Source: Actinoplanes philippinensis (GTDB lineage: Bacteria > Actinomycetota > Actinomycetes > Mycobacteriales > Micromonosporaceae). Taken from it: a stretch of DNA of 64,000 nucleotides. Numbering within the stretch: the first letter of the stretch is position 1; each line of letters opens with the position of its first letter. The position numbers and the translations under genes are program-made. Below, piece after piece: positions 1 to 64,000 of the stretch. The notes beneath the pieces are model-generated. The model saw only the letters and a list, made by a program, of their open reading frames with translations. It did not search any database and had not been told where the DNA came from. The stretch lies in the NCBI RefSeq assembly GCF_900113015.1, contig NZ_FONV01000027.1:1-64000 (forward strand), given 5' to 3'.

Positions 1-89
1 ACCTCGAAGGTCGAGCGAGCAGGGCGATGGCCCGACGGTCACCGGTGCACTCGAACCACCATCAGCTCGAGTGAGACAAGGGTGCACCA

Positions 90-161
90 ATGAGCGTGCA
101 GTCGCGGCCGGCCCGCCCCGAGGACGCCCCGGCGGCCGATGTCCAGGCCGTCGATGCCTAG
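90..161 (+). CDS. possible 23-codon ORF or gene remnant
   Basis: A short reading frame with a purine-rich ribosome site (AAGGG, 8 nt before ATG) encodes a peptide containing RPARPEDAPAAD. That resembles the first strand and loop of GNAT acetyltransferases, but it ends at a TAG after 23 residues and no continuation of a GNAT fold is visible in any frame downstream. It could be a leader peptide for the following gene, a decayed acetyltransferase start, or chance. The function is unknown. Confidence 0.2.
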   Translation: MSVQSRPARPEDAPAADVQAVDA

Positions 162-180
162 GGCGCGGCCGCCGTTCGCG

Positions 181-927
181 ATGACGGCGATGCTCCGGCT
201 GGACCGGGGGACCGCGGACGTCGTCGCGACGGTGCGCCGGTATGCGCCGATCGCCGACGAGATCGGGGCCGACGGGATCGACGTCGATGCCGGGCGCGCT
301 GATCTGCTGCTGTCGAGCACCCTCGTCGCCGCCGGCGAGGAACGCGCGATGCACGCCATGGCGGGGCGGCTGCTGCGGCGTTTCGGCTGGGCCGAGGGCG
401 ACTTCGCGTACCACCGCAATGTCCGTTACGCCGAGACCTGCGTCGCGCCGTCCGGGCCGCCGGCCGTCCGCCTGGTCATCGACCGTGCCGGGCAGGAGCT
501 GGGCTGGGAGGGCGCGGTCCACGGCACCGGCCTCGGCCCCGGCCGCAGCCTCGACATCGAGCCGGCCCGGGACGATCTCGTCGCGCGGCTGTTCGTCACC
601 GTCCCGGCGGCGACGATCACCGGAGGGGCAGCGGCCCTGGAGCCGTGGCTCGCCCGCGTCGACCCGGCCGCCGTCAGCGTGGACCGGGGCCGCGCTGCCC
701 TGCTCTACCGGGCACGGGCGGGGCTGACCGCCGAGGCCGAACGGCTCGGCCTGGACGTGGTGGGCGCCGGGCGCATCGAGGGCGGCGCCGGCCACGTGAT
801 CGAGACCGCGACGGCGGCCGACGGCACCGTCCTCTGGCTGCGCCGTGGCGCCGACCCGGTTTCCCGGCACTGGCCCGGCATCATCGAGACGCGCGCCATG
901 GTGATCGACGCGTCCTACCCGGACTGA
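181..927 (+). CDS. conserved hypothetical protein, 248 aa
   Basis: I do not recognise a family. The product is a soluble protein without signal peptide or membrane segments, mixed alpha/beta in character, with strong third-position GC over its whole length, which supports real coding. ATG at 181 is chosen because the upstream in-frame ATG at 139 adds an arginine/proline-rich stretch that looks non-coding; no clear ribosome site marks either start. It is convergent with the acetyltransferase that follows, with only 3 nt between the two stops. No catalytic motif was found. Confidence 0.6.
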   Translation: MTAMLRLDRGTADVVATVRRYAPIADEIGADGIDVDAGRADLLLSSTLVAAGEERAMHAMAGRLLRRFGWAEGDFAYHRNVRYAETCVAPSGPPAVRLVIDRAGQELGWEGAVHGTGLGPGRSLDIEPARDDLVARLFVTVPAATITGGAAALEPWLARVDPAAVSVDRGRAALLYRARAGLTAEAERLGLDVVGAGRIEGGAGHVIETATAADGTVLWLRRGADPVSRHWPGIIETRAMVIDASYPD

Positions 928-930
928 CCG

Positions 931-1464
931 TCAGCCGACGGTGGGGCTGCGCCGTTCGAGGAGGATCACGTCGCGCCAGACGCCGTCGAGCCGGCCGATG
1001 CGCTCCCGGGTGCCGACGGTCCGGAAACCGCAGGCGGCGTGCAGGGCGAGGCTGGCCGCGTTCTCCGGGAAGATCCCCGACTGGATGGTCCAGATCCCGG
1101 CCGCCTCGGTGGCGCCGATCAGCGCGCCCAGCAGCGCCCGCCCGATCCCTCTGCCGCTGTGCCCGGGGTGGACGTAGACGGAATGCTCGACGACCCCGGA
1201 ATACGCGCACCGGTCGGACACCCGGCCGCAGGCGACCCACCCGGTCACCGTCGCGTCGCTGTCGAGGGCGACGAACCGCAGTCCGGCGAGCCGTGACCCG
1301 GTGAACCGCTCCCAGCTGGGCGGCTCGGTCTCGAAGGTCGCGTTGCCGGTGGCGATGCCGAGCCGGTAGATCTCCAGCACCTGCGCGGCGTGCTCGTCAC
1401 CCATCGCGGCGATCTCTGGCGTATGCACACCGAAACGATGCCACACCGCGGATGGAACACCCAT
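931..1464 (-). CDS. GNAT N-acetyltransferase, phosphinothricin acetyltransferase-like
   Basis: A 177-residue protein of the Gcn5-related acetyltransferase fold. NATFETEPPSWERF near the N-terminus matches the aTFe element of phosphinothricin/methionine sulfoximine acetyltransferases, followed by motif A (VHPGHSGRGIGRALL), the acetyl-CoA pyrophosphate-binding loop, and a C-terminal FYxxxGF-like CGFRTVGTRERIGRLDG. By family it would acetylate an amino group of a small molecule such as a glutamine-synthetase inhibitor or amino acid analogue; the substrate is inferred. The start is fixed by a strong GGGAGG site 6 nt before ATG. It is divergent from the small secreted protein gene. Confidence 0.8.
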   Translation of the reverse strand: MGVPSAVWHRFGVHTPEIAAMGDEHAAQVLEIYRLGIATGNATFETEPPSWERFTGSRLAGLRFVALDSDATVTGWVACGRVSDRCAYSGVVEHSVYVHPGHSGRGIGRALLGALIGATEAAGIWTIQSGIFPENAASLALHAACGFRTVGTRERIGRLDGVWRDVILLERRSPTVG

Positions 1465-1506
1465 GGAACGCCTCCCGGTCATAGCCCATGACACAGGGAG
1501 AAGGAC

Positions 1507-1800
1507 ATGAGAAACACGATGGGGGTACGGGCCGGCGCTGCCGTCCTGGCCACGCTGGGCCTGTTCGCGGTCGGTGGCGCGGCGCAGGCCGCACCGGCGC
1601 ACGGGGCGACGGCGGTCCAGGCCGCGCCGGCCGGCTGCGCCGAGATCCTGCAGCAGATCGAGAACCTGGAGTTCCGTCTGCTCGCCCTGCAGGACCGTCT
1701 GCGGCACGCCGGCGCGGCGGAGAAGCCCGCGATCGTCCGCGCGATCGTCGAGGTCCAGGCCCGGCTGGCCATCCTCTACGAGCAGCTCGAGACCTGCTGA
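1507..1800 (+). CDS. small secreted protein, 97 aa
   Basis: It starts with a Sec signal peptide: Arg near the N-terminus, a hydrophobic run from about residue 11 to 24, and an AQA cleavage site near 28. The mature part is mostly one or two amphipathic helices with Cys at about positions 43 and 97, which could form a disulfide. AGGGAGAAGG before ATG is a good ribosome site. No family is recognised. It is probably a small extracytoplasmic helical protein, function unknown. Confidence 0.6.
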   Translation: MRNTMGVRAGAAVLATLGLFAVGGAAQAAPAHGATAVQAAPAGCAEILQQIENLEFRLLALQDRLRHAGAAEKPAIVRAIVEVQARLAILYEQLETC

Positions 1801-2030
1801 CCCGGACCGTCCGACCACCACCGGCGACGGTGTGCGTGTCGCGCGACCGGCCTGCACCGGCGACGTCCGGATCGACTGGCCGGGGGCGGGGCTCCTGGCC
1901 GGCGGGGACGGTCACCCTCCCCGTCGGCCTCACCGGGAGCGCCTTCTTCCGTACGCCGGCATCGGTCTGTTGATCTTTTCTCGTCCTCGGCGTGGTCCAG
2001 CCGCGACGGGCGTGCCGGCTGACCGCCGCC

Positions 2031-2036
2031 TAGAGT
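2031..2036 (+). promoter_or_regulatory. -10 element of leaderless promoter (TAGAGT)
   Basis: TAGAGT lies 8 nt before the GTG of the P-loop kinase-like gene, and there is no Shine-Dalgarno sequence. This arrangement, with the transcript beginning at or next to the start codon, recurs at many genes in the window and supports GTG 2045 as the start. Confidence 0.5.
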
Positions 2037-2044
2037 GCGTCACC

Positions 2045-2623
2045 GTGACCGGGACCATGTTGTTCATCATCGGGCCGCCGGCCGTCGGGAAGATGACCGT
2101 CGGCGCCGAGATCGCCGCCCGTACCGGCCTGCGCCTGTTCCACAATCACCTCGCCATCGAGCCGGTGCTGCGGTTCTTCCCGTTCGGCAGCCCGCCGTTC
2201 GGCCGTCTCGTCGACCGGTTCCGGCGCGACCTCATCGAGGAGGTGGCCGCCAGCGATCTGCCGGGCCTGATCTTCACGTACGTGTGGGCGTTCGATCTGC
2301 CGGAGGACGGCCGGGCGGTCGAGCGGTTCGCCGAGCCGTTCCGCACGCGCGGCGGCCGGGTGCTGCATCTGGAGCTTCAGGCCACCCAGGAGGTACGGCT
2401 GGAGCGCAACAGTGGCGAGACCCGGCTGGCCGAGAAGCCCTCCAAACGCGATCAGGCCTTCTCCCGGCAGAACCTGCTCGACCTGGACCGTGACCACCGG
2501 CTCTCCTCGGACGGGCGGTTCGACGGCCGCGCCGACCACCTGCGCATCGACAACACCCACCTGTCCCCGGCCGAGGTGGCCACCAGGGCGATCGCGCATT
2601 TCGGCCTGAGCCGGCAACTGTAA
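2045..2623 (+). CDS. P-loop nucleotide kinase-like protein
   Basis: A 192-residue protein with a Walker A loop GPPAVGKMT at residues 10-18, the arrangement of shikimate/adenylate-type small-molecule kinases (AAA_18/AAA_33-like). FHNH and the RLAEKPSKRD segment around residue 130 could contribute the substrate site and lid. Related actinobacterial proteins are usually annotated only as AAA family ATPase, so the phosphate acceptor is unknown. ATG 2057 is an alternative start that removes four residues. No partner gene is adjacent; the GH64 gene follows behind its own promoter. Confidence 0.7.
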   Translation: MTGTMLFIIGPPAVGKMTVGAEIAARTGLRLFHNHLAIEPVLRFFPFGSPPFGRLVDRFRRDLIEEVAASDLPGLIFTYVWAFDLPEDGRAVERFAEPFRTRGGRVLHLELQATQEVRLERNSGETRLAEKPSKRDQAFSRQNLLDLDRDHRLSSDGRFDGRADHLRIDNTHLSPAEVATRAIAHFGLSRQL

Positions 2624-2626
2624 GCA

Positions 2627-2670
2627 TTGACAACTGTTAACAGCTTGGACATGCTCTGAGAGCGCTCTCT
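2627..2670 (+). promoter_or_regulatory. promoter with LacI-type operator upstream of GH64
   Basis: TTGACA (2627-2632) followed after 17 nt by CATGCT forms a plausible sigma-70 promoter. A perfect 10-bp palindrome CTGTTAACAG sits in the spacer, and a perfect 12-bp palindrome GAGAGCGCTCTC (2658-2669) lies just downstream of the -10. The GCGC-centred form is that of LacI-family operators controlling sugar-polymer degradation in actinomycetes (compare the CebR site TGGGAGCGCTCCCA). It probably represses the glucanase until an oligosaccharide inducer appears. No LacI gene is in the window. Confidence 0.65.
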
Positions 2671-2713
2671 TGCAGTTGAGCGGTCCCCCTCCACCGCGTC
2701 CCCGGGAGTCCCC

Positions 2714-4699
2714 ATGTCCACGCGTAACAGGTTGTTAAGCGCCCTCGCGGCGCTCCTGACGGCGATCCCGATCGGCGCCGCCGTCGCCACCGCACCGGCC
2801 GCCGCCGTCGGACCGGCCCTGCTTCCGGTCACCGTCACCAACACCACCGGCCGTGGCGACGCCGTCTACCTCTACGTCATCGGCGTCAACCTGACCACCG
2901 GCCGGCTCGGCTACGTGACCGGCGGCGGCGCCTTCAACGCCTGGCCGGCCGGCAACATCCCGCCGTCACCCGCCCCGGACGTGTCCATCGCCGGCCCCGG
3001 CAACGGCGGCAGCACCACCGTCCGGTTCCCGCGCAACTTCTCCGGCCGCATGTACATGTCCCTCGGCCAGCGGCTCCAGTTCTTCCTCACCCCCGACGGG
3101 CTGGTCCAGCCCGCCCCGTGGGCGTCCGGCGACCCCAACCACGACATCCTGTTCGACTGGAGCGAGTTCACCTACAACGACTCCGGGCTGTGGCTCAACA
3201 GCTCCCAGGTGGACATGTTCGCCGTACCCCACGCGGTCAGCGTCACCGGAACCGACGGCAGCCGCAGCACCGGCGCGGTGGTGGCCAACGGCCGCCAGAA
3301 CGTCATCGACCAGATCCGCGGCCAGTCCGGCTGGGCCAACACGGTCGTCACCCGCTCCGACGGCACCGTCCTGCGCGTCCTCGCGCCCGGCAAGGCCGCC
3401 GACGCCGGACTGTTCAGCAGCACCTACCTGGACTCCTACATCACCTCCGCCTGGAACGCGTACACGAGCAAGACTTTGACCGTCGTGCCGTTCGGCGACC
3501 AGCCCAACACGAAGTACTTCGGCCGCACCTCGGGCAGCACCATGGTCTTCACCAACAGCTCCGGCGCCCAGGTGGCGTCGTTCAACAAGCCGACGAGCGC
3601 GCACGTCTGGGGCTGCGACGGCAACCTGCACGCCCCCAACGACCTGGTCGTCGGCCCGATCGCCCGCACCCTCTGCGCGGCCCTCAACCGCGGCACCCTC
3701 GGCACGATCGACACCCAGCCCGGTGGTACGCCGTCCGACTTCTACAAGAGCAACCCCGCCAACCAGTACGCGCGGATCATCCACGCGAACATGGCCGACG
3801 GAAAGGCGTACGCGTTCGCCTTCGACGACGTCCAGGCCCAGGAATCGCTCGTCTACTCCAACAACCCGACGTCCGCCGGGGTCACCCTCTCGCCCTTCAC
3901 CGGAGGCGGGGGCGGTGGCGGCGGTTCCACCACGGGGTACGCCGTGACGGGCCCCGGCGGCAAGTGCGTGGACGTCGCGGGTGACGACGTCGGCGGCAAC
4001 GGGGCGGCCGTACAACTGTGGGATTGCCAGACCGCGGCCAAGGACCAGCACTGGACGCTGCGCAACGGCACCCTGCAGACTCTCGGCCGCTGCCTCGACG
4101 TGGCCGGCAACGCCACCGCCGGCGGCAGCAAGCTGCAGCTGTGGGACTGCAACGGCGTCGGCGGCCAGCAGTGGGTCACCCAGGCCGACGGCTCGATCCG
4201 CAACCCGCAGTCCGGCCGCTGCATCGACTCGCCGAACGCCAGCACCGCCAACGGCGCCCGCCTGCAACTGTGGGACTGCAACACCTCCGCGGCCCAGAAG
4301 TACGCCTACAACGGCGGCGCCACCAACCTGTCCGCCCCCGGCGGCAAATGCGTCGACGTGGCCGGCGACGACACCGGCGGCGACGGCGCGGCCGTCCAGC
4401 TCTGGGACTGCCAGCTCACCGCCCGCGACCAGCACTGGTCGTGGACCGGCCAGTCCCTGACCACCCTGGGCCGCTGCCTGGACATCGCCGGCGGCGGCAC
4501 CGCCAACGGCGCCGTCCTGCAACTGCACGACTGCACCGGAAACCCGGCCCAGACCTGGGTCCTCAACACCGACGGCAGCATCAGCAACCCGCAGTCGGGC
4601 CGCTGCATCGACTCGCCGAACGCCAGCACCGCCAACGGCGCCCGCCTGCAGATCTGGGACTGCAACAACTCCGCGGCCCAGAAGTTCGCCAAGGCCTGA
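2714..4699 (+). CDS. secreted GH64 beta-1,3-glucanase with two ricin B-type lectin modules
   Basis: A 661-residue extracellular enzyme. Residues 1-34 are a Sec signal peptide ending in APAAAVG. About 36-395 match glycoside hydrolase family 64 (laminaripentaose-producing beta-1,3-glucanase, thaumatin-like fold), with the family stretches DWSEFTYND, VVANGRQNVIDQIRG and HVWGCDGN. A Gly-rich linker leads to two tandem beta-trefoil CBM13/ricin modules (about 405-530 and 535-661), each with three QxW-type repeats (QLWDCQ, QLWDCN and similar). It should cleave fungal or algal beta-1,3-glucan outside the cell, with the lectins anchoring it to polysaccharide. The two lectin modules are nearly identical, indicating recent duplication. 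Regulated by the upstream operator. Confidence 0.9.
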   Translation: MSTRNRLLSALAALLTAIPIGAAVATAPAAAVGPALLPVTVTNTTGRGDAVYLYVIGVNLTTGRLGYVTGGGAFNAWPAGNIPPSPAPDVSIAGPGNGGSTTVRFPRNFSGRMYMSLGQRLQFFLTPDGLVQPAPWASGDPNHDILFDWSEFTYNDSGLWLNSSQVDMFAVPHAVSVTGTDGSRSTGAVVANGRQNVIDQIRGQSGWANTVVTRSDGTVLRVLAPGKAADAGLFSSTYLDSYITSAWNAYTSKTLTVVPFGDQPNTKYFGRTSGSTMVFTNSSGAQVASFNKPTSAHVWGCDGNLHAPNDLVVGPIARTLCAALNRGTLGTIDTQPGGTPSDFYKSNPANQYARIIHANMADGKAYAFAFDDVQAQESLVYSNNPTSAGVTLSPFTGGGGGGGGSTTGYAVTGPGGKCVDVAGDDVGGNGAAVQLWDCQTAAKDQHWTLRNGTLQTLGRCLDVAGNATAGGSKLQLWDCNGVGGQQWVTQADGSIRNPQSGRCIDSPNASTANGARLQLWDCNTSAAQKYAYNGGATNLSAPGGKCVDVAGDDTGGDGAAVQLWDCQLTARDQHWSWTGQSLTTLGRCLDIAGGGTANGAVLQLHDCTGNPAQTWVLNTDGSISNPQSGRCIDSPNASTANGARLQIWDCNNSAAQKFAKA

Positions 4700-4707
4700 C
4701 CTTCCCG

Positions 4708-4737
4708 GAAGCGGCCGGACACGTGTCCGGCCGCTTC
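4708..4737 (+). terminator. intrinsic terminator hairpin after GH64
   Basis: A perfect 30-bp inverted repeat (arms starting GAAGCGGCCGGACAC) begins 9 nt after the glucanase stop. It has no T-run, as is common for high-GC actinomycete terminators. It isolates the glucanase from the cyclase gene. Confidence 0.75.
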
Positions 4738-4830
4738 GCCCTGTCCGGGCGTCCGTACCGCCGTCGTCGACGGCATCCGGGGCGGGATAACCTGCCGATG
4801 GTGGCCCGCAGCGCGTGACCGGAGGATCGC

Positions 4831-5757
4831 ATGGAGGACGTGCTCGGGTATTTCGACACCCTGTCGAACTGGGGACGATGGGGCGACGACGATCAGCTCG
4901 GCACCCTCAACCACATCACCGGCGACGTGCGGCTGGCGGCGGCCCGGGCGGTGCGCCACGGCCGGAGCGTGTCCTGCGCGTGGGACGTCGCCGTGCCGGG
5001 GGAGATGGAGAGGGCGACCACGACGTGCCCGTGCGCCGCCGACATGCCGGGCGCGGAGGCCATGCCGGCGGCCTTTCACGCCGACCGGCGCTGGGGTTTC
5101 TCGTCCGAGCGGCTCGGTCTCACCTTCCACGGCAACACCGTCACCCACCTCGACTCGCCGTGTCACCTCTACTGGGACGGCCGGCTCTACAACGGGCGGC
5201 CGCACACGATGGTCGACGCGGCCACCGGGTCGGCGTGGGCGGCCGTCACCGCGGCGGCGAACGGCATCGTCACCCGCGGTGTGCTCCTCGACGTCGCGGC
5301 GGCGCGCGGCGTGCCCTGGCTCGAACCGGGGGAGGGCGTGCGCCCCCGTGACCTGGAGGAGGCCGAACGCCGCCAGGGCGTGCGGGTCCGGTCCGGCGAC
5401 GCCGTCCTGCTGCGCACCGGTTACGGCCGGGTCCGCCACGAGGCCGGATACACCCCGGCCCTCACCCAGGCCGGCTGGCACGCGACCAGCCTGCCGTGGC
5501 TCCACGAGCGCGAGGTCGCCCTGATCGGCGCCGACACCCCGCAGGACGTTCAGCCGTCGGGGTACGACAACGTGCTGATGCCGGTGCACGCGGTGGGTCT
5601 CGTGGCGATGGGCCTGTGGCTGGTCGACAACTGCGATCTGGAGGCGTGCGCGGCCACCGCCGCCGAGCTGAGCCAGTGGGATTTCCAGCTGGCCGTGGCG
5701 CCGGTCCGGTTCACCGGCACGTCCGGCAGCCCGGTCAACCCGATCGCCACCTTCTGA
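4831..5757 (+). CDS. cyclase-family (PF04199) metal-dependent hydrolase
   Basis: A 308-residue protein of the putative cyclase/kynurenine formamidase superfamily. The diagnostic metal-binding motif HxxTxxHxDxPxH is present as HGNTVTHLDSPCH near residues 110-122, where the His and Asp residues bind zinc or manganese. The later VLLRTGYGR and GADTPQ segments are also typical. Members hydrolyse amides or act in polyketide cyclisation; the substrate cannot be told here. The start is supported by GGAGG 6 nt before ATG; TAACCT at 4788-4793 may be the -10. It stands alone between two terminators. Confidence 0.8.
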   Translation: MEDVLGYFDTLSNWGRWGDDDQLGTLNHITGDVRLAAARAVRHGRSVSCAWDVAVPGEMERATTTCPCAADMPGAEAMPAAFHADRRWGFSSERLGLTFHGNTVTHLDSPCHLYWDGRLYNGRPHTMVDAATGSAWAAVTAAANGIVTRGVLLDVAAARGVPWLEPGEGVRPRDLEEAERRQGVRVRSGDAVLLRTGYGRVRHEAGYTPALTQAGWHATSLPWLHEREVALIGADTPQDVQPSGYDNVLMPVHAVGLVAMGLWLVDNCDLEACAATAAELSQWDFQLAVAPVRFTGTSGSPVNPIATF

Positions 5758-5776
5758 CCCGGCGCGAGCCGGGTCA
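5755..5776. terminator. bidirectional terminator overlapping both stop codons
   Basis: TGACCCGGC-GCGA-GCCGGGTCA forms a perfect 9-bp stem. Its outer TGA on each strand is the stop codon of the cyclase gene (+) and of the convergent hypothetical gene (-), so one hairpin serves both transcripts. Confidence 0.75.
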
Positions 5777-6457
5777 GCCGGTGAAGGACTCCCACGCGAA
5801 ACCCGGATCCCGCAGGACGGCCAGCGCCGCACGCCGGCGGCTCGCCACCGACAGCTGGTATCCGTCGTCCTCCGGACAGGAGATCGCCACCAGATCCGGC
5901 CCCACATGGATCACCGTGTCCTGCTCCGGGAACGTCGCCGGCGCCAGCGGCACCCGGGTCAGCCCGGCCACGAACCGGTCCCGCTGCTCCTCGCTGATCA
6001 GGGCATGACCGGCGTACGGCGCCGACATCACCGCCTCGACCAGCGCGAACTGCAGCAGCACGCCACCGAGCCGCTCCTCGTCGGGTTCGCCGTCGTCGTA
6101 CACCAGGGGGTCCTGCTCCTCGGGGTCGAAGGCCTTGACCCAAACACCCTGGTTCTCGGCGGCGAACACGACCCCGCCCTCGTCCTCGTCGTATTCGAGC
6201 TCGTGCGGCGGGTAGACCGTGTTGTGCACGCCGTAGATCACCGGCCGGCGGGCCGCGAGCTCGTAGAAGGCCGCCAGCGCCGCGGGAAGAGGCATCGGCG
6301 CCTCGGTCTTCTCCGGCTGCACCGGCGGGACGTCGGCATACCAGCTCTGCAGGAAGCCGCGCAGCGCGGCGACCCGGTCGTGGGCGACATCGGCGAGCCA
6401 AGCGCCCGCCGCTTCCGGCGCGGGTGTTCCCCCGCCAAGATCCCCAGGCTCGTTCAC
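5774..6457 (-). CDS. hypothetical protein, possibly SUKH/SMI1-KNR4-like
   Basis: A 227-residue acidic cytoplasmic protein that starts with GTG. The segment LPAALAAFYELAARRPVI, followed by an acidic stretch and a VVFAAENQGVWVKAF strand pair, resembles the SUKH (SMI1/KNR4) fold found in immunity proteins of contact-dependent toxins and in many orphan actinomycete proteins, but the match is by eye only. No toxin gene lies nearby, so an immunity role is not supported by context. It is convergent with the cyclase gene through a shared terminator. Confidence 0.55.
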   Translation of the reverse strand: MNEPGDLGGGTPAPEAAGAWLADVAHDRVAALRGFLQSWYADVPPVQPEKTEAPMPLPAALAAFYELAARRPVIYGVHNTVYPPHELEYDEDEGGVVFAAENQGVWVKAFDPEEQDPLVYDDGEPDEERLGGVLLQFALVEAVMSAPYAGHALISEEQRDRFVAGLTRVPLAPATFPEQDTVIHVGPDLVAISCPEDDGYQLSVASRRRAALAVLRDPGFAWESFTG

Positions 6458-6477
6458 CGCGTGATCATCTCATCCGC

Positions 6478-6512
6478 GACGGCGCCGGGAGCACCCCGCT
6501 CCCGGCGCCGTC
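6478..6512 (-). terminator. intrinsic terminator
   Basis: Two 15-bp perfectly complementary arms (GACGGCGCCGGGAGC) flank a 5-nt loop, 10 nt beyond the stop of the minus-strand secreted protein gene. Confidence 0.8.
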
Positions 6513-6521
6513 GTCGACGGG

Positions 6522-7019
6522 TCAGCTGGTGGTGGCCTCGATGGTGAAGCAGCGGTGGATGATGTTCGCGGGCGGCGACAGCACCGGCGCGCTGAGCCGG
6601 ATGTACGGCTGCACGGTGGTAGTGCCGGCCCCGACGCTGATCAGGCCGAACGTGGTCCGGGCCGCCCACGAGCCGGCGTGGACGGCGAAGTTGGCGGGGC
6701 CGTAGACGCCCTCGGCCGGCGCGCCGTTGTTGACCGACCAGCCGAGCCGTACCTCCGCGTTGTTGGCGCTGTCGACGCCGATGTCGGCGGTCGCCGACAC
6801 CTTCAGCGTCGTCGCTCCACTGGTCACGACGGTGCGCGCCGGCAGCATCGAGATCCAGCCGGCGTCGGACCAGAAGGGGAAGCCGTTCATCGCGCAGACC
6901 GACTGCGACGCCGGGAGGGCCGCGGCCGGGCCGGCCGTCACGGTGGTGATCACACCGGCCGTGGCGGCGACGAAGGCGACGGCGGCGGACGCGCCGATCA
7001 GTTGTTTCCTGCTGGTCAT
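6522..7019 (-). CDS. secreted protein, 165 aa
   Basis: A signal peptide (MTSRKQ, then a hydrophobic run, cleavage near GPAAALPAS around residue 36) precedes a mature domain of about 130 residues rich in beta-strand-like Thr/Val/Ala stretches, with Cys in the SVCAMNGFPFW motif and near the C-terminus (HRCFTIE) that could pair. The start is chosen at MTSRKQ because GGGAGA lies 7 nt upstream and the signal peptide begins there. The family is not recognised; a beta-sandwich exported protein is likely. Confidence 0.65.
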   Translation of the reverse strand: MTSRKQLIGASAAVAFVAATAGVITTVTAGPAAALPASQSVCAMNGFPFWSDAGWISMLPARTVVTSGATTLKVSATADIGVDSANNAEVRLGWSVNNGAPAEGVYGPANFAVHAGSWAARTTFGLISVGAGTTTVQPYIRLSAPVLSPPANIIHRCFTIEATTS

Positions 7020-7117
7020 CGGGATCTCCCTGGCTCGCGTGACGGTCGTACCGACGACTGTCCGGCGCCGGCCGTGCGGGTGGGGAGATCCCGGATGAAC
7101 CCGGACGCCCGGGTGGA

Positions 7118-8116
7118 TCAGGCGACGGCCGCGGTCCACCGGGACAGCAGCGCCGCCGCGGTGGCGGTCATGTCGGCGATCACCGTGCCGGCCGGCTCGA
7201 CCGCGCCGACCAGGCCGACGCCCTGGCCCGACAGCAGCGGCATCTCCTCCAGGTCGCCGGTCGTCACGTCCCGCATCGGCACCAGATTCGTGTAGCGGCG
7301 TAGCTCGATCTCCTCGCCGCCGAGCACGGTGTGGCCGATCACCGGCCGGTCACCGCCGCCGTGCGGGTGTTCCTCGACCACCCGGTTGCGCAGCACCCGC
7401 ATCGGGTTGAAGTCCGGTGTCTCCGGCCCGAACAGCGACGTCCGCACGGTCGCCGTCGCCTGCGCCGCGACGAGCCGCTCCTTGTAGCCGTCGTGGGCGG
7501 CCGACTCCGCGGTGGCGACGAGCCGGGTGCCGACCCACACGCCGTCGGCGCCGAGCATCAGCGCCGCGGCCAGCCCGCGCCCGTCGGCGACACCGCCGGC
7601 GGCCAGCACCAGGGCCGGGGCGACCGCGTCCACCACCAGCGGCACCAGCGCGAAGGTCGGCAGCGTGGCGAAGTTGTGCCCGCCGGCCTCGGCGCCCTGC
7701 GCCACGATCACGTCGACGCCGTCACCGGCCGCCCGCCGCGCCGCCTCGACCGACCCGACCTGCTCGAACACGCGCGCCCCGGCGGCGTGCAGCCGGTCGA
7801 TCCACTCCGGGGACGGATGCCCCCAGTGGAACGACACCGCCGGCACGGCCGCCGCACACAGCGCGTCGATCAGCTCGCCGGTGGTGAACGGGGTGATCAC
7901 GTTGACATGGAACGGGCCGCCGGTGCCGGCCCGGATCGCGGCGATCGTGGCGGTCACCGCCGGTGGTGGCATCAGTCCTACGCCGAGTGACCCCATCGCC
8001 CCGGCGTTGCTCACCGCCACGGCCAGGTCCGGTGTCATCCCCACGAACGCCATCCCGGCCTGCACGATCGGTGTCCGCAGGCCGTACTCGTCGGTCAATC
8101 TGGTGGTGATCTGCAT
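7118..8116 (-). CDS. nitronate monooxygenase (2-nitropropane dioxygenase family)
   Basis: A 332-residue FMN-dependent TIM-barrel enzyme. It shows the family opening TPIVQAGM, the GAEAGGHN motif carrying the catalytic His, and the phosphate-binding AAGGVADGRGLAAALMLGADGVWVGT region split across the barrel. Such enzymes oxidise alkyl nitronates, a detoxification of propionate 3-nitronate, using O2. The start MQITTRLTDEYG is the conserved N-terminus. It is divergent from an AraC-type regulator across a 98-bp gap, which suggests that regulator controls it. Confidence 0.85.
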   Translation of the reverse strand: MQITTRLTDEYGLRTPIVQAGMAFVGMTPDLAVAVSNAGAMGSLGVGLMPPPAVTATIAAIRAGTGGPFHVNVITPFTTGELIDALCAAAVPAVSFHWGHPSPEWIDRLHAAGARVFEQVGSVEAARRAAGDGVDVIVAQGAEAGGHNFATLPTFALVPLVVDAVAPALVLAAGGVADGRGLAAALMLGADGVWVGTRLVATAESAAHDGYKERLVAAQATATVRTSLFGPETPDFNPMRVLRNRVVEEHPHGGGDRPVIGHTVLGGEEIELRRYTNLVPMRDVTTGDLEEMPLLSGQGVGLVGAVEPAGTVIADMTATAAALLSRWTAAVA

Positions 8117-8214
8117 GGTGTCGACGGTGTCGGATCCCGGTCGCAAGGGTGTGGCCGGGCGTGCGGGCGGGGTTGCATCGGGTGCGGAAGTCCGGCATCG
8201 GACAGGGAGCCCCC

Positions 8215-9123
8215 ATGCCACAGACCTGGTCCACCCGCGACGCCGTGCCGGCACGGCAGTTCGGGCACTGGCGCGAGATGATCTGCCAGGCGTTCCTCGC
8301 GCTGACCCCGGAGTCGGACCTGCGCGACGGGTTCGACGCCGGGGTCACCCAGTGGCCGCTCGGCACGCTCTCGATCGCCCGCATCACCGCGCAGCGTCAA
8401 CGCGTCGAACGTACCGAGAGTGATCTGGCGGCCGGATCACCGCCGGGCTTCTACGCCAACCTGCAACTGGCCGGGGTGAGCACGATGCGCCAGGCGGGGC
8501 GGTTCACGGTGCTGCGGCCGGGTGATGTGGCGGTCGTGGACACCGGCGAGCCGTTCACGTTCGAGTTCGGCGGCGACTTCCGGCAGCTGTCGTTCTTCGT
8601 CCCGCGGGCGCTGCTGACCGCCCAGGTCACCGGCCCGATCGCCACCGCCACCCGGATCCCGACCACGGCGGGCGCCGGCGCGGCGCTGCGGCATCTGCTG
8701 ACCGCGCTGCCGGCCGGCGTCCCGCGGCTCGCCCCGCACGCCGCCGGCGTGCTCGCGGTGGCCCTGTCCGAGTCGCCGGCGGCGGCGGCGCCGCGGCGGG
8801 CGCCGCGCAGCCACGCCCGCGCGGTCGCCGACATCGAGGAACACCTGGCCGACGACGATCTGTCACCGTCGGCGACGGCCCGGCGGCTGGACATCTCGGT
8901 ACGGTCGTTGCACGCCCTGTTCGCCGGGAGCGACCTGTCGTACGCCGCCACGGTGCGCCGCCTGCGCCTGGACCGTGCCGTCCGTGACCTGCGCGATCCG
9001 GCCCGCGCCCACCTGCGGGTCGCCGACATCGCGGCCGATGCCGGGTTCGCCGACGTCGCCGCGTTCCACCGGGCGTTCCGTCGCGCGTTCGGCGCGACTC
9101 CGGGTCAACTTCGCCGGCGGTAG
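8215..9123 (+). CDS. AraC-family transcriptional regulator
   Basis: A 302-residue regulator with an N-terminal AraC-binding-like domain (AraC_binding_2 type, GDVAVVDTGEPF) and a C-terminal pair of helix-turn-helix motifs (LSPSATARRLDISVRSLHALF and VADIAADAGFADVAAFHRAFRRAFGATP). The start is supported by AGGGAG upstream. The divergent position next to nitronate monooxygenase suggests it senses a small molecule linked to that enzyme; the ligand is unknown. Confidence 0.85.
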   Translation: MPQTWSTRDAVPARQFGHWREMICQAFLALTPESDLRDGFDAGVTQWPLGTLSIARITAQRQRVERTESDLAAGSPPGFYANLQLAGVSTMRQAGRFTVLRPGDVAVVDTGEPFTFEFGGDFRQLSFFVPRALLTAQVTGPIATATRIPTTAGAGAALRHLLTALPAGVPRLAPHAAGVLAVALSESPAAAAPRRAPRSHARAVADIEEHLADDDLSPSATARRLDISVRSLHALFAGSDLSYAATVRRLRLDRAVRDLRDPARAHLRVADIAADAGFADVAAFHRAFRRAFGATPGQLRRR

Positions 9124-9150
9124 CGTTCCCATGGCGTAGCGTCGCACGGT

Positions 9151-9612
9151 ATGGCGTACGAGGTGGATTTCGACAACGTCTCGACGACCGGCCTGGAGTC
9201 GTCGCCGGTCGCGGAGGCGCTCGCCGGCCTCCGGGCGAACGAGGCCCGCTACTTCCGGAACAAGTACGGCCACGTCTTCACCGTCGAGCCCGCCGGCGAG
9301 GCCCGGGAGACCGTCGACCGGGTGCACCACATCCTCGAGGCCGAGCGCGGGCTGGTCATCGCGTCGCCGCCGCTGGAGGCGACCGCCTTCCAGGTGGAGA
9401 ACATCCGGATGGCGTACGTGTTCTACCGGAGCGGCCTGTCGATCAACGTGATGTACACCGTGGACGACGGCGGGAAGCGGGCGGTCGGCTTCAAGCTCTC
9501 CGACGGCATGGAGGTCCCGGAGGAGCTCGGAGCGTTCAAGTTCGCCCGGCAGAAGTCGAAGCTCGCCGGCACCATCCGCGGCTCCTACTTCGTCATCAAG
9601 AAGGAGTACTGA
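9151..9612 (+). CDS. conserved hypothetical protein, 153 aa
   Basis: A soluble mixed alpha/beta protein with Lys-rich patches (KFARQKSKLAG, FVIKKEY) unusual for this window. No family is recognised. TAGCGT lies 8 nt before ATG without a ribosome site, the leaderless pattern seen elsewhere here. It stands alone downstream of the AraC gene and is convergent with the flavin monooxygenase. The function is unknown. Confidence 0.6.
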   Translation: MAYEVDFDNVSTTGLESSPVAEALAGLRANEARYFRNKYGHVFTVEPAGEARETVDRVHHILEAERGLVIASPPLEATAFQVENIRMAYVFYRSGLSINVMYTVDDGGKRAVGFKLSDGMEVPEELGAFKFARQKSKLAGTIRGSYFVIKKEY

Positions 9613-9651
9613 ACGGCAGCATGCTCCTGATCCTGCCAGGAAACCCTCGGG

Positions 9652-10701
9652 TCACTGTCCCGGCGAGCTGAGCCGGGCGCTCGCCGCGACCGTCTCCTCG
9701 GTCTCCGCGCGCCGCCGCTGCTCGTAGACGGCGAACGCGACCTCCGGATCGTCGTGCCCGGCCAGCGCCGCGGCGAGCGCCACCGCGTCCTCGGCGGCCA
9801 TCGACGCGCCCTGGGCGGCGGCCGGGACAGCGGCGTGGGCGGCGTCGCCGGCCAGCACCATGCGGGCGTTGTGCCAGCGTGGGGTGGTCGGGATGTCGTA
9901 GGCGTCGCCGCCGACGATCCGGGTGGCGGCGGCGACGACCGCGGCCACCGGGGTGGCGTCGTCCCGGCAGGTCCGCAGCGCCAGGTCGCGCCACTGCTCG
10001 GGGCTCAGCCCGGCGGCCGGCTCCGCGCCGTGGACGCGGGCGAACCACCAGGTCCGGCCGTCGCCGCCGGGCACGGTCAGGCCTGCGAACGCCCGGCTGC
10101 CCCGGATCATGTGGTACTCGTCCGGGTCGAGGCCGGCCGGGTTGCCGGGCGTGTAGCCGTAGACCACGTGCTGCCCCGCATACCTCGGCGCCGGGGCCTG
10201 CGGATCGATGACCCGGCGGGTCCGCGAATGGATGCCGTCCGCGCCGACCAGGACGTCGGCGGCCGCACGGCTGCCGTCGTCGAACTCCGCCTCGACCCCG
10301 TCCGGCCCGATCGTGGCATCGATCATCCGCCGCCCGTGCCGCACCGTGATCCCGCGGGCGATCGCGAGCTCCTGGAGCACCCGGTAGAGGGCGGCACGGG
10401 TGAGCGACCGGGCCGGCCCCTCGATCGGCCGATGCCCGAGGCGCTGTCCCCGGTCGTCGTGGAGGGCCACCGCCCGCGCCGGGAACGACACCGCCGTCAC
10501 GGCCTCCGCCGCGCCGATCGCCGCGAGCGCTGCCATGCCGTTGCGCATCACGGTGAGGAACGCGCCACCGTCCGCGCCGCCCGACGTGTGCGCCTCGTGA
10601 ATCTCCACCTCGAACCCGGCGTCGCGCAGCGCGAGAGCGGTCGCGGTCCCCGCGACCCCACCGCCGGCGACGATCACTGTGCGTACGGCCACGAGCCCCA
10701 T
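9652..10701 (-). CDS. FAD-dependent monooxygenase (PHBH-like)
   Basis: A 349-residue class A flavoprotein. It has the N-terminal Rossmann motif GGGVAGTATALALRDAG, the central VGADGIHSRTRR (DG motif) and C-terminal VLAGDAAHAAVPAAAQGASMAAEDA (GD motif binding the FAD ribityl chain). It would hydroxylate or epoxidise an organic substrate with NAD(P)H and O2. The substrate is not inferable; the closest style is the antibiotic- or aromatic-modifying monooxygenases. GTG two codons into the MGLVAVRTV leader may be the true start. Confidence 0.85.
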   Translation of the reverse strand: MGLVAVRTVIVAGGGVAGTATALALRDAGFEVEIHEAHTSGGADGGAFLTVMRNGMAALAAIGAAEAVTAVSFPARAVALHDDRGQRLGHRPIEGPARSLTRAALYRVLQELAIARGITVRHGRRMIDATIGPDGVEAEFDDGSRAAADVLVGADGIHSRTRRVIDPQAPAPRYAGQHVVYGYTPGNPAGLDPDEYHMIRGSRAFAGLTVPGGDGRTWWFARVHGAEPAAGLSPEQWRDLALRTCRDDATPVAAVVAAATRIVGGDAYDIPTTPRWHNARMVLAGDAAHAAVPAAAQGASMAAEDAVALAAALAGHDDPEVAFAVYEQRRRAETEETVAASARLSSPGQ

Positions 10702-10740
10702 CCTGCCGCACCGCCGCCACCGGCCCGACTCCTCGGCGAC

Positions 10741-10764
10741 GCGGGTGCCGGCGCCGGCACCCGC
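10741..10764. terminator. palindromic terminator after SDR gene
   Basis: A perfect 24-bp palindrome with arms GCGGGTGCCGGC lies 11 nt past the stop of the minus-strand dehydrogenase gene and just before the start of the flavin monooxygenase. Confidence 0.6.
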
Positions 10765-10775
10765 GGGTCGCGCCC

Positions 10776-11531
10776 TCAGACGCCGGCGGGCAGTGCCGGG
10801 CCGAGGAGAAGGCCGCCGTCGGGGACCAGTTCGGCGCCGGTAGCGAACGACGCCTCACCCGAGGTCAGGTAGAGCAGCGCGGCGGTGACGTCGGCGGGTT
10901 CGCCGAGTCGGGGGACGGCGTACGGCCGCGGGTCGTAGAAGTCGGCGATCGGCCGCCCGCCGGGGGTGGCCGGCTCGTTGATCAGCTTGGTGGAGACGAC
11001 GCCGGGGTGGATGGCGTTGACCCGGATGTTGTCGCGGCCCAGCTCCAGCGCGGCGCTGAGGGTCAGCCCACGGACCGCCCACTTGGCGGCGGCGTAGGGT
11101 GCGTAGAGCGCGGTTCCGCCGTACGCCATGGCCGATCCGATGTTGACGATGACGCCGCCCCCGGCGCGCCGCATCGCCGGGGTGACGGCCCTGATGCCGA
11201 GAAACTGTCCGGTGACGTTGACGGCGAACGTGTGGTCCCAGACGGCCGGGTCGGTGGCCTCGATCGTGGTGGCGGAGTTCTGCACGCCCGCGTTGTTGAC
11301 CAGGATCGTGAGCCGGCCGGAACGCTGCTCGGCCGCGGCCACGGCGGCGGCCCAGTCGTCCTCGCGGGCGACGTCGAGGCAGACGGCCAGCGCGCGGTCG
11401 CCGAGCTCGGTGGCGAGAGCCTCCGCCCTTGCCAGGCCGCCGGCCGTGCTGCCGATGACGACGGTCGCGCCCTCGGCGTACCACCGGCGCGTGGCCGGAG
11501 AGAAGCGGGCCGCGATCCTCTCTGCCGCCAC
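10776..11531 (-). pseudogene. short-chain dehydrogenase lacking the N-terminal NAD(P)-binding motif
   Basis: The body is a clear classical SDR: WYAEGATVVIGST (second strand), LDVAREDDW, LVNNAGVQNS (NNAG motif), catalytic NIGSAMAYGG with YAAAK, and a C-terminal TGAELVPDGG. However, the first strand and TGxxxGxG cofactor loop, expected about 25 residues before WYAEG, are absent. The frame instead continues into the antisense strand of the TetR gene, and the nominal GTG start gives an unrelated leader. An SDR without the glycine motif should not bind NAD(P), so the gene is probably inactivated by a deletion that also removed its promoter. Homology begins at about position 11485. Confidence 0.7.
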
Positions 11532-12099
11532 CGGCCTGTTCCTGAGTGCGGGCTATGACGGCACCTCGCTCGCCCGGATCGCCGAGGCGGCCGGCGTCTC
11601 CAAGGCCACGCTCTTCAAGCAGTTCCCCACCAAAGCGGCGCTGTTCGACGCGATCGTCACCGAGTCGTGGCAGGTCGAGGAGGACGCCGGGCCCGAGCCG
11701 CCGGCCGGCGACCTGCGCGCCGGGCTGACCATGATCGGTCACCGCTACGCCGACCTGCTGACCCGTCCGGGCATGACCGCCCTGTTCCGCATCGTCATCG
11801 CGGAGCTGCCGCGGTTCCCCGAGCTCGGCGAGGCCCAGTTCAGCCGGGGCAAGATGCCCTACTTCACGTCGGTCAGCCGTTACCTCGCCGCTGCGCACGC
11901 CGCCGGGTCGGCGCGGGTCCACGACGCCGACCTCGCCGCGACACAGTTCCTCGGCATGATCGCCAACTTCGTCTTCTGGCCCACGCTGCTGCTCACCGAC
12001 TGGGCGCCGGCCCGGCCCGCGGTCGACCAGGCCGTCGAGGAGGCGGTCGCCACCATGGTCGCCCGCTACCAGGCCGTGGTGCCCGCCTCGGCGGGGTAG
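11491..12099 (+). CDS. TetR-family regulator, start possibly damaged
   Basis: A 202-residue protein with an N-terminal TetR HTH (RAAILSAATGLFLSAGYDGTSLARIAEAAGVSKATLFKQFPTKAALF, split here as the family helix 1 to 4 segment) and a TetR_C ligand domain ending FWPTLLLTDW. GTG 11491 is the only in-frame start giving a normal-length protein, but it lacks a ribosome site and sits directly at the truncated 5-prime end of the divergent dehydrogenase. In this family the regulator and dehydrogenase normally share an intergenic promoter-operator, which is missing here. The protein could be intact but poorly expressed. Confidence 0.7.
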   Translation: MAGEKRAAILSAATGLFLSAGYDGTSLARIAEAAGVSKATLFKQFPTKAALFDAIVTESWQVEEDAGPEPPAGDLRAGLTMIGHRYADLLTRPGMTALFRIVIAELPRFPELGEAQFSRGKMPYFTSVSRYLAAAHAAGSARVHDADLAATQFLGMIANFVFWPTLLLTDWAPARPAVDQAVEEAVATMVARYQAVVPASAG

Positions 12100-12250
12100 C
12101 AGCCACGGAACGGGTCGGGCGGCGACCCCGCCGGGGCGGTCTCGGCGGCGTCCATGCCGACGCGGCCGGTGTCGAGCAGGCCGGCGGGCGAGACCCGGCC
12201 ACCCTCGCCGAGCAGGTCGTCGCGGTCGGCCGGGACGTGGTCGAGCAGGG

Positions 12251-13039
12251 TCAGGGCTTGCGGCCCACACCGCAGAACTGGTCGATGTCCGGGGTGTCGT
12301 CCTCCGGGCGCCAGCGGGTCACCGGGACCACGCCCGGCTCCACCAGCTCCAGCCCGTCGAAGAACCGCGCGAGACGGGCCGGGCTGCGCAGGAAGTACGG
12401 CTGGGCGGCCGACTCGTTCCAGATCCGGGCCGCCTCGACGTTGGCCGGGGTGATGTCGGCGCCGTCGTAGATCGCCAGGTAGCTTCCGGACGGGACGGCC
12501 GCCATCGCCCGGCGCACCATGTCCTGGGCCACCGCGTCGTCCTCGACGTGCCCGAGAACCCCCATGAACAGCACCGCCACCGGCCGGGTGAAGTCGAGCG
12601 TCCCACCCGCCTCGCGCAGCACCAGATCCATGTCGTGCATGTCGGCGTCGACGTAGTCGGTGACGCCGTCGGGGTGGCTCTCCAGCAGCGCCCGCGCGTG
12701 CGAGAGCACCAGCGGGTCGTTGTCGACGTAGACCACCCGGCTCTCCGGCGCCACCGACTGCGCGACCTGGTGCGTGTTGTTCGCGGTCGGCAGGCCGGTC
12801 CCGATGTCCAGGAACTGCCGCACACCGGCCTCCGCGGCCAGGAAACGGACGGCGCGGATCAGGTACGCCCGGCTCAGGCGGGCGCTCTCGGCCAGCTCGG
12901 GACGGCTGGCGAGGATCTGCTCACCGACCGCCCGGTCGACGGCGAAGTTGTCCTTGCCGCCCAGCAGGAAGTTCCAGATGCGGGCGGTCTGCGGGACCGA
13001 GGCGTCGAGCGTGGGCGGCAGATCGCGGTCGTTCGGCAT
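12251..13039 (-). CDS. DUF574 SAM-dependent methyltransferase
   Basis: A 262-residue member of the S-adenosyl methyltransferase family PF04672, abundant in Actinobacteria. Typical features are the N-terminal PQTARIWNFLLGGKDNF, the SAM motif FLDIGTGLPTANNTH around residue 72, VVYVDNDPLVLSHARALL, and DFTRPVAVLFMGVLGH. The physiological substrate of the family is unknown; many copies are linked to DUF397/XRE pairs, but none is adjacent here. The start is fixed by AGGAG 6 nt before ATG. It is divergent from the AraC gene of the hydroxyquinol operon. Confidence 0.85.
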   Translation of the reverse strand: MPNDRDLPPTLDASVPQTARIWNFLLGGKDNFAVDRAVGEQILASRPELAESARLSRAYLIRAVRFLAAEAGVRQFLDIGTGLPTANNTHQVAQSVAPESRVVYVDNDPLVLSHARALLESHPDGVTDYVDADMHDMDLVLREAGGTLDFTRPVAVLFMGVLGHVEDDAVAQDMVRRAMAAVPSGSYLAIYDGADITPANVEAARIWNESAAQPYFLRSPARLARFFDGLELVEPGVVPVTRWRPEDDTPDIDQFCGVGRKP

Positions 13040-13132
13040 GGCGGCTCCTATGTGGATCGAGGGGGCGGGGTAAGCGTAGTCACCGTCGCCGGGGCGCTTG
13101 TTCCGAGGCGGCGCCCGCCGGAGACTGGGGGC

Positions 13133-14122
13133 GTGATCGAGGACACAGCGACGGCCGGGCGGGTACGGCGGTTCAGCACGGCGGAGTTGCCGGAGGCACG
13201 GCGCGTCGAGCTGTGGGAGGACCACAACCGGGCCGCGCTGATCGGGCTGCGGTGCCGGCTGCTCGGCGACACCCCCTTCGACGGCACCGAGCTGAACCTG
13301 CAGCTCGACCGGCTGCAACTGGCCCGGGTGCGGGGCACCTCGCACGTCGTCGAGCGGCCCGCCGACGTGATCCGCCGCAGCCCCGCCGACGCCGTCGCGG
13401 TGTATCTCACCCTGGTCGGGGAGGCGTTCTTCTACCACGACGGCGGGGTGCTCACCCTGCGGCCGGGGCAGGCGCTGATCTGCGACGCCGACCGGCCGTT
13501 CATGCGCGGCTTCTCGCACGGCCTCGACGAGCTCGCGATCAAGGTGCCCCGCGGGGTCTTCCACGATCTCACCGGACTGGAGTCGGTCCGGGCGCCGATC
13601 GTCCGGGCCACCTCCCGGGCGCTGGCCCGGACCGCGGGGACCGCGCTGCGCGCCGGCGGCGCCGTGGACGAGCCGGCCCTGCTGCACCTGATCGCCGACC
13701 TGACCGGCCGTCGCGTCGCCGACCCGGCCACCGTGCACCTGGCCAACGCCCGCGCGTTCATCGAGGACCACCTGACCGACCCCGGCCTCACCGCCACCCG
13801 GGTCGCCGCGGGCATCGGGATCAGCGAACGGCACCTGTCGCGCGCCTTCGCCGGCGCCGGGACGAGCCTGCCCCGGCACATCCTGGCCCGCCGCCTGGAC
13901 CGGGCGCACCGGCTGCTCGCGGCCGTCCCGCGCACCCCGGTCGCCGAGGTCGCCGCCGCGTGCGGGTTCCATTCGCGCACCTACTTCGCGCAGGCGTTCC
14001 GCGAGCGCTTCGGGATCCGCCCCACGGATGTACGGAAATCCGCCACACCATCGGACTTCCGCCCGATCACCGGCCCCGCCGTTGCCGGCCCGCCCGGGGC
14101 GCCCGCCAATGACTACTCATGA
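13133..14122 (+). CDS. AraC-family regulator of the hydroxyquinol operon
   Basis: A 329-residue regulator with an AraC_binding_2-like sensor (HVVERPADVIRRSPADAV, GQALICDADRPF) and two C-terminal HTH motifs (TRVAAGIGISERHLSRAF and VAEVAAACGFHSRTYFAQAFRERFGIRP). Its stop overlaps the start of the hydroxylase gene by 4 nt (ATGA), so regulator and enzymes are translated from one message. It probably activates the operon in response to an aromatic substrate or intermediate. GTG start; GAGACT 6 nt upstream may be a leaderless -10. Confidence 0.85.
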   Translation: MIEDTATAGRVRRFSTAELPEARRVELWEDHNRAALIGLRCRLLGDTPFDGTELNLQLDRLQLARVRGTSHVVERPADVIRRSPADAVAVYLTLVGEAFFYHDGGVLTLRPGQALICDADRPFMRGFSHGLDELAIKVPRGVFHDLTGLESVRAPIVRATSRALARTAGTALRAGGAVDEPALLHLIADLTGRRVADPATVHLANARAFIEDHLTDPGLTATRVAAGIGISERHLSRAFAGAGTSLPRHILARRLDRAHRLLAAVPRTPVAEVAAACGFHSRTYFAQAFRERFGIRPTDVRKSATPSDFRPITGPAVAGPPGAPANDYS

Positions 14123-15873
14123 CGGTGACCACTGATGTCCTGATCGTCGGATCCGGCCCGGCGGGCGCGGGCGCGGCGCTGCTGCTCGCCACCCTCGGCA
14201 TCCCCAACATCATGATCACGAAGTACCGGTGGACGGCGAACACGCCCCGCGCGCACATCACCAACCAGCGCGCGATGGAGGTCTTCCGGGACGCCGGCAT
14301 CGAGGACCAGGTGCTCGCCGACGCGACCGGGCACCACCTGATGGGCGACACCGTCTTCTGCACCTCGATCGCCGGGGAGGAGATCGGCCGGATCCTGACC
14401 TGGGGCACCCACCCGGCGCGGCACGGCGACTACCGGCTCGCCTCGCCGTGCCTGCCGGTCGACATCCCGCAGAACCGTCTGGAGCCGATCCTGGTCCGCA
14501 ACGCCACCGAGCGTGGCACCCAGACCCGCTTCTCCACCGAATACCTCGGCCACCGGCAGGACCCCGACGGTGTGGACGTCGACGTGCGCGACCGGCTGAC
14601 CGGACGCGAGTACACCATCCGCGCCAAGTACCTGATCGGCGCGGACGGCGCACGCTCGCAGGTGGCCGAGGACCTGGGCCTGCCCATGGAGGGCCGGATG
14701 GACATCGCCGGGTCGATGAACATCACCTTCCGGGCGGACCTCACGCCGTACGTCGGAAATCGCCCCTCGGTCCTGTACTGGGTGATCCAGCCGGGCTCGA
14801 ACGTGGGCGGGATCGGCGCCGGTCTGGTGCGGATGGTCCGGCCCTGGAACGAGTGGCTGATCGTGTGGGGCTACGACATCGACGGGCCCGCGCCGGTCGT
14901 CGACGAGACCGCCGCGACAGCGATCGTGCGCGGCCTGCTCGGCCTGCCCGACATCGACGTCGAGATCACCGGCACCTCCCTCTGGGGCAACAACGAGAGG
15001 TACGCGACCCGCCTGCACTCCGGCCGGGTGTTCTGCGCCGGCGACGCCGTGCACCGGCACCCGCCGTCCAACGGGCTCGGCTCCAACACCTCGATCCAGG
15101 ACTCCTACAACCTGGCGTGGAAGCTGGCCGCCGTGCTCCGCGGCCAGGCCGGCCCGTCACTGCTGGACACCTACACCACCGAACGCGCCCCGGTCGCCGA
15201 GCAGATCGTGCGGCGCGCCAACCGGTCCAGCCGCGAGTTCGTCCAGTTCTTCGAGGTGCTGGGGCTGCTCGACGCCCGGGACGAGGCGGAGATGGTGGCC
15301 CGGATCGAGGAGCGCAAGGCCAACACCCCGGCCGGCGCCGCCAAGCGGGCCGCGCTGGTGGCGGCGATGGAGCTCAAGCACTACGAGTTCAACGCGCACG
15401 GCGTCGAACTGGGCCAGTTCTACGAGTCCGCGGCGATCGCCGGCGACGGCACGTCCCGGCCCGTCCCGGCACGCGACCCGGAGCTGTACTTCGAGGCGTC
15501 GACCGTACCCGGATCGCGTCTGCCGCACGTGTGGGTCGGCGATGCCCGCACCCGCGTCTCCACCCTCGACCTCGCGCCGATGACCCGGTTCACGCTGTTC
15601 ACCGGCATCGCGGGGGAGGCGTGGGCGGCCGCCGCCGAGAAGGTGTCGGCGGAGCTGGGCGTGCCGGTGGAGACTGTGGTGATCGGGCCCGGCCGGGCGG
15701 TCACCGACCTGTACTACGACTGGGCCCGGGCACGCGAGGTCGAGGAGGACGGGGTGATCCTGGTGCGCCCGGACAAGCACATCGGCTGGCGCTCGGCACG
15801 GCTGCCCGCCGACCCGGTGGCGGCGCTGCGGGACGCGCTGGCCACGATCCTCGGGCGGAGCCGTACCCGATGA
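14119..15873 (+). CDS. FAD-dependent aromatic hydroxylase, TfdB/resorcinol hydroxylase-like
   Basis: A 584-residue flavoprotein monooxygenase of the phenol/2,4-dichlorophenol hydroxylase group. It carries GSGPAGAG (residues 11-18) for the ADP part of FAD, GADGARS (174-180), [17 protein letters not shown] (308-324) for the flavin ribityl chain, and a C-terminal thioredoxin-like domain characteristic of this group. Given the downstream dioxygenase and maleylacetate reductase, it most likely ortho-hydroxylates resorcinol or a related phenol to hydroxyquinol. Start and stop overlap the neighbours by 4 nt, indicating translational coupling. Confidence 0.85.
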
Positions 15874-16886
15874 ACCTGCGCTTCACCCACGAGACGCTGC
15901 CGCAACGGGTGGTCTTCGGCCCGGCCGCCGAGCATCTCGCCGCCGAGGTGGCCCGGCTCGGCGAGCGGCCGCTGGTGATCGGCCGGGCCGCCGCCGACCT
16001 GCTGCCCGGCGTCCCCCGGCACCGCGAGGTGGTCATGCACGTGCCGGTCGCCGTCGCCGAACGGGCCCGCGCCGTCACCGCCGGCATCGGCGCCGACGTG
16101 CTGGTCAGCATCGGCGGCGGCTCGGCCACCGGGCTGGCCAAGGCGGTCGCGCTCACCACCGGGCTGCCGATCGTCGCGGTGCCGACCACCTACGCCGGAT
16201 CCGAGGCCACCGACGTGTGGGGCCTGACCGACGACGGCCGCAAGACCACCGGCGCCGACCGGCGGGTCCTGCCCCGCACCGTCGTGTACGACGCGACCCT
16301 CACCCGCAGCCTGCCGGCCGACCTGAGCATCGCCTCCGGGCTCAACGCCGTCGCCCACTGCGTCGACTCGCTGTGGGCGCCCCGCGCCGACCCGATCAAC
16401 CAGGCCCTCGCCCTCGCCGGGATCCGCGCGCTCACCGCCGGCCTCACCGGCATCGCCGCACGGCCCGACGACCTTGCCGGGCGCGAGCAGACGCTGTACG
16501 GGGCACACCTCGCGGCGGTCGCCTTCGCCTCGGCGGGCTCCGGACTGCACCACAAGATCTGTCACGTGCTCGGCGGCATGTTCGACCTCCCGCATGCGCA
16601 GACCCACGCGGTCGTTCTGCCGTACGTCATGGCCTTGAACGCCCACACGGTCCGCCCTCTGCTCGCCGGCGCCTTCGGCCCGGACGGCCTGCAGGGGTTG
16701 CGCGACCGGATCGGCGCCCCGCGCGCCCTGCGCGACTACGGGTTCCGGGACAGCGACATCCCGGCCGCCGTCGCCGCGATCCTGCCGATCGTGCCACCGG
16801 GCAACCCGGTCGCCGTGACCGGCGGCGACCTCACCGACCTCCTGCGCCACGCGTGGGCCGGAGACCCCCCAGGAGACCAGCGATGA
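15870..16886 (+). CDS. maleylacetate reductase
   Basis: A 338-residue iron-type alcohol dehydrogenase-fold enzyme. It contains [16 protein letters not shown] (NADH-binding), [45 protein letters not shown] and a His-rich [23 protein letters not shown], all signature segments of maleylacetate reductases. It reduces maleylacetate to 3-oxoadipate, the last specific step before the beta-ketoadipate pathway. It is coupled by ATGA overlaps to the hydroxylase upstream and the dioxygenase downstream. Confidence 0.9.
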
Positions 16887-17755
16887 CCGACGAGCAGCAA
16901 CGCCGCGAACAACAGCTCGCCGACCGGGTGGCCGCCTCGTTCGACGGCACACCCGACGCGCGCCTCAAGGAGCTGATGCAGGCGCTCACCCGGCACCTGC
17001 ACGCGTTCGTCCGCGAGGTGCGCCTCACCGAGGCCGAATGGCAGCAGGCCATCGCGTTCCTCACCGCGGCCGGGCACATCACCGACGACCGGCGGCAGGA
17101 GTTCATCCTGCTCTCCGACGTGCTCGGCGTGTCGATGCAGACCATCACCGTCAACAACGAGGCCTACCTGGACGCCACCGAGGCCACCGTCGTCGGCCCG
17201 TTCTTCGTCGCCGGCGCCCCGGAGATCCCGCTCGGCGGCGACATCTCCGGCGGCGCGCCCGGCCGGCCGTGCTGGGTCGAGGGCACCGTCACCGACACGG
17301 CCGGCCGGCCGGTCCCGGGCGCGCGGATCGAGGTCTGGGAGGCCGACGACGACGGCTTCTACGACGTCCAGTACGACGACGACCGGGTCGCCGCCCGCGG
17401 CCGCCTGACCGCCGGTCCCGACGGATCGTTCCGCTTCTGGGCGATCACCCCCACGCCGTACCCGATTCCGCACGACGGGCCGGTGGGCCGGCTGCTCGCG
17501 GCGACCGGCCGGTCCCCGATGCGGGCCTCGCACCTGCACTTCCTGGTCGAGGCGCCCGGGTTGCGGACCCTCGTCACGCACATCTTCGTCCGCGGCGACG
17601 ACCGGCTCGACTCCGACAGCGTCTTCGGGGTACGGGACTCGCTGATCCGCGACTTCGAGCCGCAGCCCGCCGGCGCCCCGGCCCCGGACGGCCGTGACCT
17701 GGGCGGCCGGCCCTGGAGCCGGGTGCGGTTCGACATCGTCCTCGCCCCGTCATGA
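16883..17755 (+). CDS. hydroxyquinol 1,2-dioxygenase (intradiol)
   Basis: A 290-residue non-heme Fe(III) intradiol dioxygenase. The N-terminal helical dimerisation domain ([29 protein letters not shown]) precedes the beta-sandwich core [30 protein letters not shown]. Predicted iron ligands are Tyr160, Tyr193, His217 and His219, with the same spacing (33, 24, 2) that I recall for the Nocardioides hydroxyquinol enzyme. It opens hydroxyquinol between C1 and C2 to maleylacetate, the substrate of the preceding gene product. It is last in the operon; a short CCCCGGCCGGGG palindrome at 17756-17767 follows the stop and may aid termination. Confidence 0.9.
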
Positions 17756-17803
17756 CCCCGGCCGGGGACCGCGCAACGTCCCGGGATGGGAGAACATGAC
17801 GCG

Positions 17804-18229
17804 GTGAGCCAGTACTTCAAGGACGCGACGACCCGGGTGACCCTCTGGAACCCGGCCACCCGGGTGGCGCAGATGTTCTTCCGGATGACCGAGGCGCTCG
17901 AGCCGTATGCCGAACGCCCCTGCGGAGTCGTGGACCTGGGCTACGACGAGTACGACGTCGACCCCGAGGTCTTCGCCGCGTTCGTGGACACGCTGGCCGG
18001 CCGGTATCTCGCCTCGAATCACCCGATCCTCAAGTCGATGATCGCCGGATATCTGCCGGCGGCGGTGGTGATGGTCGAGCGCAGCGGGCGGACCCTCAAG
18101 TCGATGATCGCCGCGATCGAGCGCTCGCACGAGGCCATCTCCCTCCACGACGACGCCTTCGACCCGGCCGGCGACACCGTCGAACTCCGGCGGTCGGCGG
18201 AGGCCGCCGCGCGCGCCATGCCGACTTGA
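17804..18229 (+). CDS. DUF6086-like hypothetical protein
   Basis: A 141-residue protein beginning SQYFKDATTRVTLWNPATRVAQMFFRM. The LWNP opening and the FAAFVDTLAGRYLASNHPIL segment are what I remember of DUF6086 proteins of actinomycetes, but no database check was possible. GTG 17804 is preferred over ATG 17786 because the conserved part begins there and GGGAGA lies 10 nt upstream. Its TGA stop is embedded in the first operator of the next promoter. The function is unknown. Confidence 0.55.
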   Translation: MSQYFKDATTRVTLWNPATRVAQMFFRMTEALEPYAERPCGVVDLGYDEYDVDPEVFAAFVDTLAGRYLASNHPILKSMIAGYLPAAVVMVERSGRTLKSMIAAIERSHEAISLHDDAFDPAGDTVELRRSAEAAARAMPT

Positions 18230-18276
18230 GCGTTCGCTCAAAATCTCGTAACCTCAGTCCTTGAGCGACTGCTCAA
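18226..18276 (+). promoter_or_regulatory. promoter with two TTGAGC-type operators
   Basis: A perfect 16-bp palindrome TTGAGCGTTCGCTCAA (18226-18241) and a second, imperfect copy TTGAGCGACTGCTCAA (18261-18276) lie 35 bp apart. TTGAGC of the first copy is spaced exactly 17 nt from TAACCT (18249-18254), giving a good -35/-10 pair, and the second copy covers the predicted start site. This is the classic arrangement for tight repression by a TetR- or GntR-like dimer. No such regulator is adjacent, so control in trans is inferred. Confidence 0.65.
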
Positions 18277-18290
18277 GAGCAGAGGCGGGG

Positions 18291-18809
18291 ATGGCCGTGA
18301 CAGTTGCATCGGGGGCGCCCAGGAAAGTGGCGGCCTGGCCGGCGGCCACGTTCCGGCGGTGGTTCGGCACATGGTTCTCCTTGTATGCCGCGGCCCACTT
18401 CATCCTCATGGCCACAGCGCTGATCTTCGCTCGCATCGCCTACCGGCCGGAAAACCCCTGGAACGACCGCACCGAGGGGCTCAAGGCGATTCTGGCGTAC
18501 TCCTTCATGGTTCTCGGCCAGGGTCTACTCGGGGTTCTGCTCCTGTGGTTCCTGGGCAGGGACAGGAGCAGGATGGTGTTCCGATCGCTCAGCGTGCTGC
18601 TGTTCGTCCTGGTGTGGACGCCGTTCATCCCGCTACTGGGGCCGCTGTGGCTGTGCGCCACCGTCACGATGGCGGTGACGATCAAACCGCCTGTTCCGGC
18701 CTACTACGGGTCGACGCGACGAATTCGTCGGCGAGCAGGGCGTACAGGGCCACGTCGCGATGACCGTCCGGGAAACGGGCCGCTTTCCGCAGCACGCCTT
18801 CCAGGGTGA
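18291..18809 (+). CDS. membrane protein, about four transmembrane helices
   Basis: A 172-residue protein with hydrophobic segments around residues 33-52 (WFSLYAAAHFILMATALIFA), 70-90 (ILAYSFMVLGQGLLGVLLLW) and 102-135 (two helices), then an arginine-rich tail. No family is recognised. ATG 18291 follows AGGCGGGG. The last 40 codons overlap the convergent acetyltransferase gene by 128 bp, so the tail is antisense to that gene's C-terminus and may not be conserved. Expression is probably set by the double operator just upstream. Confidence 0.6.
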   Translation: MAVTVASGAPRKVAAWPAATFRRWFGTWFSLYAAAHFILMATALIFARIAYRPENPWNDRTEGLKAILAYSFMVLGQGLLGVLLLWFLGRDRSRMVFRSLSVLLFVLVWTPFIPLLGPLWLCATVTMAVTIKPPVPAYYGSTRRIRRRAGRTGPRRDDRPGNGPLSAARLPG

Positions 18810-19266
18810 AGCCGAAACGCTCCGCCACGCGGCGGCTGCGGTCGTTGGTGGTCAGGGTCCGCATCTCGATCCGGTGCAGGCCGAGATCGTCGAAGGCGTG
18901 CCCGAACACGGCGTTCAGCGCGCGGCTCACATACCCTCGCCCCTCGGCGTCGGCGGCGATCCAGAAGCCGACCTCGGCACTGTCGAGGGACAGGCTCACC
19001 GCGCCGACCAGCCGGTGGCCGGTCCCGGCCCGCACGCCGATGGCCAGCGGCAGCCGGTTGCCGGCGAGCCACGCCTGCCCGGACCTCTCCAGGGTGGCCC
19101 GCGTGGACTCCACCGTCGGCTCGGTCAGACCGGGTGACGAGGCGGCCAGGCGGTCATGGTTGGCGACGAGCAGTTCGTGGTACGGCCCGGTGATCGCCGG
19201 CGTCCGGGGAATCAGGACGGTGCCGTCGCCGATCGGCCAGACGAACCGGGCAGCGGTGATCGACAT
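18682..19266 (-). CDS. GNAT N-acetyltransferase, RimJ/RimL type
   Basis: A 194-residue GNAT protein with an N-terminal substrate segment, GFWIAADAEGRGYVSRALNAVFGHAFDDLGLHRIE (motif A and following helix, typical of ribosomal-protein serine acetyltransferases) and a final RRVAERFGFTLEGVLRKAARFPDGHRDVALYAL. It would acetylate an N-terminal or side-chain amino group with acetyl-CoA. TAGGAT 6 nt before ATG gives it a possible leaderless promoter of its own. It is the last gene of a minus-strand cluster of four. Confidence 0.8.
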   Translation of the reverse strand: MSITAARFVWPIGDGTVLIPRTPAITGPYHELLVANHDRLAASSPGLTEPTVESTRATLERSGQAWLAGNRLPLAIGVRAGTGHRLVGAVSLSLDSAEVGFWIAADAEGRGYVSRALNAVFGHAFDDLGLHRIEMRTLTTNDRSRRVAERFGFTLEGVLRKAARFPDGHRDVALYALLADEFVASTRSRPEQAV

Positions 19267-19275
19267 GCGACGATC

Positions 19276-19899
19276 CTAGACGTCGATCCGATCGGCCAGC
19301 TCCAGGATGTCCGGCACGGCGTCGAGCACCGTCACCTCCACCAGAGCGCCGTCACGGCCGTACATCCGCCGGTATTCGCCGTAGGGGTAGTCGGCGATCG
19401 GCAGCCACGAGCGGTGCCCGCGCACCGGATGGTTCTTCTGGGTCACCGCGCCGGAGTTGAGCCGGCAGAGCTCGACGCGCGGACCGTGGCGCTCGACCAG
19501 GGCACGGGTGTCGACGTGCAGAACGACCTGGTTCCCGGCACGGTACTCCCTGGCCTGGCGCAGCCGGTCGAGGCGTTCCGGGGTGGCCCAGAAGAACACC
19601 CGCGAGTTGATCGCGGTCAGGTACTCGGCGAGCGACGAGCCCGGCTCGATCTTCTCGTCGATGAACTTCATCGGCTTCTGGTCCCGGATGACGGCCGGCG
19701 GCAGCCCGGGCGCCTCCAGGACCACGCTCCGTGTGCGTGGCGAGCCCAGCAGGCGATCACGGCTTTCGCCGTCGACCCCGAAAAGATCGATCAGCCGTAC
19801 GGTCGACAGCAGACCGTGCCGCTGCACCGACGGCCACGCGGCCGCCGGCATCGTGTGGAACACCCGCGGATGACGCTCGATCAGCTCCTCGACGTCCAT
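19276..19899 (-). CDS. DUF7002-like protein, possible ADP-ribosyltransferase fold
   Basis: A 207-residue protein. Segments FHTMPAAAWPSVQRHGLLST, INSRVFFWATPERL and VELCRLNSGAV are reminiscent of the DarT/DUF4433-related ART-like fold, in which an early His/Thr region, a central aromatic strand and a late acidic residue form the NAD site. I recall similar proteins under DUF7002. No DarG-like macrodomain partner is adjacent, so a toxin role is not supported. The start lies 8 nt after the predicted stop of the frameshifted upstream gene, consistent with an operon. Confidence 0.55.
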   Translation of the reverse strand: MDVEELIERHPRVFHTMPAAAWPSVQRHGLLSTVRLIDLFGVDGESRDRLLGSPRTRSVVLEAPGLPPAVIRDQKPMKFIDEKIEPGSSLAEYLTAINSRVFFWATPERLDRLRQAREYRAGNQVVLHVDTRALVERHGPRVELCRLNSGAVTQKNHPVRGHRSWLPIADYPYGEYRRMYGRDGALVEVTVLDAVPDILELADRIDV

Positions 19900-19906
19900 C
19901 CGGGCA

Positions 19907-20255
19907 TCATGGCGTACGGTCCGGGTCCGGTGGCACGGCCGCACGCCAGGCGTCCTCGAACTCGGCCGCGGTGTCGGCGTCGTCGTCGTCGGGCTCGCGC
20001 AGGTGGACGATGCCGCGGCCGCCCACGCTGGGCGTCGCGTTCCGCACGCAGCTCCTCGAACTCGGCGGGCAGCACGGGCCCGTCGATGTCGATGTCGCAC
20101 TCCACCCAGGCGTCCGCCCGCGCGAGAGTGGGCGGCTCCGTGACCACCTGAAGGTCGGCGAACGTCTCCATGATCTGGCGGGCCGACCGCGCGTGGACCC
20201 GGAAGTAGTGCATGACGCCCATACCGGCGGCCCGCCGGACGATGAACTCGGCCAT
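19907..20255 (-). pseudogene. small hypothetical gene disrupted by a frameshift
   Basis: Residues 1 to about 75 (MAEFIVRRAAGMGVMHYFRV onward to AEFEELRAERDA) look natural. The same frame then turns into an arginine-rich run typical of out-of-frame high-GC sequence. Shifting by +1 near 20020-20045 restores a sensible acidic C-terminus (GRGIVHLREPDDDDADTAAE and on to DAWRAAVPP) ending at a TGA 7 nt before the next gene's start. The restored product would be about 115 residues, function unknown. Either a real inactivating mutation or a one-base sequencing error explains it. Confidence 0.65.
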
Positions 20256-20258
20256 CCG

Positions 20259-20726
20259 TCAGCGCTCCGCCGCCCAGGCGAGCCACTCCGGGTCGTGGGA
20301 CCAGCCGTTGCGTTCGTAGAACGCGACCGCCCGCGGACTGGAGTGCACCGTCACGTGCTCCAGGCCGAGGCTGCGGGCCTCGTCCAGGACGGCGGCCATC
20401 AGCAGCGCGCCGACGCGCCGGTCCCGCAGTTCGGGGACGACGAAGACGGACTGCACGTCACCGCCGCGGCGGGTGTGCCGGTCGGCGGTGGGCACCCGGT
20501 CCAGGACGGCCAGCCACGCCATGCCGACCACCGCACCGGCAGCCTCGGCCACGAACGCCCGATGTCCCGGGTGGCCGCGCATGAAGTCACCCATGGCGGC
20601 GGCGAGGTCGTCCGGATCGCCGCCCTGATGGCCGTGGTCCTCGGTGGCCCGCCGGCGGCGCAGACCGGCGAGGGCGGTCGCATCCGCCTCGGCCGCCCGG
20701 CGAACCGTCACCTCGATGTCAACCAT
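20259..20726 (-). CDS. GNAT N-acetyltransferase
   Basis: A 155-residue acetyltransferase starting MVDIEVTVRRAAEADATALAGLR. It has the central GMAWLAVLDRVP strand, QSVFVVPELRDRRVGALLMAAVLDEARSLGLEHVTVH (acetyl-CoA motif A) and SPRAVAFYERNGW near the end (motif B). The substrate is unknown. Its stop lies 3 nt before the start of the small frameshifted gene, so they are probably co-transcribed. Confidence 0.8.
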   Translation of the reverse strand: MVDIEVTVRRAAEADATALAGLRRRRATEDHGHQGGDPDDLAAAMGDFMRGHPGHRAFVAEAAGAVVGMAWLAVLDRVPTADRHTRRGGDVQSVFVVPELRDRRVGALLMAAVLDEARSLGLEHVTVHSSPRAVAFYERNGWSHDPEWLAWAAER

Positions 20727-20783
20727 GCAGAGATCATCGCGGCCCGCGGCAACCGCCGCCCCGCCGGGTGGCGCCGGCACGAC

Positions 20784-21200
20784 CTAGGGCTGCCAGAAAC
20801 GGATCTCCTCGGAGGTCCGTGCGAGGTGGTCGCGCAGCGCCCGCCCGCCGTCCTCGTCGACCGGGAACGCTGTCGCGTCGTGGACGCCGGAGACACCGGC
20901 GACCAGGGCAAGCGCGTCCCGCAGACTCCGCGCGACCAGGCCGCCCTCACCTTCCGAGCCGACGTACAGCACCGGCCGGACGTCGCCGTCGCCGACCTGG
21001 AGGTAGGTTCCGCCCGTGCTGTCGCCGGCGATCGCCGTCAGGGCCTCGCCGCCGGGCAGCGTCACCGGCTCGATCGGGCCGTCCGCGGCCCGGGCCACCT
21101 CGAAGTCGAAGAGGGTGAGCAGGTCAGGACGCGCGGCGCCGCCGGCCCGACCGCCGGGTCGGTGCCGGATGCTACTCAGGTCGTAGCCGGCGGGCCCCAC
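20784..21200 (-). CDS. hypothetical protein, 138 aa
   Basis: A soluble acidic protein with ALTAIAGDSTGGTYLQVGDGDVRPVLYVGSEGEGGLVARSL, a beta-rich segment similar to longer actinomycete proteins of about 250-300 residues that I remember only as hypothetical. If so, this copy is C-terminally short, ending EEIRFWQP. GTG start, no clear ribosome site. It is divergent from the ABC transporter gene. Confidence 0.45.
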   Translation of the reverse strand: MGPAGYDLSSIRHRPGGRAGGAARPDLLTLFDFEVARAADGPIEPVTLPGGEALTAIAGDSTGGTYLQVGDGDVRPVLYVGSEGEGGLVARSLRDALALVAGVSGVHDATAFPVDEDGGRALRDHLARTSEEIRFWQP

Positions 21201-21253
21201 GACGAGACCTCGGGCGCTCCTCGCCGGACGGCCGCGCCCCTAGCGTCGACACC

Positions 21254-22141
21254 ATGATTGAAGTGCGAGAACTGACCAAACGCTTCGGCGCGACGGCAGC
21301 CGTCGACGGCCTGTCGTTCACGGTGCGGCCCGGCCGGGTGACCGGGTTCCTCGGCCCCAACGGCGCCGGCAAGTCCACCACCATGCGGATGATCGTCGGC
21401 CTGGACCGGCCCGACTCCGGGACGGCGACCGTCGGCGGCCGCCCCTACCGGACCGGTCCGGCCCCGCTCTGCACGGTCGGCGTGCTGCTGGAAGGGCGCG
21501 CCGTGCACCGGGGCCGGACCGCCCGGCAGCACCTGCTCGGACTGGCCCGTACCCACGGCATCTCCGCCCGGCGGGTGGCCGAGGTGCTGGACATGGCGGG
21601 GCTCGGCGGCGCCGCCGACCGGCGCGCCGGCGGATTCTCGCTGGGCATGAGCCAGCGCCTCGGGGTGGCGTCGGCGCTGCTCGGCGACCCGGCCGTGGTG
21701 ATCCTCGACGAGCCGGTCAACGGGCTCGACCCGGACGGGGTGCTGTGGATCCGTACCCTGCTCAAGGATCTGGCCGCGCAGGGCCGCACCGTCCTGGTCT
21801 CCAGCCACCTGATGAGCGAGACCGCGGTGACCGCCGACCACCTGCTGATCATCGGCGGCGGACGGCTGCTCGCCGACGTCGGCATCGACGACCTGATCAC
21901 CCGCGCCGGAACCAGCCACTGCCTGGTCCGCTCCCCGGACGCGGCCGTCCTGCACAGCGCCCTCACCGCCGCCGGCGCCACGGTCACCGCGGAGGACGAC
22001 GGCGCCCTGATCGTCCGGGGCGTGGCCGCCGAGCGGATCGGCACACTCGCGGCGTCCCGACACGCGACCCTCCACGAGCTGACGCCCCATCGGGCCTCCC
22101 TGGAACAGGCCTACATGGACATCACCCGGAGCCGGGCATGA
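21254..22141 (+). CDS. ABC transporter ATP-binding protein
   Basis: A 295-residue ABC ATPase of the ABC-2 drug/bacteriocin export type (CcmA/BcrA-like). Walker A GPNGAGKST (about 36-44), signature FSLGMSQRL, Walker B VVILDEPVNGLDPDG and the H-loop SSH are all intact, followed by a C-terminal regulatory extension. It pairs with the permease that begins inside its stop (ATGA overlap). A leaderless TAGCGT lies 7 nt upstream. Together with the two-component genes that follow, it forms a likely antibiotic or cell-envelope stress export module. Confidence 0.9.
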   Translation: MIEVRELTKRFGATAAVDGLSFTVRPGRVTGFLGPNGAGKSTTMRMIVGLDRPDSGTATVGGRPYRTGPAPLCTVGVLLEGRAVHRGRTARQHLLGLARTHGISARRVAEVLDMAGLGGAADRRAGGFSLGMSQRLGVASALLGDPAVVILDEPVNGLDPDGVLWIRTLLKDLAAQGRTVLVSSHLMSETAVTADHLLIIGGGRLLADVGIDDLITRAGTSHCLVRSPDAAVLHSALTAAGATVTAEDDGALIVRGVAAERIGTLAASRHATLHELTPHRASLEQAYMDITRSRA

Positions 22142-22911
22142 CCGCCGCCCACCGGGTCACCTTCGCCCGGGTCGCCCGCGCCGAATGGGGCAAGCTGATC
22201 ACCCTGCGATCCACCTGGGCCACCCTGGCCACCGCCGCGCTGATCACCGTGGGCCTGGCCGTGGCGATCAACATCAACGTCTACCGTACGGCCGGGGCCG
22301 AGGTGTCGCCCCGCGCCCTGACCGCCCAGACGTTCCTGGGCGTCGACGTCACCTCGCTGATCCTGGGCGTCTTCGGCATCCTCATGATCACCGGTGAGTA
22401 CGGTTCGGGCCTGATCCGGGCGACGTTCGCCGCCGTGCCCCGGCGGACACCCGTGCTGCTCGCCAAGGCCGTCGTGCTGGTCGCCGCCGGGTTCCCCGCG
22501 ACGCTGGCGGCCTGCGCCGCGGCGATGCTGGCCGGCCGGGCGCTGCTCCCCGCCGGTCAGCACGCCGACATCCCGACACGTGCCCTGCTCGGGGCGGCGG
22601 CCGCCCCGGTCGTGCTCGCGCTGATCGGGCTCGGCATCGGCGCGCTGGTCCGCCACACCGCCGCGGCGATCACCGTCTACGTCCTGGCCCTGCTGGTGCT
22701 CCCGGCGATCCTGCAGCCCGCCCTGCCCGGCCACCTCGCCGACGACGTGGTCCGCTACGTCCCGGTCGCCGCGGCCCAGGCACTGTACGCCGTGGACACC
22801 GGCAACCCGTTCCGGATGCTCGCCCCCGGCCCGGCCCTGCTCACCGTCACGGTGTGGACGGTGCTCGCGCTGGCCGCCGGAGGAGCGATGCTGTGGCGCC
22901 GTGATCCGTGA
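22138..22911 (+). CDS. ABC-2 type permease
   Basis: A 257-residue integral membrane protein with six predicted helices (first about 29-50, last about 232-251) and the cytoplasmic GEYGSGLIRATFAAVPRR segment typical of ABC-2 export permeases. It forms the membrane channel for the ATPase encoded immediately upstream. The transported compound is unknown. Confidence 0.85.
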   Translation: MTAAHRVTFARVARAEWGKLITLRSTWATLATAALITVGLAVAININVYRTAGAEVSPRALTAQTFLGVDVTSLILGVFGILMITGEYGSGLIRATFAAVPRRTPVLLAKAVVLVAAGFPATLAACAAAMLAGRALLPAGQHADIPTRALLGAAAAPVVLALIGLGIGALVRHTAAAITVYVLALLVLPAILQPALPGHLADDVVRYVPVAAAQALYAVDTGNPFRMLAPGPALLTVTVWTVLALAAGGAMLWRRDP

Positions 22912-22921
22912 CAATGACACG

Positions 22922-24100
22922 GTGAGCCCCCAGGACCTCCGCGGCGTCGCGCGGCGCCACCCGCGGGCCGTCGACGCCGGCATCGCCGGGCTGGTGGCGC
23001 TCGGCTGCGCCCTGGTGCTCACCGGGCGCACCGGCGCCACCCTCGCCCCCACCGACGCCCTGGACTGGGCGTCGGTGGTGCTCCTTCCGGTGCCGCTGAT
23101 CTGGCGCCGCCGCGCGCCGGTATCGGTCTTCGCCGCCACGACCGGCCTGTTCGTGGTCACCCAGGCGATGGGCGCACAGTCCCCGGCCGCGCTGACGGTC
23201 ACGCTGACCGCCCTGCACGCCGTCGCCCGGTACCGGCCGGCCCGGTTCGCATGGCCCGCCGCCGTCACCGTGCTGCCCGGCTTCGACAACCGGATCGAGG
23301 ACGGCCCGGCGTGGGGCGCGTTCGCGGCGGTGTCGGCGATCACCGTCGCGGTCGTCCTGATCGGCGTCAACCAGCGCACCCGCAGCGCGTACCTCGCCGC
23401 CCTGGAGGACCGGGCCGAACGCCTCGAACAGGACCGCGACCAGCGCGCCCGCCTCGCCGTCGCCGACGAGCGGGCGCGCGTCGCCCGGGAGATGCACGAC
23501 GTCGTCGCCCACCACCTGGCCGTGATCGTCGCCCTTTCCGACGGCGCGGCGGCGACCACGGCGGTCGCGCCGGAACGCGCCGCCGACGTGATGGGCCAGG
23601 TCTCGGCGACCGGCCGTCAGGCGCTGGGCGAGATGCGCCGGCTGGTCGGCCTGCTGCGCGGCGCCTCCGCGCCGGAGGCGGGCGCCCGCGCCCCGCAGCC
23701 GGGCCTCGACGACATCGACGCGCTCGTCGACCGGGTCAGAGCCGCGGGGGTACGGGTCACGCTGCGCCGCGACGGCGTCCCCGGCGACTGGGGCCCGGGG
23801 GCCGGACTGGCCGTCTACCGGATCGTCCAGGAAGCCCTCACCAACACCCTCAAACACGCCGGGCCGCACGCCGCCGCCGAGGTGTCCCTGCGCTACCGGG
23901 CCGCCGGCGCCGACGTGACAGTCCTCGACGACGGGGCCGGCCGGGTCGCCCACCGGCCCGAGCCCACCGACCGGCACGGGCTGGCGGGCATGGCCGAACG
24001 CGCCACCGCCTACGGCGGCCGGCTCCGCACCGGACCACGCCACGGCCCCGGCTGGCAGGTGCACGCCACGCTCACCTTCGACCGGACGGAGCCGACGTGA
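22922..24100 (+). CDS. DesK-type sensor histidine kinase
   Basis: A 392-residue kinase of the HisKA_3 class. Four to five N-terminal membrane helices (to about residue 140) are followed by a coiled linker (LEDRAERLEQDRDQRARLAVADERARVAREMHD) with the phospho-accepting His in MHDVVAHHLAVIV, and an HATPase domain (QEALTNTLKHAGPHA and GHGLAGM-like RHGLAGMAERA). It lacks a large extracellular loop, so it likely senses the membrane or the adjacent exporter. GTG 22922, 10 nt after the permease stop, is taken as the start. Confidence 0.85.
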   Translation: MSPQDLRGVARRHPRAVDAGIAGLVALGCALVLTGRTGATLAPTDALDWASVVLLPVPLIWRRRAPVSVFAATTGLFVVTQAMGAQSPAALTVTLTALHAVARYRPARFAWPAAVTVLPGFDNRIEDGPAWGAFAAVSAITVAVVLIGVNQRTRSAYLAALEDRAERLEQDRDQRARLAVADERARVAREMHDVVAHHLAVIVALSDGAAATTAVAPERAADVMGQVSATGRQALGEMRRLVGLLRGASAPEAGARAPQPGLDDIDALVDRVRAAGVRVTLRRDGVPGDWGPGAGLAVYRIVQEALTNTLKHAGPHAAAEVSLRYRAAGADVTVLDDGAGRVAHRPEPTDRHGLAGMAERATAYGGRLRTGPRHGPGWQVHATLTFDRTEPT

Positions 24101-24753
24101 CCGTCTCGGTGCTGCTCGCCGACGACCAGCCGCTGCTCTCCCTCGGCCTGCGCCTGGTGCTGGAGGCGCAGCCGGACATCACCGTCGTCGGCGAGGCCGG
24201 CAACGGCGCCCAGGCGGTCACCATGGCCCGGGCGCTACGGCCCGACGTGGTGCTGATGGACGTCCGGATGCCGGTCCTCGACGGCATCGAGGCCACCCGC
24301 GAGATCGTCGCCTCCGGCAGCCCCGCCCGCATCCTGATGCTGACCACCTTCGACCTCGACGAGTACGTGTACGCCGCCCTCCGCGCCGGGGCCAGCGGCT
24401 TCCTGCTCAAGGACGTGCCACCGGCCGACCTGATCAGCGCGGTCCACGCGGTCGTCGGCGGGCACGCCGTGGTCGCCCCCGCGGTGACCCGCCGCCTGCT
24501 CGACATCGCGCTGCCGCATCTGCCCGAGCCGGTCGCCGACGAACGCCTGCAACGCCTCACCGACCGCGAGCGGGAGGTCCTCACCTGGGTCGCCCGCGGC
24601 CTGTCGAACGGCGAGATCGCCGGCGGGCTGCACCTGTCCGAGGCCACCGTGAAAGCCCACGTGGGCCGCCTGCTCAGCAAACTCGCGCTGCGCGACCGGG
24701 TGCAGATCGTCGTCTACGCCTACGAGCACGGGCTGGCGCCGCGCTCTCCATGA
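24097..24753 (+). CDS. NarL/LuxR-family response regulator
   Basis: A 218-residue regulator with a receiver domain (ADDQ acidic pair, VVLMDVRMPVLDG with the phospho-acceptor Asp, TTF, LLKD Lys) and a C-terminal GerE HTH (LTDREREVLTWVARGLSNGEIAGGLHLSEATVKAHV, here quoted in part by its key ends). It is coupled to the histidine kinase by a 4-nt overlap and probably controls the exporter operon. Confidence 0.9.
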   Translation: MTVSVLLADDQPLLSLGLRLVLEAQPDITVVGEAGNGAQAVTMARALRPDVVLMDVRMPVLDGIEATREIVASGSPARILMLTTFDLDEYVYAALRAGASGFLLKDVPPADLISAVHAVVGGHAVVAPAVTRRLLDIALPHLPEPVADERLQRLTDREREVLTWVARGLSNGEIAGGLHLSEATVKAHVGRLLSKLALRDRVQIVVYAYEHGLAPRSP

Positions 24754-24780
24754 CGGACCCGCCCGGCGTAGGGTCGAGAC

Positions 24781-25668
24781 GTGCGGACCGGCGGTGAGAT
24801 GAACCCGATCGCGGCGAGCCGTCTGCTGCGCGCCGACCTGCGCCGGGCTCGTGAGACCGCCGGGCTGACGCAGATGCAGGTCGCCGAGTCGCTGGAGTGG
24901 TCACTGTCGAAGGTGACCCGGATCGAGAGCGGCGACGTGGGAATCTCGGTCAACGACCTGCGTGCCCTCTGCATGCATCTGGAGATCGGCGCCGCGGCCA
25001 CGGAGGTGCTGCTCCAGCGTGCGCAGGCGGCCCGGCGCCGCGGCTGGTGGCACGACGACCGCGCGGAGATCCCGCCCGCGATGCTCACCCTGATCGGCCT
25101 GGAGTCCGATGCCGACAACCTCAGTGAGTACGTGTCGGCCTTCGTGCCGGGGCTGATGCAGACACCCGCCTACGCGTCGGCGTTGCTGCACACGGCCGGC
25201 CTCGGAGCCGCCGAACATCAGCTCGGCAGACGGCTGGCGATCAGGCTGCGCCGGCAGGCCAACTTCCACGAGCAGCGGGAGCCACCCGACACCAGCGTCC
25301 TGATCGAGGAGGCGGTCCTCTACCGGCGGGTCGGCGACCAGCAGATCATGGCAGACCAGATGAAACGGGTCGCCGAGCTCGCGCGCCGGCCCTACGTGAC
25401 GCTGCGGGTTCTGCCCTTCGAGGTGCCCGTCTACCGGGCCGAGTCGTTCACCGTCATCCGCAGCGAGCTGACCGGAACGGTGGTGTACAGCGAGGCCCGC
25501 TTGAGTGACGTGCTCTTCGAGGAGGGGCCGATCGTGGCGCACTTCGAGTCCCAGTTCGCCGCGTTGTGGGAGGCCGCCCTGGACGCCGGGCGGACCGGCC
25601 AGCTGCTGCATCGGGTGGCCGGGGCCTACGCCGCCGGCGGCAACCCGCGGCCCTGGCTCTGGGACTGA
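24781..25668 (+). CDS. XRE-family regulator with DUF5753 domain
   Basis: A 295-residue protein: an N-terminal HTH (RRARETAGLTQMQVAESLEWSLSKVTRIESG) and a DUF5753 domain (residues about 100-285, with FVPGLMQTPAYASALL and the VLPFEVPVYRAESFTVI stretch). In actinomycetes this architecture is common and often paired with DUF397; no DUF397 gene is adjacent here. TAGGGT 6 nt before GTG 24781 supports a leaderless start; ATG 24799 is an alternative. Its 3-prime end overlaps the convergent NACHT gene by 43 bp. Confidence 0.85.
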   Translation: MRTGGEMNPIAASRLLRADLRRARETAGLTQMQVAESLEWSLSKVTRIESGDVGISVNDLRALCMHLEIGAAATEVLLQRAQAARRRGWWHDDRAEIPPAMLTLIGLESDADNLSEYVSAFVPGLMQTPAYASALLHTAGLGAAEHQLGRRLAIRLRRQANFHEQREPPDTSVLIEEAVLYRRVGDQQIMADQMKRVAELARRPYVTLRVLPFEVPVYRAESFTVIRSELTGTVVYSEARLSDVLFEEGPIVAHFESQFAALWEAALDAGRTGQLLHRVAGAYAAGGNPRPWLWD

Positions 25669-28199
25669 TCCGGCAGCCACACCGGGCGCATGCCGTCCTG
25701 CGCCTCCTCGCTCAGCCCCGCCTGCCACAGCCGGGTGGTCGCCGACCACCAAGCCCGCGGGTCGGCGCCGGCCGGCGCGAGACGGGACAGGTCGTCCTCC
25801 CCGGCGATGACCAGGGAGCCCAGGATGACCAGGTTCGCCGTCCACGCGGCGCACGCGGCCACCACGTCCGGCGGCGCCGGCTCGTAACGCTGATACCGGC
25901 CGAACGCCCGGCTCCTGGCGTCGGCGACCAGAGCGCACACGGCCGCGAACAGTTCGGCACGCTGCGCCGGCGTGCGCTGCCCGGCCAGGCCGGCCGCGAA
26001 CTCGACGATCGGCTTGCGCTGGGTGAGCGGCTGATACGACAGCAGCGCCCGGAGCAGGCTGTCGTCCGGCGCCTCGTGGAACGCCGGATCGGCACGGTGG
26101 TCGGCGAGCCGGCGGGCGTACCCGTCGAGCAGCAGCAGCGCCCGTTCGGCGATCAGATACTCGCCGAACGTGGCGTGCAGGAACTCGTACGTCCGCCGGG
26201 GGTTGTCGCTCTGCTCGTCCACCCGCGAGACATGGACGAAGAAGAACCCGGCGACCGTCTGATGCGCCCGCCCGGCCGGTGACTCGAACTCGTGCGCCTG
26301 CTCCTCCCGCCGGCCCAGGAAGACCTCCAGGTCACGCTCCAGATCGGCCTCGGAGATGTGCTGGCGTTGCCGGTTGAACATGCCGAGCGCCGCGATGCTC
26401 AGCCGCCACCGCAACTCGCTGAGCAGCCGCGGCAGACGCTCCGGGGCGGGCGGCCGGTCCGGCTTGTCGGCGACCTGCCGGTGGATGAAGTTGTCCAGCA
26501 GGGTCTGGTAGAGCGTCGCGGGGGAGACGCCGTCCCCGTCCAGACGCGGGGCGGCCGGGTCCGCGTGGTAGATCGCCAGCAGCGTGAGCAGCAGCGGCTG
26601 GCGGGCCACGTCGCCGTGACGGAGAACCGTGGCGGCGCGCAGCCGGCGGAAACCGGCGGTGGCGACGTTGGCGTGGTTCCACGCGGCGGCCCAGGCGCCG
26701 ATCTGGTCGTCGGCGAAGTCCTCCAGCTTGAGCACCAGCGAGCCGTCCGGGACCCGGGCCCGGTCCACCACGATGGTCCGCGAGGTCACCACCACGGTCA
26801 CCGGGCGGCCCAGCGCCAGCTCCTCGTGCTGGAACCGGGCCACCTCGGTCAGATACGCCGACTGGGCGGTCCCGGTCGGCTGGATCAGCTCGTCCAGCCC
26901 GTCCAGGATCACCACCCGGGTCAGCCCGTCACTCTCGTCGGCCACCCGCCCCCACGTCACCTGCTCCTTCAGGATGTCGCGCAGCGCGCTCTCGATCTGC
27001 GGCAGCAGCCGGTCGTCGGCGTTGACCCGGCGCAGCTGCACCGGCACCACGGTGTACTTCTCGCTCGGCAGGCGGGCGGCGAGGATCTCGGCCAGCAGCG
27101 ACTTCCCGGCGCCGGGGTGGCCCAGCACGACGAGGGGACGGCGTGCCGCGTCGGGATGGGCCAGGTACCCGGCGAGGAACCGGTCCAGCCCGTCGTGCAC
27201 CGGCCGCGACGCCCACCACGCCTCCTGCGACAGCGCGGTCCCGCCCGCCGCCGACGCGACCGCGCTGCGGAACCGGGGAGTGACGAAACCCTCCGCGACG
27301 GTCGGGAAGCGCAGGCCCGGAGGCAGCGCCGACGACCTGAGCAGCGGCTGGTCCAGCACCGCCGCCGCGGCCCGGGCCAGCTTCCCGCGCACCGAGACAC
27401 GCCCGGGCCGCACCGGGATCTCACCGGCGGCCAGGAGGTCGTGCAACTGCCCGAGAGCCTCCGAGGTACGGTCCAGCACCTCCAGCAGCCGGGCATTGGC
27501 GCCGCGCAGCTCCTCCCGGGTGGCCGCGTGCTCGCCCAGCGACGCCCAGACGAAGAACTCCGTCACGTCGGCAGCGAGCCGCAGGTACGCGTCGCGATAC
27601 AGCTCACGCCACCGGCGGGTGGTCCGCGCGATGAGCGCCGACGAGTCGAAGGGGACACCCCGCCACGCCCGCAGGCCCTCGAAGAACGCGATCGCGCTGC
27701 CGGCCAGCTCGGCGATGCGCGGGGCCAGCACCGTACCCAGATTCTCCTCGAAACCCGCGGCCGGACCCGGCAGCGGAAGATCCGTCCCGGCCAGCCGCCC
27801 GATCCACTCGGACTGGGTGACGATGTCGCCGGGCGCCGACGCGAGCTGCAGCTTCTCCCGGTCGGTCACCTTCAGCGCGGCGAACGACGGCCCGACCTCC
27901 TCGTGCAGCGCCTCGAAGAGCGACGCCAGGACGATCGTGGTGTGGGCCGCCGCGACCAGCTCGTGCCGGCTGTGCCCGTGCGCGCCGTGCAGCCGGGCCG
28001 TGGCGGCCCGGCTCAGCTCCCGCAGCAGCCGGCCGGCCTCCTGCTTCCCGTCGACCAGCCCGAACGCGCCCGGGACGGCGATCGCGCCGAGAAGGATCCC
28101 CATCCCGGTGATCCGCTCCAGCACCTCGATCGCCGCCGGGGCGTGCCCGCCGAGCAGCTTGAGCGCACCCTCGTACGTCAACGGCGTTGCTCTGGCCAC
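25626..28199 (-). CDS. NACHT-domain NTPase (STAND/NLR-like)
   Basis: An 857-residue protein. Residues 1 to about 330 are a helical N-terminal region resembling the NACHT N-terminal helical domains of bacterial NLR-like proteins. The NTPase follows: Walker A GHPGAGKS (360-367), extended Walker B VVILDGLDELIQ (429-440, the NACHT-type DGLDE), and TSR (472-474) as the sensor-like motif. The C-terminal about 350 residues are helical, with YEFLHATFGEYLIAERALL as the conserved NACHT-associated FLH element. Some bacterial NACHT proteins are anti-phage sensors, so a defence or signalling role is plausible but inferred. GTG start with TAGGGT 6 nt upstream; no effector nuclease or protease domain is visible. 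Confidence 0.8.
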   Translation of the reverse strand: MARATPLTYEGALKLLGGHAPAAIEVLERITGMGILLGAIAVPGAFGLVDGKQEAGRLLRELSRAATARLHGAHGHSRHELVAAAHTTIVLASLFEALHEEVGPSFAALKVTDREKLQLASAPGDIVTQSEWIGRLAGTDLPLPGPAAGFEENLGTVLAPRIAELAGSAIAFFEGLRAWRGVPFDSSALIARTTRRWRELYRDAYLRLAADVTEFFVWASLGEHAATREELRGANARLLEVLDRTSEALGQLHDLLAAGEIPVRPGRVSVRGKLARAAAAVLDQPLLRSSALPPGLRFPTVAEGFVTPRFRSAVASAAGGTALSQEAWWASRPVHDGLDRFLAGYLAHPDAARRPLVVLGHPGAGKSLLAEILAARLPSEKYTVVPVQLRRVNADDRLLPQIESALRDILKEQVTWGRVADESDGLTRVVILDGLDELIQPTGTAQSAYLTEVARFQHEELALGRPVTVVVTSRTIVVDRARVPDGSLVLKLEDFADDQIGAWAAAWNHANVATAGFRRLRAATVLRHGDVARQPLLLTLLAIYHADPAAPRLDGDGVSPATLYQTLLDNFIHRQVADKPDRPPAPERLPRLLSELRWRLSIAALGMFNRQRQHISEADLERDLEVFLGRREEQAHEFESPAGRAHQTVAGFFFVHVSRVDEQSDNPRRTYEFLHATFGEYLIAERALLLLDGYARRLADHRADPAFHEAPDDSLLRALLSYQPLTQRKPIVEFAAGLAGQRTPAQRAELFAAVCALVADARSRAFGRYQRYEPAPPDVVAACAAWTANLVILGSLVIAGEDDLSRLAPAGADPRAWWSATTRLWQAGLSEEAQDGMRPVWLPDQSQSQGRGLPPAA

Positions 28200-28205
28200 A
28201 ACCGA

Positions 28206-28258
28206 ACCCTAAGTGATGACCGCCAATCGGAGAGTGACCGGCGGGGAGGGGGTACGCT
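28206..28258. promoter_or_regulatory. back-to-back leaderless promoters
   Basis: The 67-bp gap between two GTG starts carries TAGGGT on the minus strand (complement of 28206-28211, 6 nt before the NACHT start) and TACGCT on the plus strand (28253-28258, 8 nt before the hypothetical gene). Both fit the window-wide leaderless pattern. Confidence 0.5.
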
Positions 28259-28266
28259 GCGGCGTT

Positions 28267-29154
28267 GTGACCAGCGCCGACAGCACCCCGGAGTTCGACC
28301 GGTTCGGGCCGTGGATCGACGAGGTCCGCACCTTCGACGAGATGCCCCGCCTCTACCGGCGCGCGGGCCTCGACCCGTCCGCGTACCGGCTGGTCCTCAA
28401 GGTGCCGCGCGACATCGAGCGGCGCAACGCCCACCCCGGCATGCACCTGTACGACTACCTGATCGCTGTCGACGAGGAGACCCTCACCGTCCTCACCCGG
28501 CGCGACGACGGCTACGACACCCACCGCGTCGCGCACGACCGGATCGCGGCGATCGCCGACAGCGTGCGGCTGCTCAGCGGGCTCCTCACCGTGCACACCG
28601 TCGACGGGCAGCGGCTGACCGTGCGGTACAACGCGTCCGCCAACGGGCCCGTGCGGGAGCTGATGACGCTGCTGCGCCGGTGGTATCTGCCGGCGGGCGT
28701 GCCGGGCGACGACGAACCGTACCGCGTCGACCCGGTGCTCAGCCGCGCCGACACCGGCCTGCTCACCGACTACCACCGCATGATCACCCAGGAACCGGGG
28801 ATGCGGGTGATCAACGTCGCCGAGCGGCGGGTGGTCACCCCGCACTCCCCGCTCGGCCGGCTGCGCGACCGGGTCTGGCCGACGGTCCTGCACGCCTCGA
28901 TAGTCGTCGCCGACGACCGGGAGATCCAGATCATCCACCGCCGCGACTGGTTCACCGGCGCCGGCGACGACCTCTCCCTGGCCCGGACCGTGCTGGCCCG
29001 CAGCCGGATCACCGGCATCCAGGTCCGGGCCCACGACCGTTACCGGGACGTGCAGATCCTCACCATCCAGGCGGGTGGCACACACCTGGAGTTCTTCCTG
29101 GCCGGCGGTTCCCTGGTCGAGTCGATCCTGTCCGGAGACGCCGTCAGCATCTGA
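28267..29154 (+). CDS. conserved hypothetical protein, 295 aa
   Basis: A soluble protein with two similar beta-rich halves: residues 30-140 (YDYLIAVDEETLTVLTRRDDGYDTHRVAHDRIAAIADSVRLLSGLLTVHTVDG) and 160-290 (VVADDREIQIIHRRDWFTG to ITGIQVRAHDRYRDVQILTIQAGG). Each reads like a PH-like barrel: a strand reporting on a membrane or regulatory parameter, then a helix. I do not know a family name. It is divergent from the NACHT gene and may be its partner or simply a neighbour. Confidence 0.6.
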   Translation: MTSADSTPEFDRFGPWIDEVRTFDEMPRLYRRAGLDPSAYRLVLKVPRDIERRNAHPGMHLYDYLIAVDEETLTVLTRRDDGYDTHRVAHDRIAAIADSVRLLSGLLTVHTVDGQRLTVRYNASANGPVRELMTLLRRWYLPAGVPGDDEPYRVDPVLSRADTGLLTDYHRMITQEPGMRVINVAERRVVTPHSPLGRLRDRVWPTVLHASIVVADDREIQIIHRRDWFTGAGDDLSLARTVLARSRITGIQVRAHDRYRDVQILTIQAGGTHLEFFLAGGSLVESILSGDAVSI

Positions 29155-29195
29155 CGCCGCCCGTCCCCACCGGCCCGCCGTCACCCCTCGCCCAC

Positions 29196-29500
29196 GGCGG
29201 CCGGTTCCGGTTCGGTCGCATGGCGGCCGGTTCCGGTTCGGTCGCGTGGCGGCCGGTTCCGGTTCGGTGGCGCGGCGGCCGTTTCGGAGGCGTGGCGGCT
29301 GTCCGGTGACGCGGCGACGGTTTCGGGGGCGTGGCGGCCGTCCGGTGGCGCGGCGGCTGTCCGGTGGTCCGGCGACGGTTTCGGGGCGTGGCGGCCGTCC
29401 GGTGGCGTGGCGGCTGTCCGGTGGTGCGGCGACGGTTTCGGTGGCGCGGCGGCTGTCTGGTGGTGCGGCGACGGTTCGGGGCGTGGCGGCCGTGTAGGCG
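29196..29500. repeat. degenerate 18-26 bp tandem repeats (GGCGGCNGT... units)
   Basis: Fifteen consecutive units begin GGCGGCCGGTTCCGG, GGCGGCCGTCCGGTG, GGCGGCTGTCCGGTG or GGCGACGGTTTCGGG. The first three are 26 bp and the rest 18-20 bp. From the seventh unit on, they group into a higher-order period of about 57 bp. All six frames are largely open because stops are rare in such sequence; none gives a believable protein. Confidence 0.8.
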
Positions 29501-29616
29501 CTCCGAAGAGTCTTCGGAGTCGGCATCAACGGCGTCCTCTGACGCTCTGGTGCATTTGCGGTGGGCCGACGCGGCCGAGTCCACGGCATCCGGGTGCCGC
29601 AAACGATCGCCCAGCG

Positions 29617-29930
29617 GCACGCCGTGGCTGCATCCGGACGCTCGCGGTCTGGTTAGCGGCACGTGGCGGCTGCTTCCGGACGTTCGCGGTCTGGTTAGCG
29701 GCACGTGGGGGCTGCTTCCGGACGTTCGCGGTCTGGTTAGCGGCACGTGGGGGCTGCTTCCGGACGTTCGCGGTCTGGTTAGCGGCACGTGGGGGCTGCT
29801 TCCGGACGTTCGCGGTCTGGTTAGCGGCACGTGGGGGCTGCTTCCGGACGTTCGCGGTCTGGTTAGCGGCACGTGGGGGCTGCTTCCGGACGTTCGCCGT
29901 CTGGTTAGCGGCACGTGGCGGCTGCATCCG
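29617..29930. repeat. 42-bp tandem repeat, seven full copies and a partial eighth
   Basis: Units start at 29617, 29659, 29701, 29743, 29785, 29827 and 29869; the eighth stops at 29930. Each runs from GCACGTGG through GGACGTTCGCGGTCTGG to TTAGCG. Units 3 to 6 are identical; the outer ones have single changes, typical of slippage or unequal exchange. Because 42 is a multiple of three, a 14-residue repeat (PDVRGLVSGTWGLL on the plus strand) stays open in several frames, but no start, ribosome site or domain supports translation. Confidence 0.9.
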
Positions 29931-29940
29931 GGGCGTTTTG

Positions 29941-30022
29941 GCGTTCCTGGTGTGCCGCTCGGGCGATGGAAGGCTGTTGTGGCGTTCCTGATGGGCCGCT
30001 TGGGTGGCGGAAGGCCGTTGTG
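29941..30022. repeat. two imperfect 41-bp repeats
   Basis: GCGTTCCTGGTGTGCCGCTC (29941 onward) and GCGTTCCTGATGGGCCGCTT (29982 onward) begin two adjacent copies, both ending in GTTGTG. They continue the repeat tract between the hypothetical gene and the methyltransferase. Confidence 0.7.
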
Positions 30023-30180
30023 ACGCTGCTGGTGGGCGGCCGGGCTGAGGAGAGTCTCGGTGCTGCGACGGGCGATCGTTCGGCGCGCGCGAACAGCTCG
30101 GTCACAGCGCTGTGCCGGTCACTCGGCGTGCCGCTGGGAGGTCCGTACCCCCTGTCCCGAAGGTCTATAGAGTCTCCGGC

Positions 30181-30840
30181 ATGGACGACCCGATCGAAGA
30201 GCTTCGCCACGCGCACGACGTGCTCGCCGACTGGTATGCGGAACGGCTTGCCGGAGCCCTGGAGGCGATGCCGGTCGATCGGGCCGTTCTCGACCTGTTC
30301 GGGGAACTCACGCTGGCCGCGGGTCTGGGATCGGACGTCGCCGACGTCGGGTGTGGAACGGGGCGGCTGGAGCCGTACCTCGCGGCCCGTGGCCTTTCAC
30401 CGCAAGGTGTCGATCTCTCGCCCGGCATGATCGAGGTCGCCCGGCGTGATCATCCGGCGTTCCGGTTCGAGGTGGCCGACCTGCGTGAGCTGCCGTTCGC
30501 CGACGCGTCGCTGGCCGGGGTGGTCTGCTGGTATTCGCTGATCTTCCTGGCGCCGTCCGATCGCAAGCCCGCGTTCGCCGAGCTGGCCCGGGTCGTCAAG
30601 CCGGGCGGCCATCTGGTGACCGCGTTCAAGGACGGCGACGGCCGGCACCGGCGCGGCGGACGGTCGGCCGGTCTCGGGGTGGAGTTCGACTCCTACTGGC
30701 TGTCCACCGGCGAGATGACGGAGCTTGCCGCCGGCGCCGGCTTCGAGGTGGTGTTCCGGGCCGGACGGCCGGCCGAGGAGGGGGAGTCCTGCCCGCAGGG
30801 ATACCTGCTGCTACGCAAGGCGGTGCACGCCCGGGCGTAG
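30181..30840 (+). CDS. class I SAM-dependent methyltransferase
   Basis: A 219-residue methyltransferase (Methyltransf_11/25-like). Motif I is VADVGCGTGRLEPYLA (around 53-68), motif II GVDLSPGMIEVAR, then LPFADASLAGVVCWYSLIFL and the post-motif ELARVVKPGGHLVTAF. The substrate is unknown; related actinomycete proteins are annotated only generically. TAGAGT lies 7 nt before ATG, indicating a leaderless transcript whose promoter is at the right end of the repeat tract. Confidence 0.85.
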   Translation: MDDPIEELRHAHDVLADWYAERLAGALEAMPVDRAVLDLFGELTLAAGLGSDVADVGCGTGRLEPYLAARGLSPQGVDLSPGMIEVARRDHPAFRFEVADLRELPFADASLAGVVCWYSLIFLAPSDRKPAFAELARVVKPGGHLVTAFKDGDGRHRRGGRSAGLGVEFDSYWLSTGEMTELAAGAGFEVVFRAGRPAEEGESCPQGYLLLRKAVHARA

Positions 30841-30853
30841 GGAACGACACGCG

Positions 30854-30889
30854 GCCGGGCGGATGCCGTCGTCACGACATCCGCCCGGC
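30854..30889 (+). terminator. intrinsic terminator after methyltransferase
   Basis: GCCGGGCGGATG and CATCCGCCCGGC form a perfect 12-bp stem with a 12-nt loop, 13 nt after the stop. Confidence 0.75.
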
Positions 30890-30921
30890 GGACGCTGGTC
30901 GGCGCCTCGACGACCTTTCAC

Positions 30922-31031
30922 CCGCGGCCTTGGCCGCCGTTCACCGATCAGCCGGGTGGAGCGGGGGCTGACAGCCGTGATTTCCGCGGCTGTGGCCTTC
31001 GTTTACCGGTCAGCGGGTCGAGCAGGGGCCG
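30922..31031. repeat. imperfect 49-bp direct repeat
   Basis: Copies start with CCGCGGC at 30922 and 30984 and share TTGGCC/GTGGCC, CGTTNACCGNTCAG and GAGCNGGGGC blocks. No gene is recognisable in this 340-bp stretch between the methyltransferase terminator and the glycosyltransferase stop; it holds only this repeat and the 88-bp repeat next to it. Confidence 0.6.
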
Positions 31032-31072
31032 GCCTCGATGCCGCTACCGCCGGTGGGTCACGTGGCGCCGAT

Positions 31073-31248
31073 CGGCAGGCGAGCGGGAACACGTTCACGA
31101 CTGGCTGGTGGGCGGGGTGGCGCAGTCATACCGGACGGAGGCGGTGGACGAGGTGCCGGCCGGCAGGCGAGCGGGAACACGTTCACGACTGGCTGGTGGG
31201 CCGGGTGGCGCAGTCATACAGGACGGAGGCGGTGGACGAGGCGCCGTA
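31073..31248. repeat. 88-bp tandem duplication of the 3-prime end of the glycosyltransferase gene
   Basis: Two copies (31073-31160 and 31161-31248) differ at only a few positions. The right-hand copy contains the last 21 codons and stop of the minus-strand glycosyltransferase gene; the left-hand copy is a spare 3-prime end, still reading SSTASV-YDCAT-PTSQS and the stop when translated. The gene itself uses the right-hand copy. Confidence 0.85.
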
Positions 31249-33270
31249 GTCGGTGGGCGGGACCTCGGCGCAATTGGCGGTGAGAAAGTCGGCCCGCTGC
31301 TGGGCGGCGCCGCTGTTCATGCCCCGGCCGCCGCCGCGTCCCGTGCCGCCGGCCGCACGGCCCAGCACGTACCGCAGCTGGCCGGTGTCGACCCAGGTCT
31401 GCAGTTGGCTCACCGACGGGGCGTTGTCCTGGCCACTGAAGCCGCCCATGCCGATGACCGTGGCGTCGCTCTCCAGGATGTAGGCGGACGCGCCCATGGC
31501 TCCGCCCTCGACGGCGAGCGCGATGCGCGTACCGCCGGAGCTCTTGATCGCGAAGTCGAGGATCGCGCGTTGCGCCTCCGTGAGGCCCTGATCGCCGCCG
31601 AAACCACCGCGACCCCCGCCGCCGTTGGGAAAAGGGCCACCACGAGAGCCGCCGAACCCACCGGGGACGCCACCGGGACCGCCGGGAGCGGCGCCGGAAG
31701 GAGCGCCACCGGGATCGCCGGAAGCGCCACCGGGATCGCCGGAAGCGGCGCCGGGGCCGGCGGGAGCGCCACCGGGATCGCCGGGAAAGGCGCCGGGACC
31801 GCCGGGGAAACCGGCGCGACCGAATGACATCACCGCAGGCCCGGCGGTCGGGTTGGCGCCACCCATCGCACTGTCCGACCAGGTCACCGACGCCGACCAG
31901 AACCCCGGAGCCAGCAGCACCGCGACCACCGCGGCCGTCACCGCGACCGGCAGCACCCGCCGCCGCAGGAACCCGACGGCAACCAGCAGCACGGCGACCA
32001 CGCCGGCCCCCACCACCGCCCACCGCAGCCATCCGTGCCACGACGGCACCCGCGCGATGACCGCGAATGCCCATCCCACGGTGCCGGCCACCGTGATCGT
32101 GACGACCGGCAGCGCCCACCGGGCCCCGGCCCGTTCGGCCCGCCACAGGGCCACGGCCAGACCGCCGCACAACGCGCCGACCGCGGGTGCGAGCTGTGAC
32201 GTGTAGTACGGGTGGAAGATCCCCTGCTGTGTGCTGAACACCGCCGCGCAGGTCAGCAGCCATCCACCCCACAGGATCCATCCGGAGCCGGGCAGTGGTT
32301 CGCCGGCCGACGTGATGCCCCGGCGATGCAGCACCGCGACGACGACCGCCACCGTCACCGCGACCGCGCAGGCCGGCAGCAGCCAGCTGATCTGCCCGGC
32401 GACCTGCTGGTTGAACAGCCGGTCCCATCCGGCCGCCCCGCCGAACGAGATCCCGCCGCCCGCGCCGCCGGAAGAGAAACCGCCGCCGGACTGCCCGAAC
32501 ACCCGGCCGAGCCCGTTGTACCCGATCACCAGGTCCCACGCGCCGCCGTCGGTGCTTCCGCCGATGTAGGGTCGTTCGCCCGGCCACACCGCGACCAGCG
32601 CCACCCACCACAACGACGACACCGCCAGCACCGCGCCCGCCACCAGCAGGCGCCACGTCCGCGTCCACCAGCCGCCGGTCGCGCCGGCCAGCCACGCCGC
32701 CGCGAACGCCGGCACCACCATCCAGGCGGCGAGCATCTTGGTGAGGAACCCTGCTCCGACGAGGAAACCGCACAGGCACAACCAGCCCACGGTGGTACGC
32801 CCGGAGCCGCCCTGCAGCGCCCGGGTCAGGGCGTAGGCGGCCGCCACCAGCAGGAGGATCAGCAGCGTGTCGGGATTGTTGTCCCGGTCGATGGCCACGG
32901 TGATCGGTGTGAGGGTGAGCACGCCCGCCGCGACGAGTCCGGCCGCGTGCCCCGCCCACCGGCGTACCACCAGGTAGAGCAGCCACACCGTGGCCACGCC
33001 GAGCACCGCCTGCGGCAGGATCATCGCCCACCCGTGCAACCCGAAGATCTTGGTGCTCAGCACCTGTGGCCACAGTGCCGCCGGTGGTTTGTCGACGGTC
33101 ACGACGCCGGCCGGGTCGTACGCTCCGAACAGGAAGTTCGTGGCGTTGAGGCCCATCGACCGGACCGCCGCCGCGTAGTAGCTGTTGCCCCAGCCGAGCG
33201 AGCCGAGGGCCCAGACGTGCAGGACGGCCGCGACCGTCAGGATGGCGGCGAGCGGCGCATGCCGTCTCAT
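31183..33270 (-). CDS. membrane glycosyltransferase, GT39/ArnT-like
   Basis: A 695-residue polytopic protein. Early GNSYYAAAVRSMGLNATNFLFGAYDPAGVVTVDKPPAALW carries the acidic/Lys-Pro-Pro features of ArnT/PMT-type enzymes that transfer sugars from polyprenyl-phosphate donors on the outer face of the membrane. About ten helices (to about residue 450) are followed by a Gly/Pro-rich collagen-like linker (repeats such as GDPGGASGDPGG, about 465-545) and an extracellular C-terminal domain with AILDFAIKSSGGTRIALAVEGG. ATG 33270 overlaps the GT2-GtrA stop by 4 nt, so the GT2 product likely supplies its lipid-linked sugar. Confidence 0.85.
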   Translation of the reverse strand: MRRHAPLAAILTVAAVLHVWALGSLGWGNSYYAAAVRSMGLNATNFLFGAYDPAGVVTVDKPPAALWPQVLSTKIFGLHGWAMILPQAVLGVATVWLLYLVVRRWAGHAAGLVAAGVLTLTPITVAIDRDNNPDTLLILLLVAAAYALTRALQGGSGRTTVGWLCLCGFLVGAGFLTKMLAAWMVVPAFAAAWLAGATGGWWTRTWRLLVAGAVLAVSSLWWVALVAVWPGERPYIGGSTDGGAWDLVIGYNGLGRVFGQSGGGFSSGGAGGGISFGGAAGWDRLFNQQVAGQISWLLPACAVAVTVAVVVAVLHRRGITSAGEPLPGSGWILWGGWLLTCAAVFSTQQGIFHPYYTSQLAPAVGALCGGLAVALWRAERAGARWALPVVTITVAGTVGWAFAVIARVPSWHGWLRWAVVGAGVVAVLLVAVGFLRRRVLPVAVTAAVVAVLLAPGFWSASVTWSDSAMGGANPTAGPAVMSFGRAGFPGGPGAFPGDPGGAPAGPGAASGDPGGASGDPGGAPSGAAPGGPGGVPGGFGGSRGGPFPNGGGGRGGFGGDQGLTEAQRAILDFAIKSSGGTRIALAVEGGAMGASAYILESDATVIGMGGFSGQDNAPSVSQLQTWVDTGQLRYVLGRAAGGTGRGGGRGMNSGAAQQRADFLTANCAEVPPTDYGASSTASVLYDCATRPTSQS

Positions 33271-34520
33271 GCCGGCCTCCGGAACACGACCGACCGCAGC
33301 ACCACGAACCGGACCACGGTCACCAGCAGCGACGACACCACCAGCACGACGGTCTCCGCGCTGACCGGCGCGCCCGGCTGCCATGCCCGGAACGCCAGCA
33401 CCGCGCCCGAGGTGACCAGATAGCCGACCAGGAACAGCATCCCGGCGCCCAGATGCGCCCGCCGGACCGGGGTCGCGGTGTCCCGGAACGTCAACCGGCG
33501 GCTCGCCTCGGTGTTGAAGATCGTCAGGACCACCAGGGACACGAACGTCGCCGCCGCCGGCGGCCACCAGTGCCGCAACGACCAGTAGAGCAGCGCCTGC
33601 CCGGCGGTCGACAACGCGCCGACGACGACGAAGCAGCCGATCTCCCAGCGCAGCCGGTCACGGCCGGCGGCCGGCGCGAGCACGGCTTCGGGATGCTGGG
33701 CCGCGGGCCCGGGCCGGGCGGGCAGCGCCACGTCCGCGCCGCCGGAGTCCCGCAGCCGCCGCATCCGCCACAGCCCGCGCAGATCGTCGGCGGCGGTACG
33801 CACCACGTCGACTCGGGTGTCGACGTCCTCCACCCAGTCGACCGGCACCTCGTGGATGCGCAGCCCGTTGTGCTCGGCCAGCAGCAGCAGCTCGGTGTCG
33901 AAGAACCAGGCGTCGTCGCGGGTCCGGGACAGCAGCGGCTGCAGCGCCTGGGTGCGGCCGGCCTTGAACCCGCACTGGGCGTCACTGAACCGTGCACCGT
34001 GACTGATCCTGATCAGCGCGTTGTAGCAGCGGGAGATCAGCTCGCGGCGTGGCCCGCGGACGGTCCGGGCGCCGGGCGCGAGCCGGCTGCCGACGGCCAG
34101 GTCGGAGTGCCCGCTGGCCAGCGGCGCGATCAGCGGCAGCAGCCCGTCGAGCCCGGTCGACAGGTCGACGTCCATGTAGGCCACGATGTCGGCGTCACTG
34201 GAGCCCCACACCGCCCGCAGCGCCCGGCCGCGGCCCTTGCGTTCCAGGTGCACCACGGCGACGTTCGGCAGCGTGCCGGCCAGTTCCCCGGCGACGGCCA
34301 GGGTCCGGTCGGTGCTGGCGTTGTCGGCGATCGTGATCCGCCACGGGAACGGCAACTCGTCGCGCAGCCGGGCGTGCAGGGTCCGGATGCAGCCCGGCAG
34401 CGCGCGTTCCTCGTTGTGGACCGGAACCACGATCTCGACCGTCGGTGCCTGTGCCTCCTCGGCGGCCCGTTCGGCGAACACCACCGCCCGGGCGGCGACC
34501 GGTGACGGATCTGCGGACAT
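33267..34520 (-). CDS. GT2 glycosyltransferase fused to a GtrA domain
   Basis: A 417-residue protein. Residues about 25-260 are a DPM1-like GT2 domain: VEIVVPVHNEERAL, ADNASTDRTLAVA, the DxD region IVAYMDVDLSTGLDGL and DAQCGFKAG. Residues about 290-415 are a four-helix GtrA flippase-like domain (FVVVGALSTAGQALLYWSL, FNTEASRRLTF). It makes a polyprenyl-phosphate sugar and may help move it across the membrane for the downstream GT39-like transferase. The start MSADPSP follows AGGG; the longer frame upstream lacks conserved sequence. Confidence 0.9.
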   Translation of the reverse strand: MSADPSPVAARAVVFAERAAEEAQAPTVEIVVPVHNEERALPGCIRTLHARLRDELPFPWRITIADNASTDRTLAVAGELAGTLPNVAVVHLERKGRGRALRAVWGSSDADIVAYMDVDLSTGLDGLLPLIAPLASGHSDLAVGSRLAPGARTVRGPRRELISRCYNALIRISHGARFSDAQCGFKAGRTQALQPLLSRTRDDAWFFDTELLLLAEHNGLRIHEVPVDWVEDVDTRVDVVRTAADDLRGLWRMRRLRDSGGADVALPARPGPAAQHPEAVLAPAAGRDRLRWEIGCFVVVGALSTAGQALLYWSLRHWWPPAAATFVSLVVLTIFNTEASRRLTFRDTATPVRRAHLGAGMLFLVGYLVTSGAVLAFRAWQPGAPVSAETVVLVVSSLLVTVVRFVVLRSVVFRRPA

Positions 34521-34752
34521 GTGGCGCCCTCTTTCGTCTCGGTGACGCGACACCGCGACCCTCCCGAGCGAGGCACCAAGTTTCCCGGGAGCAACCTCAA
34601 AGCTTCCTAAAAGGGACGTATCATCGCGCCCCTTTCCGCAGCTCAGCACCGTCGGCCCGCGCACGACGAGTGACCGGGGTCACTTCTGACCGGTCACCCG
34701 TCGGTGAACACCTGTCGAACATCGCCGGCGTCGGTGGTTGCCGGCGGGACCG
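34521..34752. other. intergenic region with inverted repeat
   Basis: A 232-bp gap with locally lower GC (AAAGCTTCCTAAAAGGG near 34600). GTGACCGGGGTCAC at 34670-34683 is a 14-bp palindrome, followed by GTGACC/GGTCAC half sites (TGACCGGTCA near 34688). This could be an operator for the minus-strand glycosyltransferase pair or part of the phosphoesterase terminator; nothing else is seen. Confidence 0.35.
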
Positions 34753-36576
34753 TCAGAAGTGGCCGGCCGGCAGGAAGCGGGCCGGGTCGAGCGGGCGCCC
34801 GGTGATCCGGGTGTCGCCGATCCAGCCGTAGAAGCCTTGGCCGTACGCCAGGTCCCAGGACGTCGCGCCGATCGTGAAAGGCCTGCCCAGCGTCGCGATG
34901 CCGCGCGCCTCGCGAGCCGGGTTGCGGGCGATCCGGGAGCCGTCCACCCAGACGGCCGTGTGCCGGCCGTCGTTGACGATCGCCACGTGCATCCAGCGGC
35001 CGATCGGGAGCGCGTGGCTCCACGATGTCGGGTTGACGTCGCCGATCTCGCTGTAGACGACGTACTGCAGGAAGCGCTCCGGGCTCAGGTTGAGGCTGCA
35101 GGTCGGCTCCAGCGGCGAGTATCCGCTCTTCTTCCCGGCGTCGCCGCTGCGGCCCTCCCAGCTCAGGATGCCCATCCAGGCGTGGTCGCCGGTGAACGGC
35201 TCGGGCAGTTTGACGAACGTCTCGATGGTGTAGCCGTTCAGGAATTTCTCACTGTTGATCGCCGCGTCCGGGCCGGTCTGCAGGATCGCGCCGCGGTCGG
35301 GGCTCTTGCCGCCGTCGAAGTACAGGCTGGCGTGGGCCGGCGCGCCCGCGTGGTGCTCGGGGCTCAGCCGCAGGGTGTCGGCGTTGCTGTTCGCGAGTCG
35401 TCGTACCACCAGGTCGTTGCCGTGCCCGGTGAGGTCCCGGACCGTCGCGCCGTCGGTGACCGCCTGCCCCGCGCTGTCGAACCGCCAATAGGCGGTGGTG
35501 TGCCGGTCGACGACCTGCGCCGCCGGCCGTGGCGCGGGCAGCACCGGCGGGGCGAACCCGGCGAACCGGGCGTCGAAGTCGATGTCCACACTGAACCGGT
35601 CGACGTCGCCGGTCAGCTCGATGGTCTCGGCCTCCAGCGGCGTGCGCCGGCGCGGGTCGCGGGCGAGGAACCAGGGCGCGAACGTCTCCACGTCGATCAC
35701 GTTGCGCGCCAGGTCGAAGTGGTAGAGCCGGATCATCCCGGCGCCGCCGTAGTACCGGTCCTGGTAGTTGGCGATGTGCACGTGCACGTCATGCCCGGCC
35801 GCGTTGCGCATCGTGGCCCGTCCGGGCGGCCAGTAGTGCCCGTTCAGGGTGAGGAAGATCTGATCGTTGCGGTTGATCAGCCGATCCCACAGCCGGGTGC
35901 CGTGGCCGGACAGGTACGCGCGCCCGGCGTCGTCGGCGTAGGCCAGGTCGTGCGTCGTGACGATCACCGGGATCCGCGCGTGCCGGTCGATGACCCCCTG
36001 CGCCCACGCCAGGCCGGAGTCGGAGATCCGCCAGTCCAGCGCGAGGATCAACCACTGCCGGCCTCCGGCCCGGACCAGATGCGCGCTGTTGTAGCCGTCC
36101 GCTGTCGCCTCCAGGAAGGTCGGCGTCCGGGAGAAACGATCAGGGCCGAAGACATCGAGGTACGGCGTACGCCCGCGCTGGTCGGTGCCGCCCGGGATGT
36201 CGTGGTTGCCGGCCAGCACGCTGTACGGCACCCGGCCGTCGATGTCCCGGAACGTCCGGCCGGCCAGGGACAGCTCCTGCGCCGTGCCGTGCTCGGTCAC
36301 GTCACCCAGGTGCGTCATGAACACGATGTTCGTGTCCGAGCGCTGCTGCAACAGGTAGCGGAACGTCTCCCGCAGCGGCGCCGGGTCGGCGCTGTCGGCG
36401 TCGAACAGGTACTGCGTGTCGGGCAGCACCGCGATCGCGAACCGGGGGCTCTCGGCATCGATGTCGCGGGACCCGGCGGTGGTCGCGGCCTCGGCGCCGG
36501 TCGCGGCGGTCAACGGCACGGCCAGCCCCGCGGCGGGCGCGGCCACCGCGGCCCGGAGAAGATCTCGTCTGTCCAT
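34753..36576 (-). CDS. Tat-exported calcineurin-like phosphoesterase with LamG-type domain
   Basis: A 607-residue secreted protein. MDRRDLLRAAVAAPAAGLAV is a twin-arginine signal. Residues about 45-290 are a metallophosphoesterase: VLPDTQY, THLGDVTEHG, LAGNHDI, VTTHDL and LNGHYW supply the metal ligands. Residues about 380-600 form a concanavalin-like (LamG_3) domain (AYWRFDSAG, YTIETFVKLPEPF, MHVAIVNDGRHTAVWVDG). It hydrolyses a phosphoester outside the cell; the substrate is unknown. Tat export fits the two-metal centre being loaded in the cytoplasm. Confidence 0.9.
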   Translation of the reverse strand: MDRRDLLRAAVAAPAAGLAVPLTAATGAEAATTAGSRDIDAESPRFAIAVLPDTQYLFDADSADPAPLRETFRYLLQQRSDTNIVFMTHLGDVTEHGTAQELSLAGRTFRDIDGRVPYSVLAGNHDIPGGTDQRGRTPYLDVFGPDRFSRTPTFLEATADGYNSAHLVRAGGRQWLILALDWRISDSGLAWAQGVIDRHARIPVIVTTHDLAYADDAGRAYLSGHGTRLWDRLINRNDQIFLTLNGHYWPPGRATMRNAAGHDVHVHIANYQDRYYGGAGMIRLYHFDLARNVIDVETFAPWFLARDPRRRTPLEAETIELTGDVDRFSVDIDFDARFAGFAPPVLPAPRPAAQVVDRHTTAYWRFDSAGQAVTDGATVRDLTGHGNDLVVRRLANSNADTLRLSPEHHAGAPAHASLYFDGGKSPDRGAILQTGPDAAINSEKFLNGYTIETFVKLPEPFTGDHAWMGILSWEGRSGDAGKKSGYSPLEPTCSLNLSPERFLQYVVYSEIGDVNPTSWSHALPIGRWMHVAIVNDGRHTAVWVDGSRIARNPAREARGIATLGRPFTIGATSWDLAYGQGFYGWIGDTRITGRPLDPARFLPAGHF

Positions 36577-36726
36577 GGCAGCGAATATCGCGATCATCGC
36601 GCAACGCCGGGCAACCGTGAGACGAACAGACCGGCCGCCCGGGATGAACGACAAATCGGGTTCCCAAACGCGGGCGTACGGGTAATACTGCCGCGCAACG
36701 GTAAAACTGAGGAGCGGGGGACCAGC

Positions 36727-36882
36727 ATGTTCGTGCACCCGGTGGAGTTTCGTGGCGACGACCGCCCAGCCCAGGACGATGCGCCGCGCACGGTGATCGA
36801 CCGCAGCGCCGAGGCGATGCAGCGGCTGCGCAACCCGTTCGACCTCCAGACCGGCGCCCACCCGTCGGCGGCGCCGGTCTAG
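36727..36882 (+). CDS. small protein, 51 aa
   Basis: A 51-residue, charged, proline-containing peptide (MFVHPVEFRGDDRP at the start, RSAEAMQRLRNPFDLQTG in the middle). GAGGAGCGGGGG before ATG is a strong ribosome site and GGTAATACT at about 36681-36689 a good -10 region, so expression is likely. No signal peptide or membrane helix. It sits between two convergently arranged Tat-protein genes. The family is unknown; nothing marks it as a RiPP precursor. Confidence 0.5.
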   Translation: MFVHPVEFRGDDRPAQDDAPRTVIDRSAEAMQRLRNPFDLQTGAHPSAAPV

Positions 36883-36888
36883 TCACCG

Positions 36889-37941
36889 TCAGGCGGTGCC
36901 GTCGAGGTTCGTCACCTTTCCGGCGAGCGCGTTCGGGCTGGTCCGGGTCATGCCCCAGACGACGGCCGAGCTGCCCGCCTCGGCGACGAGGAAATTCGTC
37001 AGCGACGGTACGGCCGACGAGGCCGGATCGGACTGGACGGCGCCGCCGATCGTCACGTTGACGGTGGAGGCGCCGATGTGGATGCCGGTCTTCGCGCCCT
37101 TGAAGGTGTAGGGACTGAACAGGCTGCAGCCCCTGCTGTTGCGCAGCAGGAAACCGGCCTCGGTGAAGACCTCGGTGCCGCAGCTGGTCAGGGTGACGGC
37201 CGAGCAGTTGTAGAGCGCGTAGCCGCGCAGGCCACCGTCGGCGGCGCACGCGTTCAGCGTCGAGTAGCTCACGTAGTCGAGCTCGAAGCCGTTCTTCCGG
37301 TTGCCGAGCGCGTAGCAGGCCTCGAACGCGAGCGAGGTGGCGGCCGCGGTCGTGGTCTTCGTGACGTAGAAGCCGTCGCCTCCGTTCTTCATCGACTGGA
37401 CACGGCTGATCCTCGACGCGATCACCGCGGTCAGGTGCACGCCGCAGTCGCCCCAGCCCCGGACGACGCAGTCCTCGATGGTGATGTTCGACGGTCCCTC
37501 GGCCGGACCGGGGGCGAGCCGGATCCCGGACGGCCCGCCGGCCGGTGGCGGATCGGTGGCGACGTATTGCCCGATCAGGCTCAAACCGGCGATCGTCACG
37601 TAGTTGATCGCCGAGCTGCTGATCGAGGTGATGCCGTCACCGGCACCCACCTGGGTGACCTTCGTGGCCTGCGCGCCGGCGCCGATCAGCCGCTGGTTGG
37701 AGCGCATGACTATCGGCTCGTCGATGACGAACTCGCCCGGGCTCAGCAGCACCTGGGCGTTGACCTGGGCAAGGGCTGCCTGGATCGCGGCGTGATCGGT
37801 GGCGCCTGTCCGGTCACCGCTCGGCTCGATCACGACGAGCCCTGCCGCGGCGGCGAGAGCGGCCTCCGGTTGCCCGAAGACTGCCAGCCCGGCGCCTGCC
37901 AGTGATCCCGTGAGCAGCCCTCGCCGGCTCTGTGACGTCAC
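36889..37941 (-). CDS. Tat-exported beta-helix (pectate lyase 3-like) protein
   Basis: A 350-residue protein with a twin-arginine signal (SQSRRGLLTGSLAGAGLAVFG) and a right-handed parallel beta-helix: GATDHAAIQAALAQ, LIGAGAQATKVTQVG, NITIEDCVVRGWGDCGVHL, and successive short strands to residue 330. The fold matches pectate lyase/phage tail-spike families that bind or cut acidic polysaccharides; catalytic residues cannot be assigned. GTG start with GGAAA upstream. Confidence 0.8.
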   Translation of the reverse strand: MTSQSRRGLLTGSLAGAGLAVFGQPEAALAAAAGLVVIEPSGDRTGATDHAAIQAALAQVNAQVLLSPGEFVIDEPIVMRSNQRLIGAGAQATKVTQVGAGDGITSISSSAINYVTIAGLSLIGQYVATDPPPAGGPSGIRLAPGPAEGPSNITIEDCVVRGWGDCGVHLTAVIASRISRVQSMKNGGDGFYVTKTTTAAATSLAFEACYALGNRKNGFELDYVSYSTLNACAADGGLRGYALYNCSAVTLTSCGTEVFTEAGFLLRNSRGCSLFSPYTFKGAKTGIHIGASTVNVTIGGAVQSDPASSAVPSLTNFLVAEAGSSAVVWGMTRTSPNALAGKVTNLDGTA

Positions 37942-38030
37942 TTTCCGTACCCCCGTTGATCGGTGATCGCCGTTGCCGGCGAGGTGATCAAGGGAACCAG
38001 AATGATCAGTGGGAGCGCCACCCCGTGTCC

Positions 38031-38696
38031 CTAGAGCGCCAGCAGCCCCGCGAGCTGGTCGGCCGGCACGGGGCGGCCGGGGGCGGCGAGCAGGCCGACC
38101 GGATCGAGATGAGCCAGCTGGGCGGGGGTGCCGGGCGCGAAACGGCGGCTCTCGGCGAGCGGGCCCACGTCGTACGCGTCGAAGCCCAGCGAATCGATCA
38201 GTGCGGCGACCGCCTGCCTCGCGCCCGGATCGTCGCCCGCGATCGGCAGGGCGCTGCGGTCGGGCGCGCCGGCCGGCCGCCGCAGGTCCGCCAGGTGCTT
38301 GAAGTAGACGGTGCTGAACGCCTTGACGACCCGCGCCCCACTCAGATGGGTCTGCAGCAGCAGCGGCGCCGGGATGCCGGTGGCCTCGATCTCGGGCACG
38401 CGGCCCTGGCGGGCGGGGTCGTAGTTCAGGGTGTCGATGACCACCCTGCCGCGCAGGGGAGCGGCGGGGACCTGCCGGTATGCCCGGATCGGGATGCTGA
38501 CCACGACGATGTCGCCGGCCGTCGCCGCCTCGCCGGGCGTGGCCGCGCGGGCGTGTGGCCCGAGTGCGGTGATCAGTTCCCGCAGGGTCGCGGGGCCGCG
38601 GCTGTTGCTGAGGACGACCTCGTGTCCGGCGTCGACCGCTAGCCCTGCCAGGGTGCCGCCGATGTTGCCGCTGCCGAGGAAGCCGATGGTGGTCAT
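38031..38696 (-). CDS. NADPH-dependent F420 reductase-like oxidoreductase
   Basis: A 221-residue Rossmann protein of the F420_oxidored family: MTTIGFLGSGNIGGTLAGLAVDAGHEVVLSNSRGP (dinucleotide motif and basic-residue NADP selectivity), VVVSIPIRAYRQV, VVIDTLNYDP, VKAFSTVYFKHL. It probably transfers hydride between NADP and F420 or a flavin. It is divergent from a TetR gene over a 116-bp gap containing an inverted repeat, so that regulator likely controls it. The product is a little longer than minimal family members. Confidence 0.8.
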   Translation of the reverse strand: MTTIGFLGSGNIGGTLAGLAVDAGHEVVLSNSRGPATLRELITALGPHARAATPGEAATAGDIVVVSIPIRAYRQVPAAPLRGRVVIDTLNYDPARQGRVPEIEATGIPAPLLLQTHLSGARVVKAFSTVYFKHLADLRRPAGAPDRSALPIAGDDPGARQAVAALIDSLGFDAYDVGPLAESRRFAPGTPAQLAHLDPVGLLAAPGRPVPADQLAGLLAL

Positions 38697-38718
38697 GGGG
38701 GTGCCATCCGATCCGGAT

Positions 38719-38761
38719 AAGGTAAGGGGAGCCTTCGGATAAGCGAAGGCACTCCTTGACT
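38719..38761. promoter_or_regulatory. TetR-type operator and divergent promoters
   Basis: GCCTTCG (38731-38737) and CGAAGGC (38744-38750) form an inverted repeat with a 6-nt centre. On the minus strand it overlaps a -35 TTCGCT spaced 17 nt from -10 TACCTT of the reductase promoter. On the plus strand it precedes TTGACT (38756-38761), a possible -35 for the TetR gene. Binding here would repress both. Confidence 0.6.
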
Positions 38762-38812
38762 TTAGCGCAGGCACCCCTTCGTTTCGTGACGGGGTGCTCG
38801 AAGGGATGTGTG

Positions 38813-39379
38813 ATGGCGGCCACCGAACCCCGCACGGCCGTGCGCCGGCCGGCCCGTGCCGACGCCCGGCGCAACTTCGACGCGCTCCTCGACGCGGCTC
38901 GGGAGGTGTTCGCCGCCGAGGGCGCCGGGGCGTCGCTGGAGGGCATCGCCCGGCGCGCCGGGGTCAACATCGCGACGCTCTACCGCAACTTCCCGACCCG
39001 TCAGCACCTGTTCGAGGCGGTCTATCTCGACGAGGTGGAGGCCCTGGCCCGGCTGGCGGCCGGGCTCGGCGACCGGGGGCCGTGGGAGGCGCTGGAGAGC
39101 TGGCTGCGGCAGTTCGTCAGCTACGCCACGACCAAGAAGGCGGTGTACGACGCCATCGCGCACCGGGAGGAGATGTTCACGACCGGCCGCGACATGATCC
39201 ACGCCGCCGGCCGGCCACTGCTCGAACGCGCCCAGGCCGCCGGCACGGCCCGCCCCGACGTGACCTTCGACGACGTCCTCTTCCTGGTCAACGGGGTCAG
39301 CGGCGCCAACTTCGTCCAGGACGCCCAGCGCGACCGGGTGCTCACCATGGCGTTGGACGGCGTCCGGGCCCGGGGGTGA
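38813..39379 (+). CDS. TetR-family regulator
   Basis: A 188-residue repressor: N-terminal HTH (FDALLDAAREVFAAEGAGASLEGIARRAGVNIATLYRNFPTRQHLF, family helices 1 to 4) and a C-terminal ligand domain containing YATTKKAVYDAI and VLFLVNGVSGANF. Divergent from the F420 reductase-like gene, with an inverted repeat between them; autoregulation and control of the reductase are inferred. ATG 38813 is chosen because the in-frame upstream leader lacks conservation. Confidence 0.85.
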   Translation: MAATEPRTAVRRPARADARRNFDALLDAAREVFAAEGAGASLEGIARRAGVNIATLYRNFPTRQHLFEAVYLDEVEALARLAAGLGDRGPWEALESWLRQFVSYATTKKAVYDAIAHREEMFTTGRDMIHAAGRPLLERAQAAGTARPDVTFDDVLFLVNGVSGANFVQDAQRDRVLTMALDGVRARG

Positions 39380-39424
39380 CCTGGGCCTATCGCGTCGGCC
39401 GGGCGTCTCCGTCTCCGGCGGGGC

Positions 39425-40291
39425 TCAGCGGCCGGCGAGCCGGTAGATCTCCCCGGCCACGACCTCCGGGTCGGTGAACGGCACGTCGTGGCCCGACCTC
39501 TCGGCGAACACGTGCCGCCAGCCCGGCGACGAACTGGCCCGCCGTGCGTGCGACACGTTGGCGGCGGCCCGGTCGGCGGCGCTCATCCCGCCACCGGGAT
39601 GGGCGCCGGAGATCACCGTGACCGGGATCGCCCCGAGCGCCGGTGGATCCGAACGCCAGGCGGCCAGCTCGTCGAGGAACGTGCGCGCCTGCGCGGCAGC
39701 TGTCCGCATCACGCCCGGCGTGAACGCCTCCCGCCGCATCTGCGCCCGCACGCCGGCGGGCGCCGCGTCGAGCTGCGACCGGTACCGCAGGTGCAGCACA
39801 CCGAGCCGGGCCAGCACCGCCCCGGCCCGCAGCGCCCGGCGCTCCCGGCGCCGGAAGTCGTCGCCGAACAGCATGTCGTTGGTCTCGTCGATCGGCTCGA
39901 CCAGCACCAGCCCGGCGACCCGATCCGGTCGGCGCGCCGCGGCCAGACGCACGATCGGCCCACCGGCGCCGTGCCCGGTCAGCACGAACGGCCCCGGCCC
40001 GGCCTGATCGAGTACGTCGTCGAGGTCGTCGGCCATCCGGTCCAGGGTCCGCCCGGCCGGGTCGGGCGCGCTGCGGCCCAGACCGGACCGGTCATAGACG
40101 ACGGCCCGCGTGAACGCGGCGACCCGCGGCTGGACCAGACTCCACGCCAGCCGGGACGAGGCCGAACCGGCTTCGAGGACCACCGTGGGCGTCCCCTCGC
40201 CGAGTGCCTTCACGTGCAGCCGCCGGCCGTCGCGGGTCGCGGCCCACGACGACGGGCCCTGGGTTTCCGTCACCGCCGAATTATCGATCAT
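39425..40291 (-). CDS. alpha/beta hydrolase with serine nucleophile replaced by glycine
   Basis: A 288-residue alpha/beta hydrolase fold protein (VVLEAGSASSRLAWSLVQP oxyanion region, VVYDRSGLGRS, VLVEPIDET, C-terminal SGHDVPF with the likely catalytic His). The nucleophile elbow, normally GHSxGG, reads TGHGAGG: Gly (codon GGC) at residue 108 in place of Ser (AGC). One base change would explain it. Without the serine, ester hydrolysis is unlikely; it may have a non-catalytic role or be decaying. A second hydrolase gene with an intact triad lies just upstream on the same strand. Confidence 0.8.
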   Translation of the reverse strand: MIDNSAVTETQGPSSWAATRDGRRLHVKALGEGTPTVVLEAGSASSRLAWSLVQPRVAAFTRAVVYDRSGLGRSAPDPAGRTLDRMADDLDDVLDQAGPGPFVLTGHGAGGPIVRLAAARRPDRVAGLVLVEPIDETNDMLFGDDFRRRERRALRAGAVLARLGVLHLRYRSQLDAAPAGVRAQMRREAFTPGVMRTAAAQARTFLDELAAWRSDPPALGAIPVTVISGAHPGGGMSAADRAAANVSHARRASSSPGWRHVFAERSGHDVPFTDPEVVAGEIYRLAGR

Positions 40292-40357
40292 CAACCGGAG
40301 AGAGGCGGGCGCGGCGCCGCGCTGCGCAGGTCTTTTTCGGACGTCGGCATCAGTGCC

Positions 40358-41236
40358 TCACCGCGCCGCCAGCCTATCGGCGAGGAACCGGTACGCGCGC
40401 TCGCGCATCGCCGCGGTGAAGACGTGGCCGGTGTCGTGGAGGGCCAGTTCGGCACGGTCGCCGAGGCTCCGCCGTACGCCGGCGAAGAGCTCCTCGGCGC
40501 CGCGGCTCCACTTGTCGGCGGCGCCGGCGGAGATCAGCAGCGCCGTCCGGCCGAAGGCGGCGACGACGTCCTCGAGGTCGTGGCGGGCGGCGAACCCGGG
40601 CACCACGAACTCGGCCTGGATGCCGGTGTCGTGGGTGTACGAGTGACGGAACGGGATGCACCCGCAGTTCGACACCGACGCGATGATCCGCGGGTCGTGG
40701 GCCGGGGCCCACAGCGCCATCCGGCCGCCGTACGAGTGACCGAGGAACCCGATCCGGCTCGCGTCGACCTCGGGCCGCGTCGTCAGGTGGTCGAGAGCCA
40801 CCGAGATGTCGTGCAGGCACGTCGCGAGCAGCGTCTCGCCCCGTACCAGCCGGGTGGACAGCTCGAACCAGGTGACGTTGCCGGCCCCGTCGGGGCTCCA
40901 GTTGCGTTCCTCGAACCCGATGGCGTCCGGCGCGATCGTCACGAACCCGCGTTCGGCCAGCTCGTGCGCGTATGCCTGATCCGGGTCGCCGGCCAGCCCG
41001 ACCACCTCGCTCTTGCCCAGGTCGAAACGGGAGGCGTGCTGGTGGTGACAGAACACGGCCGGGACCGGCCCGGCGAGACCGTGCGGGACACAGACGTACG
41101 CCGACACGCGCGTCTCCGGACCCACCGAGTACCGGACCTTCTCCCGCACGTACCGCCCGCAGTCGATCCTCTCCAGGGTCTCGACCGCGGGGTCGCAGGT
41201 CGCCGGGGCCGGGCCGAGGAACGAACGAAAGCTCAC
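40358..41236 (-). CDS. alpha/beta hydrolase (dienelactone hydrolase/acetyl-xylan esterase-like)
   Basis: A 292-residue serine hydrolase. VPAVFCHHQHASRFD forms the oxyanion loop, IGFLGHSYGGRMALW the nucleophile elbow with Ser, LISAGAADKW the acid and LHDTGHVFT the His. The long insertion before the elbow resembles the abhydrolase_7/DLH group that de-esterifies carbohydrates or cleaves lactones; the substrate is unknown. GTG start. Confidence 0.8.
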   Translation of the reverse strand: MSFRSFLGPAPATCDPAVETLERIDCGRYVREKVRYSVGPETRVSAYVCVPHGLAGPVPAVFCHHQHASRFDLGKSEVVGLAGDPDQAYAHELAERGFVTIAPDAIGFEERNWSPDGAGNVTWFELSTRLVRGETLLATCLHDISVALDHLTTRPEVDASRIGFLGHSYGGRMALWAPAHDPRIIASVSNCGCIPFRHSYTHDTGIQAEFVVPGFAARHDLEDVVAAFGRTALLISAGAADKWSRGAEELFAGVRRSLGDRAELALHDTGHVFTAAMRERAYRFLADRLAAR

Positions 41237-41274
41237 GACCGGGGATTATGCCCGTGCCGGGCGGGGCGCCGGGG

Positions 41275-41862
41275 TCAGGATCCGGCGGTGTCGAGGGCGG
41301 CGGCGCCGAAGGAGACCGCGAAGCGCTTGCACCAGATGGTGACGCTGCGGAACGACTCCGGGTCGACGTCGGCGTCCAGGCGGTACACCTGGTCGCCGTG
41401 GTTGCCTTTCAGTTTGCCCAGCTCGGCGTACTTGCCGTCGTCGAAGACCTTCCAGCCGGCCACACCGGTGCGGACCGGCTGGTCGGACAGCCACACCCGC
41501 AGGTCGGGGCCGTCGCTGGTGTCGAGGCCGGCCAGTTCGAGCTGGTGGCTGCCGTCCGGGTTGCGCACCATCCGCGCCGTGCCACTGGTGTCGTGCTCGT
41601 GGGTCACGAAGGCGCCCTCGGCGATCACCACCGGGCCCGCCGGTGGGGCGGCCGGGGTGGACGGGGCGGATCCGGAGGGACGCGGCGCGGGCGACGACAC
41701 CGGGGTCAGCGTCTCGGCCACGACGGTGTCGGTGAACAGCCGCCACGGCTGGAACCAGTAGAGCGCCCCGGCGCCGACGACGGCGACGACGATCCAGGTG
41801 ACGGGTGCGGTGAGAATTCGGCGAATCACGATCCGAGTCAATCCGGCGAAGCCGAGGCGCAC
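41275..41862 (-). CDS. membrane-anchored DM13-domain protein
   Basis: A 195-residue protein: one N-terminal helix (about residues 20-38), a Pro/Ser/Ala-rich linker, and a DM13 domain (residues about 80-195; GAFVTHEHDTSGTARMV, LRVWLSDQPV, GNHGDQVYRLD, VTIWCKRFAVSFGAA). DM13 domains are predicted redox or electron-transfer modules; the conserved Cys in the WCKRF motif is present. GTG start at 41862; a later GTG (codon 12) is an alternative. Confidence 0.8.
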   Translation of the reverse strand: MRLGFAGLTRIVIRRILTAPVTWIVVAVVGAGALYWFQPWRLFTDTVVAETLTPVSSPAPRPSGSAPSTPAAPPAGPVVIAEGAFVTHEHDTSGTARMVRNPDGSHQLELAGLDTSDGPDLRVWLSDQPVRTGVAGWKVFDDGKYAELGKLKGNHGDQVYRLDADVDPESFRSVTIWCKRFAVSFGAAALDTAGS

Positions 41863-41904
41863 CAGTCCCGTCGTCTTACGATCGGCTTACGGCCGGGCCG
41901 GGCG

Positions 41905-42426
41905 TCAGCGATGTGCCGCGCCGTTGACGCGGTCGGCGACCTCCCTCGCGGTGAGATGCCGGCCGGGATCGTTGCCGTCCCCGCCGCGGCGCGCCCACGG
42001 CAGCACGCCCCACAGCGCCACGAACCAGACCGCGGCCGCCCCGGTCAGGCTCCACGCCACCGGCCCGGGCAGGGTGAAGTCGGTGATCAGCAGGATGGAC
42101 GCGATCATCGACACCATCAGGCAGGCCAGCCCCGCGGTGGCCATGCGATGGGCGAACCGCACCAGCTCCGGCTTGCGGCCCCGCCGGAACAGCGCCCGGT
42201 GGAACGCGACCGGGGAGATGATCGCGGCGGCGGCGAACGCGGCGCTCAGCAGCGCCACCAGATACACCGCTCGCTGCAGCGGCGTCGTCTCCTCGAACGC
42301 GGCGCTGAACGGCATGATCAGCAGGAACGCGAACAGGATCTGCACCCCCGTCTGTGCCACCCGCAACTCCTGCAGCAGGTCGGTGAAGTTGCGATCCCAT
42401 CGCTGCTTCTCCGTCTCGAGGCCCAT
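41905..42426 (-). CDS. DUF6328 membrane protein
   Basis: A 173-residue protein with the family opening ELRVAQTGVQILFAFLLIMPF and four hydrophobic helices (about 26-44, 52-72, 92-115, 123-142). DUF6328 proteins are widespread in Actinobacteria and have no known function. ATG start with a GGACCGAG-type purine site upstream. Divergent from the DUF3592-like gene and upstream, on the same strand, of the DM13 gene. Confidence 0.8.
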   Translation of the reverse strand: MGLETEKQRWDRNFTDLLQELRVAQTGVQILFAFLLIMPFSAAFEETTPLQRAVYLVALLSAAFAAAAIISPVAFHRALFRRGRKPELVRFAHRMATAGLACLMVSMIASILLITDFTLPGPVAWSLTGAAAVWFVALWGVLPWARRGGDGNDPGRHLTAREVADRVNGAAHR

Positions 42427-42577
42427 CTCGGTCCGTCCTCCACGCCGCTCGTCGGCGCCGCATGCCCCACCGTGCCCGGCTCAAACGGCCTGGTCCGGCC
42501 CGGGACCGAGGACGTTTGGGGCCGCCGTGAGCTGGAAACGTCCCTTCCGGATCGAGGTCCACGAATGGAGGCGGGGG

Positions 42578-43066
42578 ATGGGCGGCACTGCTGAAACGGA
42601 GAGCACCCGCAGGAAGGGCCGCATCGCCTACCGGAAGGTGTGGTGGATGCGGTTCTGGTTGCCGGTGATCGCCATCGGGGCGTGGACGTGGTTCGGGCAC
42701 ACCGCGGTATCGGCCTACCACCTCGCGAAGGAGGGCGTGGTGGTCCCCGCCACGGTCACCGACGTGGAGAGGTGGGGCCGCACGCACACCAACAAGGTGC
42801 AGTTCACCACGGCCGACGGCCGGCGGATCGAGACGTCGGTCGCGCCGCAGACCTGCGATCTGAAGGAGCCGGGAGCCCAGATGCAGATCCGCTACGTGGC
42901 CTCTGACCCGTACAACGCCCAGGACACCTGCGACCAGCCCCGCCACGACATGTCGGTCGGCGGCGCGCTGACCGGTCTGGTGGTGACAGCCCTCAGCGTG
43001 CAGGCGTGGCGGCTGTGGCTCCGGCACCGAAGGACCGGGCAACTGCCGCCGGAGTATCCGATGTGA
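42578..43066 (+). CDS. DUF3592-like membrane protein
   Basis: A 162-residue protein with an N-terminal helix (WWMRFWLPVIAIGAWTWFG), an exposed beta-rich loop containing VVPATVTDVERWG and VQFTTADGRRIETSVA (the layout of DUF3592), and a second helix (LTGLVVTALSVQAWRLWL). The two Cys in TCDLKEP and DTCDQP may pair. The start is set by GGAGGCGGGGG before ATG. The function is unknown. Confidence 0.65.
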   Translation: MGGTAETESTRRKGRIAYRKVWWMRFWLPVIAIGAWTWFGHTAVSAYHLAKEGVVVPATVTDVERWGRTHTNKVQFTTADGRRIETSVAPQTCDLKEPGAQMQIRYVASDPYNAQDTCDQPRHDMSVGGALTGLVVTALSVQAWRLWLRHRRTGQLPPEYPM

Positions 43067-43119
43067 TCAGCGGCTTTCCGTCCCGGTCCCGGGAGTCCCT
43101 CCGGCGGCCGTTTCCCGTG

Positions 43120-43665
43120 TCAGCCGGCCGGGGTCTCCGCCGTCGCCACGATCGTGGCCCGGCCGAGGACGTGGCCGGTCATCGTGAAGTCGAGCAGCGC
43201 CGGCGTGCCGTCGGCCGGCACGTCGAGCCGCTCGACGTCGAGCGCGTGCACGGTGATGAAGTACCGGTGCGGCCCGTGCCCGGCGGGCGGGGCGGCGCCG
43301 ATGTAACGCGCCAGGCGGGCGTCGTTCGGCAACTGCACCGCCCCCGGCGGCAGGCCCGGCCCGGTGTCGTCACCGGCCCCGGCGGGCAGCGTGGTCACGG
43401 TGGCGGGGATGCCGGCGACGGCCCAGTGCCAGAAGCCGGACATCGTCGGCGCGTCTGCGTCGAAGACGGTCACCGCGAAGCTCCTGGTCCCCTCCGGCGT
43501 GCCGGACCAGGTCAGATCGGGGGACCGGTCCTCGCCGCCGGGGATGCCGAAGGCGCCGGACATCTGCGGCAGTGGCAGCGGCCGGCCGTCGCCGGCCGCG
43601 GCGCTGGTGACAGTGAATTCCGGGACCTGCGGAAGACGGGCGTACGGGTTGTCGATGGCAGTCAA
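43120..43665 (-). CDS. YbhB/YbcL-family PEBP protein
   Basis: A 181-residue phosphatidylethanolamine-binding-protein homologue. Diagnostic segments are PEGTRSFAVTVFDADAPTMSGFWHWAVAGIPA (DPDAP-type motif), AAPPAGHGPHRYFITVHALDVERL and a C-terminal GRATIVATAETPAG. These small cytosolic proteins bind anionic ligands and in bacteria may modulate kinases or proteases. TTG 43665 is the likely start (AGGAG upstream, the conserved DNPYARLPQVPEF follows). Divergent from the XRE regulator. Confidence 0.85.
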   Translation of the reverse strand: MTAIDNPYARLPQVPEFTVTSAAAGDGRPLPLPQMSGAFGIPGGEDRSPDLTWSGTPEGTRSFAVTVFDADAPTMSGFWHWAVAGIPATVTTLPAGAGDDTGPGLPPGAVQLPNDARLARYIGAAPPAGHGPHRYFITVHALDVERLDVPADGTPALLDFTMTGHVLGRATIVATAETPAG

Positions 43666-43812
43666 GACGACAGCGCTCCTCGAAGTGGTGAACTGCGGAC
43701 ACCACCGAGCCTGCGTCCCGCGGCGGCCGGCAGGGAGATCCCCGGCATCCTGGTGTCCGCAGTGCCACCCTCGGCCGTCGACGCCCGCCCGTACCGGGGG
43801 CAGACTGGACCG

Positions 43813-44658
43813 ATGCCAGCGCCCCGAGCCACCAACCGGCCCGAGCTGTCGGCGTTCCTGCGGGCCATGCGCTCGCGGCGGCGGCCGGCTGACGTGGGCC
43901 TGCCGGAGACGGACCGCCGCCGGACACCGGGGCTGCGCCGCCAGGAGGTCGCCCAGCTCGCGGCCGTCAGCATCGACTGGTACATCCGGCTCGAACAGGG
44001 CCGGGTCGGTGTGCCCGGGGCCGCCGTGCTGGACGCCGTGGGCCAGGCCCTCAGGCTGTCCGAGGCCGAGCGTCACCACCTGCACCTGATCGCCCGCGGC
44101 GAGGCCCCGCCGCCCCGGCACCAGCCAGCCCCCGCGAGCGAGTCCCTCCAGGTGATGCTGCACAGCATGCCGGCGACGCCCGCCTGGATCCTGGACTTCC
44201 GCTTCGACGTGCTCGCTCACAACGCGGCCGCCGCCGCGCTGTTCGGCCCGGGGTTCACGCCCGGGGTGAACACGGCGGAGCAGCTGTTCCTCGACCCCGG
44301 CAGCCGTGATATTCAGCTCGACTGGACCAGGATCGCCCGGGAGTACGTGGGCAACCTGCGCGCCAACCTGGCCCGGCACCCCGGTGACCCACGCCTGACC
44401 GCCCTGGTCGGCGACCTGCGCCGGGGCAGCAGCGACTTCGCCGCCTGGTGGGACGATCACACCGTCCAGGAGCGTACGAACGGGACCAAACGGATCCTGC
44501 ATCCGACCGCCGGGATCCTGACGCTGCGCTACGACGTGCTGGCCGTCCAGGACGGCTCCGGCCAGCGCCTGTCGGTCGTCACCCCGGCCGACACGCACGC
44601 CGAGACCGCTCTGCGCACGCTGATCTTCCCGCCGGCCGGGCTGCGCGCGGTGAACTGA
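43813..44658 (+). CDS. helix-turn-helix regulator with MmyB-like ligand domain
   Basis: A 281-residue regulator: HTH_31 (LRAMRSRRRPADVGLP, then GLRRQEVAQLAAVSIDWYIRLEQGR) and a MmyB-like LBD (PAWILDFRFDVLAHNAAAAALFG to LTLRYDVLAVQDGSGQRLSVVTPA) related to PAS-like fatty-acid-binding sensors. In this family, targets are usually the divergent gene, here the PEBP protein. CAGACT 6 nt before ATG may be a leaderless -10. Confidence 0.85.
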   Translation: MPAPRATNRPELSAFLRAMRSRRRPADVGLPETDRRRTPGLRRQEVAQLAAVSIDWYIRLEQGRVGVPGAAVLDAVGQALRLSEAERHHLHLIARGEAPPPRHQPAPASESLQVMLHSMPATPAWILDFRFDVLAHNAAAAALFGPGFTPGVNTAEQLFLDPGSRDIQLDWTRIAREYVGNLRANLARHPGDPRLTALVGDLRRGSSDFAAWWDDHTVQERTNGTKRILHPTAGILTLRYDVLAVQDGSGQRLSVVTPADTHAETALRTLIFPPAGLRAVN

Positions 44659-44756
44659 GGCGAGTTCTTACCGAACGATGACGTAGCCGGCGAAACTTCA
44701 TCTCTCCCCGCCCGAGGGCGCGTATCCGCCGCCGTCGGACACACGAGGAGAGACAC

Positions 44757-46493
44757 ATGAAACGCACGAAGTACCGGATCGCCACGGCCGTGGCGGTGCT
44801 GGCCGCGACCGGGGCTCTGACCGTCACGTTCGTCTCCGGGGGTGGCAAGGGCACCGCCGACGCGGCGACCAGCCTGGATCAGTACGTGCCGATCCAGGCC
44901 GTACGCCCGAACGTGGCCGCGCCGAAGCCCGGCCGGGCCGCGTCGACCGGCCGGTTCACGGTGGACTGCGGCACCAACGGCAACGGCAAGTTCAGCCCGG
45001 ACAACCCGGTCGCCCAGCCCGGCATCAAGAACGGCGCCGAGCACGTCCACGACTTCGTCGGCAACAAGGCCATCACCGCGTTCTCCTCCAACGCCGAACT
45101 CGACGCCTCGGGCACGACCTGCCGCAACGGTGACAAGTCGTCGTACTTCTGGCCCGTCGTGCGTATCGACAAGACCGTGCGTAACGGCGACGCGATCCGC
45201 CAGGCGCTGACCAGGACGCAGCCGACCGTCGCCTGCCCCACGGTCGGTGACCGGCTCCCGGCCGTGCCCACCCGGGCCCGCGCCGCCGTCGACCGGCGCC
45301 TGGCCGAGCTAGACGCGCTGACCGCCGCCGCCGACCGGCGGATGACCGCCAGCCGCGGCCGCATCGACCCCACCCTCAACAAGCAGGTCCTCGACGATCT
45401 GCGCACCCGCCGCGCCGAGGTGATCCGTGGCATCGGCGACACCCTCGCCTCCGCCGGCGCCCGCCCGGCCGGGCTGGTCTCCCTGGTCGACTGCGATGTC
45501 AGCTACGACGGCCTGCACGCCGCCATGCGCGGCGCCGACCACGCCGGCAGCGTCAAAGCCGCCCGCGACGCCACGCCGCAGGTCCAGTGCCCCACGGTCC
45601 GAGACAGGCTGCCCGGCGTACCCGACCGCGCTCTCGCCGAGGTGAACCGCAACCTCGACGAACTCGACCGCCAGATCACCGAGGCGAACGAGCGGTTGCT
45701 GAGCACCCGCGGTCAGGGCGGCCCGGCGTTCGTCGACAACGCTGTCCTCGGCCCTCTGAAGGCCAAGCGCACCGCCGTGCTGGACCGGATCACCATCGCC
45801 ATCTCCCGGCAGGCCGCCCGCCCGCAAGGCCTCGACCGGCTCGCCGCGTGCACGCTGAACCAGCCGATCCCGGCCCCGGGCAGCGGCGCGGCGCCCGCCC
45901 CGACCGGCTCACCGGCCGCGCTGCCGGACCCGCAGGGCCCCAACCTCGAACTGCCCGGCAACACCGGCGGCATCGTCCGCCCGGCACAGGTCCTCATCGA
46001 GTACCGCGGCAACGCCACCGCCAAGGTCGTACCCATGCCGAAGTTCCTGCGGGCTCTGACCGGCGACGCCAAACCCACCAGCCGCGGCCCGGCGAACGCC
46101 CGCGCCGTCTGGAGCTGCTCCGGCTTCGCCGACCGGCTCTCCGACAAGTACCCGATCTGTCCCGCCGGCAGCCGGGTGCAGCGCGTGCACGACTTCCCCG
46201 GCTGCTGGGACGGCAGGAACATCGACAGCGACAACCACCGCAAGCACGTCGCCTTCGCCGACAAGGCCACCGGCGCCTGCCCGCAGGGCTTCACCGCCAT
46301 CCCGCAACTACGGATCACCGTGTCCTACGACATCCCCCGCGACGTCCAGCTCAAGGGCCAGTACGCCCTCGACTCCTTCCCCGAGGAGAACCACAACCCG
46401 TTCTCCGACCACAACGACTTCGTCAACGTCAACTCGGACCGGACCATGCAACGCATCGCCACCTGTATCAACAAGGGCAAGTCCTGCTCCTGA
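44757..46493 (+). CDS. secreted DUF1996 protein with a duplicated internal insert
   Basis: A 578-residue exported protein: signal peptide to about residue 36, then the first half of DUF1996 (GAEHVHDFVGN, DASGTTCRNGDKSSYFWPV). Two tandem inserts follow, each starting CPTV-DRLP-VP-RA and continuing as a helical coiled-coil-like block (about 159-270 and 276-370). After a Pro/Ala linker the second half of DUF1996 resumes (HDFPGCWDGRNIDSDNHRKHVAFADKATGACPQGFTAIPQLRITVSYDI, here cited by its ends, then SDHNDFVN). DUF1996 occurs in fungal and actinomycete secreted proteins of unknown function. GAGGAGAGAC before ATG. Confidence 0.85.
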   Translation: MKRTKYRIATAVAVLAATGALTVTFVSGGGKGTADAATSLDQYVPIQAVRPNVAAPKPGRAASTGRFTVDCGTNGNGKFSPDNPVAQPGIKNGAEHVHDFVGNKAITAFSSNAELDASGTTCRNGDKSSYFWPVVRIDKTVRNGDAIRQALTRTQPTVACPTVGDRLPAVPTRARAAVDRRLAELDALTAAADRRMTASRGRIDPTLNKQVLDDLRTRRAEVIRGIGDTLASAGARPAGLVSLVDCDVSYDGLHAAMRGADHAGSVKAARDATPQVQCPTVRDRLPGVPDRALAEVNRNLDELDRQITEANERLLSTRGQGGPAFVDNAVLGPLKAKRTAVLDRITIAISRQAARPQGLDRLAACTLNQPIPAPGSGAAPAPTGSPAALPDPQGPNLELPGNTGGIVRPAQVLIEYRGNATAKVVPMPKFLRALTGDAKPTSRGPANARAVWSCSGFADRLSDKYPICPAGSRVQRVHDFPGCWDGRNIDSDNHRKHVAFADKATGACPQGFTAIPQLRITVSYDIPRDVQLKGQYALDSFPEENHNPFSDHNDFVNVNSDRTMQRIATCINKGKSCS

Positions 46494-46501
46494 GACACCC
46501 C

Positions 46502-46549
46502 GGTTCCGGCCCACGTGGCTCCTGCCCCGGAGCCGCGCGGGCCGGAACC
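46502..46549. terminator. bidirectional terminator
   Basis: Outer arms GGTTCCGGCCC and GGGCCGGAACC and inner arms GGCTCC/GGAGCC form a long interrupted hairpin between the convergent DUF1996 and USP genes. Confidence 0.7.
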
Positions 46550-46555
46550 GTCGCT

Positions 46556-47470
46556 TCAGACCAGGAAGACAGGGCATGCCGCGCGTTGGATCACGGCGCG
46601 GCTCACCGAACCGAGCATGGTGACGGGGTGCCCTCCGAATGCACGCCTGCCGACGACCAGCGCGGCCGCCCGCTGGGAGAAGTCGGTGAGAGCCGCGACC
46701 GGATCGGCGTCCTCGGTGCGATGACGCACGACGACCCCGTCGACGGTCTCCGTGCGGTCCACCGGAGCCGGGCCGTGATGCGCGCTGACCAGGACCAGTT
46801 CGCAGCCACGGAGCTGGGCCTCCAGCAGCGCGAAACGGGCGGCCGGGGTCAGCACTCCCCGTTGTTCGACACCGGCGACCACCGGCCGCTGACCGAAGCC
46901 GGACTCCGGAGGGTGATCCGGGATGCGGACCACCAGGATGACACCCTCGTGGCTCCCGGCCAGCCGATCGGCGACACTCAACCCGAGGGCAGCGCTCGTG
47001 GCGCTGCGGCGGCTGCCGACCACCAGCAGGTCCGTCGCCCGGGCCTCGGCCAGCAACAATGACGCCGCCGAACCGACGACGAGCCGGCAGTTGACCGCCA
47101 CCGACGACGAACCCGCATGCACCCTGTCGGTCAGCCCTCGCAGCAGCCGGGCGCCCGCATCACGGGACGAGCTCAGAGTTCTGCCCTGTTGGGCGTGCAG
47201 GATGCGCAGGTCCCAGCCACGCAGTTCGGCCTCGATGGCGGCGTGGTCGACCACCGTGCAGCCGGCCGGTGTCTCGTCGGCGCCGACCAGCACGACTCCG
47301 GTCGGCGCGACCGCCGGCCTCATCCGGGGGACGGGAGCGGGTACTCCAGCCGGATGACCGGCGGCACCCAGGTATCGGTTCAGGACATCGGCGTACCGGC
47401 TGGGGCGGCTCACATCGACCAGGTGAGAGCGAACGTCCCGCTCCGCTCGGCGATCGTCGAGATCGTTCAT
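46556..47470 (-). CDS. tandem universal stress protein
   Basis: A 304-residue protein with two USP domains. The first (about residues 55-185) ends VVGSRRSATSAALGLSVADRLA, the second (about 195-304) VVGRRAFGGHPVTMLGSVSRAVIQRAACPVFLV; the G-2x-G-9x-G(S/T) ATP-binding motif is recognisable in the second and degenerate in the first. Such proteins respond to hypoxia, stasis or stress. GGAAGAGG precedes ATG. A DosR-like box lies 72 bp upstream, and the DoxX gene is nearby on the same strand. Confidence 0.85.
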   Translation of the reverse strand: MNDLDDRRAERDVRSHLVDVSRPSRYADVLNRYLGAAGHPAGVPAPVPRMRPAVAPTGVVLVGADETPAGCTVVDHAAIEAELRGWDLRILHAQQGRTLSSSRDAGARLLRGLTDRVHAGSSSVAVNCRLVVGSAASLLLAEARATDLLVVGSRRSATSAALGLSVADRLAGSHEGVILVVRIPDHPPESGFGQRPVVAGVEQRGVLTPAARFALLEAQLRGCELVLVSAHHGPAPVDRTETVDGVVVRHRTEDADPVAALTDFSQRAAALVVGRRAFGGHPVTMLGSVSRAVIQRAACPVFLV

Positions 47471-47541
47471 GGCCTCTTCCTTCCCGACCGTCGTGAAGTC
47501 CTTCTGATGCCAGGACACCGCCGGTGCCGCTCCGATCACCA

Positions 47542-47555
47542 GGGTCACTGGTCCC
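47542..47555 (-). promoter_or_regulatory. possible DosR/DevR-like box upstream of USP gene
   Basis: GGGACCAGTGACCC (minus-strand reading) is a near-palindrome with GGGAC...GACCC arms similar to the mycobacterial dormancy box GGGACTWWAGTCCC. It lies 72 bp upstream of the USP start, the usual distance for DosR activation. Confidence 0.4.
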
Positions 47556-47613
47556 GTTCCGTAAGCCCGGGTGAGCCAGGTGGGATCTGCCTCCGTCGGT
47601 CTTGGCGGCAGAA

Positions 47614-47641
47614 CCGGACGGTCGCGGCCGCGACCGTCCGG
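47614..47641 (-). terminator. palindromic terminator after DoxX gene
   Basis: A perfect 28-bp palindrome (arm CCGGACGGTCGCGG) lies 24 nt beyond the DoxX stop on the minus strand, separating it from the USP transcription unit. Confidence 0.7.
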
Positions 47642-47665
47642 GAGTGCGGCGTCCGCCGCCATTGT

Positions 47666-48250
47666 TCAGATCAGCCACGGGTTGCGCTGGACCAGCGGCA
47701 GGTGCGCCCACCAGCGGCCCAGGCCCCAGGTGTGGCCGGCGTACGTGAGCGCCGTGACGACGGCGCCGACAGCGTAGACGAGGTGGTAGTCCATGAACGG
47801 GTTGGTCGAGTGGGTGGCCTCGCCGGCGTCGTTGGTCTGCGCGGGCGGGAACTCGGCGAACCACATCAGAACCATCATCACGGTGGCGGCCACGGCGGCG
47901 ATGCGCATGCCGATGCCGAGAACGAGGGCCACGCCGATGCCGAGCAGCCCGAGCATGAACAGCCAGTCGGCCCAGGCCTGTCCGGCGATGTCGTTGAAGA
48001 AGCCGGCGAAGGGTCCGGCGTCGACGCCGGAGAGGAAGCCTTTGGTGGGGGAGCCGCCGTTGATCCAGGCACGCTCGCCGGGAGTGGCGTAGTTCCAGCC
48101 GAAGGTCTTGTCGAGGAATGCCCAGAGGAACACGAATCCGAGCGAGATCCGCAGGACGGCCAGTGAGCGGCCGGCTGTCGTGGTGAGTGCGTTACCGGGT
48201 GCGGGTGCCGGGTCGAGCTGGGTGGCCGCGTCGCGGCCGGTGGCGGTCAT
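47666..48250 (-). CDS. DoxX-family membrane protein
   Basis: A 194-residue protein with four helices and the family motif LRISLGFVFLWAFLDKTFG near residue 33, then GWADWLFMLGLLGIGVALVLGIGMRIAAVAATVMMVLMWF-type helices. DoxX proteins are subunits or homologues of thiosulfate:quinone oxidoreductase and occur with stress genes. AAGGAGG precedes ATG. The GGG-N8-CCC box 88 bp upstream resembles that near the USP gene, suggesting joint control. Confidence 0.85.
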   Translation of the reverse strand: MTATGRDAATQLDPAPAPGNALTTTAGRSLAVLRISLGFVFLWAFLDKTFGWNYATPGERAWINGGSPTKGFLSGVDAGPFAGFFNDIAGQAWADWLFMLGLLGIGVALVLGIGMRIAAVAATVMMVLMWFAEFPPAQTNDAGEATHSTNPFMDYHLVYAVGAVVTALTYAGHTWGLGRWWAHLPLVQRNPWLI

Positions 48251-48337
48251 GGCGTCCTCCTTGACTGATGAACTTCCATGGACGACTATTCGCCGTGGCC
48301 CGGTGTGGTCACCTGTGCCGCAGGTCCTGAGCGGACC

Positions 48338-48351
48338 GGGCCGAAAGGCCC
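48338..48351 (-). promoter_or_regulatory. possible DosR/DevR-like box upstream of DoxX gene
   Basis: GGGCCGAAAGGCCC has the same GGG-N8-CCC frame as the box before the USP gene and lies 88 bp upstream of the DoxX start. It also sits in an imperfect hairpin, so it is a weak call. Apart from this, the 250-bp gap 48251-48503 shows nothing recognisable. Confidence 0.3.
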
Positions 48352-48503
48352 GTCCACCTGCGGTCACCGAGCCGTGCCCTCGTCGTGCGCCGCCGGAGGC
48401 TCGCGGCACCCATCGCCGGGCGGCGCTCGCCGGGCCGGCTCCCGTCTTGACGACGGTGGGTCTGGTGGCGCGTCGGCCATCCTGTGGTGTTCACCGTAGG
48501 CCG

Positions 48504-48892
48504 GTGATCGCGGCGAGCGGATTCGTTCTGGTCGTCCTCACGGTGGTGGCGATGGCGTTCGAGCGGTCGCCGGTGACGGCGGCGGACTTCACCGCGAACC
48601 GGCCGGGTTTGTGGACGCAGAGCATGCTGTTCCTGGCCGCCGGTGCCATCAGCCTGTGGTATCTGGGTAGCCTGCGCGCCCACCTGATGCGCGCCGAGGG
48701 CGGTTCCGGCCGGTTGTCGAACGTTGCCTTCGGAGCGGGTGTCGCCTGGGCGGTGCTGAACATGGTGGCGCAGGCATTTCAGATCGGTGTGGCCGGCGAC
48801 GCCGCCGGCGAGGCGCTGGTGGCCGTTCTTCCTCATCTGGCTGGTTCCGGCAACCGTGGTCATGGTGAGGCGTGGCGCCGCCTCACCATGAC
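48504..48892 (+). pseudogene. membrane protein gene with internal deletion and frameshift
   Basis: The frame from GTG 48504 encodes two clear helices (SGFVLVVLTVVAMAF, SMLFLAAGAISLWYLGSL) and a third (FGAGVAWAVLNMVAQAFQIGVA). After EAL near 48818 it loses membrane character. A +1 shift gives WPFFLIWLVPATVVMVRRG, a typical last helix and tail, ending at a TGA inside a terminator hairpin. Related proteins that I remember are about 200 residues with extra helices in between, so roughly 60-80 residues also seem missing. It is most likely a decaying gene. Confidence 0.6.
48861..48890. terminator. terminator hairpin
   Basis: CATGGTGAGGCG and CGCCTCACCATG form a 12-bp stem with a 6-nt loop. It covers the shifted-frame stop of the plus-strand pseudogene and lies 14 nt beyond the stop of the minus-strand 29-residue peptide gene, so it can end both. 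Confidence 0.7.
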
Positions 48893-48903
48893 GGCCGGGT
48901 CGG

Positions 48904-48993
48904 TCAGCGACGGACCAGACGGACGATCAGCAGCACCAGGCCGGTCAGGGCGGCGACCCCCAGCAGGGTGGAGCCGACGACGAACGGACCCAT
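48904..48993 (-). CDS. 29-residue single-helix membrane peptide
   Basis: ATG at 48993 follows an excellent ribosome site (GGAAGGAGAGAG). The peptide MGPFVVGSTLLGVAALTGLV plus LLIVRLVRR is one transmembrane helix with a basic end, expected to sit N-out/C-in. Its start is 34 nt after the stop of the lipoprotein gene on the same strand, so it is the last gene of the ABC-transporter unit. The size recalls KdpF-type accessory peptides, but the sequence is not KdpF and no kdp genes are present. It probably stabilises or modulates the ABC permease. Confidence 0.65.
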   Translation of the reverse strand: MGPFVVGSTLLGVAALTGLVLLIVRLVRR

Positions 48994-49026
48994 GTCTCTC
49001 TCCTTCCGCGAATCGGTGGTACCCGG

Positions 49027-50067
49027 TCAGTCGGCGCTGAGCAACTGGCCCGGCAGGGTGAAGGTCTCGGCCTTGCCGGTCTCCGGCGACACCACCGCGG
49101 CGGTGCCGCCGGAGGTCAGCAGCCAGCCCTTGGTGACCTGGTGCAGGCCGGTCGCCCCGTCGATGCCGGTGAGGTCGACGGTTCCGGCCACCTTGCCGTC
49201 GCTGCGGCGCAGGGTCGACACCCGTACGCCCGCCGGTGAGGACACCACCACGGTGAGGGCGTCCTTGGTCGCCGCGATCCGGTCGACCCGGCCGGCGGCG
49301 GTGGTGACCACGTCGGCGCCGTCGACGGTGGTGAGCCGGACCCCTTCGCCGGCGCCCTCGCCGGTCGCCGTGCCGCCGGCCACCGCCACCCGGTCGCCGT
49401 CGCAGGTCAGCGCCTGCACCTGCAGCTGCGCGATCGTGGTGGTGGTCGGGGCCCGGCCGGCGCCCACCGGCACCACCGTCACCTTGCTGCCGGCGCCGTC
49501 GGCCGTCGCCGTGCACAGGTCGTCGGTCCCGCCGGCGGCCAGGCCGGGGTCGGTGGGCAGGGCCACGGCCCGGTCGGACTTCCAGGTCGCCGGGTCGTAC
49601 ATGAGCGCCTCGGCCTTGCCCGCGGTGGAGGCGGCGGCGGTGCTCAGCGCGGCGACGACCGCGCCGACCGGCACCAGCGCCCGCTCGGCCTCCACGGTGC
49701 CGACCCGCTCCAGCGAGTGGCCGCCGGTGTCGATCCGGTAGAGGGCGCTGGGCCTGCCGTCCTTCTTCGGGATGTTGATGATCCATTCGCCGGTGGTGAG
49801 CCGGACGATCTGCGGGCTGCGCACCTCGTCGTCGTCGGACTGGGTGGGCACCACGGCGAGCGGCTTGCCGACGCGGGCCACCGGGTCGACACCGACGACG
49901 GTGGTGAGGTCGTCGACCCGGGACAGCACGAACACCTCGACCCCGGACCAGTCCTTGCTGAGTTCCACCCCGGCCGCTCCGTCACAGCCCGCGAGCAGCA
50001 GGGCGGCGCAGGCGACGGCAGCGGCAGTGCCGCGGCGCAGGACGAACGTACGACGGCTCTTCGTCAT
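49027..50067 (-). CDS. secreted lipoprotein, beta-propeller-like
   Basis: A 346-residue lipoprotein: basic N-terminus, hydrophobic run and lipobox LLAGC (Cys about residue 25). The mature part is a series of short beta-strands with repeating elements (EVFVLSRVDDLTTVVGVD, SALYRIDTGGHSLERVG, GVRVSTLRRSDGKVAGTVD), suggesting a beta-propeller. No catalytic motif. ATG 50067 is chosen since AAGGA lies 9 nt upstream, although ATG 50076, 9 nt further upstream, is also possible. Its start is next to the permease stop, so it may be an extracellular receptor or partner of the ABC transporter. Confidence 0.75.
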   Translation of the reverse strand: MTKSRRTFVLRRGTAAAVACAALLLAGCDGAAGVELSKDWSGVEVFVLSRVDDLTTVVGVDPVARVGKPLAVVPTQSDDDEVRSPQIVRLTTGEWIINIPKKDGRPSALYRIDTGGHSLERVGTVEAERALVPVGAVVAALSTAAASTAGKAEALMYDPATWKSDRAVALPTDPGLAAGGTDDLCTATADGAGSKVTVVPVGAGRAPTTTTIAQLQVQALTCDGDRVAVAGGTATGEGAGEGVRLTTVDGADVVTTAAGRVDRIAATKDALTVVVSSPAGVRVSTLRRSDGKVAGTVDLTGIDGATGLHQVTKGWLLTSGGTAAVVSPETGKAETFTLPGQLLSAD

Positions 50068-50069
50068 GA

Positions 50070-51287
50070 TTACCATTCCTTGATCGCGTCGCTGGGCGCC
50101 AGGCGGGCCGCGCGGAGGGCGGGCAGCAGTGCACCGGCGACGGTGATGAGCACGGTCAGGAGCAGGAGCCCGCCGAAGGTCGTGGTGTCCGGCAGGGGCA
50201 GGGCGTCGGGGACGTACGCCGCCGCCTCGGGCAGGCCGCGCAGGACGGTGACCGCCGCCGCGGCGCCCGCGGCGCCGACCAGGGCGCCGGCGGCTGCGCC
50301 GAGCACGCCGACGACGGCCATCTCGCCGACGAACATGGCCAGCACCGCCGCGCTGCGGAAGCCGACGGCCTTGAGGATGCCGATCTCCCGGATCCGTTGC
50401 CGGGTCAGCGCCCCGGTGACCACGATCGCGCCGACGAGAGCGACCAGGCCGAGGACGGCCAGCAACAACGTTCCGGTGGTACGGATCATGGCGAGCACCC
50501 CGGGCAGCGCGGACAACTCCTGCTGCAACGTCGATCCGACGAAGCCGGCGCTCTGCACCAGCTGCAGGGTGGCGTCGACGTTACGGGCCTCGTCCACGAT
50601 CACGCTGACCTTGTCGTAGCCCACGTTCGCGGTGAACTGTGCCGCGGTGACCCCGGCCCGCGCGGCCGACCACTCCACCACGGTGTCGTTGTCCGCGTAG
50701 GCCGCGTCCGCGCCGTCGACCTGCCAGCCCGGGTCGAAGAGGCCGACCACGGTCACGCCGTCCTGCGCGCCGGTGCCCTGGCCGCTGGAGACGAGGCGGG
50801 TGATGTCGACGGTGATCTTCCGGCCGAGCAGCGTGGAGAGGTCGCTGCCCTGGGAGGTCGCCGGCAGCACCACCTCGCCGGTGCGCAGCGGGAAGAGGTC
50901 CGGCCGGGTCTGCCCGACGATCGGCGGGGTGACCGAGCTGCGCACCGTGGTGGCGTACAGCAGCACGCCCATGACCGTGGCGTCCTTGTAACCGAAGGAG
51001 ACCTGCGCGCGGGGCTCGACGGCCGTGACGTGCGGCAGTCCCTTGAGGGTACGCAGCGCCGCGTCGGTGAGCGGCTGGGCTCCGGGGCGGTCGAAGGCGC
51101 GTTCGACGGTGACGGTGCGGTTGGCGGCGCCCTCCTGCACCCGATCGTGGGCGGCGCGGTCGGCGCTGGCCGAGACGGCGAGAGCCGTGACGCACACCCC
51201 GACGGTGACGGTCAGCAGCGCGGTCAGGCCCACGAAGCGGCGCCACATCGACCGGACGTTCGCCGCGGACAGGGCGAGGATGCTCAT
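50070..51287 (-). CDS. ABC transporter permease, FtsX/MacB type
   Basis: A 405-residue protein: one N-terminal helix (about 19-41), a large extracellular MacB-like periplasmic-core domain (about 45-270), then three helices (about 275-300, 325-350, 370-395) with the coupling sequence RQRIREIGILKAVGFRSAAVLAMFV characteristic of FtsX-family permeases. Such proteins act mechanically on extracytoplasmic substrates or export peptides and lipids rather than importing. It overlaps the ATPase gene by 4 nt. Confidence 0.9.
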   Translation of the reverse strand: MSILALSAANVRSMWRRFVGLTALLTVTVGVCVTALAVSASADRAAHDRVQEGAANRTVTVERAFDRPGAQPLTDAALRTLKGLPHVTAVEPRAQVSFGYKDATVMGVLLYATTVRSSVTPPIVGQTRPDLFPLRTGEVVLPATSQGSDLSTLLGRKITVDITRLVSSGQGTGAQDGVTVVGLFDPGWQVDGADAAYADNDTVVEWSAARAGVTAAQFTANVGYDKVSVIVDEARNVDATLQLVQSAGFVGSTLQQELSALPGVLAMIRTTGTLLLAVLGLVALVGAIVVTGALTRQRIREIGILKAVGFRSAAVLAMFVGEMAVVGVLGAAAGALVGAAGAAAAVTVLRGLPEAAAYVPDALPLPDTTTFGGLLLLTVLITVAGALLPALRAARLAPSDAIKEW

Positions 51288-51994
51288 CGCTGCACCCCCG
51301 CGCCCGAGTCGAGGAGGACGTCGGGCACGGTGACGCCGTCGGACATCCGGATGACGACGTCGGCGGACCGGCAGACGGCCTCACTGTGGGTCACGAGCAG
51401 CACGCCGCGGCCGTCCCGGGCGATCTCCCGGAAGAGCGCGAGGACCGCGGCCTCGCTGTCGGCGTCGAGATTGCCGGTGGGCTCGTCGGCGAGCACCACC
51501 ACGGGGTCGTTGACGAGGGCCCGGGCCACGGCCACCCGCTGCTGCTCGCCGGCGGACAGCTCGCCGGGCCGATGACCGGCCCGCGCGCCGAGCCCGACTC
51601 GCCCGAGCAACTCGTGTGCCCGGCGGGCGGCGTCGCGGCCACCGCCGAGGTGGGGCAGCGCCACGTTCTTGGCCGCGGTGTGCTGGGGGAGCAGGTTGAA
51701 CGCCTGGAAGACGAAGCCGAGCGAGCGGCGGCGCAGGTCGGCGCGCCGGTTGTCGCTCAGCTCGTGCACGTCCCGCCCGCTGATCCGGACCGAACCCCGG
51801 TCGGCCCCCGCCAGCAGGCCGGCGATCTGGAGCAGGGTCGTCTTGCCGGAGCCGGAGCGGCCGACGAGCGCGGTGACCTTGCCGGCGGCCAGGGACAGAT
51901 CCGCTCCGCGCAGCACGTCGATCCGCTCACCGTGCAGGGCGAACGATTTGTGTACGTCGCGCACCTGCAGCGGTGAGTCGGTGTTGGTGTTCAT
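51284..51994 (-). CDS. ABC transporter ATP-binding protein, LolD/MacB type
   Basis: A 236-residue ATPase: Walker A GRSGSGKTT (about 44-52), LGFVFQAFNLLPQHTAAKNVALP (Q-loop), signature LSAGEQQRVAVARAL, Walker B VVVLADEPTGNLD and H-loop VTHS. This subfamily pairs with FtsX/MacB-type permeases, as here. The ATG shares one base with the upstream lipoprotein stop (TGATG), indicating tight coupling. Confidence 0.9.
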   Translation of the reverse strand: MNTNTDSPLQVRDVHKSFALHGERIDVLRGADLSLAAGKVTALVGRSGSGKTTLLQIAGLLAGADRGSVRISGRDVHELSDNRRADLRRRSLGFVFQAFNLLPQHTAAKNVALPHLGGGRDAARRAHELLGRVGLGARAGHRPGELSAGEQQRVAVARALVNDPVVVLADEPTGNLDADSEAAVLALFREIARDGRGVLLVTHSEAVCRSADVVIRMSDGVTVPDVLLDSGAGVQR

Positions 51995-53652
51995 CACTTC
52001 TGCCTCGCTGACGGGGTGGACGGGGCGGGGAGGCGGTTGTCGAGTTGCAGCTCGAGTTTCCAGGCGGCCCACGTGGCTTTCAGGTCGCAGCCGGATCCGG
52101 AGCCGTCGGCCCGGTAGAGACCGGGAAGATCGGCGCACCCCTGCCGCGCGGTGAGCACTTTCGTGACGCTGTTTCGTATTTTTTCGTCCGCGGAACCGCC
52201 CAGAAGGAGGTACGCGCGGACGGTCGTGACGTAGGCGCTGGTCGACGGCAGGCGTCCCGGGTCGGCCACCCACTGCCGCAGCGAGTCGGCGGTGACCCAG
52301 GTGGGGATCTCGCCGCTGTGCCCGTTGTCGGCGAGTCCGGTGACCAGCGTGCCGGCGGCCGTCACACCGGCCGGCGTGTCGAGCGGCCAAGCCGTCGCGT
52401 GTGGCGGGGCGACCGGGATGCCGGCTTCGGCGCACGACAGCGTCGCCCGTGACCACCATTCGGCGTTGTCCGGGGTGACGGCGCCCGGCACCGCACGGTG
52501 ATCGGCACACAGCGTCCGCAGATCCTCGGCGGAATCGGAGTCGCCCGCCAGCCTCCGGGCGGCCGCGATCGGCAGCCGTTCGGCCGGACCCGCCGACGGC
52601 TGGGCGGCCAGCGCGCCCTTCAGCGCCTCGACCTGCCCGGCATCGGTGGTCGCCTCGCCCGCCATGCCGCGCAGCCGCAGGACGAACAGTGTGGCCTCCG
52701 GGCTGCCGCTGAGCGTGTCGGATTCGCGGATCGAGTTGTCCGGCAGCGTCTCCCTGGCGATCCGGGCGCGGACCGGCGCGAGGTCGGCGTCCGGCACGCC
52801 GGCGGCGACCGCGACGACCACCAGGTAATAGAGGTCGTGGAAGCCGAGTGTGCCGGCGTTGTGCTGCAGGACGTTGCCCCAGACCCGCGGGTCCAGCGAC
52901 GCCGTGCCGTGCTGCGCCCGCGCGATGACGGCGGTGCTGTAGGCGTCGAGCAGGGCCTCGTAGCGGGCCCGGTCGTCGAGGCTGCCGAAGTCGGCCGGCG
53001 CGGTCACGGCCGGCGCCGCCGAGGACGGCACGGCAAGACCGAGAATCTGCAGGCCGCGTACGGCGTCCGCGGTGATCCGCAGCGTGCCGGACCCCTCGGC
53101 CACCCGGGTGAGCCAGGCGCCGGCGGTCCGGCGGTCGGTGTCCTCGACGGCGTCGGCTGCGGCCAGCACCTCGAGCGCCGCGACGGTGGCGGCCACGCGG
53201 TAGCCCTCGTCGGCACCCGCGCCGGCTTCGGCGTAGTAGCCGTCGGCGGACTGCATCCGGCGGATCTCGGCGATGTCCTCGTCGTTCAGCAATCCGCCGA
53301 CACCGGCCTCGGCCAGCGGCGCCAGCCACTGACGTCCCCACAGCGGGGAGGCCCCGACGGCCTCGTCCCGGAAGAATCGGGCGGTGTCGTCGGAGACGCT
53401 CAGCTGGGGCGGTTCGGAGTCCAGCAGACGGCGGATCCGCACGGCGTACGAATTGGCTTCCGGCCCGGCGGTCTCATCCCTCAGGAATGGCGGGTAATAC
53501 AACCCGTTCACCGTGCTCACCAGAATGTCGAAGCCCTGGGTCAACGTCTTTTCGGGCGATTCTTCCGGCTCCGTGCAGCCGGCGAGGAGGAGAACCGCCG
53601 ACAGAATGACAAGAAGTCCCGGACGGACACGCCGGGGTGCGCCCGAGCTCAT
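51994..53652 (-). CDS. large lipoprotein with alpha/alpha-toroid-like repeats
   Basis: A 552-residue exported lipoprotein (lipobox LLAGC at about residue 26). The mature protein is almost entirely helical, with repeated elements such as MQSADGYYAEAGAGADEGYRVAATVAALEVLAAADAV and GSPEATLFVLRLRGMAGEA, DSLRQWVADPGRLPSTSAYVTTVRAYLLL, reminiscent of the paired helices of prenyltransferase/terpene-cyclase and complement-like alpha/alpha toroids. The QSADGYY segment matches the QW/Q-x-DG type repeat. There is no DXDD or metal motif, so catalysis is doubtful. It follows the secreted protein gene by 80 bp and is coupled to the ABC genes; I suspect a processing or immunity role at the cell surface. Confidence 0.7.
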   Translation of the reverse strand: MSSGAPRRVRPGLLVILSAVLLLAGCTEPEESPEKTLTQGFDILVSTVNGLYYPPFLRDETAGPEANSYAVRIRRLLDSEPPQLSVSDDTARFFRDEAVGASPLWGRQWLAPLAEAGVGGLLNDEDIAEIRRMQSADGYYAEAGAGADEGYRVAATVAALEVLAAADAVEDTDRRTAGAWLTRVAEGSGTLRITADAVRGLQILGLAVPSSAAPAVTAPADFGSLDDRARYEALLDAYSTAVIARAQHGTASLDPRVWGNVLQHNAGTLGFHDLYYLVVVAVAAGVPDADLAPVRARIARETLPDNSIRESDTLSGSPEATLFVLRLRGMAGEATTDAGQVEALKGALAAQPSAGPAERLPIAAARRLAGDSDSAEDLRTLCADHRAVPGAVTPDNAEWWSRATLSCAEAGIPVAPPHATAWPLDTPAGVTAAGTLVTGLADNGHSGEIPTWVTADSLRQWVADPGRLPSTSAYVTTVRAYLLLGGSADEKIRNSVTKVLTARQGCADLPGLYRADGSGSGCDLKATWAAWKLELQLDNRLPAPSTPSARQK

Positions 53653-53732
53653 CCTGATCACGCTTTTGTCTCTCCCACCGATGAACGGCCACGGCGGAAC
53701 CGGCGGCCCGCCGTGGCCCGTACGGATGATTC

Positions 53733-54230
53733 TTAGAAGGCGCCCGCTTCGACGCACTTCTCAGAAACGGTGATACTGGCGTTGACCTTGCCGGAGCCGC
53801 AGCTGCGCGTGGACACGTAGACGGTGCTGTAGTTCGGCTTCATCTGGCCGCTGTTGTCCGCGATCCACGCCCGGGTGTTGGTCCACTTCACCTCGCCGAG
53901 CGACTTGCTCTTCATGGTCAGGGTGGCTTCCGGGTTCTTCGAGATGGTCAGGCTCGCGCTGACCCCGTGCGCCTGCAGCTCGGCACGGTTGGTGATGGTC
54001 TGCGCGGTGGCCGGGTTGGAGCCGAGCAGCTTCGTCGACGAGGTCCAGTTGCACGCGTTCACATAGGTGCCGCAGTGCCAGGCGTTGACCTGCCACTTGT
54101 CGCCGCCGGCGAGGTTCCAGCTGGCCGAGTCGCTGGTCGCCATGGCCGGACCGGTGAGGCCCAGGCCGATCAATCCCGCCACGGCGCCGACGAACGCCGC
54201 GGCACGGCCGGCGCGTACAGATGTGCGCAT
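53733..54230 (-). CDS. secreted four-cysteine protein, 165 aa
   Basis: A signal peptide (hydrophobic run to GPAMATSDS, cleavage about residue 31) is followed by a mature domain of about 134 residues, Ser/Thr/Asn-rich, with Cys at HCGTYVNACNW and RSCGSGKV...SEKCVEAG (two probable disulfides) and alternating beta-strand pattern. No family is recognised. It is first in a minus-strand unit with ABC transporter genes, so it may be the secreted effector, for example a bacteriocin-like or structural protein, that the system handles. GGAG precedes the ATG. Confidence 0.7.
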   Translation of the reverse strand: MRTSVRAGRAAAFVGAVAGLIGLGLTGPAMATSDSASWNLAGGDKWQVNAWHCGTYVNACNWTSSTKLLGSNPATAQTITNRAELQAHGVSASLTISKNPEATLTMKSKSLGEVKWTNTRAWIADNSGQMKPNYSTVYVSTRSCGSGKVNASITVSEKCVEAGAF

Positions 54231-54257
54231 CAAGTTACTCCACTCACTGATCTCCCC

Positions 54258-54286
54258 CGATATCAAGAAAGGGGGTTGAGATATCG
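54258..54286 (-). promoter_or_regulatory. AT-rich inverted repeat upstream of the secreted-protein operon
   Basis: CGATATC (54258-54264) and GATATCG (54280-54286) flank a centre that extends the pairing as CAA...TTG. Such an AT-rich palindrome is rare in this DNA. It lies 28-56 bp upstream of the ATG of the four-cysteine protein gene, where a repressor or activator would act. Confidence 0.5.
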
Positions 54287-54339
54287 AACGCATCAAGCCA
54301 GAGGGCCCTCGTGGCGGTGCGGGGCAGGACGCTACAGCA

Positions 54340-54771
54340 CGTCAGGTGCGTGTCCATCGCACGGCGGTGGCGGAAAGTAATGGCCCGGTGGCGATGGGTT
54401 CCCGCGTATCGCGTTATTGCAGGTCAGGGAATCGGGAGGGTTCGGAGATTCTCTCGAAAACAATTTTCAGGAGCCGTTTTCTGAATCGTGTAAACCGCCC
54501 AGGCCGCGCTTTGACGCCGAAAGTGGATTGCGCTGGCAAGCGCTTTCCTGGACTCTTTGCCCAATTTTGCCAATGGCTGCGCCGTTTCGTCGAACCACGG
54601 CCCGGAGTCCGTTTTGTGGCATCCGGGTCGTGCGCTCAGCGTCATGGTGTGCGATTACTGCGTGTCATCCCTCGGCCGGGTTCGAAGCCACCGAACGGCT
54701 GATCTTCCCGGAAGGGCCAGGCAATACAGTGACTTTCAGTTACCTGCCGCCGAGAAGATGACGGAACGTAT
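54340..54771. other. AT-richer intergenic region
   Basis: About 430 bp of lower GC than its surroundings, with runs such as GAAAACAATTTTC (54456-54468, a 5-bp hairpin) and TTCAG-N10-CTGAA (54466-54485). No credible gene is found. It holds the control region of the beta-helix gene, including a LacI-type operator, and possibly an untranslated leader or small RNA. Confidence 0.4.
54535..54548 (+). promoter_or_regulatory. LacI/CcpA-type operator
   Basis: GGCAAGCGCTTTCC is a 14-bp palindrome around AAGCGCTT with one mismatched pair. It fits LacI-family sites and is the second such site in this window, here about 225 bp before the beta-helix gene. Confidence 0.5.
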
Positions 54772-57129
54772 ATGCGCCTGGTTTCCCGTGAGATCGCCCG
54801 TGACATCGCGATCGCCGTCGCCGCTCTGACCGCCGTGGTGCTGCCGGCCACCGGCGCCGCGGCCGCCGACCCCGCGGCGTACTCGCTGAGCTCGGGCAGC
54901 AGCCCCGCGCCGCTCACCGCGGCCGACTGCGCCGCGGACCCGACCTGTGTCGCCGCCCCGGCGCCGCGCGGCGGAACCCTCGACGACCACGCGGCGCTCA
55001 CCCAGGCCATCACCACCGCGGCCGGGCGCACCACCCGGGCGGTCGTCGCCGCCGACGGCACCGTCACCACGCCGGCCACCACCGCCACGGTGCTGCTGTC
55101 AGCCGGTACGTACCGGATCACCCGCGGGCTGAAGCTGCCGCCGAACGTCAACCTGCGCGGCGCCGGGATCGCGGCCACGACGATCCTGATGGACCCGACC
55201 GTGGACTGGCGCAACTTCTCCTACAGCTACCTGGTCCTGCCCAACGGCGTGACCGAGGCGGGCAGCACCAACCTGGTCGCCGACCTGACCGTGAACGGCA
55301 ACTGCCGTACCGGCGCGGGCGCCTTCGACGACGCGACCGCCCCCGGCCGTCCGGGGAAGCCGTGCGACTTCCGCGCGACACTCGGCGCGCACACCAACAC
55401 CGGGGGCGGGATCGCGGCCGGTGACCGCTGGACGGTCCGGCAGGTGCGGTTCACCAACTTCGAGTACTTCAAGCTGTGGGTGAAGGGGACCACCGGCGTA
55501 CGGGTGCTCGACAACCGGTTCGACAACCGGGGCGGCGCCGAGTCCGACGGCGAGGACAACATCGGCGGCGGCGGGCGCAACAGCGACACGGTCATCGAGG
55601 GCAACCGCTTCGACACGACGATCAACGGCAACGCGTTCGACTTCACCAACGCCCGCAACACGACCGTACGGGACAACGTGGTCCTGACCAGCCCGGCGGT
55701 CGCCGCGGCGCGGGGTGTCGGCGAGTACGGCAACATGTACTTCGAGGCCGTCTACGGCGGCACGGTCACCGGCAACCACCTGCAGGGCGCGCACATCGTG
55801 CTGAAGTCGAACTCCGACTACGCCCACTCCGGCGAGAACCGGGACGTCACCGAGCCGCGGGACTTCCTGGTCGCCGGGAACACGATCCGCGACTCGGCGA
55901 CCGTCGGCATCGCCGTGGCCTACGACGACTACCTCGACGGCGACGGCACCGCGGGCACGGCCGGCGGCTGGTCCGACTTCAGCACCAGCACCACCGACCA
56001 CGTGGTACGCCCCGGCGGCGCCAACGTCATCCGCGACAACGTGATCGAGCGCCCGCGCCAGTCCGGCATCCTGGTGTACGGCAGCACCGCCGCCAAGAGC
56101 AGCCCGGACACCGTCACCGGCAACGTGGTGCGCAACGCCGGCTCCGGTGGGTCGACCGCCTACGACACCGGATCGGGCTACTTCGACACCAGCGGCATCG
56201 GCCTGTCGGTCGGCAGCAACGACGTCATCCACAGCAACACGATCACCGACGACCAGGCAGAGCCCACCACCTGGTACGGCGTACACCTCGGCGCCCGCAA
56301 GACGGCCACCCGTCCCGCCAATGTGTCGCTCACCGGCCCCGGCGGCGTCACCAACACGGTCAGCGGCGTCATCGGCGGCGCGGTCCGTACCGTCGCCCAG
56401 GCCCCCGAGGCGCCCGCCGCCGTCACCGCCACCGGCGCGACCCTGACCTGGCCGGAGTCCTACGCGACCACCAACCCGATCGCCGGCTACCGCGTCTACC
56501 GCAACGGCGTCCCGGTCGCGGACCTGCCCGTCGGCAGCGCCACGATCCCCGGCAACCTGCTCGACGCCGACAACGCCGGCCTGGAGTCGGGTACCGCCGG
56601 AACCGCCGGCTGGACGCCGGGATGGTCGGGCACCAAGGTCTCCCGGTACACCGCCGCGGGCGCCGTCGGCGGCTCCTCACTGCAGGTCACCGCGCTCAAG
56701 GACGGCCAGATCAGCACCGCCGGAAGCCCGGTCACGGTGGTCGCCGGCACCTCGTACACCGCGGTGGCGAGCTTCCAGGCCCTCGGCGCCGGACGTCAGG
56801 TGCGGGCCGGGCTCGCCTTCACCGACGCGGCCGGCAAGGTGACCCGGCTCGGCAGCGCCAACATCGCCACCGTGGACGGCACGTCCGGCTGGATGACCAG
56901 CACCTACACCGCCTCCGCTCCGGCCGGTGCGGTCACCGTCCAGCCGTACCTCATGGTGGAGAAGGCCCTGACCGGCGAGTCGCACCTCATCGACCGCATC
57001 GGCCTGACCACCGCGACCGTCACCGAAGGCTGGACCGCGCCCGCCGGCCTCGCCGGCGCCTACCAGATCGTCGCCTACCGCGCCGGCACCGGCGAACTGT
57101 CCGCGGTCACCGAGATCCGCCTCCCCTGA
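54772..57129 (+). CDS. secreted right-handed beta-helix protein with C-terminal Fn3/CBM-like domains
   Basis: A 785-residue exported protein (signal peptide to about residue 32). Residues about 75-540 form a right-handed parallel beta-helix (pectate lyase/Parb1-like repeats: VTGNHLQGAHIVLKSNSDY, FLVAGNTIRDSATVGIAV, NVIRDNVIERPRQSGILVYGS, DVIHSNTITDD). A fibronectin-like stretch follows (PAAVTATGATLTWPESYATTNPIAGYRVYRNGVPVADLP), interrupted by a CBM4/9-like beta-sandwich (NLLDADNAGLESGTAGTAGWTPGW...GESHLIDRIGL). It probably binds or cleaves an acidic polysaccharide outside the cell, consistent with LacI-type control. Confidence 0.85.
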   Translation: MRLVSREIARDIAIAVAALTAVVLPATGAAAADPAAYSLSSGSSPAPLTAADCAADPTCVAAPAPRGGTLDDHAALTQAITTAAGRTTRAVVAADGTVTTPATTATVLLSAGTYRITRGLKLPPNVNLRGAGIAATTILMDPTVDWRNFSYSYLVLPNGVTEAGSTNLVADLTVNGNCRTGAGAFDDATAPGRPGKPCDFRATLGAHTNTGGGIAAGDRWTVRQVRFTNFEYFKLWVKGTTGVRVLDNRFDNRGGAESDGEDNIGGGGRNSDTVIEGNRFDTTINGNAFDFTNARNTTVRDNVVLTSPAVAAARGVGEYGNMYFEAVYGGTVTGNHLQGAHIVLKSNSDYAHSGENRDVTEPRDFLVAGNTIRDSATVGIAVAYDDYLDGDGTAGTAGGWSDFSTSTTDHVVRPGGANVIRDNVIERPRQSGILVYGSTAAKSSPDTVTGNVVRNAGSGGSTAYDTGSGYFDTSGIGLSVGSNDVIHSNTITDDQAEPTTWYGVHLGARKTATRPANVSLTGPGGVTNTVSGVIGGAVRTVAQAPEAPAAVTATGATLTWPESYATTNPIAGYRVYRNGVPVADLPVGSATIPGNLLDADNAGLESGTAGTAGWTPGWSGTKVSRYTAAGAVGGSSLQVTALKDGQISTAGSPVTVVAGTSYTAVASFQALGAGRQVRAGLAFTDAAGKVTRLGSANIATVDGTSGWMTSTYTASAPAGAVTVQPYLMVEKALTGESHLIDRIGLTTATVTEGWTAPAGLAGAYQIVAYRAGTGELSAVTEIRLP

Positions 57130-57137
57130 CCCTCCTT

Positions 57138-57165
57138 CCCCCGGCAGGAGCTATCCTGCCGGGGG
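57138..57165 (+). terminator. intrinsic terminator after beta-helix gene
   Basis: CCCCCGGCAGGA, loop GCTA, TCCTGCCGGGGG: a perfect 12-bp stem 8 nt after the stop. Confidence 0.85.
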
Positions 57166-57244
57166 AGTCTCCAGCCCGCCTCAACCCCGGCTCAAGGCCG
57201 GGTTCTGTTTGCCGCCCTCGCGGAGGCCGGCCTACGGTGCCGCC

Positions 57245-57733
57245 ATGCAGATCTCCCTCCGCCCGCTCACCCTCGACGACGTCGCCGCGGTCCACGAGTG
57301 GGCCGCCCTGCCCGAGTCGTGCCGCTACCAGGCGTGGGGCCCCAACACCTACGAGCAGACCGAGGCGTACGTACGGTCGGTCGTCGCGGCGCCACCCGGC
57401 CGGCACGTGTTCGCGGTGCGGGCCGGCGGCGAGGTGGTCGGCACCGCCGAGCTGAGGCTGCACGGTCCGAGCACCGCGGAGATCGCGTACGCCGTCCATC
57501 CCCGCGTGTGGGGGCGCGGCATCGCCACGGCCGCCGCGCGGGAGCTGCTGCGCCGGGGCTTCGGCGAGCACCGGCGACACCGCATCTTCGGTACGTGCGA
57601 CCCGCGCAACACCGCCTCGGCTGCGGTCCTGCGCAAGATCGGGATGCGGTACGAGGGCCGGATGCGCGGCACGGTGCTGCTGCGCGACGGCTGGCGGGAC
57701 TCGGATCTGTACGCGATCCTCGCCGACGACTGA
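57245..57733 (+). CDS. GNAT N-acetyltransferase, RimJ/RimL type
   Basis: A 162-residue GNAT with MQISLRPLTLDDVAAVHEWAALPE, IAYAVHPRVWGRGIATAAARELLRRGF (motif A) and DPRNTASAAVLRKIGMRYEGRMRG. This is the family layout of ribosomal-protein and aminoglycoside-related acetyltransferases; the substrate is unknown. TACGGT lies 6 nt before ATG, a leaderless-type promoter. Confidence 0.85.
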   Translation: MQISLRPLTLDDVAAVHEWAALPESCRYQAWGPNTYEQTEAYVRSVVAAPPGRHVFAVRAGGEVVGTAELRLHGPSTAEIAYAVHPRVWGRGIATAAARELLRRGFGEHRRHRIFGTCDPRNTASAAVLRKIGMRYEGRMRGTVLLRDGWRDSDLYAILADD

Positions 57734-57775
57734 GCCCGCCCACCGGCCCTGGCCCCGATGCGGCACGATGCCGTC

Positions 57776-58675
57776 ATGTCCGAACGCGCCCAGTGCGTCA
57801 TCACCGACGGCCGGCACAGCGAGATCTTCTACTCCCGGCGGGCCGCCCCCACCCTCGACGTCGACCTGCTGGCCGGGCCGGACGCCGCCGGCCGGCGGAT
57901 CCGCGACAGCTACGACCCTGACGAGCGCCTGCGGGAACCGGTGTGGATCGAGGCCGCCGCGCTGATCGACACCTCGCGGCGGCTGCTGGCGATCTTCAGC
58001 TGGCATCTCGAGGGGTACGCCCATCGCGCCGCGCTCCGGGCGGTCCTCGCCGAGACCTGGCCCGGCTGGGACCTGCGCTGGGCCTACGCCGGTCTCGACG
58101 ACATCGCCGCCCACAGCGGTGTGCCCGCCGACCCCGCCGCGTGGACCGATGACCGCCCGGTCTCGCTGGTGGTCCTGGACCCCACCGAACTCGACGAGGC
58201 CGACGCCCTGGTGACCGTCACCCAGCAGGACCGGACCGTTCAGGGGTACGGGCTGTGGTCCGACACGACCGACCTGTTCTGGGCCGGGCCCGGCCTGCTC
58301 GACAAGCTGTCCACGGCCACGCCGGTGACCGGGTTGCCGGCGTTTCCGCACAACGGCCTGCACCTCGACCCGGCTGCCCGGACCGCCGTCGCCTGGACCA
58401 CCCAGGAGACCGCCGGGCTGGCCGCCGACTGGCCGCGGCACTGGCCCGGCTGGCGCCTCGACTTCCAGCAGGACAGTTTCGCCTCACAACCCGCCGTACT
58501 CCTCGGGCCGGCGCCCACCCTCGACGCCGGCCTCGACATCCTGGCCCGGCGGCTGACCGGCGACCGTGCCGTGCCGGAGGCCGCCATCGACCGGGTCCGC
58601 CGGTCCGCCGGCGCGCTGCCACCGTGGCCCGGCCTCATTTCACGTCGACGTCCGGGAGGATCGTGGACGGCTTGA
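57776..58675 (+). CDS. conserved hypothetical protein, 299 aa
   Basis: A soluble protein starting MSERAQCVITDGRHSEIFYSRRAAP. LLAIFSWHLEGYAHRAALRAVLAETWPGWDLRWAYAGL and WPGWRLDFQQDSF suggest an alpha/beta fold, but I recognise no family. CACGAT 6 nt before ATG may be the leaderless -10. Its last 41 bp overlap the convergent lipoprotein gene. Confidence 0.6.
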   Translation: MSERAQCVITDGRHSEIFYSRRAAPTLDVDLLAGPDAAGRRIRDSYDPDERLREPVWIEAAALIDTSRRLLAIFSWHLEGYAHRAALRAVLAETWPGWDLRWAYAGLDDIAAHSGVPADPAAWTDDRPVSLVVLDPTELDEADALVTVTQQDRTVQGYGLWSDTTDLFWAGPGLLDKLSTATPVTGLPAFPHNGLHLDPAARTAVAWTTQETAGLAADWPRHWPGWRLDFQQDSFASQPAVLLGPAPTLDAGLDILARRLTGDRAVPEAAIDRVRRSAGALPPWPGLISRRRPGGSWTA

Positions 58676-59066
58676 AGAACACCTTGTAGTGGTCGGTGCT
58701 GACATTCGCGGTGCCGAGCTGCTCGGCGAACCAGGTCACGTTGTCCGACCGCCCGAGGAAGTGCTTCTTGTACTCGTTGCCGACCTTGCAGGTGACCGTG
58801 AGTTTGTTGTTCTCCTCGGTCTCCACCGAACAGAAGCCCTCGATCGACAGGATGTAGCTGTCGGTGATGCCGTTGTAGAACACCACCCGACGGTTGATCT
58901 TGAAGTCCTCGGCCGCCTTCGACAGGTTCTCCGAGGCCACGTCGGCGTCGGAACTGCACCCGGCCAGCGCCAGACCGGCCGCTGTCGTCACGGCCAGCAG
59001 CGCCGCGCCGAGACGACGCCTGCCGAACGGCCGGGACACGGAACGGGATTCACGTGCGAGCCACAT
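58635..59066 (-). CDS. small lipoprotein with beta-rich domain
   Basis: A 143-residue lipoprotein: long basic N-region, hydrophobic run and lipobox LALAGC (Cys about 37). The mature part (INRRVVFYNGITDSYILSIEGFCSVETEENNKLTVTCKVGNEYKKHFLGRSDNVTWFAEQL) is rich in Lys, Asn and Glu, unlike neighbouring proteins. It resembles a beta-sandwich lipoprotein type that I recall from actinobacterial genomes and actinophages. GGAAGGAG precedes ATG. Confidence 0.7.
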   Translation of the reverse strand: MWLARESRSVSRPFGRRRLGAALLAVTTAAGLALAGCSSDADVASENLSKAAEDFKINRRVVFYNGITDSYILSIEGFCSVETEENNKLTVTCKVGNEYKKHFLGRSDNVTWFAEQLGTANVSTDHYKVFFKPSTILPDVDVK

Positions 59067-59276
59067 GGGGGACTCCTTCCGGATCTCACCGGACCGCACG
59101 GCCACTCGACGGTCCGGACCTTGCACCGGGTCGTCGACGACCGTTCGGCCACGCCCCCGTGTGCAAATACTGCCGGTGCCGGTCGGGGCGGCGCAGAGAA
59201 GCGGCGCTGACTTGCGTAAATCTTTAGGTCACGCCGGAGGGCCGCCCCGCGGACGGTCCTCCGGCGTGGACGATGC

Positions 59277-59825
59277 TCAGCGTTTGAGCGTGAACGTGAA
59301 GTCGCCGGAAAGCCTGCCGCCCAACCGGACCGCCGACACGAGCCGGCCGTCGTCGATCAGCCGGTCCACCTCGGCCCGCGCCAGACCGCAGCCCTCGGCG
59401 ATCAGCCGGACCGGCCGGACCGGGATCCGCGCCCCGAACCGCACCAGCACGTCGATCACGTCGTCGTCGGGAAGGCCGGGTTCCCCTGTGTCGAGACGCC
59501 ACGCGCCCGCCCAGTCGAGGGCGATCCGGTTGCGATGCTGCACGACCGGATCCTGCAACAACCCGGCGGTCAGGCCCGGATCGTTGTCGTGCAGGCGGTC
59601 CAGCATCTCCGGCGGGACGGACCGGACCGTCATCCGCTCCAGCACGGTGAGCTTCGCGGTGTCCCCGCACCCGGTGCAGAGGACGAGCAGCCAGACGTCG
59701 AGGAGTTTGTGGTTGGCGTTGACCCGGAACTTGCCGCTCGGACGGAAGGTTCGTGAAGCGCACGCATGACAGCGACGCAGAACCAGCGGCAGACGGGTGG
59801 GCATGACAGCCCAGATCTGAGACAT
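59277..59825 (-). CDS. DUF1062 protein
   Basis: A 182-residue protein with paired CxxC-like motifs: RRCHACASRTFRPSGKFRVNANHKLLDVWLLVLCTGCGDTAKL, typical of DUF1062, probably a zinc ribbon followed by a helical DNA- or RNA-binding-like region (ERMTVRSVPPEMLDRLHDND). The function is unknown. MSQIWAVMP is taken as the start; neither candidate ATG has a good ribosome site. Confidence 0.75.
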   Translation of the reverse strand: MSQIWAVMPTRLPLVLRRCHACASRTFRPSGKFRVNANHKLLDVWLLVLCTGCGDTAKLTVLERMTVRSVPPEMLDRLHDNDPGLTAGLLQDPVVQHRNRIALDWAGAWRLDTGEPGLPDDDVIDVLVRFGARIPVRPVRLIAEGCGLARAEVDRLIDDGRLVSAVRLGGRLSGDFTFTLKR

Positions 59826-60061
59826 GGAGGTACACCGATTCCAGTGAGAAAACCGCAGCAAAAGGAAGCGCGGCGCGGATGCGCGACGCGCTGCAGATCA
59901 GTGCTCGGGATGTCTCACAGGATGTACAACGGCATGTCCCTACCTGGACGGCTGAATCAGGCGAACGCTAACGCCCCACCGGACGCCAAGCCATCGAATA
60001 TCCGGCCCGCCGCAGGCCGTCCACCTGGCCCGCTGGTCGTCCCCGGCCCGCCGCCCCGCCG

Positions 60062-60230
60062 GGCCAGCCGTCCGCCCGGCCAGCCGTCCGCCCGGCCCGC
60101 CGTTCACCCGGCCAGCCGTCCACCCTGGCCAGCCGTCCACCCGGCCAGCCGTCCACCCGGCCAGCCGTTCACCCGGCCCGCCGTTCACCCGGCCCGCCGC
60201 CGGCCGGCCTTCCACCCGGCCGACCGTCCG
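60062..60230. repeat. 16-bp tandem repeat, about ten copies
   Basis: Units of the type GGCCAGCCGTCCACCC follow one another with small changes (CAG/CCG, TCC/TTC). No start codon context or domain suggests translation. Together with the next repeat it fills the gap from 59826 to 60471, in which I see no gene. Confidence 0.75.
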
Positions 60231-60272
60231 GGCTGGTCCGCGCGCCGCCCCGCTGCCGGGATCGTTCGTGCT

Positions 60273-60444
60273 GCTCGCTGGCGGGTTTGTCCGCGCGCCC
60301 AGCCGCTGTCGGGCTGGTTCGCGTTGCTCGCTGGCGGGTTTGTCCGCGCCCCGGGCCGCTGCCGGGTTTGTCCGCGCTGATCGCTGCCGGGCTGGTCCGC
60401 GCGCTGGGCCGCTGTCGGGCTTGTCAGCGCTGATCGCTGCCGGG
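60273..60444. repeat. 53-bp tandem repeat, three copies and a part
   Basis: Copies begin at 60273, 60326 and 60379 (GCTCGCTGGCGGG or GATCGCTGCCGGG) with a partial copy from 60432. Each contains TTTGTCCGCGC and GCCGCTGTCGGGCT-like blocks. Confidence 0.8.
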
Positions 60445-60471
60445 CGGACGGCCCCGGCAGCGAGTGGGGGA

Positions 60472-61116
60472 TCAGGTGGAAGCGCTCGGCACCGGTGCGG
60501 GGGCCGCCGGTGCGGGGGCGGCAGGTGGGACGGTGCCGGTCGATGGGGCCGGTGCGGGGGCGTTGCCGCGGTCGCGCCGATGGTCGCCGCGGCCGTTGCG
60601 ACGGTCGCCGCCGCGGGGGTTGTCGCGGTCGCCGCCGCGGCCCTCGAAACGGTCGCCTCCGGGCCTGCCGCCCCGGGCGTCGTGGTGGCCGCGGTCGTCG
60701 CCGCGGTGGCCGCCGGCGGCGAAGGCGCCGATCGTCACGCCTGCGCCGAGCAGCACGCCCAGGGCCAGGGCGCCGACCGTGGCGAGGACCGGCACGCGCC
60801 GTCGATACCAGCGGTCGTGGGCCGGGGCGGGCGTGGCCATCGCCGCAGCGGCGGCCGGTGGCGGGGGCGACGCGGGCGGTGGGTCGGCCGGTGCGGCGCC
60901 GGCGACGGCGGACACGGGTGGGGTCGCATCGGCGGTCGCGGGCGTCGCCTGAGTCGCGGGCGTCGCCGAGGTCGCGGGCGTCGCGGCAGTATCGGGCGTC
61001 GCCGGGCTCGCGGGCGTGCCCGGTGTCGCGGGTGTCGCGGCGATCTCGGCGGTCTTGTCCGGCTCGTCGGCCCGGTCGGGCTCGTCGTGCGGCGGGCGGG
61101 GCGTCAGGTCACTCAT
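60472..61116 (-). CDS. single-pass membrane protein with Ala/Thr/Pro-rich cytoplasmic repeats
   Basis: A 214-residue protein. Residues 1-95 are a low-complexity tail with repeats such as ATPATPGTPASPATPD and SATPATQATPATADATPP. A helix (residues about 104-133, RRVPVLATVGALALGVLLGAG...FAAGG) is followed by an extracellular Gly/Arg/Asp-rich part (GDRFEGRGGDRDNPRGGD) and a Pro/Ala C-terminus. No family is recognised. It follows the response regulator gene on the same strand; an RR-type direct repeat lies 90 bp before its start, so it is a probable target of the two-component system. Confidence 0.65.
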   Translation of the reverse strand: MSDLTPRPPHDEPDRADEPDKTAEIAATPATPGTPASPATPDTAATPATSATPATQATPATADATPPVSAVAGAAPADPPPASPPPPAAAAAMATPAPAHDRWYRRRVPVLATVGALALGVLLGAGVTIGAFAAGGHRGDDRGHHDARGGRPGGDRFEGRGGDRDNPRGGDRRNGRGDHRRDRGNAPAPAPSTGTVPPAAPAPAAPAPVPSAST

Positions 61117-61204
61117 CGGAATTCCTCGGTCCTTCTCACGGGGGTGGCGGGCCGGCCTCCGGTCGTCCACGTCGGGCAAGACTGGCAGACGACACCTGAA
61201 ATAA

Positions 61205-61224
61205 CGCTGAAGAAGCCGCTGAAC
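61205..61224 (-). promoter_or_regulatory. response-regulator-type direct repeat
   Basis: CGCTGAA-N5-CGCTGAAC (plus-strand reading; two CTGAA cores 12 bp apart) lies in the 127-bp gap before the membrane protein gene. A near-identical CTGA...CGCTGAAC pair occurs between the response regulator and kinase genes. Confidence 0.5.
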
Positions 61225-61243
61225 TGTGCCTTCACGAGCAGGA

Positions 61244-61927
61244 TCAGCCGTCGGCCGCGATCCGGTAACCCGTGCCGCGGACCGTTTCGATGGCGTTGCG
61301 GCCGAACGGGTGGTCGATCTTCTTGCGCAGGTAGCCGACGTACACCTCGACGATGTTGCGGTCCCCGGCGAAGTGCGCGTCCCACACGTTCTCGATGATC
61401 GCCGCCTTGGTGACGGCCCGGCCCCGGTTGCGCATCAGGAACTCCAGCATCGCGAACTCCCGCGGGGTGACCGGGATCGGGGTGTCACCGCGGCTGACGC
61501 TGCGCTGCGCCGGATCGAGGGTGAGGTCACCGGCGGTCAGGATCGCCGGACGCTCCGGCGCGCCCCGGCGGATCAGGGCCCGCAGGTGCGCGATCAGCAG
61601 CACGAACGAGAACGGCTTGGTCATGTAGTCGTCGGCGCCCAGGTCGAGGGCGTCGGCCTCGTCGTACTCACCGTCCTTGGCGGTGAGCATCAACACCGGC
61701 GTCCAGACCTGCCGCGATCGCAGCCGCCGGCAGATCTCGTAGCCGCTCAGGCCGGGCAGCATGATGTCGAGGACGATGGCGTCGTACGCCCCGTGCGGGT
61801 TCTCGGTGGCGATCCACAGGCCGTCGACGCCGTCGTGGGTGAGGTCGACGGTGAACCCCTCCCTGGTCAGGCCGTCGCGGATCGTCTCCGCCAGCTCCCG
61901 CTCGTCCTCGACGACGAGAATGCGCAT
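61244..61927 (-). CDS. OmpR-family response regulator
   Basis: A 227-residue regulator. The receiver has acidic EDE near the start, phospho-Asp in IVLDIMLPGLSGYE, MLTAKD and the KPF Lys. The winged-helix DNA-binding domain (residues about 130-225) shows VTPREFAMLEFLMRNRGRAVTKAAIIENVWDA and VGYLRKKIDHPFGRNAIETVRGTGYRI. Divergent from its presumed kinase, sharing a 109-bp control region. GGAGGTACGCCCG before ATG is the ribosome site. Confidence 0.9.
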   Translation of the reverse strand: MRILVVEDERELAETIRDGLTREGFTVDLTHDGVDGLWIATENPHGAYDAIVLDIMLPGLSGYEICRRLRSRQVWTPVLMLTAKDGEYDEADALDLGADDYMTKPFSFVLLIAHLRALIRRGAPERPAILTAGDLTLDPAQRSVSRGDTPIPVTPREFAMLEFLMRNRGRAVTKAAIIENVWDAHFAGDRNIVEVYVGYLRKKIDHPFGRNAIETVRGTGYRIAADG

Positions 61928-61970
61928 CGGGCGTACCTCCTGGTCTGTCGTCTCCAAGATTGCCCACCCG

Positions 61971-62029
61971 CAACTGAGAATCCGCTGAACCGCGTTTTCA
62001 GCGTCCCTTCAGGCGCCGGTGGTTAGCGT
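61971..62029. promoter_or_regulatory. shared control region of the two-component system
   Basis: CAACTGA-N5-CGCTGAAC (61971-61990) resembles the box before the neighbouring membrane protein gene. CGCTGAA-N7-TTCAGCG (61983-62003) is an inverted repeat. TAGCGT (62024-62029) is 7 nt before the kinase ATG. The layout suggests autoregulation in both directions. Confidence 0.5.
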
Positions 62030-62036
62030 TGCGGCC

Positions 62037-63698
62037 ATGCGCATGCGTGCCGTGTTGCGGCTCCCGCCACGCAGGCTCGGCGTCCGCCTGCGATCCGCCA
62101 TCGCCGCCGCCCTGGTGGTGGCGGTGGCCGCCGTGCTCGCCGGGGCACTGCTGCTGGGCACCGCACGCGGTCTGCTGCTCGACAGCGTGGCCACGACCGC
62201 GACCGACCGTGCCAACCAGGTGACCGCCGCGCTGCGGTCCGGTGACGCGGCGGCGCTGGCCGCGGCCATGACCCCGGCCGAGCCGGGCCGCACGATGGTG
62301 CAGGTCCTCGACGCGAGCGGCCGGGTGGTCCGGGCGTCACCCGCGTTCACCGCCGACCGCCCGTCACCCGCGTCCGGTGCCGGCCGAAACCCGCCCGGGT
62401 CTGGCGGTGACGGGGAGTTGCCCGCTTCCGGTGCCGGTCGTAACCCGCCTGGGTCTGGCGGTGACGGGGAGTTGCCCGCGTCTCGTGCCGGCCGTAACCC
62501 ACCCGCGTCTGATGGCGACCGTGAGCTGCCCGCGTCTGGCGGCGACCGCAACCCAGCCGCGCCCGGTGGTGACCGTGAGTTGCCGGCCGCCGATCGGCAG
62601 CCCGCTGTGTTCGTCGCCGATCGGCCGCTGTCGGCGCTGCGTCCGGCGGTGGGCCGCACCGCCTGGGAGAGCCGCCGGCTGCGCGGCGGGCGGCACGGGC
62701 AGTTCCGGGTGCTGGCCGCCGCGGTGCAGACGCCCGCCGGCGTGCGGACGGTGCTGGTCGCGGAGTCGATGGAGACCGTCGACGAGGCCACCCGGGCGAT
62801 CGTCGCGGCACTGCTCGCCGGGATGCCGCTGCTGGCCCTGGTGGTCGGGGTGGCGACGTTCGTGTTCGTCGGGCGCACGCTGCGGCCGGTCGAGGCGATG
62901 ACGCACCGGGCCGCCACGATCACCGCCACCAACCTGCACGCCCGGCTGCCGGTGCCCGGTTCCGGCGACGAGATAGCCGCGCTGGCCGCCACCATGAACA
63001 CGATGCTCGACCGCATCGAGGTCGCCTCGGCGGCGCAGCGCCGGTTCGTCGCCGATGCCAGCCACGAGCTGCGCAGCCCGCTGGCGACCATCCACGCCAA
63101 CGCGGATCTGCTCCGCGCCGCCGACCTGGAGGAGTCCGCCGGCCGATCGGTGACCCGCATCCACCGGGAGAGCACCCGCCTGGCCCGGCTGGTCGACGAC
63201 CTGCTGCTCCTCGCCCGGGTCGACGACGCCGCGCTGCGACCACGCCGGGCCGAGGTCGACCTCGACGACCTGGTCTACGCCGCCCGCGAGCGGGTCGCGG
63301 TGGAACGCCCCGCTCTGCGCCTGGACGGCGACGTCGTCCCGGTCCGTGTGATCGGCGACGCCGACCAGCTCCACCGGGCGCTGCGCAACCTGGTCGACAA
63401 CGCGATGCGCCACGCCCGCGACCGGATCACCATCACCCTCGGCCGCTCCGCCGACCAGGCGGAGATCGTCGTCGGCAACGACGGCCCAGAGATCCTCCCA
63501 CCGGACCGCGAGCGGATCTTCGACCGTTTCGTACGGCTCGACGACAGCCGAGCCCGCCAGGACGGCGGCACCGGCCTGGGCCTGTCCATCGCCCGCGAGA
63601 TCGCAACCCTGCACGACGGCACCCTGACCGTCGACGACCTTCCCGAAGGGGCGGTTTTCCGCTTGCGGTTGCCGGCCACCGACCCGGGCGTGGGCTGA
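62037..63698 (+). CDS. sensor histidine kinase with repeat-expanded sensor domain
   Basis: A 553-residue kinase: helix 1 (about 22-45), extracellular sensor (about 46-255), helix 2 (about 260-285), HAMP (VGRTLRPVEAMTHRAATI to DEIAALAATMNTML), HisKA with RRFVADASHELRSPLATI (phospho-His), and HATPase (LRNLVDNAMRHA, GNDGPEI, GGTGLGLSIAREI). The sensor contains four 18-residue tandem repeats (PASGAGRNPPGSGGDGEL type) encoded by 54-bp units, apparently inserted in an ordinary sensor. The leaderless TAGCGT supports ATG 62037 rather than the upstream GTG 62019. Confidence 0.9.
   Translation: MRMRAVLRLPPRRLGVRLRSAIAAALVVAVAAVLAGALLLGTARGLLLDSVATTATDRANQVTAALRSGDAAALAAAMTPAEPGRTMVQVLDASGRVVRASPAFTADRPSPASGAGRNPPGSGGDGELPASGAGRNPPGSGGDGELPASRAGRNPPASDGDRELPASGGDRNPAAPGGDRELPAADRQPAVFVADRPLSALRPAVGRTAWESRRLRGGRHGQFRVLAAAVQTPAGVRTVLVAESMETVDEATRAIVAALLAGMPLLALVVGVATFVFVGRTLRPVEAMTHRAATITATNLHARLPVPGSGDEIAALAATMNTMLDRIEVASAAQRRFVADASHELRSPLATIHANADLLRAADLEESAGRSVTRIHRESTRLARLVDDLLLLARVDDAALRPRRAEVDLDDLVYAARERVAVERPALRLDGDVVPVRVIGDADQLHRALRNLVDNAMRHARDRITITLGRSADQAEIVVGNDGPEILPPDRERIFDRFVRLDDSRARQDGGTGLGLSIAREIATLHDGTLTVDDLPEGAVFRLRLPATDPGVG
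62367..62582 (+). repeat. four 54-bp tandem repeats inside the kinase gene
   Basis: Units start at 62367, 62421, 62475 and 62529. Units 1 and 2 encode identical 18-residue blocks, 3 and 4 are diverged. The period keeps the frame, so copy number changes would lengthen or shorten the extracellular sensor without breaking the kinase. Confidence 0.9.
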
Positions 63699-63822
63699 TC
63701 GAAGGGCGACGCGGTCCGGCGACACCCCGATCAGCGGCCGGACACGGATCCGGGGGACCACTTCGATCAATGCGGGTCGTCCACATGCGGCGCCGCCGGG
63801 CGGATGCCTTAGGGTCGGCCCC

Positions 63823-64000
63823 GTGATGTCAGACCGAGCGGGCCGGATCATCCTGCTCAACGGGGCCTCCAGCGCAGGCAAGAGCAGCATCGGCCGGGCG
63901 ATGCTTCCGCTGCTGTCGGACCCGTGGTTCTTCATGCCGGTGGACGCGATCAACGCCATGCGTTCCACCCTGCACACCAGGGTGCTGGACGACACGGAGA
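63823..64000 (+). CDS. chloramphenicol phosphotransferase-like protein (partial)
   Basis: The gene runs off the window. The 59 visible residues show IILLNGASSAGKSSIGRAMLP, a Walker A of the chloramphenicol phosphotransferase-like family (NGxSSxGKS), and the following LLSDPWFFMPVDAINAM, where CPT carries its substrate Asp. The family phosphorylates chloramphenicol or related small molecules. TAGGGT lies 7 nt before GTG 63823; ATG 63826 is an alternative. Confidence 0.75.
   Translation, partial: MMSDRAGRIILLNGASSAGKSSIGRAMLPLLSDPWFFMPVDAINAMRSTLHTRVLDDTE

Follow-up and report, generated by a model that had tools for sequence, protein, structure and literature searches.

In LanI/LanFEG immunity, a lipoprotein and an ABC transporter (NisI and NisFEG) are tied to a secreted antibacterial product, and in the lactococcin 972 system the product is small and of the beta type. 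Bacteria of the Streptomyces type are known as producers of small-molecule antibiotics, and to our knowledge secreted protein weapons with dedicated immunity have been little described in them. The lcn972 operon consists of one bacteriocin gene and a putative immunity ABC pair (PMC4055356), and YknXYZ, a Gram-positive homologue of MacB, protects against the Sec-exported SDP (PMC5985334). The cassette described here lies in a 64,000-nucleotide stretch of DNA from Actinoplanes philippinensis, referred to as the window. By sequence and analogy, it putatively encodes a secreted bacteriocin-like protein together with an ABC-plus-lipoprotein complex for self-protection resembling NisI/NisFEG or YknWXYZ, a reading to which a probability of about 0.45 is given. 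No description of the cassette was found in the literature searched, the coverage of which was incomplete.

The genes are read from the minus strand in the order sec, anc, ABC ATPase, permease, second lipoprotein and a 29-amino-acid ORF, and an ORF check of the window confirmed the preliminary description of six co-directional genes with overlaps or short gaps, all with unchanged coordinates. The gene for the secreted protein, sec (53733..54230, 165 amino acids), is separated by 71 bp (53662..53732) with a GC-rich hairpin, GGCCACGGCGG...CCGCCGTGGCC, from anc (51994..53661), which encodes a helical repeat-like lipoprotein of 555 amino acids. The anc gene overlaps that of the MacB/LolD-type ABC ATPase (51284..51994) in TGATG, the ATPase gene overlaps that of the FtsX/MacB-fold permease (50070..51287) in ATGA, and the permease gene overlaps that of the second, propeller-like lipoprotein (49027..50076); all three overlaps argue for translational coupling. 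As judged from sequence, the five large genes are one conserved unit. After a further 33 bp follows the 29-amino-acid, one-helix ORF (48904..48993), which has an AAGGAG site 6 nt before its ATG and had initially been counted among the components of the system. However, no counterpart follows the propeller-like gene in any of the four other loci that carry this gene (L019, L047, L048 and L050), and relatives gave weak, fragment-like matches only, so that the peptide was rejected as a conserved component and its ORF probably lies outside the module. In the surroundings of the cassette, an inverted repeat just upstream of sec (CGATATC...GATATCG, spacer of ~15 nt, 54242-54300) is a possible operator, and a membrane-protein-like frame just downstream (48480-48895, plus strand) is seemingly broken or truncated and may be a pseudogene remnant. 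The divergent neighbour gene (54772-57129, plus strand) encodes a secreted protein that, on visual inspection, resembles a beta-helix; some congeners carry homologues of it at unrelated sites, and the window's own genome contains a paralogue.

The proposed association of sec with the ABC genes holds in other genomes, in that the order sec-anc-ABC-permease is conserved in 16 loci besides the window (L014, L019, L026 and L047-L059; 17 loci with the window) from at least three actinobacterial families. The contig end cuts the ATPase gene in L014, and the assembly of L053 has an interrupted anc frame. In the loci of a second type (L052-L058) anc has diverged too far to be recognised with the first profile, and the gene was identified from its position and from a later alignment; two weak anc matches, L010 and L013 (E near 1e-3), are left out of the homologues. 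All five genes are present in the window's gene order in G439, from another family of the same order (identities of 62% for sec, 36% for anc, 62% for the ABC ATPase, 44% for the permease and 30% for the propeller-like protein), and in a Dactylosporangium MAG from the window's family (G147), whose sec and anc are 71% and 51% identical, respectively, the contig breaks off early in the ATPase gene that comes next. In both cases sec is more conserved than anc, as would be expected if sec is the product. Furthermore, the identity matrices of sec, anc, ATPase and permease correlate across 16 loci (r 0.92-0.99, Mantel p 0.0005), a pattern to which shared ancestry contributes but which leaves little room for swapping of components. 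The flanking genes of the window-type loci are unrelated, bar three isolated weak similarities, so the edges of the module are sharp, with sec on one side and the permease or propeller-like gene on the other. The gene of the secreted product is thus stably linked to membrane and surface genes, as in the bacteriocin-plus-immunity class. That sec and the ABC genes are merely unrelated chance neighbours would agree with the hairpin, T-tailed in some relatives, that parts sec from the rest, and with L025 and L060, where sec and an anchored protein (in L025 assigned from its position and architecture rather than by a profile match) occur without ABC genes in the stretch read; but this explanation is effectively refuted by an order kept across three or more families at low identity, together with the correlated divergence and the unrelated flanks.

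The distribution of the cassette is sporadic. A clear homologue was found in 2 of 301 genomes of the window's family, the window's own counted, and the cassette in 1 of the 68 genomes of its genus, which suggests horizontal acquisition; an empty-site comparison in the congeners recovered the neighbouring beta-helix-like gene in some of them and no shared flank or synteny. In the genus of G843, sec is present in 14 of 247 genomes. This genus is probably Streptomyces, as judged by G1516, in which sec copies (L060; C1:10326117-10326575) lie 48 kb from either end of the chromosome, an arrangement like that of terminal inverted repeats, with sec and the anchored protein only. Another genome, G1507, carries two divergent cassettes, one of the window-like type (L050) and one of the second type (L057). 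Carriage by plasmids or phages was rejected, since plasmid records yielded no match to any of five sec queries or to the one anc query, phage records none to one sec query, and viral contigs none to a three-sequence sec profile.

A long GC-rich stem is located directly 3' of sec in 10 of the 11 window-type loci (window, L014, L019, L047-L051, L059 and L060, with L026 as the exception). The minimum free energy of the window hairpin was matched by 3 of 200 dinucleotide shuffles, none of 200 folded as well as the hairpins of L014, L019, L049 and L051, and the hairpin of L059 is the weakest (9/200). T-runs follow the stem in L047-L049, as in intrinsic terminators. Between distant loci the stem sequences are unrelated, so that the position is kept and the sequence is not; the second-type loci mostly lack the hairpin, L054 being the one that has it. 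Since a hairpin at this site would reduce read-through and leave the sec mRNA in excess, sec is probably made in excess of the rest or partly separately from it. The single transcript envisaged in the preliminary description therefore needs a qualifier, given this strong hairpin between sec and the other genes and the canonical T-tailed terminator in some relatives.

The sec protein carries an ordinary signal peptide (AMA-TSDSA) and four cysteines (C53, C60, C144 and C159), in agreement with its first description as a four-cysteine secreted protein. The L060 protein lacks C53 and C60 and the L025 protein lacks C144 and C159, an apparently pairwise loss which, in these two cases, suggests disulfides C53-C60 and C144-C159. 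The L025 gene (7414-8340, minus strand) encodes a distant homologue with a Pro/Thr-rich N-terminal extension ahead of the sec domain. An AlphaFold2 model built on 19 sequences (pLDDT 82 overall, mostly >90 in the mature part) predicts an all-beta protein of ten strands with no long helix, and replaced an earlier model from five sequences that was discarded at pLDDT 44. Foldseek found no close PDB fold for the model; the best relatives are remote beta-sandwich, collagen-binding adhesin domains (E 4e-5, TM 0.40-0.46), with pilin beta-sandwich domains also among the structural neighbours, and none of the matches is toxin-specific, the best PDB matches being adhesin-type beta domains with TM <0.5. 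In the homologue alignment sec shows fairly good conservation and not the hypervariability found in many toxins. These neighbours and this conservation, as well as the solved permease structures nearest to that of the cassette (LolC/LolF and YtrF), would suit a non-toxic surface or matrix protein, e.g. an adhesin or a spore or hypha coat, that the ABC pair and the lipoproteins release, place or quality-control at the cell surface, as LolCDE does with lipoproteins. Such a role is considered unlikely, albeit with some weight, because the fold matches, topped by adhesins, are remote and beta sandwiches are common, nothing ties sec to the surface in that it has neither a sortase signal nor a lipobox, and the presence of the cassette is too sporadic for a genus-wide coat component.

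The ABC ATPase and MacB/FtsX permease that had been recognised at the outset were borne out by matches to PF00005 (7.7e-31) and PF02687 (FtsX, 7.7e-15), respectively. By hydropathy, the permease has four transmembrane segments and a large extracytoplasmic domain after the first (about residues 37-260), and its nearest solved structures are LolC, LolF, YtrF and MacB, with MacB and LolC among the solved relatives of the pair. The FtsX-like domain, the four segments with a large ectodomain and the MacB-type ATPase together are those of a MacB/FtsX (type VII) ABC transporter. The FtsX-type fold, the large ectodomain and the extracytoplasmic location of both partner proteins could also fit envelope signalling or remodelling, with the permease as a mechanotransmitter of the FtsEX or BceAB kind, sec acting outside the cell as a ligand or regulator and the anchored proteins serving as receptors; however, domain scans found no hydrolase domain in any member, and no flanking gene is common to the window-type loci, so no dedicated two-component system travels along, which makes this role quite improbable.

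Both lipoproteins have an L-A-G-C lipobox (LLAGC in anc), and homologues of anc have either a lipobox or an N-terminal membrane segment. This supports the lipoprotein part of the earlier characterisation of anc as an all-helical, toroid-like lipoprotein; as for the toroid, the scan of 17 anc homologues gave HEAT_2 matches in two (best 0.0012) and a SQHop_cyclase_N match in one (0.0077), which agree weakly with alpha-alpha repeats, short of proof. Likewise, the second protein is a lipoprotein as described, and its beta-propeller has as its one counterpart a sub-threshold DUF1513 match (0.0018). Including the anc homologues, the domain scans revealed no adaptor domain of the HlyD/MacA/YknX type in anc or in the propeller-like protein. 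Neither Pfam nor NCBIfam has a family that sec, anc or the second lipoprotein matches above cut-off, and PADLOC and PHROGs gave no match whatever for these three; across 19 homologues of sec and 17 of anc, the matches were weak and scattered. The ATPase and permease fall below all listed NCBIfam equivalog or subfamily cut-offs, including LolD, LolCE, FtsE, FtsX and L_ocin_972_ABC. Thus, the system is indeed unrecognised, as had been proposed, in that the four libraries recognise its generic ABC parts only; a role in anti-phage defence was rejected, PADLOC having returned nothing beyond generic matches for the ATPase and a single weak one for the permease.

The bacteriocin reading draws on the conserved order in 17 loci, the unrelated flanks, the correlated divergence, the sporadic presence, the hairpin and the two copies in G1507, and is weakened by the lack of a toxin-specific fold match, of hypervariability, of phage or plasmid records and of a MacA/YknX-type adaptor, and by the two loci without ABC genes. 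According to this reading, sec would be released in larger amounts than the other products, owing to the hairpin after its gene, and would act as a toxin against the envelope of nearby actinomycetes, probably related ones. At the surface of the producer, the anchored protein and the propeller-like lipoprotein would bind sec, while ATP consumed by the ATPase/permease on the cytoplasmic side would power motions of the extracytoplasmic domain by which the bound sec is pushed off the membrane; the whole would work in a manner similar to NisI plus NisFEG with nisin or YknWXYZ with SDP. Somewhat short of an even chance, the cassettes may represent an undescribed class of actinomycete secreted bacteriocins, i.e. 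a disulfide-bonded, all-beta, Sec-exported protein with a MacB-type ABC pair, in which an anchored helical protein and a propeller-like lipoprotein replace the MacA adaptor for self-protection. The cassette is compact and co-inherited, and three of its proteins are in no curated family of the libraries searched, yet in one genus ~6% of the genomes sampled have it. It offers a gene set for asking whether monoderm MacB-type ABC systems can do without a MacA adaptor in protecting against self-made proteins, and should sec prove non-toxic, the cassette still defines a new partnership of a secreted protein and an ABC system.

Among known systems, the lactococcin 972 operon (lcn972-orf2-orf3; TIGR01653, TIGR01654, TIGR03608) has the same layout, with the gene of the secreted protein first and then an ABC pair thought to confer immunity, whereas the cassette has two additional anchored proteins. 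The preliminary description had likewise called the layout analogous and the proteins unlike that family, and the likeness is indeed one of layout only: membership was rejected, since none of the 19 sec homologues matches Lactococcin_972 (Pfam/TIGR01653) at E<=1, TIGR01654 is absent from the permease and anc matches, and the ATPase reaches 173.9 bits against the TIGR03608 cut-off of 254.85. LolCDE/LolDF are the nearest relatives of permease and ATPase among solved structures and in NCBIfam, with scores below the cut-offs for LolD (205.8 against 307.75 bits) and LolCE (36.6 against 362.45 bits), as well as for FtsE (TIGR02673, 183.2 against 264.85 bits) and FtsX (NF038347, 25.4 against 225 bits); the cassette differs from LolCDE in its monoderm host and its linked secreted product. 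With NisI/NisFEG it shares the linkage of a lipoprotein and an ABC transporter to a secreted product, but sec is a 165-amino-acid precursor with no modification enzymes, and the permease is a four-segment MacB-type protein with a large ectodomain rather than of the LanE/G type, with no sequence relation found. YknWXYZ of Bacillus, which provides SDP immunity, and Gram-positive MacAB resemble the cassette in having a separate ATPase and FtsX/MacB-fold permease and an extracytoplasmic peptide or protein substrate. By contrast, no HlyD/MacA-type (MFP) adaptor protein is encoded in the cassette, which has the anchored helical and propeller-like proteins instead and carries the gene of the product within its own operon.

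Follow-up and report, generated by a model that had tools for sequence, protein, structure and literature searches.

A sensor histidine kinase of Actinoplanes philippinensis carries four tandem 54-bp units within its sensor, and the reading that we hold to be probable is that this is an ordinary kinase in which in-frame tandem duplication lengthened the loop joining strands beta2 and beta3 of the sensor, the product being tolerated as a disordered segment that at most modulates the sensor. The source genome is a 10.4-Mb draft of 58 contigs with ~72% GC, and coordinates refer to the 64,000-nucleotide stretch of it that was analysed, here called the window. The kinase and the elements of its repeat region are the following.

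62037 to 63698, plus strand: sensor histidine kinase of 553 residues (Pfam domains, AlphaFold2 model).
62367 to 62582, plus strand, residues 111-182: four tandem 54-bp units, each made of two 27-bp half-units (Tandem Repeats Finder; translations and identities of the units).
About 62358 to 62621, plus strand, residues 108-195: insertion that holds the array, 264 bp and 88 residues long (alignment with the nearest relative, genome G059).
62346 to 62363, plus strand: left copy of a duplicated segment encoding FxADRP (by eye, 14 of 18 bases identical to 62610-62627).
62610 to 62627, plus strand: right copy of the same segment (DNA match and alignment with G059).

By Pfam and an AlphaFold2 model, the kinase runs from a membrane helix through an extracytoplasmic sensor to a second membrane helix, and then to HAMP (residues 277-328), HisKA (333-396) and HATPase_c (440-548) domains. 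All three domains score above their curated cut-offs (48 bits against 25, 61.9 against 26.9 and 92.2 against 26.4, respectively), and the protein is a class I membrane histidine kinase with HAMP. Hydrophobic stretches were recognised by eye in the sequence at approximately residues 17-45 and 250-280, and the membrane-spanning helices of the model occupy residues 14-68 and 246-298; from the positive-inside rule we infer that the sensor side is extracytoplasmic. No NCBIfam cut-off was reached by the kinase among the best 25 of 71 matched models, and the best match, the CzcS/SilS/CopS heavy-metal kinase family (TIGR01386), was rejected at 211.8 bits against a cut-off of 292.55. An open frame of 543 codons on the minus strand (62364-63995) runs across the repeat array; shadow frames are usual opposite high-GC coding DNA, and this one is taken as a putative shadow frame and not as an antisense gene.

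Tandem Repeats Finder describes the array as 62367-62584, with a period of 54, 4.0 copies, 82% matches and a score of 247, and detects a weaker 27-bp period (58% matches) beneath it. Read in frame from the ATG at 62037, the four units translate as PASGAGRNPPGSGGDGEL, PASGAGRNPPGSGGDGEL, PASRAGRNPPASDGDREL and PASGGDRNPAAPGGDREL. The only differences between copies 1 and 2 are 4 silent ones in 54 bases, while copies 3 and 4 have diverged, retaining 38-43 of 54 bases in common with the other copies. Half-units that share parity mostly resemble each other more than halves of opposite parity do, a likeness which suggests that the 27-bp copies arose before the 54-bp copies. Chance origin is excluded, since no array with a score of at least 100 arose when 400 kb of the genome were resampled with a first-order Markov model. 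A search of the array DNA against its own genome found only the array itself, and with no second copy found a dispersed element was rejected. The period of 54 is divisible by three and the frame is open, as in an in-frame intragenic tandem array; an on/off phase-variable contingency locus was rejected, as the array lies within the coding part and, 54 being a multiple of three, on/off switching is not expected. The original prediction of four 54-bp units at 62367-62582, in the reading frame of a histidine kinase, is confirmed by Tandem Repeats Finder and the unit translations, and its placement of them outside the cytoplasm is supported by sequence and model, which put them between both membrane helices. 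Its interval is right for the array itself, but the insertion that holds the array is wider.

The origin of this insertion is best seen against G059, the nearest relative found in a kinase DNA search that covered 67 genomes of the genus, which has 82-83% DNA identity in the matching parts and carries no array. At one place in G059 two BLAST pieces of the kinase gene overlap by 30 bases, and both FTADRP, before the insertion, and FVADRP, after it, correspond to a single FAADRP; these duplicated ends also make the exact placement of the insertion ambiguous. The array is absent from 25 of 25 aligned relatives (in alignment A3, 21 genomes of the genus contribute 23 sequences, and Micromonospora and Rhodococcoides one each). 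Because the single G059 segment matches both ends and the other relatives are without the array, the comparison points to tandem duplication in this lineage, which fits better than loss in G059. The ortholog set is counted without L001, L003 and L004, which duplicate L079, L092 and L096; L102 (genome G022) gave no protein match, and loci L006-L027 match from about residue 194 or later, so that their sensors fall outside the comparison, as do the DNA match in G049 and those ranked second or third in G003, G064 and G070. The kinase of A. italicus (L001/L079) has a different insertion of its own, of 15 residues, slightly further on, and by eye this seems to be internally duplicated.

We considered whether the 54-bp unit descends from the native loop, for which the case at the DNA level is weak. 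Against a doubled unit consensus the G059 loop scores 14, a value reached by 10 of 441 overlapping gene segments (which include the loop itself) and by 15 of 300 codon shuffles; the left flank of the array scores 12, reached by 17 of 421 segments and 2 of 300 shuffles, and the right flank scores 8, which is under the average. With such weak scores, our claim about ancestry is limited to the duplicated FxADRP ends.

In the AlphaFold2 model of the full-length kinase (15 sequences; mean pLDDT 78.5, pTM 0.49) a long helix leaves the membrane and leads, through a short helix and two strands, into the loop; three strands then connect the loop to the second membrane helix, and the insertion sits in the beta2-beta3 loop of what resembles a PAS/PDC sensor. 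Residues 107-157 and 159-191 have pLDDT below 50 and no secondary structure, the blocks over residues 111-190 lying at 37-41; in the sensor core, by comparison, most ten-residue blocks reach 89-96 and two are at 78-79. The 88-residue addition is thus predicted to form a disordered loop rich in Pro, Gly, Asp and Arg, which leaves the sensor core intact and lies off the helix-to-helix path. The earlier statement that the repeats lengthen the sensor therefore holds in so far as length is added without a frameshift; the folded sensor is not lengthened, the addition falling in a loop that is predicted to be disordered.

The fold itself was compared by way of a repeat-less Micromonospora homologue (L002), whose modelled ectodomain (six sequences, mean pLDDT 83.4) has the same order, helix-helix-b1-b2-loop-b3-b4-b5, with an ordinary loop. 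This model aligns with the WalK ectodomain 4ywz_B (VIA Z 11.1, rmsd 3.1 over 127 residues), with CusS (VIA Z 9.7, rmsd 3.2 over 119 residues) and with PhoQ (Z 8.5), at sequence identities of ~5-11% in the structural alignments. Foldseek gives it a TM score of 0.62 but an E-value of 0.008 to 4ywz_A, with one match below 0.001, to a WalK model, and a sequence profile searched against the PDB found no convincing relative, its two matches up to an E-value of 1 (the best at 0.025) being unrelated proteins. Judged through this homologue and not through the window protein alone, the modelled sensor shares the PAS/PDC (sCache-like) fold; given the weak Foldseek E-values, a profile without a solved relative and identity of ~10%, the likeness indicates the fold and not the ligand. 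The loop would hang from the sensor beside the region where PAS and Cache sensors form their pocket. Staphylococcus WalK and E. coli CusS and PhoQ likewise have two membrane helices, a small mixed sensor, HAMP, HisKA and HATPase_c, and the window kinase differs from them by its repeat loop of 88 residues.

A purely neutral reading is opposed above all by the pattern of substitution, in that the copies differ little in amino acids. Compared pairwise, they have pN/pS values of 0 to 0.48; the corresponding values against G059 are 0.65 and 0.70 in the two flanking parts of the sensor and 0.23 in the remaining protein. That all differences between copies 1 and 2 are silent has a probability of ~0.01 under random change. 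Of 21 minimum changes, 12 fall at third positions (binomial P 0.02), or 11 of 20 when variable sites are counted (P 0.04), and the observed third-position share is attained by 25 of 4698 neutral simulations. With these small numbers, the repeat peptide may be under constraint, perhaps only on its composition. Since silent divergence between copies (pS 0.25-0.65, ~15 sites) is similar to that between species (0.26-0.34), the array is probably not very young.

Arrays of this kind are common in these genomes. Counting those with a score of at least 100, samples of 400 kb yield 34 in this genome and 25 in G059, and 360 kb of a second congener, G061, yield 33; two genomes from the same order but different families, sampled over 200 kb apiece, yield 7 and 1. 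The sampled stretches are non-random, and two stretches of G064 stand outside the counts. In frames judged coding-like by a codon-position test there are 10 in the 400 kb, in addition to the one in the window, 8 in G059 and 8 in G061, and 27 of 27 such periods are divisible by three, a result biased by the requirement that the frame stay open for counting; for the other arrays the fractions are 19/32, 9/17 and 18/25. A proportional estimate gives ~260 intragenic arrays in this genome, a rough figure, as the stretches were non-random. At the locus itself, five arrays with a score of at least 70 occur in the last 4 kb of the window, none in a 7-kb locus of G059, and two weak ones (scores 89 and 88) in a 5.5-kb locus of A. 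italicus. Elsewhere in the window, tandem-array clusters lie at 29196-30045 and 31060-31822, and include a 42-bp unit with 7.6 copies and 96% matches, and a 384-bp unit with 1.9 copies lies at 3952-4690, which seems to code for a ricin B-like lectin repeat.

Of 81 HAMP matches, 30 loci were examined with ~1.5 kb on each side, two of the 30 belonging to one multi-HAMP gene. Apart from that of the window kinase, no strong array precedes HAMP in these loci; two weak arrays, one with a period of 15 and a score of 71, the other with a period of 33 and a score of 84, occur in open frames ahead of the domain. Sensors, to go by these 30 loci, seem not to collect arrays freely. The multi-HAMP gene (G000:C47:620745-622811; L187 and L192) lies in a frame of 1536 codons and has tandem HAMP domains with a DNA period of 276 bp.

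The setting of the kinase gene appears to be that of a conventional two-component system, as indicated by four further features.

61244 to 61927, minus strand: partner response regulator of the OmpR family, divergent from the kinase (Pfam Response_reg and Trans_reg_C); its start, the ATG at 61927, was chosen within the open reading frame 61244-61957.
60472 to 61116, minus strand: gene 3, 214 residues, a probable target of the regulator (homologues in G059 and A. italicus).
61997 to 62012, minus strand: CTGAA-N6-CTGAA direct repeat in the interval between kinase and regulator, a putative regulator box (genome motif count).
61196 to 61211, plus strand: CTGAA-N6-CTGAA direct repeat before gene 3, also a putative regulator box (genome motif count).

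The direct repeat has 11 matches in the whole genome, two of them at the kinase locus, and the backwards control has three; both boxes occur at matching places in G059 and A. italicus. By manual count, a pair of CTGAA or TTCAG with such spacing is found upstream of the kinase at 15 of 25 loci, the other 10 having none or a degenerate one. Gene 3 encodes a protein with one hydrophobic segment, a Pro/Ala-rich N-terminal arm and a tail rich in Arg, Asp, Gly and His; it matches no Pfam family at an E-value of 0.001 or 5 and no NCBIfam model at 0.001. Its N-terminal arm carries an in-frame array of its own (Tandem Repeats Finder, 60939-61041), and its 214 residues compare with 140 in G059 and 186 in A. 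italicus; of the 74 residues by which it exceeds the G059 protein, ~50 lie in the N-terminal arm, largely as ATPATP-like repeats. Downstream of gene 3, at 60042-60445, there are two adjoining tandem arrays with units of 16/65 bp and 53 bp. The arrangement is likely to be an autoregulated two-component circuit with gene 3 as a target, in which the regulator would bind the two boxes.

The original prediction saw in the repeats a possible device for tuning sensor length, variable by phase or between strains; on such a reading, gain or loss of units by recombination would shift the set point of the sensor in the manner of TolA. The array is in frame and in the sensor, and its exact repeat of 29 bp, the longest within 62301-62650, would be usable for recombination. 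There is also a precedent, in that the number of repeats in E. coli tolA alters stress tolerance (PMC3477136). In the same study, contractions of tolA are RecA dependent and can occur at 6.9x10^-5, and although each unit has its own sequence, the non-identical units still contract (PMC3477136). Variation in unit number is therefore possible for the kinase array too, given that non-identical tolA units contract and that their number changes function. The two genes have in common tandem units that change protein length without a frameshift, but in tolA copy number varies among strains with measured effects (PMC3477136), whereas the kinase array is the sequence of one genome. No variant is known for this species, which is represented by one genome; the loop is predicted to be disordered and off the helix-to-helix path, and the divergence of copies 3 and 4 (38-43 of 54 bases identical) gives no evidence of frequent homogenising turnover. 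Since the genome holds many such arrays, this one can be explained without a device dedicated to length tuning, which we consider unlikely.

A second explanation has the loop selected as a flexible arm whose binding partner would be envelope material or the extracytoplasmic tail of gene 3, with feedback on the kinase as the result. The low amino-acid change between copies would agree with such a function; gene 3 is probably under the same regulator, and its tail is, like the array, rich in Gly, Asp and Arg. However, in G059 and A. italicus gene 3 is present, with GGDR in the tail of its product, alongside a kinase without the array, and common composition is weak evidence in a genome of ~72% GC; this proposal, too, is improbable. 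A combination of the two, in which a repeat-built disordered loop was selected as an adjustable extracytoplasmic arm, with gain or loss of units changing the set point or the binding of the gene 3 tail, we regard as doubtful. An artefact of assembly or sequencing might be suspected in a draft of 58 contigs, but is very improbable, since the copies differ, the reading frame is open throughout the array and the longest exact repeat, at only 29 bp, makes a collapsed assembly unlikely.

Searches of open-licence papers for tandem repeats in histidine kinases or sensors returned no title or abstract opening that deals with repeats in the sensor domain of a kinase. Tandem-repeat variation is also a feature of the senX3-regX3 two-component locus of Mycobacterium tuberculosis, where the repeat lies between the genes; the kinase array is likewise a tandem repeat in a two-component locus, but is inside the sensor. 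A term search of PMC2639597 returned no histidine kinase or sensor.

Returning to expansion of a tolerated loop as the preferred explanation, we propose that replication slippage or recombination, as part of a genus-wide habit of tandem duplication, would have produced first the 27-bp and then the 54-bp units. The loop would have been retained owing to its permissive surface position, with weak purifying selection perhaps maintaining its composition. It could mildly alter the access of a ligand or partner protein to the sensor, and might shield it or recruit partners, although its effect is most likely small. The signalling logic, from sensor through HAMP and kinase to a regulator that probably acts on its own promoter region and on gene 3, would be as in repeat-less relatives.

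The array shows a sensor domain gaining a long disordered loop, a case in which the units, the duplicated ends and the state without repeats can all still be made out. The high-GC genomes considered here often make in-frame tandem arrays, and in this case one has been tolerated in a sensor loop. If the loop does tune signalling, it would offer a natural length series for testing the effects of loops in PAS/PDC sensors.
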